From positions 1-40,648 of the forward strand of contig JAJFUB010000014.1 in the NCBI GenBank assembly GCA_021372615.1: DNA of 40,648 nucleotides, read 5' to 3'. This DNA comes from a bacterium. Its GTDB lineage: Bacteria; Armatimonadota; Zipacnadia; Zipacnadales; UBA11051. Both the position numbers and the translations under genes were made by a program. The notes under the pieces are model-generated. The model was not told where the DNA came from. It made no database searches and saw only the letters and a list, made by a program, of their open reading frames with translations. This document shows positions 1 to 40,648 of the stretch, piece after piece; within the stretch, counting starts at the first letter, position 1, and every line of letters starts with the position of its first letter.

Positions 1-57
1 CCCACGCCGCGGCACCCACGACGTACCCTCGGCTAGCGCACGAACCTACCACGTGTA

Positions 58-2493
58 CTAGCGCGTCTCTGAGAGCTTCTCCAGGCACTGCAGGACGCGC
101 AACCGCACCTCGTCGGCGGCGTCCGGCCGCATCACATCGCCCTGGTGGGGGCTGTCCCCGACCACGCTGTCCACACCCGCCGCCAACAGCTCCTCCGCCT
201 CCTTGGCCGTTGCCGGGCTGCCCTTCGGGGCGGCCTCGCGCAGCATGCGCAGGTACTCCACGTCCGCTATCCCCTGCCGCCAGGCCTCCCAGCGCTTGGA
301 GTCCACAACCCGGTCGGGCCACCCGTAGATCAGCGCGTAGCTGACCCCCGAGGTGTAGTCGCTCGGCGTCGCGCAGTTGCCATCCACGTACACCCACATC
401 CCCAGCCCGCCGAAGCCCAGCTTGAAGGCCTTCCAGGCCAGCCAGCGGTAGTAGGCGCAGGGATCGGAGTTCTTCTCGCTGGCGCACGCGTAGAGCCATG
501 ACGGCAGCTTGGTGCGGCGGCACACCTCCACCCGCGCGGTGTTGGCGACTTCCCCGATACTCGGGCAGTAGAGGTCGTAGCTCGGCAGGGCCTCCTCCAG
601 CATCGCCGGGGTGACGCTCTCGACCGGGTTCTCCCAGGTCAGCATCTGCGGGTCCACACGCTTGAGGGCCTGGCTGGCAGGCACGCACTGCTCTCTCCAT
701 GCCTTGTCCCCCGGCTCGTCCCGCCAGTACCAGGCGAAGCGGTCGCGGCCGATGCCCTTCTCCGCCAGGTGATCGCGGATCTGCGTCACCCACTGCTCGA
801 AGACCTTATCCCACACCGGCCCGCCGAACTTCGCCGTGCCCAGGCGGTCGAAGCCGAACTCGAAGCCCGCCCACAGGAGCCAGAAGCGGCACTGCGGGTT
901 CCACTCGATCATCTGGTCCATCTTCGTGAAGTCCAGCGGCACGGTGAAGTTGCCCTGCGCGTCGGGCTTCGGGTACGGCAGGTAGCTGTGGTTGAGGACC
1001 AGCGAGGTGTTGTAGTGGTCGAGCAGGTTCTGCGCCACCTCGAGTTCCCGCCCGACCACGACCTTCTCGTTGAAGTAGCCCCAGGTGTTGCTCTGCATGG
1101 CCGGGGCGTCGGGGAAGCGCAGGGCGGAGACGCGGAGGCGGACCGGAACCTGGATGCTGTTCACGGTGAGCGTGGAGGTGTAGACGCCGGGCTTGAGGGT
1201 CAGGCCACGGGTCTTGAAGGTCAGCCAGAGGCGCTTGCTGAGCCCGGCGGGGAGGGCCAGTCTGGCCGTCAGCCCGTTCCTGGGCCCGGAAGCCGGCGGG
1301 GTGTCCACGGCGAGGGGCACGATGGCATCATCGGGGTAGTTGTAGCCGAAGGCTTCGGTGTGGATGCACTGGGCCAGTTGCGCGGTGGCGGCCGGGAGCA
1401 CTTGCGGGCCCCGGAAGTCGGCCAGCCTGACGGTCAGTTGGAGCGGCAGTGCCGACGCGCTGGTGAGGTTGAGGCTGCTGCACGCGAACTCGTTCTGCAT
1501 CATCTCGACGCGAATCTCGGGCTTGCCCGCCAGGACGGGCACCGCCACCGGATTGAGGCGGTTCCAGTGCTTGTCCTGCCAGACGACGACCGGCGTTGCC
1601 GGCCACATCGCATCATTCAGCGCCCCGACCGCCGCGAAGGCCTTCCGCTCCGGCTCCCGGTACGGCGGGCCCTGCCAGTAGTCGGCGGGGGTGACAGTCG
1701 CGGTGGCAAGGGCCTCGCGCCGGGCTTGCTCGATGGCCTTCGCCGCAGTGTCACAGGCAGCCGGGGGGGCCTTCATGGCGCGGAGTTGCTCGACGCCCCC
1801 CGCCGCCTGCCGCACGAGCGCCAGGGTCGTGTTCTTCTGGTCTACCCATGGCTTTCTGTCCAGGGCGTAGGCGGCGACATCGGCGGCGGCGATGGGCCTG
1901 TCGTCTCCCCAGGTGGCCTGGGCGGCCGTGTGATCGCCCTTGAGAACCTCGATTTCATCGCAGAACAGGTAGAACCCGCCCGGCAACAGCACGAAGCGCA
2001 CATAGCGGCCCCAGCCCTTGATGCCGTCCAGGACGAAGCGATGGCTCAGGAACTTGTCCTGGGGGAGGGACTCGGTCAGAACGTCGCCCACAAAGCGGTA
2101 CTCTCTGCCATCGCTGCTCAGGAAGACCAGCGCCGCCGAGGGGAAGGTGACCTGCGCGCCGCCCGTGACGGTATCGAGGGTGATCTTCCCGACGGGTTGC
2201 TCGGAGCCCAGGTCCAGGTCCACCGTGAAGCTCTTCGTGCGGCCCACACCCCAGCCAACGGTGCCCTTGTCGCGCCACTCACAGCCGTTGTAGACGCCAT
2301 CGGTGAGGTCGGTGGCGTCGCCCGGGTCGGTGCACAGCCCGTAGTTCGGGGCAGGAGAGAAGGTGCAGGGCTTGCCGAGGGCAAGGTTCACCCCGGGGGA
2401 GGGCTGAGGCCGAGGTGCGGGAGCTTGCTCCTGAGCCGCAGCCAGAGAGATCAGACAGCAACAGACTGACGCGAACAGCATCCGGATTGCCAT
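58..2493 (-). CDS. Secreted DUF4091 (GH123-like) protein with N-terminal discoidin-like domain
   Basis: The 811-residue product begins with a hydrophobic signal peptide (cleavage probably after the Ala run near residue 20). Residues about 35-185 read as an F5/8-type (discoidin) carbohydrate-binding beta-sandwich. The middle is a beta-rich region. The C-terminal third (about 470-800) matches DUF4091, which is related to GH123 glycosidases: it has an acidic WYWRDEPG segment near the presumed active site and ends in the family-typical DSKRWEAWRQGIADVEYL stretch. The start is fixed by AGGAGG six bases upstream of the ATG. It is divergent from purH, with about 220 bp between them. Secretion and lectin domain suggest action on an extracellular glycan; the substrate cannot be told. 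The family call is from memory of motifs; exact enzymatic activity is unproven. Confidence 0.8.
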   Translation of the reverse strand: MAIRMLFASVCCCLISLAAAQEQAPAPRPQPSPGVNLALGKPCTFSPAPNYGLCTDPGDATDLTDGVYNGCEWRDKGTVGWGVGRTKSFTVDLDLGSEQPVGKITLDTVTGGAQVTFPSAALVFLSSDGREYRFVGDVLTESLPQDKFLSHRFVLDGIKGWGRYVRFVLLPGGFYLFCDEIEVLKGDHTAAQATWGDDRPIAAADVAAYALDRKPWVDQKNTTLALVRQAAGGVEQLRAMKAPPAACDTAAKAIEQARREALATATVTPADYWQGPPYREPERKAFAAVGALNDAMWPATPVVVWQDKHWNRLNPVAVPVLAGKPEIRVEMMQNEFACSSLNLTSASALPLQLTVRLADFRGPQVLPAATAQLAQCIHTEAFGYNYPDDAIVPLAVDTPPASGPRNGLTARLALPAGLSKRLWLTFKTRGLTLKPGVYTSTLTVNSIQVPVRLRVSALRFPDAPAMQSNTWGYFNEKVVVGRELEVAQNLLDHYNTSLVLNHSYLPYPKPDAQGNFTVPLDFTKMDQMIEWNPQCRFWLLWAGFEFGFDRLGTAKFGGPVWDKVFEQWVTQIRDHLAEKGIGRDRFAWYWRDEPGDKAWREQCVPASQALKRVDPQMLTWENPVESVTPAMLEEALPSYDLYCPSIGEVANTARVEVCRRTKLPSWLYACASEKNSDPCAYYRWLAWKAFKLGFGGLGMWVYVDGNCATPSDYTSGVSYALIYGWPDRVVDSKRWEAWRQGIADVEYLRMLREAAPKGSPATAKEAEELLAAGVDSVVGDSPHQGDVMRPDAADEVRLRVLQCLEKLSETR

Positions 2494-2571
2494 GGTGGAC
2501 CTCCTGCAGAGACGCGAGGCGGTTCGCCGCCGGGCCGCCGCAGGCCTGCCTGCGCGGGGACTCTGGCGTCT

Positions 2572-2600
2572 TTGACAATCCCTCGCTGCCGGAATATAAT
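2572..2600 (+). promoter_or_regulatory. Consensus sigma-70 promoter for purH
   Basis: TTGACA (2572-2577) and TATAAT (2595-2600) are both exact consensus hexamers separated by exactly 17 bp, in otherwise very GC-rich DNA. The predicted transcript start near 2607 gives a purH leader of about 109 nt. Such a perfect promoter implies strong expression that would need downstream control. Confidence 0.85.
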
Positions 2601-2613
2601 GCCGCCGTCAGCG

Positions 2614-2647
2614 AGCCGGCCATGCCACCCCAGCAGCCGGCTGTTTT
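2614..2647 (+). promoter_or_regulatory. Terminator-like hairpin in the purH leader (possible attenuator)
   Basis: AGCCGGC (2614-2620) pairs with GCCGGCT (2636-2642) across a 15-nt loop, and GTTTT follows. It lies only a few nucleotides after the predicted start of transcription and about 70 nt before purH. The shape fits an intrinsic terminator or attenuator. I recognise no known riboswitch. The T-run is short, so the call is tentative. Confidence 0.4.
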
Positions 2648-2715
2648 GGTGTGCGTTGCCTACCGGGGCCTAGCGCCCCTGCCACGACATATCGTCCGCT
2701 CTCCGGAGGCCCCCC

Positions 2716-4356
2716 ATGCGCAAGATCAAGCGAGCGTTGCTGAGTGTGAGCGACAAGTCCGGCATCGTGGATTTCGCCCGGGCCCTGGTGGAGATGGGCG
2801 TGGAGATACTGTCCACCGGCGGCACCCGCCGGCAGCTCGCCGAAGCCGGCGTGCCGGTCCGTGCGGTCGAGGAGTACACGGGCTTTCCCGAGATCATGGA
2901 CCACCGAGTCGTGACGCTGCACCCCAAGGTGCATGGCGGGCTGCTGGCCGTCCGCGACAAGCAGACCCACATGGCCGAGGCGGAGCAGCTCGGCATCGAG
3001 ATGATTGACATGGTGGTGGTCAATCTCTACCCCTTCCAGCAGACGGTGGCGCGCGAGGGCGTGACGCTGCCGGAAGCGGTCGAGAACATTGACATCGGCG
3101 GGCCGACGATGCTCCGGTCGGCGGCCAAGAACCACAAGTATGTCGCCGTCGTGTGCAGCCCCGCCTACTACGACGCGGTGCTCGAGGAGATGCGCGCCAA
3201 CGGCGCCGCCCTGAGCGAGAAGACGCGGCAGAAGCTGGCCCTGGAGACCTTCGCCCACACCGGGCAGTACGATGCGGCCATCGCGCAGTACCTCTCGATG
3301 GCCTTCGCCGAAGAGGCAGCGACTTTCCCCAAGTACCTGGCCCCGTGGTACGTCAAGCGCGGCAGCGACCTTCGCTACGGCGAGAACCCCCACCAGGCCG
3401 CGGCCCTGTACGCCCACCTGGGCGCCCACGAGCCGGGCCTGGCGCTGGCGGAGAAGGTCTCCGGCGAGAAGGAGCTGTCCTTCAACAACTTCCTCGATCT
3501 GACCGCCGCCATGGAAGCGGCGCGGGACTTCTCTGAGCCGACCGCGATCATCGTCAAGCACCTCAACCCCTGCGGCGCGGCTTCGGGCGCGACGCTGGCG
3601 GAGGCTTTCGCCGACGCCTGGGCCGCTGACCCGATCTCGGCCTTCGGGGGCGTCATCGGCGTCAACCGCGTCGTGGATGTCCAGACCGCGCAGATGATCG
3701 GCAACGCCCAGATGCTGCAGGATGTCATCGCCCCCCGCTACCGCGAGGAGTCCGGGGACTTCGAGAGCACGATCCTGGCGGCGTTCGTCGAGGCGATCAT
3801 CGCGCCGGGCTACGAGCCCGAGGCGCTGGAGCTGCTGCGCAAGCACAAGAACATGCGCGTGATGGTGCAGCCGGACTTCGCCCCCGCGGGGCGCGGGAAG
3901 GACTTCGACATCAAGAAGATCCCCGGTGGTCTGGTCGTGCAGACCCCGGATGCCCAGAGCGTCAACAAGCTCGACCTGAAGGTCGTCACGAAGCAGAAGC
4001 CGACCGACGAGCAGCTTGAGTCGCTGCTGTTTGCGGACAAGATCGCCAAGCACGTCAAGAGCAACGCCATCGTGCTGGTGCAGGGCAAGCGCCTCGTGGG
4101 GTGCGGCGCGGGGCAGATGAGCCGGGTGGACAGCTCGGTCATCGCGGCCCGCAAGGCCGGTCAGCGCGCGGCGGGGTCGGTGCTGGCGTCGGACGCGATG
4201 TTCCCGGCGCGCGACGGCCTGGACGCCGCGGCGCAGACAGGCGCGGTGGCGATCATCCAGCCGGGCGGCTCGATCCGCGACGCCGAGGTCATCGAGGCGG
4301 CCGACGAGCACGGGCTGGTCATGGTCCTGACGGGGATGAGGCATTTCTGGCATTGA
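2716..4356 (+). CDS. purH: Bifunctional AICAR formyltransferase / IMP cyclohydrolase
   Basis: The 546-residue product performs the last two steps of de novo IMP synthesis: formylation of AICAR with 10-formyl-THF, then ring closure. Residues about 1-150 are the MGS-like cyclohydrolase domain ([36 protein letters not shown]). The rest is the formyltransferase domain, including the catalytic Lys-His pair at 281-282 in IVKHLNPCG and the C-terminal [13 protein letters not shown]...MRHFWH signature. Length is normal for the family. GGAGG six bases upstream fixes the ATG. The gene has its own consensus promoter. Unusually, its last 148 bp occur again at 5670-5817 behind an unrelated ORF. glyA lies close downstream, linking it to one-carbon folate supply. 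Confidence 0.97.
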
Positions 4357-4365
4357 GCGGGGGGC

Positions 4366-5490
4366 ATGATGGCGAGAAGCGTTCGGCTTGGTCGACGACG
4401 TGAGCCGACGGAGCACTGGAGCGACAGGACCATCGCGTGGTGCGGAGTGATGGTCGGGTTCCTCGGCATCCTCCTCGGCGCGTTCTCATGGCTCGCCGCC
4501 CGCGAGGCTAACCGGATCGCGGACGAGGCCAACGCACTCGCCCGAGAGTCCAACCAGATATCCAGGCAGGCCTGCGACCTGGCAAGCAAACAGACGGCTC
4601 TCCAGGAGAGCGTCGAGCAGCGTGAACTCGCCCAGCAGACGGTGCTTCGGCTGGACGCCATCAAGTTCGAGGGTGTGCGAAAGCCGCTGCAGGTTACGTT
4701 CAAGCCCGTGGTGCAGGGCGGCTCGGTTGTTAGGAACGTGCAGGTCACTCTGGGCCTGCTCAATGCGAGAACACCTGAGGCTGGGCTCGCCAGACCCGAT
4801 GGTTTCTTCAGCGGATGCTGGTGCCTGCAGAGGCATCTGTCCAGTAGCGAGAGCCCCTTCACTGTAGCGGCGACCGTCAACGACCTCAGCTATGGCATTG
4901 TGCAGTTCCGCTACCGAATGACGTGGCAATATGGGGAGGCAGCGACGGGCAAGTGCTACGGGGAGATCAGCTATCTGCACGTGTCCCGCTGGGCAGCGGT
5001 TCGTAGAGTGGCGGCGCCTGTAGCCGGCAGACCCGTACCCGATCTTTCGTCCTTGGTCGTCGCGACTTCGGCGGCCAAGAACGGCTACGTGCCAGTTTCC
5101 TGGATCGGGCGGCAGGACGGGCAGGTCCACACGGGTAATGCCCGAACAGACTCCCTGCAGCGGCAAGGGCTCATAGACAACATGTCGTCGAGCGGGCAGG
5201 GGACGGTTGATGCGGGGACCGGCTATCGCGACGTTGGCGCGCGGTTCGGCCCCGGGACCGACGAGGGCGAAGCCGGCAGGCTCATGGCGGGGACGACAGT
5301 GTGCTTTGATTGCCGTGTAGGGGACTGGCTTCACCTGTCTGACAATCGTTGGGTTGCTGCGCGGTGTGTCAGGTACAACGTGGGTCTGAGCAAGGGCCAG
5401 ATGGTTCGGCCGACAGAGGGCTACACGCTGTTAGGGAAGACCTGGTGGTGTAGCGTCAACGGGCTCTCGGGAGCCGGCCCCGCTCCGTGA
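4366..5490 (+). CDS. Orphan membrane-anchored coiled-coil protein with SH3b-like C-terminus
   Basis: The 374-residue product is not recognisable as a whole. It has one transmembrane helix at about residues 25-47, then a heptad-like Ala/Glu/Arg/Gln-rich coiled coil (about 48-95), a beta-rich middle, and a C-terminal segment (about 275-335) resembling a bacterial SH3 domain: [19 protein letters not shown], then a GDWL...WVAARCV pattern. It starts 9 bp after purH with only a weak G-rich ribosome site; ATG 4369 is an alternative start. It sits between purH and a duplicated purH 3' end. Its codon third positions look less GC-biased than its neighbours, which suggests foreign origin. The same frame stays open after the TGA for another 108 codons, into the purH remnant. 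A surface sensor or scaffold is possible; no function can be assigned. Confidence 0.6.
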
Positions 5491-5669
5491 ACAGGCGTCC
5501 GCGCAAGTACCGGCCTCGGACCACATCGAGCTTGGCCATCTGTTGCCTGCTGCTCGCTGCGGTCGCCCGAAGTTGACAAGATCGATGCCCTGCCGATCCA
5601 GCCGGACTTCGTGGTCGCGCTCGGTGGCAACATCGCCGGCGGGCAGGACCACGCGGTGCTGCAGGACGC

Positions 5670-5817
5670 GCGCGACGGCTTGGACGCCGCGGCGCAGACG
5701 GGCGCGGTGGCGATCATCCAGCCGGGCGGCTCGATCCGCGACGCCGAGGTCATCGAGGCGGCCGACGAGCACGGGCTGGCCATGGTCCTGACGGGCATGC
5801 GGCACTTCTGGCACTAG
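5670..5817 (+). pseudogene. Duplicated purH 3'-end fragment
   Basis: This 148-bp stretch matches 4209-4356, the end of purH, without gaps and with about nine mismatches (about 94 percent identity by hand alignment). It encodes the same C-terminus, differing by one Val-to-Ala change. Codon choices differ silently (ATG AGG CAT versus ATG CGG CAC), as does the stop codon (TGA versus TAG). An open frame reaches back from 5670 to 5491. A GTG at 5611 would give a 68-residue peptide, but the upstream part ([17 protein letters not shown]) is not alignable to purH with confidence. The fragment lacks every catalytic residue, so it is a remnant. It could be the displaced end of the resident gene or an imported allele end. 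Confidence 0.85.
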
Positions 5818-5877
5818 ACGGCAGACAACCGGGGTCTGGGAGCAGGGAACTGGAATCCTCTCGCGCAGGAGGATGCA

Positions 5878-6264
5878 GTGACCGAGATCAGCGACTTCAA
5901 GCAGTTGGATGCCTGGCAGAAGGGGCGGGACCTCGTCCAGATCATCTACGGGATCACGTTGCGCTTCCCTGGAGCCGAGCGCAATGCGCTGGCCAGCCAG
6001 ATGCAGCGGGCAGCGATCTCCGTCCCTTCGAGCATCGCCGAAGGCTACGGCCGCGGCACGCGGCAGGAGTACATGCATTCCCTGCGTCTCGCCCGGGGCT
6101 CGCTGTGCGAGCTGGAGTCCCAGTTGATCCTGGCGCACGACCTGGGGCTCATCGCCGACCCGGAGCCGATCAGCGTCGTGATCCGTGACACGCACCGCCT
6201 GTTGCACGGTCTCCTGAGGGCGCTGCATCGGCCCCCCGGAGACGGGAAGGAAGTCTCACAGTGA
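5878..6264 (+). CDS. Four-helix-bundle protein (23S rRNA intervening-sequence protein family)
   Basis: The 128-residue product has hallmarks of the S23/IVP family: FKQLDAWQKG, then SQMQRAAISVPSSIAEGYGRG, then SLCELESQL. These proteins fold as a pentameric four-helix bundle. They were first found inside 23S rRNA intervening sequences but mostly occur as free genes of unknown role. Start choice: AGGAGG (5867-5872) lies five bases before the GTG at 5878, whereas the closer ATG at 5873 runs straight into a stop. It lies directly after the purH 3' duplicate and is probably part of the same accessory block. It is not embedded in an rRNA gene here. Confidence 0.88.
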   Translation: MTEISDFKQLDAWQKGRDLVQIIYGITLRFPGAERNALASQMQRAAISVPSSIAEGYGRGTRQEYMHSLRLARGSLCELESQLILAHDLGLIADPEPISVVIRDTHRLLHGLLRALHRPPGDGKEVSQ

Positions 6265-6273
6265 CGTCTCACC

Positions 6274-6290
6274 CGTCCGTCGGACGGACG
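6274..6290 (+). terminator. Hairpin after the IVP-family gene
   Basis: CGTCCGT and ACGGACG form a perfect 7-bp stem with a CGG loop, ten bases after the stop codon. Only two T follow, so it may be a weak terminator or an mRNA-stabilising hairpin. Confidence 0.35.
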
Positions 6291-6348
6291 TTCCCGGTTC
6301 CCCGTTCGCAGTTCCCTGCCTTTCCGGCCAGGGGCGGTTGCGGTATTC

Positions 6349-6411
6349 GCCCCGCGCGGTAGCCATACCGGCGCGGGGCCAACTGATTGCGCGCGTCCGC
6401 CACGGACGCGC
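6349..6411 (+). promoter_or_regulatory. Tandem hairpins in the glyA leader
   Basis: Two strong hairpins stand 42-104 bases upstream of glyA. In the first, GCCCCGCGC (6349-6357) pairs with GCGCGGGGC (6371-6379), extended inward by GGTA/TACC with a one-base bulge. In the second, GCGCGTCCG (6391-6399) pairs with CGGACGCGC (6403-6411) across a CCA loop. No T-run follows either. They could be a leader control element, a processing site or repetitive hairpins. They do not match a glycine or THF riboswitch that I can recognise. Confidence 0.4.
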
Positions 6412-6452
6412 CCACGCGCACCCTAGCACACAACTCAAGGAGCCCCTCCATC

Positions 6453-7727
6453 ATGATGAACCGCACACTGGCCCAGGCCGACCACGAGATCGCTCGCATT
6501 CTGGCTGACGAGCTGGAGCGCCAGAAGTATACCTTGATGCTTATCCCCTCCGAGAACTACGCCTCGCGCGCCGTCATGGCCGCGGCGGGCTCGGTGTTCA
6601 CCAACAAGTACGCCGAGGGCTACCCCCGCAAGCGCTACTACAACGGCTGCGAGAACTACGACCGGCTCGAGCAGCTGGCCATTGACCGTGCCAAGGACAT
6701 CTTCCGGTGCGACCATGCCAATGTTCAGGTCCACACCGGCTCGCAGGCCAACATGGCGGCGTACTACTGCCTGCTCAACAAGGGCGACCGCATCCTGGGC
6801 ATGAGCGTCGCCCACGGCGGTCACCTCACCCACGGCCTGGACCGGAACTTCTCGGGCCTGTTCTACGAGAGCCATTCGTATGGCCTCAACCCCGAGACGG
6901 ACCGGCTGGACTACGACCAGATTCTCGAGGTCGCCAAGACGGTGCGCCCCAAGGTGATCGTGGCGGGCGCCAGCGCCTACCCGCGCATCATTGACTTCCA
7001 GCGCTTCCGCGAGATCGCCGACGCCGTGGATGCCTGTCTGATCGCCGACATCGCCCACATCGTGGGCCTGGTGGCGGCCGGCTCGCATCCGGACCCGGTG
7101 CCCTACTGTGACATGGTGACCTCGACGACCCACAAGACCCTGCGCGGGCCCCGCGGCGCGCTCATCCTGTGTCCGGACAAGTGGGCTGACAAGCTCGACC
7201 GCGCGGTCTTTCCCGGCGTGCAGGCGGGGCCGCTGATGCAGATCATCGCCGCCAAGGCGGTGGCCTTCAAGGAGGCGCAGGAGTTCGGCTTCCGCGAGTA
7301 CCAGCGGCAGATCATCCGCAACGCGCAGTTCCTCGCCCAGGCGCTGCTGGATGAGGGCTTCCAGCTCGTGACGGGCGGCACTGACAACCACCTGATGCTG
7401 GTGGACCTGCGCAGCAATAACATCAGCGGGCGCGACGCAGCGAATCTGTGTGAGATGGCGGGCATCGTGGCCAACAAGAACCTGATCCCCGGCGACCCCG
7501 CCAACCCCGTGGAGACCAGCGGCATCCGCTTTGGCACGCCGGCCGCCACCACTCGGGGCATGAAGGAAGCCGAGATGGTGCAGATCGGCCAGTGGATCGC
7601 GCGCGTGATCCACGACGGGCGCAACGAGGACGGCAGTCCGAATGAGGCCGTGCTGGAAGACATTCGCGGCCAGGTCCGCAGCCTGTGCGAAGCCTTCCCG
7701 ATCTACGAGGACCTCGACGTCAGGTAG
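6453..7727 (+). CDS. glyA: Serine hydroxymethyltransferase
   Basis: The 424-residue product interconverts serine plus THF with glycine plus 5,10-methylene-THF, using PLP in the cytoplasm. Family motifs are in order: LIPSENYAS (31-39), YAEGYPRKRYYNGC, VQVHTGSQAN, AHGGHLTHG, IADIAHIVGL with the PLP-facing Asp199/His202, and TSTTHKTLRGPRG with the Schiff-base lysine at about 228. The length is typical. The start was chosen because AAGGAG (6437-6442) sits ten bases before ATG 6453; an upstream GTG at 6387 falls in hairpin DNA and adds a non-conserved tail. A strong terminator follows. It supplies one-carbon units used by PurH next door. Confidence 0.97.
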   Translation: MMNRTLAQADHEIARILADELERQKYTLMLIPSENYASRAVMAAAGSVFTNKYAEGYPRKRYYNGCENYDRLEQLAIDRAKDIFRCDHANVQVHTGSQANMAAYYCLLNKGDRILGMSVAHGGHLTHGLDRNFSGLFYESHSYGLNPETDRLDYDQILEVAKTVRPKVIVAGASAYPRIIDFQRFREIADAVDACLIADIAHIVGLVAAGSHPDPVPYCDMVTSTTHKTLRGPRGALILCPDKWADKLDRAVFPGVQAGPLMQIIAAKAVAFKEAQEFGFREYQRQIIRNAQFLAQALLDEGFQLVTGGTDNHLMLVDLRSNNISGRDAANLCEMAGIVANKNLIPGDPANPVETSGIRFGTPAATTRGMKEAEMVQIGQWIARVIHDGRNEDGSPNEAVLEDIRGQVRSLCEAFPIYEDLDVR

Positions 7728-7744
7728 TTGACTCGCTCACCGGG

Positions 7745-7779
7745 GAGCCGCCGGCGGTTGCGCCGGCGGCTCTCTCGTT
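7745..7779 (+). terminator. Rho-independent terminator after glyA
   Basis: GAGCCGCCGGCG (7745-7756) and CGCCGGCGGCTC (7761-7772) form a perfect 12-bp stem with a GTTG loop, 17 bases after the glyA stop. It is followed by the T-containing TCTCGTT. It ends shortly before the ribosome site of the next gene. Confidence 0.8.
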
Positions 7780-7798
7780 CGTGACGCGGAGGCGACCG

Positions 7799-9082
7799 AT
7801 GTCTCGGACGAAGCCACCGTCGCGGCATAGAGGGATCGCGCCCAGGCTCATGGTGCTGCTGGCCATGTGTGGTGTGGCCTATGCCGGCGCGAGCCTCCTG
7901 CACCGCGCCACGACCGGCCAGACGGACTTCTCGGTCTTCTACCGCACGGCAGAGGCCATCCGGGGAGGCGCCCCGGCCGAGTTCTACGCGCGGAGGGACG
8001 AGGCCACCGGCTTCCACCGCTGCATCTCCCCCTCCGGGACGGCCCTGTTCTTCTACATGCCCTGGCTGAGCATACGCGGGGCAGCCCTCGTGTGGATGGG
8101 GCTGAACCTCGGCCTGCTGGTGGTGTCGGCCTGGTGCCTGTGGCGCGTCTTCGGGGCCCTGGAGCGGCAACGCCGGCTGTACCGGGGCACATGGCTGTGG
8201 GCTTGCGCGGTCCTGATGATCCTGTCGGTAGACTGTCTGCAGGTCGGGCAGTTGAGTCTGCTGTTCACGACCTGCTGGCTGGTGTACCTGCTGGCCGGCG
8301 AGGGACTGCCCGGGGCCGTGCTGCTCATGCTGCCGACGGCCATCAAGCTGTACCCGGGGCTGCTCTTCGCCGTGCCGGTGGGGCTGCGCCGGTGGCGGCA
8401 GGTGCTGTGGCTGCCCGTAGCGGCCATCCTGGTCGGCTGGCTGCTGGCATGGCTGCCATACGGCGGGCACCTGCCGGGGATGTGGGCGGGCTTCTTTCGC
8501 TACATGATCCTCGGCGGTGAGAGCAGCCGCGCCCTGGCGATGGTAGACCCCTACCTACCCAGCAACCAGAGTCTCGATGTGACCGTGCTGCGCTACCTGG
8601 CGGACCTGCCGGGCTTCAGTCAGGCTCACCCCCACTTCCCCCACCTCACCCTCGACCCGGCCGTCGTCATGCGCCTCATCCTGGCGCTCAAGTTGGTCAT
8701 TCTGGTACTCACCGGCATCGCCGCCTGGCGGCTGGGCAAGCGAGCCGCGGCCCGGCCGCACTGGACGGCGCTGGTGATGCTGGCCCTGTGGTCGGTGACG
8801 CTGTACCTGCTGCTGCCGGAGACGAAGGCGCGCTATGCGGTGTATACGTTCCCGGCGTGGCTGCCGCTGCTGGCGATGACCGGCGCGCAGCGCCGACGAC
8901 GGGGGCCGTACCTGGGCCGCTGCGCGCTGATTGCCCTGGGGCTGGCCGCGCTGCTGGAGCTGCTGCCGGATGAACTACGGCTATACGGCACGGCCTGTGT
9001 GGCCACAGTCGTGGTGTGGGGGATGCTGCTGAGTGCCTCGTGGCGGGGGAACCTCGGGCCGCCACGGGTGTCAACACATTGA
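7799..9082 (+). CDS. Polytopic membrane protein, GT87/DUF2029-type mannosyltransferase-like
   Basis: The 427-residue product has about ten hydrophobic helices. An early loop, TDFSVFYRTAEAIRGG with Asp at the end of the first long periplasmic segment, is typical of glycosyltransferase family 87 (DUF2029), a GT-C fold enzyme that uses polyprenyl-phosphate sugars at the membrane. LPTAIKLYPGLLFAVPV in the middle also fits the family. GGAGG six bases before ATG 7799 sets the start, just after the glyA terminator, so it probably has its own promoter or is read through. It ends 49 bp before the next secreted-protein gene. The exact sugar and acceptor are unknown; the family assignment rests on motif and topology. 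Confidence 0.78.
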   Translation: MSRTKPPSRHRGIAPRLMVLLAMCGVAYAGASLLHRATTGQTDFSVFYRTAEAIRGGAPAEFYARRDEATGFHRCISPSGTALFFYMPWLSIRGAALVWMGLNLGLLVVSAWCLWRVFGALERQRRLYRGTWLWACAVLMILSVDCLQVGQLSLLFTTCWLVYLLAGEGLPGAVLLMLPTAIKLYPGLLFAVPVGLRRWRQVLWLPVAAILVGWLLAWLPYGGHLPGMWAGFFRYMILGGESSRALAMVDPYLPSNQSLDVTVLRYLADLPGFSQAHPHFPHLTLDPAVVMRLILALKLVILVLTGIAAWRLGKRAAARPHWTALVMLALWSVTLYLLLPETKARYAVYTFPAWLPLLAMTGAQRRRRGPYLGRCALIALGLAALLELLPDELRLYGTACVATVVVWGMLLSASWRGNLGPPRVSTH

Positions 9083-9131
9083 GAGTGTGTCTCCTGTAGC
9101 CGCCGCGACATCAGCCGCCGGGAGGGGTTCC

Positions 9132-12100
9132 ATGCGCGCTGTCAGCCTCGTCGTGTGTCTGGTCTGCCTTGTCTGCTCCGTCGCAGCCGCCGTGCCCGTG
9201 ACCGGGAAGGTCTCCGATGCCGCCGGCAAGCCGTTGGCCGGGGTGCGCGTCTATGTGCTGGTCATCGCCGACCGGGACGCCGAGAGCTTCCGCGCCCCGT
9301 GGAAGCAGGTGGTGACCGGGGCGGATGGGGCCTTTGCGCTCGATTGGCCGCTCGCGCCGGAGAAGGTCTCCTACTCCATGGCCATGGTTTACCAGCCGGG
9401 GCTGGCGGTGGACTTCGTCTCCGGGGGGAGGCTCGTGCCGCTGAGCTTCGTGCTCAAGCCTACGGTGCCGATCAAGGGGAGTGTGCTGGGGGACGATGGC
9501 AAGCCGCTGGCCGGAGCGCGCGTGACGCTGGACTCGTGCTATGAGCAGAGCGAGGGCAGCTACAAGCATGGCCAGGTCCCCCCCGAGTTGCGAGACGTGC
9601 TCGCGGTGCGGACGGACGCCAACGGGCAGTATGCGCTGGAGGTCGTGGCCACCGGCGTACGGCCTACGCTGGCGATCAGCGCTCCCGGCTACGGGGAGGC
9701 GCGGATCACCTTCGAGAAACAGGTGACGCCGGTGAGGCTCACACGGGCCGGAAGCCTGCGGGGGCAGTTGGTCTGCACCGATCCTGCTGTCCCACTGGCT
9801 GGCTGGACTGTGTCCGTCTACGGCACTGGCCCACCGGGCGGCAACACCCACTCGTACTACAACAGCGTCTGCCAGACGCAGGCGCAGGGGCAGTTCTCGC
9901 TCCCGGAGTTGCCGCCGGCGGACTACCAGTTCCGTGTCACCGCGCCGTCCGGGGTCGGTTACGGCGCGCGCGAGGGCAAGGCGACCGTCACCTCAGGCCA
10001 GACCGCCGAGATGAAGCTGACCGTCGAGAAGCTGCTGCCGGTCAAGGGGCGCGTGGTGGGGGCAGACACCAAGAAGGGCCTCGCCAACATCGGGGTCAGT
10101 GTCGGCTCGTCCGGGGCCCAGACCGGCCCGGACGGGACGTTCCGTGTGCAGTGTCTGCCGGGCACAGTCACCGCGTACGCCTATGACCGTGACTCCAACT
10201 ACCGCTCCTCCGACTACCGGAGCCCCAAGCAGTACACGCTGGCCGCGCCGGGGCTCGACGTAGGAGACATCGTGCTGCAGCCGGCGTTCAGAGTGTCGGT
10301 GCAGGTGGTGGATGAGGCGGGACAGCCGGTGGCGGGAGCGAAGCTCAACTACCAGCAGTCCGGTGACGATGCCCTGCCTCCCTTCGCGCGCAGCGACCTG
10401 GCCACCGATGCCACGGGCAGCTACACGCTCAAGGGGCTGACGGGCGACACGCTCGTCGTGTCGGCGACGAAGGACGACCTGGCCTCGGAGCCCGCGCAGG
10501 TGGATGTTGCCAAGCAGCAAGGGCCGGTGAAGCTGGTGCTGCGGCCCGGGCTCATGTGCGCCATGACGGTGACGCTCCGCGACCAGGACGGGCGGCCGAT
10601 CACCGATGCGGCCGTGCAGGTCTACGAGCAGACGAACCAGTACGGCAGGAACCGTGCCGCTCCGCCGGCGGATGCGACAGGATGCATCACGGCGGTGCGT
10701 CTGACGCCGGGCAACGGCTACAACTTCGAGATCGAGGCGCCCGGCTGCTGGCCCATGGGCACCCCGAAGTGGACCGCCGTGGCCGGGCAGACGCATGACT
10801 GCGGGGTCATCACACTGACGCGCAACCGGGGCCTCGTGGCGGGGAAGGTCGTGGACGCCGCGGGGAAGCCGGCTGCGGGGATGATCGTCGTCTGCTCTAT
10901 GGAAGCGCCCCAACCCGCGTCAGCGACCACCGGGGCAGACGGGAGCTTCCGACTGGCGGGGCTGATGGAGGGGCCGGTGTGCCTCTTCGTGCACAGCGGC
11001 GGGCTGCGCTGCACGGCGCAGATAGCCAAGACGGGGCAGGAGGACGTGGTGCTGCAGGCGCCGGCGGCGCGGCCGCTGAGGTACAACGCGGGCGAGGCCG
11101 CCCGCGCTACTGGTGGAGGGGGTGAGGCCGCCGGTGCTGGTGAGCCATCTCCCCAAGCGGCCCAGCAGGCGCAGGACCTGATCCTCGAGGCACTGGAGAA
11201 GACGAAGGGCGGAGACACCTGGGATCGCTGGCGGCTGCTGCTGGCGCTGGCCAAGCGCGACCCGCAGTTGGCGCTGCAGACTGCGGCCGCCCACGGCGAC
11301 AAAGATGACGGCGTGCGGGCCGTCGTGGCCATGCAGCACCTGTGCGATGCGCCGCAGGATGCGAAGCTGATGTTGCAGGCCCTCGATCCCGAGCAGGTGC
11401 AGCAGAGCATCATGTATGCCCATGGGTGGCACCTCGGCCGGGTCGCGCCGGAGATGGGGGCGAGGATCGGTGAGGCGCTGCTCGAGAGCGCCCGGCGCCA
11501 GCGCGGCAGCGAGAGCGTCTCGGGATGGGCCCTCGCGCTGCGGTGGCTACAGCGGTACGACCCGGCGCAGGCCGAGGCGCTGATCCCCGGGTTGCTGCTG
11601 CGGGCCCAGACCCTCGGCGTCTCCGAGCGCGATGCCTATGCCCGGACCATGGCGGCCCAGATCATCGTGGGACAGGACCCGGCGGCGGCGCTGGAGCTGC
11701 TCAAGCCCATCGCCGATGACAACGACCTGCAGCGCTACACGGCCAAACTGGCGCCGTGCCTGGCCGGCCGCGACCCGAAGCGCGCTGTGGCCCTGCTCAA
11801 GGGCCTCAAGCAGGACTGGTACCGGGAACAGGAGATGCCCGAATGCCTGGCGGCCTTCCCGGCGGCCCAGCGCGACCTGGCGCTGGCCGAGGCGCGGCAG
11901 CTCAAGAGCGCCTACGCGAAGGCCCGGGCACTGGCGAAGCTGGCGCAGTTGCTCCCGCGCGAGCAGGCACCGGGGCTGCTGACGGAGGCCGCCGAGGCGC
12001 TGTTGCAGGGCGGCGACATGCGTGGCTACCCGATGCAGGAGAACGTGACAGGCTTGTTGTGCCTGGGGCTCGTCGCGCAGCGGCTGGGCTGTGAGGAGTA

Positions 12101-12524
12101 CCGAGAGATCGTCTGGCGCGGCGTCGCCGCGCACGCCCCCAACGCCGACTATGGGCCGCGCCCTGTTTCCGAAAGCGCGCGCACGCAGGTCCAGTTGGCC
12201 TCGCGCCTGGGAACGTGCGACCCGGTTCTGGGGCGGCACATTCTGGAGTTGGCCCTCAAGCGCGTGGGCGACTGGCGCCAGGAGGAAGCCTACACGCAGC
12301 GGAGCATCGTCTCCGCGGCGGCGGCGATTGACCCGCAGTGGGGGCTGGAGCTGGTGCGGCAGATGCCGCTGGACCCGGACGTGAAGAAGCGGGACGGGTG
12401 GACCGCCGGGATGCTTGCTGTCGCCGGCCGCCTGTGGCAGAGCGAGGCGGAGCGGACGACGGCGCTGCTGCAATCCGACGGCATGGGTCGTTCATGGCTT
12501 GCGGAAGACGACAGCCTGGATTAG
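9132..12524 (+). CDS. Large secreted protein: seven carboxypeptidase-regulatory-like domains plus helical C-terminus
   Basis: The 1130-residue product starts with a clear signal peptide. Up to about residue 660 it carries roughly seven transthyretin-like (CarboxypepD_reg) beta-sandwich units. Each opens with a GKV..AAGKPLAG-type strand and most contain a T.ADG.F.L turn, seen near residues 22, 114, 213, 305, 390, 475 and 570. After a Gly/Ala/Pro-rich linker (about 660-685) the fold switches to an alpha-helical array (about 690-1130) with Leu/Ala-rich repeats like TPR or HEAT. GGAGGGG before ATG 9132 fixes the start. The next gene, also secreted, follows within 20 bp, so they are probably co-transcribed. 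It may be a surface-exposed adhesion or scaffold protein. The domain fusion is seen; the role is inferred. Confidence 0.75.
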   Translation: MRAVSLVVCLVCLVCSVAAAVPVTGKVSDAAGKPLAGVRVYVLVIADRDAESFRAPWKQVVTGADGAFALDWPLAPEKVSYSMAMVYQPGLAVDFVSGGRLVPLSFVLKPTVPIKGSVLGDDGKPLAGARVTLDSCYEQSEGSYKHGQVPPELRDVLAVRTDANGQYALEVVATGVRPTLAISAPGYGEARITFEKQVTPVRLTRAGSLRGQLVCTDPAVPLAGWTVSVYGTGPPGGNTHSYYNSVCQTQAQGQFSLPELPPADYQFRVTAPSGVGYGAREGKATVTSGQTAEMKLTVEKLLPVKGRVVGADTKKGLANIGVSVGSSGAQTGPDGTFRVQCLPGTVTAYAYDRDSNYRSSDYRSPKQYTLAAPGLDVGDIVLQPAFRVSVQVVDEAGQPVAGAKLNYQQSGDDALPPFARSDLATDATGSYTLKGLTGDTLVVSATKDDLASEPAQVDVAKQQGPVKLVLRPGLMCAMTVTLRDQDGRPITDAAVQVYEQTNQYGRNRAAPPADATGCITAVRLTPGNGYNFEIEAPGCWPMGTPKWTAVAGQTHDCGVITLTRNRGLVAGKVVDAAGKPAAGMIVVCSMEAPQPASATTGADGSFRLAGLMEGPVCLFVHSGGLRCTAQIAKTGQEDVVLQAPAARPLRYNAGEAARATGGGGEAAGAGEPSPQAAQQAQDLILEALEKTKGGDTWDRWRLLLALAKRDPQLALQTAAAHGDKDDGVRAVVAMQHLCDAPQDAKLMLQALDPEQVQQSIMYAHGWHLGRVAPEMGARIGEALLESARRQRGSESVSGWALALRWLQRYDPAQAEALIPGLLLRAQTLGVSERDAYARTMAAQIIVGQDPAAALELLKPIADDNDLQRYTAKLAPCLAGRDPKRAVALLKGLKQDWYREQEMPECLAAFPAAQRDLALAEARQLKSAYAKARALAKLAQLLPREQAPGLLTEAAEALLQGGDMRGYPMQENVTGLLCLGLVAQRLGCEEYREIVWRGVAAHAPNADYGPRPVSESARTQVQLASRLGTCDPVLGRHILELALKRVGDWRQEEAYTQRSIVSAAAAIDPQWGLELVRQMPLDPDVKKRDGWTAGMLAVAGRLWQSEAERTTALLQSDGMGRSWLAEDDSLD

Positions 12525-12545
12525 GATAGGCACAGGGAGGCTATG

Positions 12546-13766
12546 ATGCGTCCGGCTTTCGGGCTGTTAGCGTTATGTGTGGTCACGGCCAGCTCGCACG
12601 TTGCGGCAGCGGCGGCGCCGACGCCCCTGCAGTTCGTGGACGAGTGGGCCGCCCTGGGCACGCCGCTGTACGGGCAGCAGGCAGTGGCGCTGGGGGCGCC
12701 GCAGCAGGTCGGCGGCGGCAAGCAACTCGAGGCGACCTTCAAGTTCAGCGGCACGAAGGGCGCTGTCGTCCCGCTGAAGGTGGTGCTGGTCGAGGGCGTT
12801 CAGGACACGTCGCTGCTCGTGGACAGCAATGGCGATGGGACATGCACACCCGAAGAGGCCGCGGCGGTCGCGACCGACGCACAGCGTCCCCCCGGGTTCG
12901 CTCCACCCACGCAGCAGGTGTGGGTGGCGGAGCTGCAGCAACCCGTCAAGCGCACGGTCGCCTTCCGCCTCAGCGCCATCCCCGGGATGATCGCCATGGC
13001 GCTGCGCGGCTATGCCGCCGGTGAGGTCGTGTGCGGCGGCGGGGCCCATCGTCTCTTCGCGGCGGATACGAATGCCAACCTCGTGCTCGATGAGGGCACG
13101 GACACGCTCACCGTGGACCTGAACAATGACGGCAAGCTCGACGGGCCGGGCGAGCGGCTCTTTGTGGCGTCGTCGGTGGACATCGCCGACCGCCTCGTGC
13201 AGCCCACCCTCGGTGCGTCGTTCCAGAGCCTCGCCCTGACGGTACAGCCTGCCGGTGAGGTGCCCGTCCGCTTCGCCCTCGCGGCACTCAAGACGCCGCC
13301 GGTCAAGCTGCTGGCCTCCGTCCAGCGACAGGGCGGTGGCGCGATCCTGCTGCAGAGTCTCAGCCAGCCGGTGAAGATGCGCACAGGCGACTACAGCATC
13401 GAGAGCCTGTCGGTGGGAGTGCGCGGGGCCAACGGCAAGAACATGTACTACAACTTCGAGCGGACGGGGAAGGGCGTCAGCTTCCCGGTCCGGATCGGCG
13501 GACCGGCCAGCGTCGAGATGATAGGGAAGCTCAAGCTGGTTCCGCGCTGGAGTCTGGAAGGCCCGAACGGCGAGGCGCTCAAGAGCGCCGCGCCCGGGGC
13601 GGAGTTGCGCTGCGAAGTGGATGCTGTGACAGCCACGGGGCTGAAGCTGACGGGGTGCAACACGGGCAACGCGGAGGAGAACTATCCCACCCAGGTGCCG
13701 CCGCGGATGGCGCTGCTGGACCCGGCCGGCAAGGTGCTGTTCAGCGGCGCCATGACCTTTGGGTGA
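12546..13766 (+). CDS. Secreted protein with EF-hand-like loops, ended by an in-frame TGA
   Basis: The product (406 residues from ATG 12546; ATG 12543 is only two bases from GGGAGG and less likely) has a signal peptide, then a beta-rich protein with two or three dockerin/EF-hand-like acidic loops: DSNGDGTCTPEE near residue 95, DTNANLVLDEG near 180 and DLNNDGKLDGPGE near 195. These suggest calcium binding. No family was recognised with certainty. It ends at TGA 13764-13766, but the same frame continues with a coherent 44-codon tail to TAG 13899-13901. The full protein may therefore be about 451 residues with a point nonsense mutation, a read-through codon or an assembly error. It follows the large secreted gene at 20 bp, probably as one operon. 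Confidence 0.7.
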   Translation: MRPAFGLLALCVVTASSHVAAAAAPTPLQFVDEWAALGTPLYGQQAVALGAPQQVGGGKQLEATFKFSGTKGAVVPLKVVLVEGVQDTSLLVDSNGDGTCTPEEAAAVATDAQRPPGFAPPTQQVWVAELQQPVKRTVAFRLSAIPGMIAMALRGYAAGEVVCGGGAHRLFAADTNANLVLDEGTDTLTVDLNNDGKLDGPGERLFVASSVDIADRLVQPTLGASFQSLALTVQPAGEVPVRFALAALKTPPVKLLASVQRQGGGAILLQSLSQPVKMRTGDYSIESLSVGVRGANGKNMYYNFERTGKGVSFPVRIGGPASVEMIGKLKLVPRWSLEGPNGEALKSAAPGAELRCEVDAVTATGLKLTGCNTGNAEENYPTQVPPRMALLDPAGKVLFSGAMTFG

Positions 13767-13901
13767 GGGAACTCCATCTCGGGCTCCGTGCGAGTCCCCT
13801 CCGCAGCTGCACCCGGCAGCTATACGCTGCGCATGTCATATGACCTCGGCCCGCTGGCGGGAACCGTCGTGGGCGAGACGACGGTGCCGGTCGTGAAGTA
13901 G
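13767..13901 (+). other. In-frame C-terminal continuation beyond a TGA
   Basis: This stretch lies directly after TGA 13764-13766 in the same frame. It translates as a plausible beta-strand C-terminus: SGSVRVPSAAAPGSYTLRMS, then a YDLGPLAGTVVGE stretch, ending VVK and TAG. SYTLRMSYDLGP..G is typical of the last strands of an immunoglobulin-like domain. Its codon pattern matches the upstream gene. There is no separate start codon with a ribosome site. It is best viewed as the severed end of the preceding gene. Confidence 0.65.
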
Positions 13902-13927
13902 TCACTGCCCAGGGGGATCCGGGCAAA

Positions 13928-15187
13928 ATGCAGGGGCGTTGTCTCCCGCTGCTCTTCATCTCAGTGTGCCTCGCCGGCTGTGCGGTCAGACCGACCGAGC
14001 CGACGATCTTTCATGCCGCCCGCGCCGGTGATGTGCGGGCGGTGCGCTTCTTCCTGCGCGAGACCGAGGTGGGCGCCGCCGACCGCTCGTGGCAGATGAC
14101 GGCCCTCCACCACGCAGCCTGCGCCGACCAGACCGCTGTCGTCACTCTGCTCCTGCAACGCGGCGCCGACGTCAATGCGACCGATCGCGAAGGCCTCAGC
14201 CCGCTGCACTGGGCCGCGGCCCACGGCCGCGAGCGCACCGCCCAACTGCTGGTCGCCGCCGGGGCCGATGTGAACCTCCGCAGCAAGGAGGGGGTGCGCC
14301 CGCTGCACTGGGCGGCCCTGGGGGGCTCCGAGGCGATCGTGGCCCTGCTACTGGACAAGGGCGCCGACCCCAACGGCGGCGATATCGCTTTCAGCAAGAC
14401 CACTCCCCTGCATCTGGCCGCCTGCTACAACCGCCTGGCCATCGCCCGCCTGCTGCTGGACCGCAAGGCGGATGTGAACGCCTGTGATGCCGCCGGCAAC
14501 ACGCCGCTGCACGAGGCGGCCGGCAACGGCTACGCCGACATGGCGCAACTGCTCCTGGCCCACGGCGCTCGCGTGGCTGCCTGCGCGGCCGATGCGGACG
14601 CGCTGGGGACACCCCTGCACGAAGCGGCATTCTACGGCCGCACGGACCTGGTCAAGCTGCTGCTCGCGGCGAGGGCGCCGGTGAATGCCCCCAACGTGCA
14701 GGGGGCGACGCCACTTGTGGCCGCCGCCGCGGGAGACCAACCGGAGACGGCCCAGGCGTTGCTGGACGCCGGCGCCCAGGTGAACGCGACTGACCACAAC
14801 GGCGACACGGCGCTCTTCGCGGCGGCGGGGGCAGGGGACCCGGAGATCGTGGCGCTGCTGCTGCGTCACGGGGCTCGGGCTGACGTGACCGACCGGGCGG
14901 GAAGCACACCCCTGCAGGCAGGGGTCGAGAGCGGGCGCGCCGAGGTCGTGACCAAGCTGCTGCAGGCCGGCGCCAACCCCAACCGGATACTCTCCCCCAC
15001 CTCTCGGACCATGGTCTTGCATGAAGCTGCCCGGCGCGGCTACACGGACATCGTGCAGGCGCTGCTGGAGCGCGGGGCGCAGGTGAACGCGCGCGATGGG
15101 CAGGGCCTGACGCCGCTGTACTGGGCGCGCACGAAGGGCTTCGACGAGACGGTCGCGGCGCTGGCGGCCCGCGGGGGGAAGCCATGA
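13928..15187 (+). CDS. Ankyrin-repeat lipoprotein (1)
   Basis: The 419-residue product has a lipoprotein signal with lipobox LAGC (Cys at about residue 18), so it should be anchored to a membrane by lipid. From residue 28 to the end it consists of about 12 ankyrin repeats of the TPLH.AA..G...V..LL..GADVN consensus, with little sequence outside them. Ankyrin arrays are protein-binding scaffolds; nothing catalytic is present. The start follows an A/G-rich stretch 26 bp after the previous reading frame. Its stop overlaps the next gene as ATGA (15184-15187), showing translational coupling with a second ankyrin lipoprotein. The two proteins are probably parts of one periplasmic or surface complex. 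Confidence 0.9.
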   Translation: MQGRCLPLLFISVCLAGCAVRPTEPTIFHAARAGDVRAVRFFLRETEVGAADRSWQMTALHHAACADQTAVVTLLLQRGADVNATDREGLSPLHWAAAHGRERTAQLLVAAGADVNLRSKEGVRPLHWAALGGSEAIVALLLDKGADPNGGDIAFSKTTPLHLAACYNRLAIARLLLDRKADVNACDAAGNTPLHEAAGNGYADMAQLLLAHGARVAACAADADALGTPLHEAAFYGRTDLVKLLLAARAPVNAPNVQGATPLVAAAAGDQPETAQALLDAGAQVNATDHNGDTALFAAAGAGDPEIVALLLRHGARADVTDRAGSTPLQAGVESGRAEVVTKLLQAGANPNRILSPTSRTMVLHEAARRGYTDIVQALLERGAQVNARDGQGLTPLYWARTKGFDETVAALAARGGKP

Positions 15188-16770
15188 GGCGACGAGTGAG
15201 ATGCTGCGTGGGCCTGCTCCTGGTCGCGGCGCTGGCGCTGTCCGGCTGCCGACCGCGCCCACGCGCGAGCCAGCCGGTCATGCCCCTCGTCGGCCCCGAG
15301 AGCGGGGAGGACATCAAGGCCTTCGCAGCGGCACTCAGCCGATCGAACTACACCAGAGCGGCCGAGCTGGCCCGGATCGGGCATGTCCTCAAGGAAAGGG
15401 ACGAGTCGGGACGCACGCCTTTGCACCTGGTGACCGCGCGCAGCGGGCCCGATGGCGTGTGGCGCCCGGACGGCGACTACGAGGCCTACGGCCTGCGGGG
15501 GACGCCGCTGATGGCCCAGCACCCCATCTTCTTCCTGGCCGAGGACCTGATCGAGGCCGGCGCCGATCTGGAGGCGGTGGACAGCCAGGGCAACACGCCG
15601 CTGCTGGCGGCGGCACAGGTCGCCGGGGCGCAGATGGTCACGCTCCTGGTCAGCAAGGGCGCCAACGCGCGCGCCGCCAACAGCCAGGGACAGACGGGGC
15701 TCCACCTGGCGGCGTTTGCGGCCAGCGCCGACACGGTGCTCGCGTTGCTGGGGGGCAAGGCGGACGCCAACGGCGCCGACCACGAGGGCAACACGCCCCT
15801 GCATGTCGCGGCCCGCGAACCGTCCGAGGAGGTCATCAAGTACCTGCTGCAGGCCGGAGCACAGGTGAACGCGCGCAATGGGCAGGGAGAGACCCCGCTG
15901 CACGTGTGCGCGCGGACCTGGCACACGGTCACGGCCCGGGCGCTGCTGCAGGCCGGCGCCGATGTCAACGCCGGGGGACCCGGCGGGGCGACGCCGCTGC
16001 ACGTGGCGGCGGCGAACGCTCAACTGGAAATGGCGCGGCTGCTGATCGAGCAGGGGGCGTCGCTGCAGGCGCGGGACGACCAGGGGAGGCGGCCGGCGCA
16101 AGTCGTGGCCGCGTCGGCCCGGCCGCAACTGGCGGCTCTGCTCGGGGGACAGCAGCAGACCCGCCGGACCCTTGACCCGGCCCTGGGGCAGCGCCTCTAC
16201 GACGCTGCCGGCCATCGCGACACGGACACCGTCCGGGGGCTGATCGGTCAGGGGGCCGACCCGAACTGGACGGGCCCGGACGGCCGCACGCCCCTGCACC
16301 AAGCCGTGGAGTGGCAGGAGAAGCCCGAGACCACGAGACTGCTGCTGGACGCCGGGGCGAGCCCGGACGCGCGGGACGCCGGGCCCGGCAAGACAGCGCT
16401 GCACCTGGCTCTCGACAAGCGGCACCCGGAGGTGGCCAAGCTGCTGATCGTGCGCGGGGCCGACGTGAACGCCCGGGACCGCCGGGGGCGCACGCCGCTG
16501 CACATCGCGGCGGAGCAGGGCTATGCGGACGTGGCGAAGATGCTGCTGGACCGGGGCGCGCTGGTGGACGCGCGGACGAAGGACGACGGTGAGACGCCCC
16601 TGTGGCAGGCGCTGGCGCCGGGCGACCTCGCGACGGTGAAGCTGCTGGTGGACCGTGGCGCGGACGTGCGCGCGCACCCCTACCGCACGATCACGACGAT
16701 GACGGAGTACACACACCAGCCGGAGATCAGGGCGCTCCTGGTCGCCCACGGAGCGCCGCCGGATAACTGA
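15184..16770 (+). CDS. Ankyrin-repeat lipoprotein (2)
   Basis: The 528-residue product starts inside the stop of the preceding ankyrin gene (ATGA overlap). The N-terminus is a lipoprotein signal with ALSGC (Cys about residue 22). About 13 ankyrin repeats fall in two blocks: residues about 70-320 and 335-525, separated by a short Gln/Arg linker (QQQTRRTLDP). The first repeat has an insertion and the last is degenerate, the usual pattern for capping repeats. It is similar to its neighbour in design but not a simple tandem copy at the DNA level. A periplasmic or outer-membrane binding scaffold is the likely role. The partner is unknown, although the PspA-like and membrane TPR genes that follow in the same direction are candidates. 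Confidence 0.9.
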   Translation: MRRRVRCCVGLLLVAALALSGCRPRPRASQPVMPLVGPESGEDIKAFAAALSRSNYTRAAELARIGHVLKERDESGRTPLHLVTARSGPDGVWRPDGDYEAYGLRGTPLMAQHPIFFLAEDLIEAGADLEAVDSQGNTPLLAAAQVAGAQMVTLLVSKGANARAANSQGQTGLHLAAFAASADTVLALLGGKADANGADHEGNTPLHVAAREPSEEVIKYLLQAGAQVNARNGQGETPLHVCARTWHTVTARALLQAGADVNAGGPGGATPLHVAAANAQLEMARLLIEQGASLQARDDQGRRPAQVVAASARPQLAALLGGQQQTRRTLDPALGQRLYDAAGHRDTDTVRGLIGQGADPNWTGPDGRTPLHQAVEWQEKPETTRLLLDAGASPDARDAGPGKTALHLALDKRHPEVAKLLIVRGADVNARDRRGRTPLHIAAEQGYADVAKMLLDRGALVDARTKDDGETPLWQALAPGDLATVKLLVDRGADVRAHPYRTITTMTEYTHQPEIRALLVAHGAPPDN

Positions 16771-16791
16771 CGCACCAGGTGAGACATACCG

Positions 16792-17457
16792 ATGACCTTT
16801 GCACAACGCCTGCGGACGATCGTCCGCTCGTGGCTCCACGCCCGCCGCGGGCGCTCGACCGACACCGGGAAGCGCGTGGCGGCCATCGTCGCTGACATCG
16901 CGACCGCGGTGAACGAGGCCAAGCTTGCGGCCGCGCACGCGTCGGCCGAGGCCAAGCGCCTGGAGCGCACCCGCGAGCGGACCCGGACCGAGGCCGAGGA
17001 GTGGGCGCGACGGGCGACGGTGGCGCTGGGCAAGGAGCGCGACGACCTGGCGGCCGAGGCGGTCAAGCAGGAGGCCGCGCTGCGGCAGGCGGCCGAGGAC
17101 CTGCAGCCGACCATCAAGGCCCTGCAGGAGCGTGCCACCGATCTGTATGCGCGGGTCCAGCCGCTCGAGACGCGACTGACGGAGGCGCGGCTACGACTGA
17201 CGGAACTGCGGCTCCGCGAGGGTTCGCTGGAGGCGGCCCAGACCGTCCAGGGGGTGCAGGAGCAGTTGGCCGACCCCTGGCGCACCGGGAAGTTTGATGA
17301 GCTGGACCAAGCCATGGACCGCTGGGCGGCCGAGGTGGGAACGCGGGAGCTGATGGAACTCGATCCCATGCAGGCCAAGCTGCGCGTCGTGGACCGGCAC
17401 CTGGCGGAGATCGAGCAGCGCCTGGCGCAACTGCGTCGGGCGGAGCAGAAGCCGTAG
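16792..17457 (+). CDS. PspA/IM30-family membrane-stress protein
   Basis: The 221-residue product is almost wholly helical and coiled-coil, with the PspA/Vipp1 layout. An N-terminal basic amphipathic segment (FAQRLRTIVRSWL) is followed by long heptad helices with the family-typical WARRATVALGKERDDLAAEA stretch (about 68-87), then a FDELDQAMDRWAAEV helix near residue 170. Family members bind stressed inner membranes as ESCRT-III-like polymers. It starts 21 bp after the ankyrin gene with AGGTGAG seven bases upstream, and a hairpin follows its stop. No pspF, pspB or pspC genes are in the window. Its company of ankyrin lipoproteins and anchored TPR/SUMF1 proteins suggests an envelope-maintenance role. 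Sequence identity to PspA looks low, so it may be a divergent branch. Confidence 0.75.
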   Translation: MTFAQRLRTIVRSWLHARRGRSTDTGKRVAAIVADIATAVNEAKLAAAHASAEAKRLERTRERTRTEAEEWARRATVALGKERDDLAAEAVKQEAALRQAAEDLQPTIKALQERATDLYARVQPLETRLTEARLRLTELRLREGSLEAAQTVQGVQEQLADPWRTGKFDELDQAMDRWAAEVGTRELMELDPMQAKLRVVDRHLAEIEQRLAQLRRAEQKP

Positions 17458-17458
17458 C

Positions 17459-17476
17459 GGCGCGATTCATCGCGCC
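17459..17476 (+). terminator. Hairpin after the PspA-like gene
   Basis: GGCGCGAT and ATCGCGCC form a perfect 8-bp inverted repeat with a TC centre, two bases after the stop. A C/G run follows, not a T-run. It could be a partial terminator or a 3'-end stabiliser inside the operon. Confidence 0.4.
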
Positions 17477-17533
17477 CCCGGGGGGCGGGCGGTTACCAGG
17501 CGCGCCAATGCGCACCATCACGGGAGGGGCCAC

Positions 17534-17944
17534 ATGCTGGCCAGCCGAGGAGTCCATGTCGTGCTGGCGCTGGCAGTCGCCATCGTCACACTCTACGCCG
17601 GGAGAGCGCTCAGTCCGTGGCTATACGTGCCGGGACTGGTGCTGTTTGCGCTCCTGGCGATGTCAGCCACCGACCTCATCGAGACCATCGCGATCCAGCG
17701 TGCCTGGCGTGAACTGAAGCGCCACGAGCGTTTCGCGGAGCTACTGGCCGACGCGGACAGGCTACTGGCTGAGGACATGCCCGAGGAAGCCGAGGAGGCC
17801 TACCTGGCGGCCTCGGAGTTGCGCGATGACCCGGCCGTGGTGATTGTCCGGTACATGCAGATGGCGAACCGCTCGCGGGAGATGGGAGACTACAAGGAGG
17901 CCGGCAAGTGGCTCGAGCGGGCCAAGCGTATGACCAGGTCGTAG
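17534..17944 (+). CDS. Small membrane protein with TPR-like cytoplasmic domain
   Basis: The 136-residue product has two closely spaced hydrophobic helices at about 7-25 and 30-48, then a soluble helical region (about 55-135). Alternating Ala/Leu helices there (ELLADADRLLAEDMPEEAEE, AYLAASELRDDP, KEAGKWLERAKRM) resemble one to two tetratricopeptide repeats. GGGAGGGG lies five bases before the ATG. It overlaps the next gene by 37 bp, whose ribosome site is inside its last codons, so the two are translationally linked. Membrane placement plus TPR suggests a docking role for its neighbours. It has no recognised family name. Confidence 0.72.
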   Translation: MLASRGVHVVLALAVAIVTLYAGRALSPWLYVPGLVLFALLAMSATDLIETIAIQRAWRELKRHERFAELLADADRLLAEDMPEEAEEAYLAASELRDDPAVVIVRYMQMANRSREMGDYKEAGKWLERAKRMTRS

Positions 17945-19023
17945 GTCGGCTGGCGGCCTGGGGGGCGCTGTTAGTGGAACGCTACCGCCCCGCGGCGCTG
18001 CGCGGGCTGCAGTGGGCCCGGGAGCGCTACCGGACGCTGCCGCCCTGGTGCCATCAGGCAGTGGCCACCGGGCAGCGACTGGGGGCGCGCGGTCTCGTGC
18101 TCGGCAAGCAGTGGCTGCTGGACTTCCCGGTGCATCCGGTGCGCACGCGGCGGCCCCTCGCGGCGGCGGCGCTGGCCTATGTCGCGCTCCTGGTGCTGTG
18201 CCTGGTGGCCTGGCAGAATGTGATGGTGGACGTCGAGACCAAGCCGGAGCAGAAGCCCTGGGAGAAGGAGATGGCCGAGGCGCCGGACCTGCCGACGAGC
18301 TACGACGTGAACCCCTTCATCCTGATGGCCGGCGACCGAGGCGGATGCCGCAGGCCGGACCAGGGCATGGTGGCCATACCGGCCGGAGCAGTGATCCTGG
18401 GGAGCGACGAGTACGACTTCGGCACCCAGGGCAATGAACTGCCACGCCACCGGGCGAAGGTGGCCGCCTTCGAGATGGACAGGACGGAAGTGACCAACGA
18501 GCAGTTCTACCGGTTCCTCCAGGCGACCGGGGGCGAGATGCCGAAGGCGTGGGGCGGCCGGCCCCCAACGGCAGCCATCGCCTGGCGCCCCGTCGTGGGC
18601 GTCCCCTTCGCCCAGGCGGAGGCCTACGCCGCGTGGGCCGGCAAGCGCCTGCCCACGGAGGCGGAATGGGTGCGGGCCGCACGTGGCGATACGCTGCGCA
18701 CCTACCCGTTTGGCGACATCGAGCGGGACCGTGTGGCCTGCGGCTGGTGGCACATGCCCACCATCGCCGGCTCGATGGACGATGACCGCAGCCTCTATGG
18801 CGTGCGGGACATGACCGGCAATGCGGCCGAATGGACCAGCGACGTGTACCGCACCTTCCCGGGCAATCCGCAGCCCGTGCTCGACGAGACGCAGCGCGTA
18901 GTGAAGGGCAGCAGCTACTGGGGATCGGTGGACGAGGGCCGTTGTGCGGCGCGGGTGGGGGTGCCCCTGTCGGGGGAAGGCAAGCCCGTGGGCATCCGCT
19001 GCGTGCGCAGCCTGGCCCACTGA
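17908..19023 (+). CDS. Membrane-anchored SUMF1/formylglycine-enzyme-like protein lacking the catalytic cysteine
   Basis: The 371-residue product begins at GTG 17908, preceded by a perfect AAGGAGG (17894-17900) seven bases upstream and inside the previous gene. Residues 1-80 are basic and helical, then one transmembrane helix (about 85-108) leaves the rest outside the cytoplasm. Residues about 150-370 are an FGE-sulfatase (SUMF1) domain: GMVAIPAGAVILGSDE, DRTEVTNEQFYRFL, AEAYAAWAGKRLPTEAEWVRAA, MTGNAAEWTSD, RVVKGSSYW, GIRCVRS. True formylglycine enzymes carry a cysteine shortly after the GGS motif. Here that place is SSYWGS, so sulfatase activation is unlikely and a structural or ligand-binding role is more probable. 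No sulfatase gene is in the window. Confidence 0.8.
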   Translation: MARAGQAYDQVVGRLAAWGALLVERYRPAALRGLQWARERYRTLPPWCHQAVATGQRLGARGLVLGKQWLLDFPVHPVRTRRPLAAAALAYVALLVLCLVAWQNVMVDVETKPEQKPWEKEMAEAPDLPTSYDVNPFILMAGDRGGCRRPDQGMVAIPAGAVILGSDEYDFGTQGNELPRHRAKVAAFEMDRTEVTNEQFYRFLQATGGEMPKAWGGRPPTAAIAWRPVVGVPFAQAEAYAAWAGKRLPTEAEWVRAARGDTLRTYPFGDIERDRVACGWWHMPTIAGSMDDDRSLYGVRDMTGNAAEWTSDVYRTFPGNPQPVLDETQRVVKGSSYWGSVDEGRCAARVGVPLSGEGKPVGIRCVRSLAH

Positions 19024-19042
19024 AGCAGACGGAGCGTAGCAG

Positions 19043-19768
19043 ATGTCGGCAGCCATGCGAGCGATGGCAGCGTTCCTGGGCCTGGCGTGGGTGGTCGTGC
19101 TCCCGCTGTGGATGATCGGCGAGAGCATCCCGTCCACGCTGCGGTCCGAACGCGTGCGCGCGGCCGACTGGCAACGGGCCATGCAGGCCGAGATGGACCT
19201 GCCGCACCGTTGGCAGTCCGGTCATGGCCGCCCGCCCCTGCTGCCCGTGGATGGCAAGCTGTCGTGCCGGGGCTCCCAGGTACTGCTGACAGGCACCGCG
19301 CTCGTCCCGGGGACGTTCCGCACCGACAGCATCGCGCTGGCGGTGGCGGGGCCGGGGGACCCCGAGGCCCCCTATGTTCCCCCCCGGCCGCCGCTGATCC
19401 CCTTCCTGGGGCCGCCGCCCGAGAAGATCATCCCCACCCAGGTCCTGGAGCTGTGTTGCGGCATACAGCAACCCGGAGAGGCGCAGCGCCAGGGCCTCCG
19501 CGTCCGCTATGCGAAGTACGAACTGACGGTGTTCGGCGCCGATGCCGAGACGCCGCTGTTCCCCCCGGCCAACGTCTGGCATAGCGGGATGGATGACGCA
19601 GCGCCGGTGCTCGCGCTGGCAGTGCAGGACAACCACGTACAGGTGCGGCTCAATGGCCGCCTGGAGTTGGACTTCCACACGACGGCGCCGCTGCCGGGCG
19701 CGGTGGGAGTGACAGCCCGCGACGGGGCGCTACTGCTGGGCCGGATCGAGGTGACGCGCCCCCGCTAA
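19043..19768 (+). CDS. Signal-anchored beta-sandwich (lectin-fold-like) protein
   Basis: The 241-residue product has an N-terminal hydrophobic helix (about 9-28) without a clear cleavage site, so it is probably an anchor. The rest is a beta-rich extracytoplasmic domain with a Pro-rich loop (YVPPRPPLIPFLGPPPE). The closing strands VQVRLNGRLELDF and GAVGVTARDGALLLGRIEV are the pattern seen in concanavalin/LamG-like and DUF1080-like folds. The start has GGAG eight bases upstream. It is followed after one base by the next gene, which has the same kind of ending, so the pair probably arose as paralogues. No enzyme motif was seen; fold assignment is inference. Confidence 0.62.
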   Translation: MSAAMRAMAAFLGLAWVVVLPLWMIGESIPSTLRSERVRAADWQRAMQAEMDLPHRWQSGHGRPPLLPVDGKLSCRGSQVLLTGTALVPGTFRTDSIALAVAGPGDPEAPYVPPRPPLIPFLGPPPEKIIPTQVLELCCGIQQPGEAQRQGLRVRYAKYELTVFGADAETPLFPPANVWHSGMDDAAPVLALAVQDNHVQVRLNGRLELDFHTTAPLPGAVGVTARDGALLLGRIEVTRPR

Positions 19769-19769
19769 G

Positions 19770-21203
19770 ATGCGCACCCGCAGCCGCCTGGCCATTGCAC
19801 TCGGCAGTATCCTCTGGCTCCTGGGCCTGTCATGCCTGATCGTCTGGCACCAGATCTGGGCGCCCGTCTTCGCCGCCCCCGGGCAGACGACGAGCACTGT
19901 CACCCCCTACTACGCAAACGACCCCGGCGGCTCGTTCCGCGACGACTTCGATGCCAATGAGCCCCTGGAGCGCCGGGAGGTGGACATCGTCCACCCGCGG
20001 CACGGCCCCTTCGCCTGCGAAGCCGATACTCCGGGCGGCGGGCAGGCGCGGCTGACGGGCGGGGCCCTGATGGCCGCCACCCGGCCCGTGCAGGACGGGA
20101 CCGTGTCGGTGCGGTTCAGCCACCCCGACGGCGGCGACCCGACGGCCGGCGTCTTCGTCACCGTCTTCGGCCGCGTGCAGGAGGAGACGCAGCCGACGCG
20201 GCGCGACCTGCTCCCCTACCAGACCGGCTACGCCTTCGAGTGGGACATGCACGATGGGCGCCAGCGACTGTGGGCGGGCAACACGCTCCTGGCCGAGCGC
20301 CCGGCCCCCGGTGACAGCCATCCGCACAGTCTCGCCCTGGTCATGCAGGGCGCTGCGCTCGAGGGCCTGGTGGATGGCGCTGTGGCCCTGCAGGCCAGCG
20401 ACAGCCGCTACCAGACCGGCCTGGTCGGGTTCGGGGGCCACGGGCGGCTGCCGATCGTCTTCACGCGGTTCGAGCTGGCGCGGCCGGGCCAGGGCGGCCC
20501 CAAGCCACCGGTGGATGTGGGGGCGCCCTTCGGCCTCACCGAGGCTTTCAACGGCCTGGGCGACGAGCCGGAACAGGACAGGAACAAGGAGACGTACTCG
20601 TACGGCAGCTCGGGCAAGCCGATTGTCTACAGGCCCTGGTATGCTGTGCACGGGAGCTACGGCCAGAATGTGCGCCGCCGCCGCGACGGCGTGAATCAGG
20701 TGGTATTGGCCGAGTGCTTCTATCTGCCGATTGACAGCAAGCACGCCCGGACCTGCACCGTCACGGCCTCCTGCGGCCGCATCCGCCTGATGCCCCGCGA
20801 GCAGGCCTACACGCCATCCCTCGAGCACGCCACCGTCAGCACGTTACTGGTGAGGGTCCAGTCCGCCGATGCGCCCCTGGCGGGGTGTTACGGTCTGGAC
20901 TACGACTGGCAGCAGCAGAGGCTGCGGCTCTTCCGGTCGGACGCCACCGGCCCGCCGTCGCGGGAGCGCTGGCCGCGGCGGACGCCGACACGGCGCGTGG
21001 AACTGAAGGCCGCCCGGGTAGCGCCTGCGGTGGACCCGGCGCTGCTGGTGCTGTCGGTCCAGGGCACGACGATCAGCGGCGGCGTCCAGGGGCAGCCGCT
21101 GCTCACAGCAGTGGACGCAACGTACGCGCAGGGCTACGTGGGCTTCGGCGCCGCCGAAGACACCACGGCGGTGTTCGACTGGGTGAGGATGACGGGGGAG
21201 TAG
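19770..21203 (+). CDS. Signal-anchored protein with two concanavalin/LamG-like domains
   Basis: The 477-residue product starts one base after the preceding stop (TAAG-ATG), so translation is coupled. An N-terminal hydrophobic helix (about 7-32) is followed by two similar beta-sandwich halves. The first is about 55-240, ending LVGFGGHGRLPIVFTRFEL. The second is about 270-477, ending GYVGFGAAEDTTAVFDWVRM. Both endings are the typical last strands of LamG/DUF1080-like domains that often bind glycans. It closes the envelope cluster that began with the ankyrin lipoproteins. Carbohydrate or surface binding is likely; no catalytic residues were identified. Confidence 0.65.
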   Translation: MRTRSRLAIALGSILWLLGLSCLIVWHQIWAPVFAAPGQTTSTVTPYYANDPGGSFRDDFDANEPLERREVDIVHPRHGPFACEADTPGGGQARLTGGALMAATRPVQDGTVSVRFSHPDGGDPTAGVFVTVFGRVQEETQPTRRDLLPYQTGYAFEWDMHDGRQRLWAGNTLLAERPAPGDSHPHSLALVMQGAALEGLVDGAVALQASDSRYQTGLVGFGGHGRLPIVFTRFELARPGQGGPKPPVDVGAPFGLTEAFNGLGDEPEQDRNKETYSYGSSGKPIVYRPWYAVHGSYGQNVRRRRDGVNQVVLAECFYLPIDSKHARTCTVTASCGRIRLMPREQAYTPSLEHATVSTLLVRVQSADAPLAGCYGLDYDWQQQRLRLFRSDATGPPSRERWPRRTPTRRVELKAARVAPAVDPALLVLSVQGTTISGGVQGQPLLTAVDATYAQGYVGFGAAEDTTAVFDWVRMTGE

Positions 21204-21224
21204 CGCGAGAGGGTGCACCACGCC

Positions 21225-21587
21225 ATGAGTGACGACCAGCCGACGTACACGACGCTGGATGGCTCGCTGATCCGCGAGATCATTCGCCCCGAGCGGCAGG
21301 GCAGCCGCCACCTGAGCCTGGCCGAGGCCACGATCGCGCCCGGCCAGTCCACGACGCGCCACCGCCACCGGCAGTCCGAGGAGGTCTACTTCGTGCTAAG
21401 CGGCGAGGGGATCGTCGAGGTGGCCGCGCGGCAGCAGCCGGTGCAGACGGGCGACGCGGTGCTCATCCCCCCCGGCGCCGAGCACCGCGCCACCTGCCTG
21501 AGCAACACCCCCCTCCGCCTCCTGTGCCTCTGCAGCCCGCCCTACCAGCACGAGGACACGGAGCTGACGGAGGGAGTCGTGGTGTAG
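21225..21587 (+). CDS. Small single-domain cupin
   Basis: The 120-residue product is a one-barrel cupin. Motif 1 runs from PGQSTTRHRHRQSEEVYFVL to GEG, with metal ligands His46, His48 and Glu52/53. Motif 2, near residues 76-88, is GDAVLIPPGAEHR with His87. Such proteins act as small metal-dependent isomerases, dioxygenases or sugar-binding modules, and substrate cannot be inferred. ATG 21225 is used; a GTG at 21213 directly abuts the GAGAGGG ribosome site and is too close. The final 111 bp recur at 22753-22863, and a copy of the dispersed inverted-repeat end begins nine bases after the stop. Confidence 0.88.
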   Translation: MSDDQPTYTTLDGSLIREIIRPERQGSRHLSLAEATIAPGQSTTRHRHRQSEEVYFVLSGEGIVEVAARQQPVQTGDAVLIPPGAEHRATCLSNTPLRLLCLCSPPYQHEDTELTEGVVV

Positions 21588-21596
21588 CGGGACGGG

Positions 21597-21621
21597 GAGT
21601 TAAGTATGGTGTCCCCGAGAT
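21597..21621 (+). repeat. Solo end of the TTAAGTATGGTGTCCCC repeat family
   Basis: The core TTAAGTATGGTGTCCCC preceded by GAG lies nine bases after the cupin stop. The same cupin-end-plus-repeat arrangement recurs at 22753-22891. From memory this core resembles short intergenic repeats found near REP-type (Y1) transposases in other bacteria; no transposase is present here. Confidence 0.85.
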
Positions 21622-21710
21622 TCCGGGATTCCCGAGATGCCTGATCTCCGGGATCAGACATGACGGGTGCGTTCGAATGGGCGCAGGTTAGCCCGGGTGG
21701 GAGGGTCCTC

Positions 21711-22577
21711 GTGTCTACACGCGAAGCCATTGCCGCCATACGCAAGCGTATGGAGAGACTACAACCGGTGGTTCTCCTGTGGCAAGATAGCCAGCACGAA
21801 CAGGCGTCGGCCTGGGCGGACGTGTGTCCCCTTGATGACAGTACCGTAGCTCTGGCACCGATCCGCGGGACCAAAGGCATTCCGGGTGGCGTCTTCCAGG
21901 CCCGAGTCGTGTTCACAGTACCCCACTCATCAACCGTCATGGAGATTGCGGGGACAGCTTCTCGCGAGGAACTGCCGCCCTTGCACACCGGACTGACGAA
22001 GGCCCTCTCAATGGGGTCACACGGCGGCCCGTGGTCTCGAGACGTCGGCCTGTCTGAGGCAGTGAGAATGGTAGTCGATGGCGCACGGGAGTGCGCTATT
22101 GGCGCCTGTCCGCCTTCGCACTTGGCCGAACTGGGTCTGCGCGTACCCTTCAGCCTCCCGTTCACCGATGCAGCCTCACTGGACACGGCTTCGCGTCTGC
22201 TGGAGGAGACGCTGTACGATCCGTGCTGGATCGACCATGATGAGAGTCAGCAGCAAGTGCGACTGAAGCTCTGGGAGGTGGACGCCGGAATATGCCGCCA
22301 CGGTATGTGTGCTGCCGTGCCCTGGGAACTGGAGATCAACTCAGTCGTATCGTTGCGAGTCCGCGATGAGACAGCTCTCGGTATGGTCGACTTCTGGGGC
22401 ATGACCTATACCTCACGTTCCCAGGTCATGCGTTTCCGGCGTAGACCTAGGTTTGGCCTGACCACTTGGAGGTATCCGCTTGTGGAACTGCGGGTAGCAG
22501 GGCTTGAGGGCGCTGTGCGCTCCTGCGGTCAAGCCACATGGGCGTGGGCGGAGAGCGACAGGGCGCGATCGCGGTAG
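21711..22577 (+). CDS. Orphan protein inside the cupin 3'-end duplication
   Basis: No family was recognised. The ATG at 21660 has no ribosome site and directly follows a small hairpin (CTGATC/GATCAG, 21641-21657), whereas GTG 21711 has GGGAGGG about six bases upstream. I therefore prefer 288 residues over 305. The protein is soluble, without signal or membrane helix, and mixed alpha/beta. It has a Cys/Trp-rich middle (YDPCWIDHDES, WEVDAGICRHGMC) and an Arg-rich stretch near RSQVMRFRRRPRFG. Codon third positions contain visibly more A/T than adjacent genes, which suggests recent acquisition. It is flanked by direct copies of the cupin 3' end and by repeat ends. A selfish-element protein, a nuclease or a cargo protein are all possible; none is supported by a motif. 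Confidence 0.55.
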   Translation: MSTREAIAAIRKRMERLQPVVLLWQDSQHEQASAWADVCPLDDSTVALAPIRGTKGIPGGVFQARVVFTVPHSSTVMEIAGTASREELPPLHTGLTKALSMGSHGGPWSRDVGLSEAVRMVVDGARECAIGACPPSHLAELGLRVPFSLPFTDAASLDTASRLLEETLYDPCWIDHDESQQQVRLKLWEVDAGICRHGMCAAVPWELEINSVVSLRVRDETALGMVDFWGMTYTSRSQVMRFRRRPRFGLTTWRYPLVELRVAGLEGAVRSCGQATWAWAESDRARSR

Positions 22578-22701
22578 CAGAGAGCGATGGCCTCAACCTG
22601 CCAGAGCGGGAACGCCTGTGACAGGCTCTACGCCGTGACGGCCACTGCGTCCAGCGACTACTTGCGGGACTACCGCCCGCCCGGCAACCAGCGTTGACGC
22701 A

Positions 22702-22891
22702 GTTGGGGGACGCCATACTTGACTCGCGCCGTCGGGGCAGGGGCATGCGAGGGCCGAACACCGCGCCACCTGCCTGAGCAGCACCCCGCTCCGCCTCCTA
22801 TGCCTCTGCAGCCCACCCTACCAGCACGAGGACACGGAGTTGACGGACGAGGTTGTGGCGTAGGGGGAGTTAAGTATGGTGTTCCCGAAAT
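22702..22891 (+). repeat. Inverted-repeat element enclosing the duplicated cupin 3' end
   Basis: The left end (22702-22725, GGGGGACGCCATACTTGACTC, here with a few changes) and the right end (22867-22891, core TTAAGTATGGTGTTCCC) are reverse complements with some mismatches. The left end continues as CGCGCCGTCGGGGCAGGGGC, nearly the same as the inside of the element at 26132-26234. Here, however, the interior carries 111 bp of cupin coding sequence. The right end runs straight into the AGAGGAGG ribosome site of the next gene. Confidence 0.75.
22753..22863 (+). pseudogene. Duplicated cupin 3'-end fragment
   Basis: This 111-bp stretch aligns without gaps to 21477-21587, with about 11 mismatches (about 90 percent identity by hand). 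It encodes the same last 36 residues with few changes (Asn to Ser, Glu-Gly to Asp-Glu, Val to Ala at the end). Most differences are silent, so the copy evolved under protein-level selection before arriving here. It has no start codon, metal ligands or barrel and cannot be functional. It mirrors the purH fragment at 5670-5817. Confidence 0.85.
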
Positions 22892-22905
22892 AGAGGAGGC
22901 GTGGC

Positions 22906-23946
22906 GTGACATCGAAGGAGCGCGTGCTGCGTAGCATTCGCCACGAAGCGGTGGACCGGACGCCCTATTACTACCTGGGGGGCCGCGTGGATGCGGCGCT
23001 GGCTCAGCGTCTGGGGGTGGCGGCGGGGGACAGCGAGGCATTGCTGCGATGCCTGGGCGCCGATGTGCGGTATGTGTGGCCGCGGCTGGTCCAGGCTCCC
23101 GGTGAAGTGCGGTACGGGTACAACTGCGGGGCCGTGCATGCCCGGCTGCACAACCAGCCGGGGGGACAGGGGCCAGCCATCTACCCCGTCGGCACGGCGC
23201 AGAACGTCGCGGACCTCGACCAGTGGCGCTGGCCCGACCCGGACTGGTTCGACTACGACGTTCCTGCCGACGTGGCCGCCGCCTGGCGCGACCAGGCGGT
23301 GGTGGCCTATGACATGGGCATCCTCTTCCTGTTCGCCATGGGCGTGCGCGGCCTGGAGCAGCTCATGATGGACATGGCGTGCGAGCCTGATCTGGCGCAC
23401 GAGGTGTTCCGGCGCATCGCGGAGTTCAACCTGGAGCGCACGCGGCGCTTCCTGACGGCGAATGCCGGGCTGATTGACATCCTGGGGCTGGGCGACGATG
23501 TGGCCGGCCAGGGCGGCATGGTCATCAGCCCGGCCATGTGGCGGGAGTACATGAAGCCCCACCTGCAGCGAATGGTTGACCTGTGCCGCGAGTTCGCGGT
23601 CATCCCCTACTTCCACGGGTGCGGGGGCTTCCGCGACCTGTACCCGGACTTCATCGAGATGGGCATCGCGTGCACGGGCAGGCTGCAGACCGAGGCCAGG
23701 GGGAACGACCTGGGGGACGTCAAGCGCCGGTTCGGGCGGGACCTGTGCCTGTGGGGCGGCATTGACGGGCAGCAGGTGACGGTGCGAGGCACGCCCGATG
23801 AGGTGCGCGACCACGTGCGAGCGGTGCTGCGCATCGGGGCGCCCGGCGGCGGCTTTGTCGCGGGCCCCACCCACAGCTTCACCGAGGACACCCCGATCGA
23901 GAACATCGTGGCGGTGTACGAGGTCCTGCGCCAGGCGGCTGAGTGA
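22906..23946 (+). CDS. Uroporphyrinogen decarboxylase-family protein (UroD/MtaA-like)
   Basis: The 346-residue product has the UroD TIM-barrel signature: N-terminal SKERVLRSIRHEAVDRTPYY, a central GVRGLEQLMMDM segment, DILGLGDDVAGQGGMVISP, FHGCGGFRDLYPDFIEMG (the HxCG-type metal/substrate loop), and the end motif PGGGFVAGPTHSF with the final ENIVAVYE helix. Such paralogues in carbohydrate-rich genomes are usually not heme enzymes. Many relate to corrinoid methyltransferases or have unknown substrates. The start is GTG 22906 with GGAGG six bases upstream, right after the repeat element. There are no other heme genes nearby, so a role outside heme synthesis is likely. Confidence 0.85.
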   Translation: MTSKERVLRSIRHEAVDRTPYYYLGGRVDAALAQRLGVAAGDSEALLRCLGADVRYVWPRLVQAPGEVRYGYNCGAVHARLHNQPGGQGPAIYPVGTAQNVADLDQWRWPDPDWFDYDVPADVAAAWRDQAVVAYDMGILFLFAMGVRGLEQLMMDMACEPDLAHEVFRRIAEFNLERTRRFLTANAGLIDILGLGDDVAGQGGMVISPAMWREYMKPHLQRMVDLCREFAVIPYFHGCGGFRDLYPDFIEMGIACTGRLQTEARGNDLGDVKRRFGRDLCLWGGIDGQQVTVRGTPDEVRDHVRAVLRIGAPGGGFVAGPTHSFTEDTPIENIVAVYEVLRQAAE

Positions 23947-24145
23947 GCACCGCCGGGACGCGCCGTCGGTACGCAGCCAGTTATCCCCAGACCGGCCATG
24001 CTTGGAAGGTAAACATACCCTCTTAGGCGAATGCCACCAGTAGCAGTGGGTGCCAAGCGTCGTCGCCCTCGCCGTTGCCATCTCGTTCGCAGCGCTCACA
24101 CGTCCGGGCACTTGCTGCCATGTTCCCGTTTGGGAGGTGTTCGGC

Positions 24146-26125
24146 ATGCCACGGATGCGCGTGCCTCGCCCTTGCTGGGTATCTCTCGTCTCTGCCGCCC
24201 TGACTGTGCTGTTGCTCTCCGCTTCATGTGTGACTTCCCAGCCGCAGCAGGCGATTGCCTTCACCAGCTACCGCGACGGCAACGGGGAGATCTACCGCAT
24301 GACCGGCAGCGGTGAGGCTCAGACGCGCCTCACCTCCGATCCCGCCGAGGACCGCATGCCCAGGTGGTCGCCGGACGGCCGGACGATATTGTTCGTCTCG
24401 GCGCGGGACGGCAACACCGAGCTCTACTCGATGCGCGCCGACGGCGGCGAGCCGACCAACCTCACCCGCAACGCCGCCAATGACGACAGCCCGGCGTGGT
24501 CGCCGGATGGCTCCCGGATCGTCTTCGTGCGCTGGACGGCCGCAGGCAAATGGGACGTCTGGGTCATGGACGCAAGCGGCGGGGAGCAGCGTCAACTCAC
24601 CCGCAGTCCCGAGGACGACATGTGTCCGGCCTGGTCGCCGGACAGCCAGTGGCTCGTGTACATGGGCAGCCAGGGGGGGCGCTTCCAGATCTTCAGGGTG
24701 CGAGCCGATGGCGAGATGCTCACGCAACTGACCCGCGAGGCGCCGGGCGCGGTGGATCCCGATTGGTCGGCGGATGGTGACTGGATCGCCTTCATGAGCG
24801 ACCGCACTGGGGACTGCGAGATCTACAAGATGCGCCCTGACGGCTCAGCCCAGACGCGCCTCACCCACGCTCAGGGGATCGACCGCTACCCGCTGTGGTC
24901 GCCCGACGGAGTTGAGATCGCCTTTGTGAGTCAGCGCGACGGCAACAAGGAGATCTACAGCGTCCGCGCCGACGGCAGTGGCGAGAAGAACCTGACCAAC
25001 AACCCGAAGGATGATTGGGACCAGGAGTGGTCCGCCAACAGCGAGTACCTCCTCTTCGTCACTGCCCGCGACGGCGCCGACGAGGTCTACGCCATGGACC
25101 GCTATGGCGCGCGGGTGCAGGCGATCTCGCGACATGAGGCGGGCGATGCGATCCCGCACCTGGGGCCGCCCCTCGCCGCCCCCCCGCCGCCGGTGGCGCA
25201 GCCGCAGCCCGGCCGAGGCATCATCGCCTTCAGCCGCGGCGGGCAGGTCTTCCTGATCAACCCCGATGGCAGCAACATGCGCCGTGTCGAGGGTATCGGG
25301 AACCTACAGGGGCTTTGGGCAGGACCCCGCCTGTCACCGGACGGACAGGCGGTGGCCTACGCCCGCGTCACCGATCCTGCTCGGAACCGGTTCCTGACGG
25401 ATCTGTTTGTCTACTATCTGCCCAGCGGGCCCGAGGTGCCGGTAACGCGAATGCCCAGCGCCTACGGGAACATCTCGTGGAGCCCGGACGGAAGGCGACT
25501 GCTTGCCTGGTCGAACAGGGACCCCAACAACGACTTCAGCCTGGCCACTCACTGGTGGTTCCCGTTGGACGGTTCCCCCCGGGCAAAGCTACCCGCCCTG
25601 TACCCCGGGGACCGGTACTTCAGCTCCCAGTACGCCGACCTGTCACGCGACGGGCAGTGGGTTGCATATCTGCACGGATCCCAGGCCTCGGCCGCGAGGC
25701 TGGACGGAAGCAGGGCGCACCGCCTCTATGACCACAGCCAATCCCCCTGGGACTATGGGGACAGGACGCTATGCTTCAGCCCGGACGGAACCCAGATCGC
25801 GTTCCTGCGCTTCCCCGGCAAAGACCCTGATGCCTGGGGGCCCAGCCCACTGCGCGACGGCACTAAGACGGCGCTGAAGCATGAGTTGTGTCTGGTACCT
25901 GCGACCGGCGGTGTACCGCGGATCGTTGCTCAGGGGCTGGAGATCACCTTCGGCTGTACCGTCTCCTGGTCACCCGATGGCAGCGAGATCCTGATGGTGT
26001 GTGGGCTGGTCTCCGACCCGAACGACCGGTACGCCCTGCACATTGTCAACTTGGAGACCCGTCGCGTGCGCAAGCTGGTGACAGAGCCCGTCAACCAGCC
26101 GATTGTCTCGGCCGACTGGCGGTAG
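24146..26125 (+). CDS. TolB-like double beta-propeller lipoprotein
   Basis: The 659-residue product has a signal sequence ending SASC, a weak lipobox, so a lipoprotein is probable. Residues about 30-335 contain seven PD40/TolB-type repeats of the AFTS.RDGN.EIY.M..DG....LT....D..P.WSPDG form, forming one propeller. After a Pro-rich linker (about 340-360) a second set of WSPDG/LSPDG blades (about 365-655) forms another, less regular propeller. GGAGGT seven bases before ATG 24146 supports this start over the earlier GTG at 24050. Such proteins bind peptides or act as exported scaffolds; no protease domain follows. The roughly 200 bp before the gene show no clear promoter. Confidence 0.85.
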   Translation: MPRMRVPRPCWVSLVSAALTVLLLSASCVTSQPQQAIAFTSYRDGNGEIYRMTGSGEAQTRLTSDPAEDRMPRWSPDGRTILFVSARDGNTELYSMRADGGEPTNLTRNAANDDSPAWSPDGSRIVFVRWTAAGKWDVWVMDASGGEQRQLTRSPEDDMCPAWSPDSQWLVYMGSQGGRFQIFRVRADGEMLTQLTREAPGAVDPDWSADGDWIAFMSDRTGDCEIYKMRPDGSAQTRLTHAQGIDRYPLWSPDGVEIAFVSQRDGNKEIYSVRADGSGEKNLTNNPKDDWDQEWSANSEYLLFVTARDGADEVYAMDRYGARVQAISRHEAGDAIPHLGPPLAAPPPPVAQPQPGRGIIAFSRGGQVFLINPDGSNMRRVEGIGNLQGLWAGPRLSPDGQAVAYARVTDPARNRFLTDLFVYYLPSGPEVPVTRMPSAYGNISWSPDGRRLLAWSNRDPNNDFSLATHWWFPLDGSPRAKLPALYPGDRYFSSQYADLSRDGQWVAYLHGSQASAARLDGSRAHRLYDHSQSPWDYGDRTLCFSPDGTQIAFLRFPGKDPDAWGPSPLRDGTKTALKHELCLVPATGGVPRIVAQGLEITFGCTVSWSPDGSEILMVCGLVSDPNDRYALHIVNLETRRVRKLVTEPVNQPIVSADWR

Positions 26126-26131
26126 AACATC

Positions 26132-26234
26132 AATTCGGGGACACCATACCTAACTCGCGCCGTCCGGGCAGGGGCACCGCGGTAGCCGAGGACCGCGTGG
26201 TCTATCCGGGAGTTAAGTATGGTGTCCCCGAAAT
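26132..26234 (+). repeat. Complete 103-bp inverted-repeat element (MITE-like)
   Basis: Two 25-bp ends (26132-26156 and 26210-26234) are reverse complements with two mismatches and contain TTAAGTATGGTGTCCCC and its complement. The interior is GC-rich and has no ORF. It lies between the convergent ends of the propeller gene and the minus-strand operon. The other copies in the window are at 21597, 22702-22891 and 29680. Confidence 0.85.
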
Positions 26235-26238
26235 AGAC

Positions 26239-28119
26239 CTACCCGCCGGGGAGGGCATAGCTCCAGAGGTGGGAGCCGATCGCGAAGTAGATGTGGTCGC
26301 CTACGAGGGCCGTGCCGCCGGTGATGGTCGCGGGCGGGGCGGCCAGCTTCTCGACCGCAAACCCCCGCTGTGTCACCCGTACCACTCCCCCACTCAGCAC
26401 CGTGAGCAGGTGACCCTGGCCGTCCGGGAGCAGCGCGCTGCCAAACACCGCGCCCCCGCAGTCGGGCAGAGCCTGCGACCGGACCACCCTCTTCTCCTTC
26501 GGGTCGAACACGAAGAACGTGGCCGGGCTGGCCAGGCCGTAGACGAGGCCGTCGCTGCTGGCGTGCAGGGCCGCGATGCTGCTAGAACCGGGCACCGGCA
26601 CGAGTTGGTACGCGACCTGCTTCGTCGGCCAGTCCAGGACGAAGAGCACGCCCTCCTTCGCGGCGGCGACGGTGCCGTGGCCGCCGGCGACAGTCGTGCC
26701 GCAGATCACGTTGCCATCGGGCAGGGCCGCCATCGCCGCCACGCTGTGGTCGGGGATGAGCTGTTTGTGGGTCAGCAACTGGCTCTCGTTGGTCTCCAGG
26801 TTGTAGAGGCCGATGCCCCCGCCCAGGTAGCCGTAGCCCGGCTCGCCGGACATCAGCAGGTGCTTGCCGTCGGGGTAGGCCAGGGCGCCGACGGGGACGT
26901 TAATGTCCGGGGCGTACTGCTTAAGCAGGCGGGGGTTGTCCGTCGCTGCCGTGCCGGGCCCGGTCCACGGCTGGCGGGTGTCGTACAGCCACAGCTTCCC
27001 GCCGGTGTATTCGTTGCCCATCACGTATGGGCCCTGGAAGGCAATGGATTTCCAGGCCTGGTGGCCGGGCTTGACCTCCAGCTTCTGGGTGCGCGGATCG
27101 AACGTGCAGGCGAAGGACGGGTGGGCCGAGGAGCCGTAGACGAGGCCATCCGGCCCGCCGGCGAGCACCCGGAGGTGCGTGCCCTCCGACTGGTAGTCGA
27201 AGGTGATCTTCCTGACGGTCTTGGCTTGCGTGTCCTCGACTTCCAGCCACTTCTGCTCAAGGTCATAGGCGCGGACGCGACGGCCGTCGGGCAGGTTGCT
27301 CAGGAGGGTGCCCCAGCCGATGTTGTGGACTGCCGCGCGGGGGCCCATCTGCTCCTTGGTGATGGGCGTGGCCTGGCCCCCGAAGAGCTGGAAGTGACTG
27401 TCCTTGAACTCGCCGTAAGCCTTGCCGTCGGCGCCGGGGTAGACGACGGCGGTGCCGATCTGGCGGTCGGCTTCGGGGATGAGCTGCCGCCGCTCGCCGG
27501 TGGCCGGGTTGAAGGCGACGATGTTGTGCCGGGCGGTGCCGATGCCCGCGTACACCCAGCCGGCGCTATCCACCGCCAGGTGCGAGGGGTACTGCTGCAC
27601 CGGGTCGAGACGGCCGCAGTCCTTGATTTCGCGCGTCTTGGGGTCGAAGCAGATCAGGTGACAGCCGGAGCAACTGCCCGCATAGACGCAGCCATCGGGG
27701 CCTTCTGTGAAGCCCAGGTAGCACTGGCCGGCGACGGGGGCGGCGTGGAAGGTGAACTCGCGGGTGGCGAGGTCGAGCTCCAGGAACGTCGCCCCCTCAC
27801 AGGTGTAGAACTTGCCGTTGCTGCCCAGGAGCGAGCCGTAGGGCGGGGAGTTGGGGGTGCCCTCGGGCATGAACACCTGGGTGGTCACGCCGGTGTCGAG
27901 GTCGATGACCAGCACCCAGGGACGAGGGCTGAGGTCGAGGCTGCAGGCGACGGCGACGTGTTTGCCGTCGGGCGTGCGGGTGGCGACGACCCCGCGCCGC
28001 TCGGCGAGCGGAACCGCCGCGCCGTGATCCATGAAGCCTGTCTGGGCGAAAACGCCCGTTGCGGCCGCACTCAGCGCGAGCATCGCCATCGTGATCGTCC
28101 CCCGTAGCGAGGTGGACAT
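26239..28119 (-). CDS. Secreted beta-propeller protein
   Basis: The 626-residue product has a signal peptide (probable cut after VFAQ, about residue 26). The body is many short blades with DG.VYAG, DG.VYG and FDP.T.E/K patterns, resembling SMP-30/YVTN or streptogramin-lyase-like propellers: for example GPDGCVYAGSCSGCHLICFD and SSDGLVYGLASPATFFVFD. No complete catalytic set is obvious. It is the last gene of a minus-strand operon after the D-aminoacylase-like gene (42 bp gap), with GGAGGTGA upstream of the ATG. It may be a periplasmic binding or lactonase-like protein in the same pathway; the substrate is unknown. Confidence 0.78.
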   Translation of the reverse strand: MSTSLRGTITMAMLALSAAATGVFAQTGFMDHGAAVPLAERRGVVATRTPDGKHVAVACSLDLSPRPWVLVIDLDTGVTTQVFMPEGTPNSPPYGSLLGSNGKFYTCEGATFLELDLATREFTFHAAPVAGQCYLGFTEGPDGCVYAGSCSGCHLICFDPKTREIKDCGRLDPVQQYPSHLAVDSAGWVYAGIGTARHNIVAFNPATGERRQLIPEADRQIGTAVVYPGADGKAYGEFKDSHFQLFGGQATPITKEQMGPRAAVHNIGWGTLLSNLPDGRRVRAYDLEQKWLEVEDTQAKTVRKITFDYQSEGTHLRVLAGGPDGLVYGSSAHPSFACTFDPRTQKLEVKPGHQAWKSIAFQGPYVMGNEYTGGKLWLYDTRQPWTGPGTAATDNPRLLKQYAPDINVPVGALAYPDGKHLLMSGEPGYGYLGGGIGLYNLETNESQLLTHKQLIPDHSVAAMAALPDGNVICGTTVAGGHGTVAAAKEGVLFVLDWPTKQVAYQLVPVPGSSSIAALHASSDGLVYGLASPATFFVFDPKEKRVVRSQALPDCGGAVFGSALLPDGQGHLLTVLSGGVVRVTQRGFAVEKLAAPPATITGGTALVGDHIYFAIGSHLWSYALPGG

Positions 28120-28161
28120 GGTTGCACGTCACCTCCGTCAGTGACCGACGCGGCGAGTGTC

Positions 28162-29664
28162 TCAGCCGTCGCGGCGCAGCACCCGGCCGAAGTGCCCGGC
28201 GGCGGTCACGTCGTTGTCGACCGCCACCTGCCCGTTGACGAGGACGAAGGGCATGCCGGTGGGGTACTGGTGGGCGTTGGTGAAGGCCGCGTTGTCGGCG
28301 ACCGTGGCCGGGTCGAAGATGACGAGGTCGGCGAAGTAGCCGGGGCGCAGCCAACCGCGGTCGCGCAGCCCGTAGCGCCGAGCGGGCTTGGAGGTCATCT
28401 TCTCGACCGCCTCGCCCAGGGACATGAGCCGCTCTTCGCGGACGTACTTGCCCAGCACGCGAGGGTAGGTGCCGTAGTTGCGCGGGTGGGTGGCATAGCG
28501 GCCGAAGACCTCCAGGTGGGCATCGGTGCCAACCATCACGAGCGGGTGCGCCAGGATGGTCTTCAGGTTGTCCTCGCTCATGGTGAAGCCCACCGCGCCG
28601 ATGGCGTTCTCGGCATTGCGGCGCTCGATCTCCAGGGAGACATCAATGGCTTCGGCGCCCCACTGCGCCATGAGGTCCGCCACGGTCTTGCCGTCCACCT
28701 CCGGGTCGGGCTGCTTGAGGGAGGTGAACATGAGCTTGTCGGGGCCGCCGTACTGGGCCAGCAGGCTCGCGATCTCCTGGCGGAAGTGCTCGATGACGTC
28801 CGGGTCCTTCAGGTGCTCGCGCCCCCCGCGCTGCTGTGCCTCCTCGTAGCACCAGCGGTTCATGATGTTGGTGGAGCCACCGTGCCAGCCGATGTACGGA
28901 TAGCGGTCGGCGGCCACGTCGAGGCCGCGCGCCACGGCGTCCTCCATCATCTCCAGGACGAGGTCGAGCTTGTCCCAGAAGGCGGGCCCGTCGGTCTTCA
29001 GATGCGAGATCTGCACGGCGATGCCGGTCTGGTGGGCGACCTCGATGGCCTCGGCCACCGCCTGGAGCAACCCCTTGCCCTCGGAGCGGATGTGGCTGGC
29101 GTAGATAGCCCCGGCGTCCGCGGCCGGGCGCGTCACGTCCACGATCTCCTCAAACGTCTCGTGGCGCTGGGCATAGCCGACCGTGATGCCGATGGCGCCC
29201 TCCTCCAGCCCCTGCCGCACCATGTCCTGCATGGCCACCGTCTGCTCGTAGGTCGGCCACGGGCTCTCGCTGCCCTCCATCGCCACGCGCCGGATCGTGT
29301 GGTGGCCGACCAGCATGGCATAGTTGCTCTTGAAGCCCTCGCGCTCGACCTTGGCCAGGTGCTCGCCCACCGGCCAGCCGGAGCCGCCGCAGTTGCCCGC
29401 GATGACGGTGGTGATGCCCTGGCGGAGCAGGTTGTCGGAGTGCAGGATGTCCTTGTCCACATCCACATGGCAGTGGGTATGGGGGTCAATGAAGCCCGGG
29501 CAGACGGCCAGTCCGGTGGCGTCAAGGGTGCGCGGCGCCACGGCCTGCGACAGGTCGCCCACAGCCTTCACGCGGTCCCCCGCCACGCCGACATCAGCGC
29601 GGAAGCCCTCGCTCCCACTCCCGTCATAGACCGTCCCGCCGGTGATGATGAGATCGAGATCCAT
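28162..29664 (-). CDS. N-acyl-D-amino-acid deacylase-like amidohydrolase
   Basis: The product has 500 residues from ATG 29664. The ATG at 29670 is one base from the GGGAG site and too close, so the second ATG is preferred. It follows the D-aminoacylase layout of the amidohydrolase superfamily: a beta-sandwich N-terminus (DLIITGGTVYDGSG), metal-binding GFIDPHTHCHVD (His pair near residues 62-64), AGNCGGS with the family's metal-bridging cysteine, the VGHHTIRR loop, ASHIRSE, VQISHLK, and GTDAHLEVFGRYATHPRNYG near the catalytic Asp. It would hydrolyse N-acyl groups from D-amino acids or related amides. The ribosome site is immediately downstream of a dispersed repeat end. It is in one operon with FAD oxidoreductase and phosphoesterase genes. 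Dihydroorotase-like relatives are the main alternative. Confidence 0.88.
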   Translation of the reverse strand: MDLDLIITGGTVYDGSGSEGFRADVGVAGDRVKAVGDLSQAVAPRTLDATGLAVCPGFIDPHTHCHVDVDKDILHSDNLLRQGITTVIAGNCGGSGWPVGEHLAKVEREGFKSNYAMLVGHHTIRRVAMEGSESPWPTYEQTVAMQDMVRQGLEEGAIGITVGYAQRHETFEEIVDVTRPAADAGAIYASHIRSEGKGLLQAVAEAIEVAHQTGIAVQISHLKTDGPAFWDKLDLVLEMMEDAVARGLDVAADRYPYIGWHGGSTNIMNRWCYEEAQQRGGREHLKDPDVIEHFRQEIASLLAQYGGPDKLMFTSLKQPDPEVDGKTVADLMAQWGAEAIDVSLEIERRNAENAIGAVGFTMSEDNLKTILAHPLVMVGTDAHLEVFGRYATHPRNYGTYPRVLGKYVREERLMSLGEAVEKMTSKPARRYGLRDRGWLRPGYFADLVIFDPATVADNAAFTNAHQYPTGMPFVLVNGQVAVDNDVTAAGHFGRVLRRDG

Positions 29665-29679
29665 GTCCATACTCCCTCT

Positions 29680-29704
29680 AATTCGGGGACACCATACTTA
29701 ACTC
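29680..29704 (-). repeat. Solo repeat end between two operon genes
   Basis: Read on the minus strand, the core TTAAGTATGGTGTCCCC preceded by GAG lies between the FAD oxidoreductase stop and the amidohydrolase ribosome site. The TAGAGGGAG site directly follows it, the same geometry as at 22867-22905 on the plus strand. Confidence 0.85.
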
Positions 29705-29720
29705 GTCCGGCCTGCGGTCT

Positions 29721-31070
29721 CTACAGGAACCCGACGCCGCGGCCCTCCAGCAGGCCCCGCAGTTCCTCCCCGGGCAGGTCTCCGGGCATCGCCCCTGTCC
29801 GCGCGGCCCAGGCGGCGGCCAGGCCGGCGGCCTGGCCCATCGCCATGCACGTGCCGGTGACGCGGTAGGAGGCGTGGGCCTCGTGGCTGCCGGAGATGCA
29901 GCGGCCGGCGAAGAGCAGGCCCTGCACGTTCTCGGGCAGCAGGCAGCGGTACGGGATCTCGTAGGCCTGCATCGGTGCGCCATGGCCCGAGGGGACGCCG
30001 GCGCCGGGGGCGGGCTCGTGGACGTCCACCCCGAAGGCGCAGCACGTCACGGCATCGGGGAAGCGCCGCCCGGCGGCCAGATCATCCAGCGTCAGGCGAT
30101 AGCGCCCACACAGGCGACGGGTCTCACGCAGGCCGAGGGTGGGGGCGGTGCGGACCAGGCGGACGCCCTCGAGCCCTGGCACGTGGCGCAGTGCCGTGAC
30201 CAGGTCGTACGCCTGCCGGCGGGCCGTGACGATCCCCTCCGTCACATCGCGCGGGTTCAGCCCGTTGAGGCGGTAGACGTGGGTGGCCTGCACCATGGCG
30301 CTGCCGGGGCGGGGCATGGTGATGATGGCCGGGGCGTAGTTGACGCGACCGATGGGCAACTCAACGCCGAGGTCGTATGCGGCGATGGCCTGCGCCAGTT
30401 GGTCGTACGTCTCCTCGGTCGCCCCCTGCTCATAGCCGCCGAGGCCCTCGATCTCGAACATCAGCGTCATGGGCTGCATGAGGCCATCGGAGAGGCGGCC
30501 CAGTTCGTAGGGCACGCCGGCGCGGGCGGCCACATCGCCGTCGCCCGTGCAGTCCACCACGACCGAGGCCAGGACAGCCTCGCGCCCCGCCTTGCTCTCG
30601 ATGATGACGCCCCGGACCGCGCCCTCGGTGACGATGGGCTCGGTCATCAGCACATGGTACCAGAAGGTCGCCCCTGCCTCGGCGAACATCGTCTCCAGCA
30701 GGCGCACCATGGCCTCGGTGTCGAAGGTGGCGCGCCAGGCGTGGTGATGCCAGGCGCCCTCGGTCTGCAGGCGCTCGACCAGCTCGGCCACGAGCCAGCC
30801 CTTCTTGCGGAACTCGAAGAAGGGATTGACCAGGCCGGCGGTCCACATGCCGCCGAGCATCCCGTGACGCTCGAGCAGCAGCGTGCGCGCCCCCTCACGG
30901 GCGGCCGCGAGCGCCGCGCCCACGCCGGCCGGCCCTCCCCCCACGACCAGCACGTCCACCTCGGCCACGACGGGCGTGTCGCGCGGGGGCTCCGTGACGA
31001 TGTCGCGCCCTGTGCCCAGGCGAAGGGCTCGGGGCTGCTCCTGGTGCAGACGAGGGTTGCTGTCAGTCAT
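29721..31070 (-). CDS. FAD-dependent oxidoreductase (FAD_oxidored family)
   Basis: The 449-residue product starts at ATG 31070, 11 bases after the preceding gene's stop. Residues about 37-70 form the Rossmann dinucleotide fold with GGGPAG (44-49) and the ribose-binding Glu (LLLER, about 67). GMLGGMWTAGLVNPFF and VVDCTGDGDVAARAGV are typical of the FAD_oxidored (PF12831) group. The C-terminal FAD site is NVQGLLFAGRCISGSHEAHA...TGTCMAMGQAAGLAAA. Members are often annotated as xanthan lyase-associated or succinate dehydrogenase-like, but their substrates are mostly unknown. The ribosome site is weak, which suggests coupling to the upstream gene. A longer frame to 31544 overlaps the phosphoesterase and is spurious. 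Confidence 0.87.
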   Translation of the reverse strand: MTDSNPRLHQEQPRALRLGTGRDIVTEPPRDTPVVAEVDVLVVGGGPAGVGAALAAAREGARTLLLERHGMLGGMWTAGLVNPFFEFRKKGWLVAELVERLQTEGAWHHHAWRATFDTEAMVRLLETMFAEAGATFWYHVLMTEPIVTEGAVRGVIIESKAGREAVLASVVVDCTGDGDVAARAGVPYELGRLSDGLMQPMTLMFEIEGLGGYEQGATEETYDQLAQAIAAYDLGVELPIGRVNYAPAIITMPRPGSAMVQATHVYRLNGLNPRDVTEGIVTARRQAYDLVTALRHVPGLEGVRLVRTAPTLGLRETRRLCGRYRLTLDDLAAGRRFPDAVTCCAFGVDVHEPAPGAGVPSGHGAPMQAYEIPYRCLLPENVQGLLFAGRCISGSHEAHASYRVTGTCMAMGQAAGLAAAWAARTGAMPGDLPGEELRGLLEGRGVGFL

Positions 31071-31081
31071 CGCTCGGCTCG

Positions 31082-32788
31082 CTACTTGATGTCGAAGTAG
31101 AGGCTGCGGCTCACGGCCTGATCGCTCTTGGGCACCGTGACGCCGTGGTTGCGCGGGTCGCTGACCTTCTTGCCCTGATAGGTCATCGTGACGTACAGGG
31201 CGCTGAAGTTGTCGTAGCCCCCGGCAGCGAGCGGCGCCGAGACGAACTCCACCGTGTTGAGGCGCCGCAGCGCCGTGGCCGGCACTTCCAGGCTGAAGTT
31301 CTGGCGTTCCTTCGCATCGGCAGGGAGCGTGCCGATCTCCTGGCCATTCACCTTGACGAGGTTGGCGGCCTGGACCCCGAACAGCATCATGCTCAGCTTG
31401 GCCGGGGCCGTGGCCGCGAAGGGCTCCTCCCGACCGGTGAGGACGAGGAAGGGCTGGCGCTCGACCATCGGCTCGCCAGGGCCGTGCAGCGTCAGGACGA
31501 AGTCGTGGACGCCATCCACCAGCGCGGGCAGCTTGAGCGCACAACTGAACCTCCGCGTCAGGCCGTCGGGCCGGAAGTCCGTCACGGCCTGCTTCGCCTC
31601 ACCCAGGCTCACGTCCACCGAGGTGACTTCGCTTTTCAGGTCCAGAAAGCGCACGTCGCAGGCGGCCTCGTCCCTGAGGGTGGCGGAACGCGCGGGGGAG
31701 ACGACCGTCACCGGGTAGCGCTCGGCCCAGTCGCCCATCACGTCCTCGAAGCCATCGGGGGTGATCTTCACGAGGTGGTACGCCATCGCGTTGGGGGCGA
31801 AACTGCTGCCGTGCCAGGCGTAGCTGACCGCCCCGCCCTCGGTCTCCATGCCGCCGGCGAAGGGCACGCGACTGAGGCTGTGTCCGTGCCCGCACAGCGC
31901 CATGATGACCTTCCGCCCCTGCAGGAGCTGCTCCACTTCCGGCTTCTGGGCGAGCGTGAAGAACTCCTCGTGAATCATCATCACCAGCGGTGTCGCCATG
32001 TCCACATGCGGCAGGTAAGCTTTGAGCCACGCCATGCACTCCTGGGGGATCTCGTACGCCACCTTGCCGCTGCTGACGTCGGTGCCGTCCATAGCGATGA
32101 AGCCGACCCCAGCGTAGTTGAAGGCATAGTGCATCGGGCCGAACAGCCGCCGGTAAATGCCCTTGCCCCAGTCGGGCTCGGTGCGGGGCCCATCCAGGCT
32201 GCCCGCCCCGGCGTGCTCGTGGTTGCCGGGCAGGTTGAACAGCGGCATCTTCAGGGGCGCGACCATCTGCTGATAGAGCTTCAGGCGACGCTCACCCTCG
32301 GGCAGCGGGCATCCGGTGGTGTCCACGGCCAGATCGCCCGTGTGCACGACGAAGGCCAGCGGCACGGGCAACTCGTTGAGGGTCTTGACGTACTGGGCCA
32401 TCTGCGCCGCGGCGCTGTCCTGGATGTGCAGGTCCGTGCCATGCACGAAGTAGAACGGCGTCTTCTGCTCCTGCCGCACGAGGGGGAAGTCGGCCTGTTC
32501 CGCGCCAGTGGGGACATTGCGGTAGAAACCGGCCGCGGGCCACGTGCCGGTGGGGTTGACCACGAAGACGACCTGCGGACCGTCGGGGGACTGGAGCTGG
32601 TAGGCGCCGTCCGCGCCGGGGGCGACGATGGCGATGCCGTCGCTCACCAGCACACCGGCGGCGGGGGGCTCGCCGGCCTGGTACTGGCCGTCACCGTTGG
32701 CGTCGAGGAAGACGTGGCCGGAGATCGTGCCGGCGTAGACGAAGGCGGACAGGAACACCAGTAGCAGGGGAAGTGTCAGTCGGCGCAT
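31082..32788 (-). CDS. Secreted calcineurin-like metallophosphoesterase with SdrD-B-like N-terminal domain
   Basis: The 568-residue product has a signal peptide (1-19). Residues about 20-105 form an SdrD B/Cna-B-like domain (GHVFLDANGDGQYQAGEPP). The phosphoesterase core (about 110-350) carries all expected metal ligands: Asp119-x-His121, Gly-Asp152, Asn189-His190 in LPGNHEH, His273 in MMIHEE, and His301-x-His303 in LCGHGHS. The C-terminus (about 350-568) is beta-rich, including an NVKVNGQEIG-like segment. It probably cleaves a phosphate ester or diester in the periplasm. GAGGT seven bases upstream fixes the ATG. It is the first gene of the four-gene minus-strand operon, so the promoter should be within 32789-32887; I see no clear hexamers there. 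Confidence 0.88.
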   Translation of the reverse strand: MRRLTLPLLLVFLSAFVYAGTISGHVFLDANGDGQYQAGEPPAAGVLVSDGIAIVAPGADGAYQLQSPDGPQVVFVVNPTGTWPAAGFYRNVPTGAEQADFPLVRQEQKTPFYFVHGTDLHIQDSAAAQMAQYVKTLNELPVPLAFVVHTGDLAVDTTGCPLPEGERRLKLYQQMVAPLKMPLFNLPGNHEHAGAGSLDGPRTEPDWGKGIYRRLFGPMHYAFNYAGVGFIAMDGTDVSSGKVAYEIPQECMAWLKAYLPHVDMATPLVMMIHEEFFTLAQKPEVEQLLQGRKVIMALCGHGHSLSRVPFAGGMETEGGAVSYAWHGSSFAPNAMAYHLVKITPDGFEDVMGDWAERYPVTVVSPARSATLRDEAACDVRFLDLKSEVTSVDVSLGEAKQAVTDFRPDGLTRRFSCALKLPALVDGVHDFVLTLHGPGEPMVERQPFLVLTGREEPFAATAPAKLSMMLFGVQAANLVKVNGQEIGTLPADAKERQNFSLEVPATALRRLNTVEFVSAPLAAGGYDNFSALYVTMTYQGKKVSDPRNHGVTVPKSDQAVSRSLYFDIK

Positions 32789-32887
32789 GGGGTGTACCTC
32801 AGCGTGTAGATGGCGCTGTCTTCGCCCCGGCGGGTGCGAATCCCTCGCCGCGCAGGATTCCTCGGCCCCGGCCGGGAAGCCACAGGG

Positions 32888-33127
32888 GTGACCCTCGACG
32901 AGCGATTGCGCGCGGCGGAGCGGCGCCTGGGCAAGCGGATCGTGCTGCGCGGGGTGCGCGACCCGGACCCGCAGTGGCGCGGCCGCCTGACCGAGCGCCC
33001 ATCACACTTCCTGCTGGAATACCGCGACGCCACCGTCGGCTTCTTCTGGCACCACGACATCATCCGCGAGCTGCTCGACCTGCTGGAACAGGGGGAGACG
33101 GCGGCAGTGTTGAGGGATGAGGAGTAG
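32888..33127 (+). CDS. Small conserved-looking hypothetical protein
   Basis: The 79-residue product is read from GTG 32888; an ATG at 32810 would add an Arg/Pro-rich tail from GC-rich repeat-like DNA. It is acidic/basic and soluble, with a helix LDERLRAAERRLGKRIVL, a short beta region ending FLLEYRDATVGFFWHHD, and a C-terminal helix IIRELLDLLEQGETAAVLRD. The pattern resembles a compact alpha-beta-alpha domain and codon use matches real genes. The ribosome site is weak (CAGGGG). It precedes the foldase gene by about 170 bp of hairpin-rich DNA. Function unknown. Confidence 0.6.
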   Translation: MTLDERLRAAERRLGKRIVLRGVRDPDPQWRGRLTERPSHFLLEYRDATVGFFWHHDIIRELLDLLEQGETAAVLRDEE

Positions 33128-33164
33128 GATGGCGGGATGGGGAGATGGGGAGATGGTCGCGTGG

Positions 33165-33229
33165 GCGCGCGTGTCCCCACGCGCGCAAATGCGTTCGCGG
33201 ACAGCTGCGGCTCTGGAGAGCCGCGCTCC
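33165..33229 (+). repeat. Two strong hairpins, the second a dispersed palindrome
   Basis: First hairpin: GCGCGCGTG (33165-33173) pairs with CACGCGCGC (33178-33186). Second: GCGGCTCT/AGAGCCGC (33207-33224) with a GG centre, inside a 25-bp unit (33205-33229) that recurs in reverse orientation at 40622-40648 with a 2-base difference. Together they may also end transcription of the small upstream gene. Confidence 0.65.
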
Positions 33230-33295
33230 AGAGGCCCCCTCTCCCCCGCCTCCCTGGCAGGACAGCGGTATGGCACGACACACGAAACCCGACCT

Positions 33296-34258
33296 ATGAC
33301 CAGAGCTTACCTGAAGTACAGTCTCCTCCTGATCGGCATCATCGCCGTCGCCATTCCTGTCGCCTGCCTGTCGCAGCAGCGAGTGCTGGTGCGCGTCAAC
33401 GACCAGCCGATCACCGAGGAGGACCTGCAGCGGGAGTTGGTGGTGCAGGAGGGCGCCAAGCTACTGCTGGAGATGATTGACACGCAACTGATCCTGCAGG
33501 CTGCGCGGCAGGCCAATGTGTCCATCACCGAGCCGGAGCTGGACATGAAGGAGCAGCAGGCCATCGCGCGCATTGGCTCGGAGCGGGACTTCGCCGAGGA
33601 GCTGCGCAAGAACCGCCGCACCAAGGCGGAGTTCCGGCAGGAACTGGCGGCCGAGGCGTTACTGGAGCGCCTGGCGATGGCCAACCACCCCCTCGACGAC
33701 ACAGACCTGCGGCGCTACTACGAGGCCCACAAGTCGGAGTTCTCCTACCCCGAGCAGGTGCGCCTGCGCCTGATGCTGTTCCGCGACAAGGCCAGCGCCG
33801 ACGCCGTGGCAACGGCCCTCCGTGACCCGCAGGCGGACTTTGCCGGCCTAGCCAAGGCGTTCTCGGAGGACCCCGCCACCAAGGACGACGGGGGGGACAC
33901 CGGCTTCGTGAGCCGCGGCGATTTCGCCAAGCCCATCAGCGACCGCGCCTTCGCGATGCAGCCCGGACAGATCAGTGCAGTGCTCCAGGTGCCGGACGGT
34001 TGGGCGATCATCAAGCTGGAGGCGAAGCGGCCGGCGGGGGCGCAGTCGTTCGCCAGCGTCCGGGAGACGCTGAGGGCGCGGGTGCAGGTCGAGCAGTTGG
34101 AGCAGGCCACGACGGACTGGCTGGACCGCGCTCGCTCCCGCGCGCAGATCACGATCCCCGACCCCTTCCTGGCCACGCGCGTGCAGGGCCTGATCGCGAT
34201 CCATACTCCGTTCCAGCCCAGCAACCTGGTGCCCGACATCCCGATGGCGCCAAGATAG
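33296..34258 (+). CDS. Exported PPIC-type (parvulin) peptidyl-prolyl isomerase, SurA/PrsA-like
   Basis: The 320-residue product starts at ATG 33296. A longer frame from 33137 runs through repeat hairpins and is rejected. The N-terminal hydrophobic segment (about 8-24) ends PVAC, so it is either an anchor or an atypical lipoprotein signal. Residues about 28-145 are the helical SurA_N-like chaperone part (VRVNDQPITEEDLQREL, EPELDMKEQQ, YYEAHKSEF). Residues about 150-245 are the rotamase core (VRLRLMLF, FAGLAKAFSEDPATKDDGGD, GFVSRGDF, PGQISAVLQVPDGWAIIKL). It probably helps fold the secreted enzymes encoded next to it. It is followed by a GC-rich hairpin and then the GH50-like gene. Confidence 0.9.
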   Translation: MTRAYLKYSLLLIGIIAVAIPVACLSQQRVLVRVNDQPITEEDLQRELVVQEGAKLLLEMIDTQLILQAARQANVSITEPELDMKEQQAIARIGSERDFAEELRKNRRTKAEFRQELAAEALLERLAMANHPLDDTDLRRYYEAHKSEFSYPEQVRLRLMLFRDKASADAVATALRDPQADFAGLAKAFSEDPATKDDGGDTGFVSRGDFAKPISDRAFAMQPGQISAVLQVPDGWAIIKLEAKRPAGAQSFASVRETLRARVQVEQLEQATTDWLDRARSRAQITIPDPFLATRVQGLIAIHTPFQPSNLVPDIPMAPR

Positions 34259-34268
34259 CGAGACACGG

Positions 34269-34301
34269 GGGGCCGGAGCGCCGGCGGCGCCGCCCGGCCC
34301 C
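34269..34301 (+). terminator. GC-rich branched hairpin after the foldase gene
   Basis: GGGGCCGG (34269-34276) pairs with CCGGCCCC (34294-34301), and an inner GCGCC/GGCGC stem fits between them. It lies ten bases after the stop. No T-run follows, so terminator activity is uncertain. Confidence 0.4.
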
Positions 34302-34327
34302 GCGACCACGCCATCCAGGAGACAGCC

Positions 34328-36436
34328 ATGAGCCCCTCTGCCGCGACGCTGCTGCTGGTTTGGGCCGTGCTACTGCTCGGCAACCTGGCCGCCGCCGAAG
34401 ACCAGGTGCTGTATGGCTTTGAGGAGGGCTTCCAGGCGGCGAAGCTCCCGGCCCGCGGGGTGCAGGTGGAGCGGGTCAGTCGCGACGGCCACGGCGCCCT
34501 GCGGCTGACCACCGGGCACGCCCAGGACTGGCCGGGGATTGACCTGCCGGCGGCCTTCGGCCCGTGGGACCTGAGCAAGCACGAGTACGTCGCCGTGGAT
34601 GTCCGCAATGTGGGGACCAACGCCGTGACGGTGTGCTGCCGGGTGGACAACATGGGGGCCGACGGCATCCGCAACTGCCTCACCAAGCAGCTCACGCTCA
34701 AAGCCGGGGAACAGGGCACAGTCCAGGTCCCGCTCAGCCGCCTGGCGCCGGGGATGGAGCAGATCAAGCTCTTCGGGATGCGCGGGCTGCCGTGGGCGAT
34801 GGCGACGGACAAGGTCATCAACCCCGCCGAGGTCGTCAACCTCGTGATCTTCGTGCCCAAGCCGCAGGAAGACCACGCCTTCGAGATCAGCAACGTGCGC
34901 GCCGGGGGGACGTACCAGGCTCCGGCCGAGATCGGTCTGGACGCCGCCACGTTCTTCCCCTTCATTGACGAGTTCGGCCAGTACATCCATCGCGACTGGC
35001 CCGGCAAGACCCACGCCCCAGAGGACTTCGCCGCCCGTCGCCTGGCCGAGGCGGCCGACTTACAGGCCCGCCCCGGCCCCGAGGGCTGGGATCAGTACGG
35101 CGGCTGGCAGAGCGGGCCGCAGCTGGAGGCCACCGGCTTCTTCCGCACGGTGAAGCACCAGGGCAAGTGGTGGCTGGTGGACCCCGAGGGGCGGCTGTTC
35201 TGGGCCCACGGCGTGGACTGCGTGACCCCCTATGAGGGCGGAACGCCCCTGGACGAGCGCGACAACTGGTTCCGCAACCTGCCTGCCGCCGACGGGGAGT
35301 TCAAGGCCTGCTACGGCAAGACCTGGCGCGTCGTGCACGGCACCTACACCGGCAAGCAACCCCGCACGTTCGACTTCGCCCGCGCCAATCTCATGCGCAA
35401 GTACGGCGCGGACTTCATGCCCGCCTTCGCCGATGTCAGCCACCGCCGCCTGCGCAGTTGGGGCCTCAACACCATCGCCAACTGGTCGGACGCAACCATA
35501 TACCTGCAGCGCAAGACGCCGTACACCGTCAACCTCGGGTTCAGCTCCAAGCAACTGGAGGGGAGCCAGGGCTACTGGGGCAAGTTCCGTGATGTGTTCG
35601 ACCCGAGCTTCGCCGACGCCCTCGCCAAGGCCATGGCCGGGCAGGTCGGCAAGTCCGCCGACGACCCGTGGTGCCTGGGCTACTTCGTGGACAACGAGCT
35701 AGGCTGGGGCGATGAGACCTCCCTGGCTCTGGGGGCGCTGCTGTCGCCGCCGGAGCAGGCCGCCAAGCAGGCGTTCATCGCCGACCTGCGGGCCAAGTAC
35801 GACGATATCGCGCAGCTCAATGCCGCCTGGGGCACGACCCACGCCTCGTGGGAGGCGCTGCTGCAGTTCCGCGGCGTCCCGGACAAGACGAAAGCCGGCG
35901 CCGACCTGAAAGCCTTCTACACCCGCACGGCGGAGACGTACTTCAAGACGATCCGCGATGGCATCAAGGCAGTCGCACCGCATCAGCTCTACCTGGGCTG
36001 CCGATTCGCGTGGGTCAATGACCGCGCGGCGGCGGCAGCAGCTAAGTACTGCGATGTCGTGTGCTGCAACCTGTATCGTCCCTCGGTGGCTGACTTCAAG
36101 CCCGCCGGCGGCGCCGACGTGCCGCTGATCATCGGCGAGTTCCACTTCGGGGCGCTGGACCGGGGGATGTTCCATACCGGGCTGGTGCCGGTGGCGAACC
36201 AGGAAGCACGGGCCAAGGCGTACCGCGAGTACGTGCAGGGCGCGTTGCGCAACCCGTACTTCGTGGGCAGCGGCTGGTTCAAGTACATGGACGAAGCGAC
36301 GACCGGCCGGCCGCTGGATGAGGAGAACTACCAGATCGGCTTCGTGGACTGCTGCGACACGCCGTACGGCGAGACAATCGCGGCGGTGCGCGAGGTGGGA
36401 TACGGGATGTACCAGTACCGGTTCGAGGGGCGATGA
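34328..36436 (+). CDS. Secreted GH50-like (agarase-type) glycoside hydrolase
   Basis: The 702-residue product has a signal peptide (1-23). Residues about 25-195 are a carbohydrate-binding-like beta-sandwich, and about 205-700 are the catalytic barrel. Signature segments fit GH50 beta-agarase-type enzymes: GKWWLVDPEGRLFWAHGVD (about 279-297), the probable acid/base Glu457 in GYFVDNELGWGDE, and the probable nucleophile Glu604 in IIGEFHFGALDRG. It starts with ATG 34328 after CAGGAGA. True agarose activity is not implied: GH50-like proteins in land bacteria probably act on other glycans. It is followed by a nested inverted repeat and then a heparinase II/III-like gene, forming a secreted polysaccharide-degradation pair. 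Confidence 0.83.
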   Translation: MSPSAATLLLVWAVLLLGNLAAAEDQVLYGFEEGFQAAKLPARGVQVERVSRDGHGALRLTTGHAQDWPGIDLPAAFGPWDLSKHEYVAVDVRNVGTNAVTVCCRVDNMGADGIRNCLTKQLTLKAGEQGTVQVPLSRLAPGMEQIKLFGMRGLPWAMATDKVINPAEVVNLVIFVPKPQEDHAFEISNVRAGGTYQAPAEIGLDAATFFPFIDEFGQYIHRDWPGKTHAPEDFAARRLAEAADLQARPGPEGWDQYGGWQSGPQLEATGFFRTVKHQGKWWLVDPEGRLFWAHGVDCVTPYEGGTPLDERDNWFRNLPAADGEFKACYGKTWRVVHGTYTGKQPRTFDFARANLMRKYGADFMPAFADVSHRRLRSWGLNTIANWSDATIYLQRKTPYTVNLGFSSKQLEGSQGYWGKFRDVFDPSFADALAKAMAGQVGKSADDPWCLGYFVDNELGWGDETSLALGALLSPPEQAAKQAFIADLRAKYDDIAQLNAAWGTTHASWEALLQFRGVPDKTKAGADLKAFYTRTAETYFKTIRDGIKAVAPHQLYLGCRFAWVNDRAAAAAAKYCDVVCCNLYRPSVADFKPAGGADVPLIIGEFHFGALDRGMFHTGLVPVANQEARAKAYREYVQGALRNPYFVGSGWFKYMDEATTGRPLDEENYQIGFVDCCDTPYGETIAAVREVGYGMYQYRFEGR

Positions 36437-36718
36437 GTCGCCCCTCCGGGGCTCACACGGCAAGGCAAGGGGGGGGGAGGCCGTGGGACGGGGGCTTCCG
36501 CCCCCGCCGAGGTTGAGCCGCGCCTCCGGCGCTGGACGGCCACGGCGCTGGACGACCACGGCGCACGACGACACGGCCACGGCGGCCACGGCTCGCCTCC
36601 GATGCGAGGCGGATGGTGTGTGCGAGGCCCGGAGGGCCGACTCAGACTAGGCGGGGGCGGAAGCCCCCGTCCCGGCGCGCATCTGCCCTTCCCTCCGGCC
36701 GAAGCCCCGGAGGGGCGA
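36425..36718 (+). repeat. Nested perfect inverted repeats filling the gene gap
   Basis: The outer 16-bp arms (36438-36453 and 36703-36718) are exact reverse complements. The inner 24-bp arms (36485-36508 and 36650-36673) are also exact, with core GGGGGCTTCCGCCCCC. The left arm also pairs with GAGGGGCGA (36425-36433), putting the GH50-like stop codon in a hairpin loop. Between the arms is low-complexity GC-rich DNA (repeated GGCCACGGC) with no credible gene. The 281-bp unit resembles a MITE or a clustered REP-type sequence; no target-site duplication is obvious. Confidence 0.8.
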
Positions 36719-36755
36719 CGGTTGATGTCATCAACCTGCCTACTGGAGGCACACG

Positions 36756-39700
36756 GTGAGGGCTTACTTGCTGCCGCTGTTGATGCTGGGCGCCGCGCAC
36801 CTGGCGCACGCGGAGACGCTCATCTCGCTGGACTTCGAACAGTCCACGGACGTGAAGGCCTACCCGGTGCTGAGCTTCAGCGGGTCAGTCACGGGTGAGG
36901 TGGTGCCCGGCGGTCCGGACGGCAAGGGCCAGTGCCTGAAGTTCACCAACGCCAAGCCCGACAAGTACTGCCAGGCCAGCATCAAGCTCGATCGTCCCAT
37001 GGTCAAGGACCTGGCGATCTCCTTCGACCACCGTGAGGTCATCGAGGAGGGCAAGAAGCCCAACTACCTGGGGATCATCTTCGACGGCCCCGGAAGCAGC
37101 CAGTGGTTCAGCAGCGACAAGTTCACCGACCAGTGGCGGCATGTCGAGGTGTCGCCGGCGGACCTGGAGTCGCCGACCAAGACGACACTGACGCTGGAGA
37201 CGCTGCTCTCGCGGGTCAACCTGTATGGCCGGGCCGACAACGAGACCCAGGCGATCATGACGGTGTGGCTGGACAACATCCGCATCCATACCGATCCGCG
37301 CCCCGCGCAACTGTCCGACCGTGTGCGCACCTCGTATACGGCCGCGCCGTTCTTCCACTGGGCGCGCAACATGGGCCCGGTGCGCCTGGAGTACTCGCCG
37401 GACCCGGCCTTCCCGGCGGCCCAGACCACGACGGTGGAGACGAGCCGCAACTGGGTGGTGCCCGACAAGGCGCTGGCGCCCGGCGACTGGTACTGGCGCG
37501 TCCATCGCGACAGTCCCCTGGCTTCCAGCGTCACCCCGGCTGAGAAGATCGTCATTCCCGCCGAGGCGCACCGGTACATCGGCCCGCCCATCCCCTTCGC
37601 GGAGCTGAACCGGCGGGGCTATCCGCGCCTGATTGGCGGCGGCCTGGCGCCGGAAGCGGAGCGCGCGTCGCTGATCAGCCAGGCGAGGTCATCCTACCGG
37701 CAGGGCATCCCCGACGACCCGCCGGCCTACGCCCCCGGCAACCCCGACTGGCCGACCTGGATTGACTGGTACGGCAAGGTGCATGGGGGCATCACCTCCC
37801 GCACCGGCGGGAGGCTGCAGCAGATGGCCGAGTTGTATGTGCGCACGCGTGACCCCCAAGTGCGCGACTGGCTCAAGGAGATGGCGCTGAAGGCGGCGAC
37901 GTGGGACCCGCTGGGCGGCAGCTCCATCAAGGGCGGCGACATCGGCTTCCAGCACCTGCTGCGGGGCCTGAACTGGGCCTACGACGCGCTGCATGACGAC
38001 CTGACGGACGAGGAGCGTGGGAAGCTGCGCGGGGTGCTCATCCGCCGGGCCGAGCTGTTCAGCAACTACCTGAACCCCTTCCGCGTCGGCGGACGCGAGT
38101 ACAACAACCACGCCTGGCTCTGCGCGCTCGCGCTCGGGGAGAGCGGCCTGCTCCTGACCGGCGAATATGAGCCGGCGACGAACTGGGCCCAGTACGCCTA
38201 CGACCTGTACTGCGGCCTGTTCCTGTGCGGGCTCGGCTACCAGGGCGACAACAACGAAGGCATCGGCTACTGGGGCTATGGCCTCAGCTTCGTCATCAAG
38301 TATGCCGACATGATGAAGCAGGTCTGCAACATTGACCTGTTCCAGCACCCGTGGCTGTACCAGACGGGCCGCTTCCCGATGTACACCTGCCCGCCCGGCG
38401 CGTGGGCCGTGTCCTTCGCCGACACCGCCAAGCCCAACCACAGCGTGTTCGGCCCGGCCATGACCTCACAGGTCAGAGAGCTGGCGCTGCGCACGAAGGA
38501 CCCGTACGCGCTGTGGTATGCCGGCGGCACGGCCGCCGAGGCGGGCTTTGAGCCCAAGCCGCCGCTCGACCTGCCGCAGTCCATCTTCTACCGTTTCATC
38601 GGCTGGGGTGTGTTCAACACCTCGCTGCTCAGCGGCGCCGACGGCGTCACGGTCGCCATGCACAGTGGCCCCTTCTGGGCCGGGCACCAGCACGAGGACC
38701 AGAACGCCTTCGTCATCCACGCCTACGGCGAGAAGCTGGCGATTGACTCGGGCTACTACGACTGGTATGGCAGCCCGCACTTCACGAACTACTCGACACT
38801 CACGCGCGCCCATAACGCCATCCTTGTCAACGGCCAGGACCAGAAGTCGCGCCGTCCCGGCTGCGACGGCGTGGTGCGGGAGTGGTTCGACAGCCCTGCC
38901 TTCGGGGCCATGCTGGGCGACGCCTCCGACCCGGACCTGTATGAGGGGGCGCTGAAGCGGTGGGACCGCCGCATCCTGTTCATCAAGCCGGGGTTCGTGA
39001 TCGTGCACGATGTGCTGGGCGCGAGCCAGGGCCCCGCGCAGTATGACTGGCTGCTCCACACCGTCGCGCCGATCGAGACCGACGCGAAGAGCCAGTCGTT
39101 CAGCTTCACCAGCGGCCAGGCCGGCCTCAGCGGCCGGTTCATCGCCCCGACGGATGTGGACCTGAAGGTCGTCGCGGGCTATCCGGTGGAGCCGGTGGAC
39201 GGCTACAGCACGCGCCCCGTGCCGCCCGAGAAGTACTCACACGAATGGACGCTGTGGGCCACGCCGCGGGAGAAGCGCCAGGCCGAGGACTTCCTGGCCG
39301 TCATGCAGGTTCGCGAGGCGGGGGAAGCGGCCGCGAAGCTGGAACCGCTGGCTGTGCGCAACGGCCTGGGCGGGCGTATCACCGCGGGGAAGGAGACGAC
39401 GGAGGTGCTGGTTCGTGCGCGCGAGGCGCAGGGCCCAATGGCCTCCACCGGGGTGACGGCGAACGCCGCGGCGGCCGTCGTCACCGTGGCGGCCCAGGGC
39501 CGGCCGGTGCAGGCGTTCTGCGGCGGCGGCACGCTGCTCAAGAGCGCCGGCATCAGCCTCGTCGAGGCCGACCAGCCTGTGGACTTTGCCTGGGTGGACA
39601 ACACGCTGGGAGAGATCATCACCCTCCGCGCGGACAAGCCCGCGCGCCTGCTGACGATGCTCAACCTGCGCGGCGAGCCGGACCTCACCCGGGCCCCCGG

Positions 39701-40508
39701 GGTGAAGATCAGACCCGTCAAGGGCCTGTGGGAGTTGCAGGTCCCGGCCGGCGAGCACCAGATCATCTGGCCGGCTGCCACGACGAAGGCTGCCCGGCCC
39801 GCCGGGGTGAAGCTCACCCACTATCCGCTGCCGGTCGGCACGGAGGCGACGCACTACTGGTGGGGCGTGTGGGAGGCGCCGGCGCAGGGCCACTACGAGA
39901 TGAGCCTCCGGAGCGTCACGCCGCCAACGAGCCTGACGCTGGACGGCAAGCCGGTGGGCCTCAGCGGCGGCACGCGCCGCTGGCTGCAGGCGGGGCGGCA
40001 CGCGGTGCTGCTGAGCGGCCCCGACGTCGCGCCGGACTTGAGGCTTACCCCCCTCCCGACCGAGTTGCTGCCGGCCACGATGCTGCCGGTGGAGTACGCC
40101 CCGCCCGCCGGGGCCCTGGTCATCGAGGCTGAGAAGCCGGCCAGCGAGGGGCAAGTCAAGGGGCAGGTCATGGAGAAAGTAGGGGCCAGCGGGAAGCTCG
40201 CGCACTGCGTGTGGGACACCGAAGGTCAGTGGGCGACGTGGGAGTGCACCGTCCCGCGCGAGGGCGACTACCGGCTGCTCGTCCGCGGCTGCAGCGAACA
40301 GCCGGAGGTGCTGCGGTCGCTGCAAGTGGACCAGGTGCTGTATGACCTGCGCCTCAGCGGCACCGGCGGCTGGTCGCGGACGACCAGCGACTGGCGGTAC
40401 TTCGCCCTGCCAGCGAAGCTGCACCTGAAGCCCGGCGCGCACACGCTGAGGCTGGAGGCGCTGAGCGGCTCGATGAACCTGGATTGCTTCGTCCTGGAGC
40501 CGCAGTAG
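36756..40508 (+). CDS. Large secreted heparinase II/III-like protein (DUF4962-type) with C-terminal carbohydrate-binding domain
   Basis: The 1250-residue product starts at GTG 36756 with GGAGG six bases upstream and has a signal peptide (about 1-20). In order: an N-terminal lectin-like beta-sandwich (about 22-180); an Fn3-like DUF4962 segment (about 185-270); an alpha/alpha barrel (about 290-600); and the heparinase II/III beta domain (about 600-870), with GPFWAGHQHEDQNAFVIHA and YGEKLAIDSGYYDWYG around the expected His and Tyr residues, then TRAHNAILVNGQ. A beta-rich middle follows, then a CBM6/35-like module (about 1110-1250: LVIEAEKPASEG, YRLLVRGCS, AHTLRLEAL). It should cleave or bind an acidic polysaccharide outside the cell. 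Being about twice the size of a simple heparinase, it is a multi-module enzyme. Confidence 0.85.
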   Translation: MRAYLLPLLMLGAAHLAHAETLISLDFEQSTDVKAYPVLSFSGSVTGEVVPGGPDGKGQCLKFTNAKPDKYCQASIKLDRPMVKDLAISFDHREVIEEGKKPNYLGIIFDGPGSSQWFSSDKFTDQWRHVEVSPADLESPTKTTLTLETLLSRVNLYGRADNETQAIMTVWLDNIRIHTDPRPAQLSDRVRTSYTAAPFFHWARNMGPVRLEYSPDPAFPAAQTTTVETSRNWVVPDKALAPGDWYWRVHRDSPLASSVTPAEKIVIPAEAHRYIGPPIPFAELNRRGYPRLIGGGLAPEAERASLISQARSSYRQGIPDDPPAYAPGNPDWPTWIDWYGKVHGGITSRTGGRLQQMAELYVRTRDPQVRDWLKEMALKAATWDPLGGSSIKGGDIGFQHLLRGLNWAYDALHDDLTDEERGKLRGVLIRRAELFSNYLNPFRVGGREYNNHAWLCALALGESGLLLTGEYEPATNWAQYAYDLYCGLFLCGLGYQGDNNEGIGYWGYGLSFVIKYADMMKQVCNIDLFQHPWLYQTGRFPMYTCPPGAWAVSFADTAKPNHSVFGPAMTSQVRELALRTKDPYALWYAGGTAAEAGFEPKPPLDLPQSIFYRFIGWGVFNTSLLSGADGVTVAMHSGPFWAGHQHEDQNAFVIHAYGEKLAIDSGYYDWYGSPHFTNYSTLTRAHNAILVNGQDQKSRRPGCDGVVREWFDSPAFGAMLGDASDPDLYEGALKRWDRRILFIKPGFVIVHDVLGASQGPAQYDWLLHTVAPIETDAKSQSFSFTSGQAGLSGRFIAPTDVDLKVVAGYPVEPVDGYSTRPVPPEKYSHEWTLWATPREKRQAEDFLAVMQVREAGEAAAKLEPLAVRNGLGGRITAGKETTEVLVRAREAQGPMASTGVTANAAAAVVTVAAQGRPVQAFCGGGTLLKSAGISLVEADQPVDFAWVDNTLGEIITLRADKPARLLTMLNLRGEPDLTRAPGVKIRPVKGLWELQVPAGEHQIIWPAATTKAARPAGVKLTHYPLPVGTEATHYWWGVWEAPAQGHYEMSLRSVTPPTSLTLDGKPVGLSGGTRRWLQAGRHAVLLSGPDVAPDLRLTPLPTELLPATMLPVEYAPPAGALVIEAEKPASEGQVKGQVMEKVGASGKLAHCVWDTEGQWATWECTVPREGDYRLLVRGCSEQPEVLRSLQVDQVLYDLRLSGTGGWSRTTSDWRYFALPAKLHLKPGAHTLRLEALSGSMNLDCFVLEPQ

Positions 40509-40621
40509 AGCCGTCGGCTGTGGGGCCCGCCGCACACGACGTGGCACCCACGGCCTGTTCCCATGCTTGTACGAACCTCAGCAACAGCGCCACAGGGCAA
40601 CGTGCCGTGGTCGGCGTCGTC

Positions 40622-40648
40622 GGAGCGCGGCTCTCCAGAGCCGCACAG
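40622..40648 (-). repeat. Inverted copy of the 33205-33229 palindrome
   Basis: The last 27 bases of the window contain GCGGCTCTCCAGAGCCGC, an exact palindromic hairpin. Read on the minus strand it matches 33205-33229 almost completely. The preceding 40509-40621 shows no gene. The unit may continue beyond the window. Confidence 0.7.

Follow-up and report, generated by a model that had tools for sequence, protein, structure and literature searches.

How the 3' end of an intact cupin gene came to stand twice in the same orientation, on either side of an ORF without recognisable relatives, is the question raised by a locus in a contig of 40,648 nucleotides (the whole stretch analysed, in the following termed the window) from a bacterium of the class Candidatus Zipacnadia/WS1 within the Armatimonadota. 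The locus was compared with a sister unit at purH in the same window, with other genes of the same genome and with relatives of the class, the relatives being metagenome-assembled genomes.

Layout of the cupin locus

Direct-repeat comparison within the window aligns positions 21477-21592 with 22753-22868 (116 bp, 90% identity, spacing 1276), bearing out the original prediction that the cupin gene's final 111 bp occur a second time with about 11 mismatches in the same direction. The repeat end said to adjoin both copies is likewise present and turns out to be an arm of a palindromic element with dispersed copies; with it included, the repeat spans 21477-21621 and 22753-22891 (Table 1). Nothing like this pair is expected by chance, and except for the dispersed palindromic arms, no comparable non-coding repeat pair was found elsewhere in the window. 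Over the 108 sense bases, the two copies deviate at 11 positions, six of them silent and five in replaced codons, with four of the latter five falling in the last five codons. The mismatches, which had been described as mostly silent, are thus barely so when the cupin is taken alone.

Table 1. Features of the cupin and purH units, with positions in the window.
Feature	Position	Strand	Basis or remark
Cupin gene, target, intact, 124 aa, Cupin_2	21213..21587	+	Pfam E 3.3e-20
Cupin 3' end, copy 1 of duplication	21477..21587	+	Repeat and codon comparison
REP-like repeat arm 3' of cupin copy 1	21595..21624	+	Repeat family D9
Orphan cargo ORF, 305 aa (288 aa from GTG at 21711)	21660..22577	+	Low GC3, no matches
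Unit tail, cargo ORF to cupin copy 2	22578..22752	+	Contains left arm of palindromic element, 22700-22745
Cupin 3' end, copy 2, no start, 36 codons and stop	22753..22863	+	Open frame, stop retained
REP-like repeat arm 3' of cupin copy 2	22865..22894	+	Repeat comparison
URO-D family gene, presumably the former gene downstream of cupin	22906..23946	+	Pfam E 7.9e-25
purH, target of sister unit	2716..4356	+	Pfam
purH 3' end, copy 1	4207..4356	+	Repeat and codon comparison
purH-unit cargo ORF, 374 aa, hydrophobic N-terminal stretch, weak SH3-like match	4366..5490	+	
purH 3' end, copy 2	5668..5817	+	Repeat and codon comparison

Copy 2 is preceded not by cupin sequence but by the left arm of the palindromic element, and this tail element and the cupin share GCCGAG[G/C]ACCGCG at their junction (12/13 bp). 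Arms of the element (GGGGAGTTAAGTATGGTGTCCCCGAA) are dispersed over the window at 21595-21624, 22700-22745, 22865-22894, 26131-26237 and 29675-29704. A further pair on contig C125 (L009, 1501-2306) flanks a 234-aa ORF on the minus strand (1537-2241), which by its sequence resembles a REP-associated tyrosine transposase (RAYT).

Between the cupin copies lies, as predicted, a single unrecognised ORF with more A/T at third codon positions, its GC3 of 0.67-0.68 comparing with values of 0.90-0.96 for the cupin, the URO-D gene and the upstream gene. It has no match in Pfam, PADLOC or PDB, and relatives were found neither in 46 class genomes nor among GTDB contigs, IMG/VR, phages and plasmids. The proposed homology search and structure prediction on the 288-residue protein were unproductive, the structure predicted without alignment reaching a pLDDT of 32, which is meaningless as a fold.

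The rejected reading of copy 2 is that of a remnant of a full second cupin gene, i.e., of an old tandem duplication with deletion, which had been named as the finding that would overturn the prediction. A full-length search recovers a cupin homologue in 28 of the 46 class genomes, with exactly one in each of the 27 besides the window's own, and a C-terminal probe adds one weak match of 25 residues in genome G008 (E 3.5e-4). Upstream of copy 2 stands the repeat arm, not cupin. The search for an empty site, suggested in the form of a cupin directly followed by the URO-D gene, had a divided outcome. This neighbourhood is kept in no other class member within the 1.5 kb examined, and the genus of the window organism consists of one genome; hence, the empty-site test succeeds only at purH, where the nearest relative (L212) is empty. 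As a separate observation, genome G000 gives 57 matches to URO-D-family proteins, an unusually large expansion.

Recurrence at purH and at other genes

The purH locus 16 kb away had been said to share the plan of the cupin locus, which is confirmed by a direct repeat of 4207-4352 and 5668-5813 (96% identity, spacing 1461) and extends to other genes and genomes. Taken together, the sequences support reading the cupin locus as a probable insertion between two copies of a gene 3' end, on a plan common to purH. The 374-aa purH cargo has a relative with 30% identity in one genome of the same family. Between the purH copies of the window, six silent differences are found versus one replacement, and at the nine differing sites, copy 1 agrees with L212 at seven and copy 2 at two. 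The intact purH end hence looks resident and copy 2 foreign, where copy 2 might be the odd one either due to a crossover near the stop codon or because it has drifted. Two side observations concern the same region. At 5572-5667, about 32 in-frame codons run continuously into purH copy 2, as if a further gene fragment had been joined to it. At 5878-6264, between the purH fragment and glyA, a gene for a 23S rRNA intervening-sequence-type (S23/IVP) protein is found, absent from the empty site of L212 and possibly a second insertion at purH-glyA.

The purH contigs drawn from GTDB genomes put the organism close to Candidatus Zipacnadia/WS1 (Armatimonadota). Across the class, 41 genomes possess a purH end, and six of these, the window's included, are clear cases of a purH 3'-end duplication. 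One probable further copy in genome G023 is split between contigs (C48:224-358 and C683:7-111). The cargo varies from an MNT/HEPN (HepT-like) toxin-antitoxin-type pair (L207, 4319-4938, between purH and its duplicated 3' end) over a TIM barrel (L208) and an ADP-ribosylglycohydrolase (L210 and L221) to a 277-aa orphan (L211), and in these five loci, the truncated purH end comes after the first cargo. In every case, the cargo adjoins the purH stop codon, and the fragment always ends at the stop, while starting 33, 51, 63, 75 or 147 bp before it. Empty sites, with glyA following purH at a distance of 204-258 bp, are present in L203, L212, L220 and L259, the gap of 258 bp belonging to L212, whose PurH is 85% identical. 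The purH-glyA interval may be empty or hold a sialidase, TIM, MNT/HEPN, ADP-ribosylglycohydrolase or orphan genes. Both purH and glyA are retained at the insertion sites, meaning a duplication with no recipient deletion seen. Among 79 purH contigs (1.2 Mb), no purH fragment behind purH was found outside the Armatimonadota group, in about 35-40 loci of such other bacteria with at least 2 kb downstream. The candidate duplication L228/L280 from an alphaproteobacterial bin was discarded, being an identical overlap of contig ends (about 141 bp). Neither an integrase nor a transposase was found in the cupin and purH units and cargo families examined.

Scanning 2.3 Mb of the 6.4-Mb genome (36%) for direct repeats and for C-termini with a second copy downstream resulted in four 3'-end duplications, at the cupin, purH, glmS and a TM2/DUF4870-like small gene, each with one cargo ORF oriented as the target gene. 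The glmS repeat (171 bp, 92%, terminator hairpin included) flanks a GH18-like ORF. That of the TM2-like gene (119 bp, 84%) flanks an ankyrin-repeat ORF, its frameshifted fragment being uninformative on alleles for this reason. A mirror case is found in L123 (10371-10585 and 12283-12497), where the duplicated part is a gene 5' end (216 bp, 85%) around an inserted PMT_2-like membrane protein gene, the duplicate lying upstream of it. Further candidates, among them repeat proteins, were dismissed: the more sensitive scan's L104, L117, L181 and L182 are explained by paralogy, domains in common or shadow frames, the repeats of L075, L116, L151, L152 and L172 match prepilin-like or shared N-terminal regions, and those of L163 and L189 look like dispersed repeats. 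Probing the class with the glmS end gave only the window's genome and one unclear match (G002), which marks purH as a preferred site.

Transfer between species and divergence of the copies

The decisive pair are the ADP-ribosylglycohydrolase units of L210 and L221, which are 96% identical over 1,545 bp, from one base past the purH stop to the fragment start. Outside the unit, identity amounts to 81% in the last 75 bp of purH, and the downstream 200 bp are unrelated. L209, with a purH 89% identical to that of L210 and hence the nearer relative, does not have the unit. The higher identity of the unit compared to purH, together with its absence in L209, indicates that it moved horizontally between species. 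Within the purH fragment, identity drops from 92.5% in the first 40 bp to 80% in the last 35 bp. By this comparison, the transferred unit took part of the purH end along, the remainder of copy 2 being host-specific, and these edges fit what recombination of a unit-borne fragment with the host purH end would leave. Ahead of the fragment, the tail of the unit consists of a 45-bp remnant from a URO-D gene, which in L210 meets purH at GAGGAGGT, with about 8-11 bp shared. Microhomology is seen at the two junctions that have a reference for the tail, this one and that of the cupin with the palindromic element.

The divergence of the copies points in the same direction as alleles would. Over the sense codons of eight copy pairs, 28 differences are silent and 14 are replacements, compared to an expected silent share of 26% if both copies drift (P = 3e-8) and of 41% if only the fragment drifts (P = 6.5e-4), where the P values are indicative as sites were taken as independent and one unit was counted in two hosts (L210 and L221). 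The differences are thus mostly silent and resemble those between alleles of two species, as would not be anticipated from free decay of a duplicate made in place; at the cupin alone, the silent excess is weak (6:5).

The first alternative to be weighed against these data is insertion with long target duplication as proposed for Helicobacter restriction-modification genes, where the new gene enters at a break with long stagger and the target ends up on either side of it in copies that start out identical. It would give the same product, direct repeats of about 100 bp around a cargo, and agrees with the empty purH site in a relative. Nevertheless, we regard it as unlikely, considering the chiefly silent differences (28:14, P = 6.5e-4 for free decay of one copy), the duplicated purH segments ending at the stop codon every time and the L210/L221 unit carrying part of the purH fragment along.

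Alternatively, unequal exchange within one genome could make the orphan an old cupin neighbour and involve no foreign DNA, with a tandem duplication arising at the GCCGAG[C/G]ACCGCG microhomology, followed by deletion between repeat arms. The microhomology of cupin and palindromic element at the junction as well as the same repeat arm following both cupin copies are in line with this. However, two events are needed, the 10% divergence and the same plan at other genes are left unexplained, and at purH, the empty sites and the transfer between L210 and L221 exclude such an exchange, so that we give it a rather slim chance at the cupin.

Very improbable is a remnant of an integrative element whose tyrosine or serine integrase, aimed at gene 3' ends as with e14 in icd, has been lost or acts in trans. 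Such an origin would suit an insert flanked by gene 3' ends and the chiefly silent differences, but no unit has an integrase, units are one or two genes long, the start of the purH fragment varies over 33-147 bp, where an attachment core would be fixed, and four unrelated targets are used in one genome. An assembly artefact from mixed strains, conceivable in a genome of 171 contigs and with contig breaks that do occur at purH ends (as in the L228/L280 overlap), is hardly credible given that the structure is found in assemblies of several projects, on contigs of up to 163 kb, and that its copies diverge and its cargo differs from case to case.

Proposed mechanism and known systems

Hence, the explanation that we favour, and hold to be reasonably probable, is that the cupin locus represents a single-gene unit of horizontal origin that uses the target's own 3' end as its anchor and entered by a single crossover without integrase or transposase. 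A DNA fragment of a relative, comprising the last part of its cupin gene and the gene behind, would have been circularised by joining its ends at a short microhomology, or would have been taken from an existing unit. One homologous crossover within the cupin 3' end could then integrate the circle, the product being an intact cupin followed by the new gene and a truncated copy of the 3' end, for which neither an integrase nor a transposase would be needed. The flanking direct repeat might also allow the unit to exit as a circle of new gene plus gene end, which could integrate at that gene again in another place; the L210/L221 pair fits such pop-out and re-entry of a repeat-flanked unit.

What the sequences show directly is the anatomy, the fact that it recurs across several genes and several species, the horizontal movement of one purH unit with its edges at the purH stop codon and within the fragment, and the empty purH site. 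The comparison at purH is what backs transfer; the cupin unit belongs with the others through its anatomy, and its history would be carried over from purH. We infer, moreover, a circular intermediate, RecA dependence, natural DNA uptake and an origin of the cupin unit like that of the purH units. A comEC gene is found in the genome, which is a weak sign of DNA uptake as this gene is common in bacteria.

More tentatively, such units might be self-perpetuating cassettes free of a recombinase, combining one cargo gene with 30-170 bp of a conserved host gene's 3' end as portable address. Host recombination would cycle their circles between species and place the newest nearest the target, resembling integron cassettes, though with a core gene as attachment site. 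If units do cycle in this way, the ends of conserved core genes would serve, in different species of an uncultured phylum, as docking sites for accessory genes, the toxin-antitoxin-like pair among them. Single-gene insertions of this kind would be missed by most mobile-gene searches, which look for integrases, transposases or islands. The truncated gene end, in turn, is a scar open to mechanical searches of any genome, and from it a single-gene transfer, its target and the allele of origin can be read.

Comparison with known systems places the units close to several of them. Transposons and insertion sequences do not match, as no transposase is present and the REP arms at the cupin lie inside or behind the unit instead of at both ends. 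With integrative elements in gene 3' ends, such as e14 in the icd 3' end, the units share the gene end on both sides and the chiefly silent differences, whereas they have no integrase, a variable fragment start and single-gene cargo. Homology-facilitated illegitimate recombination combines one homologous arm with one microhomology junction (3-10 bp), to which the 8-11 bp in L210 and the 12 of 13 bp at the cupin may correspond, but usually deletes recipient DNA, while the units here duplicate, with no deletion seen.

Minimal mobile elements, as outlined in PMC3082526, are variable whole genes between conserved neighbours that are exchanged by homologous recombination in the flanks (Saunders and Snyder, 2002). 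The purH-glyA interval is alike in having whole-gene cassettes between conserved genes and no mobility genes. In contrast, the units leave a truncated 3' copy of the upstream gene, one gene end providing both arms, and for L210/L221 identity breaks off at the purH stop and in the purH fragment, with unrelated downstream flanks. Insertion with long target duplication (Nobusato et al., 2000, as cited in PMC1643837) likewise yields a cargo gene between long direct repeats of host sequence. Unlike there, the copies at purH and in the pooled data look like alleles from two species, and the cargo takes part of the fragment along. In E. coli, partial lacZ duplications of 109-950 bp were the prevailing outcome with a non-replicating plasmid bearing a lacZ end and were ascribed to single crossovers of recircularised molecules lacking part of the lacZ end (PMC3240628). 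As in the units, a partial gene-end copy stands beside the incoming DNA. The E. coli case, however, is a laboratory outcome, whereas the units described here are natural, recurrent and pass between species.
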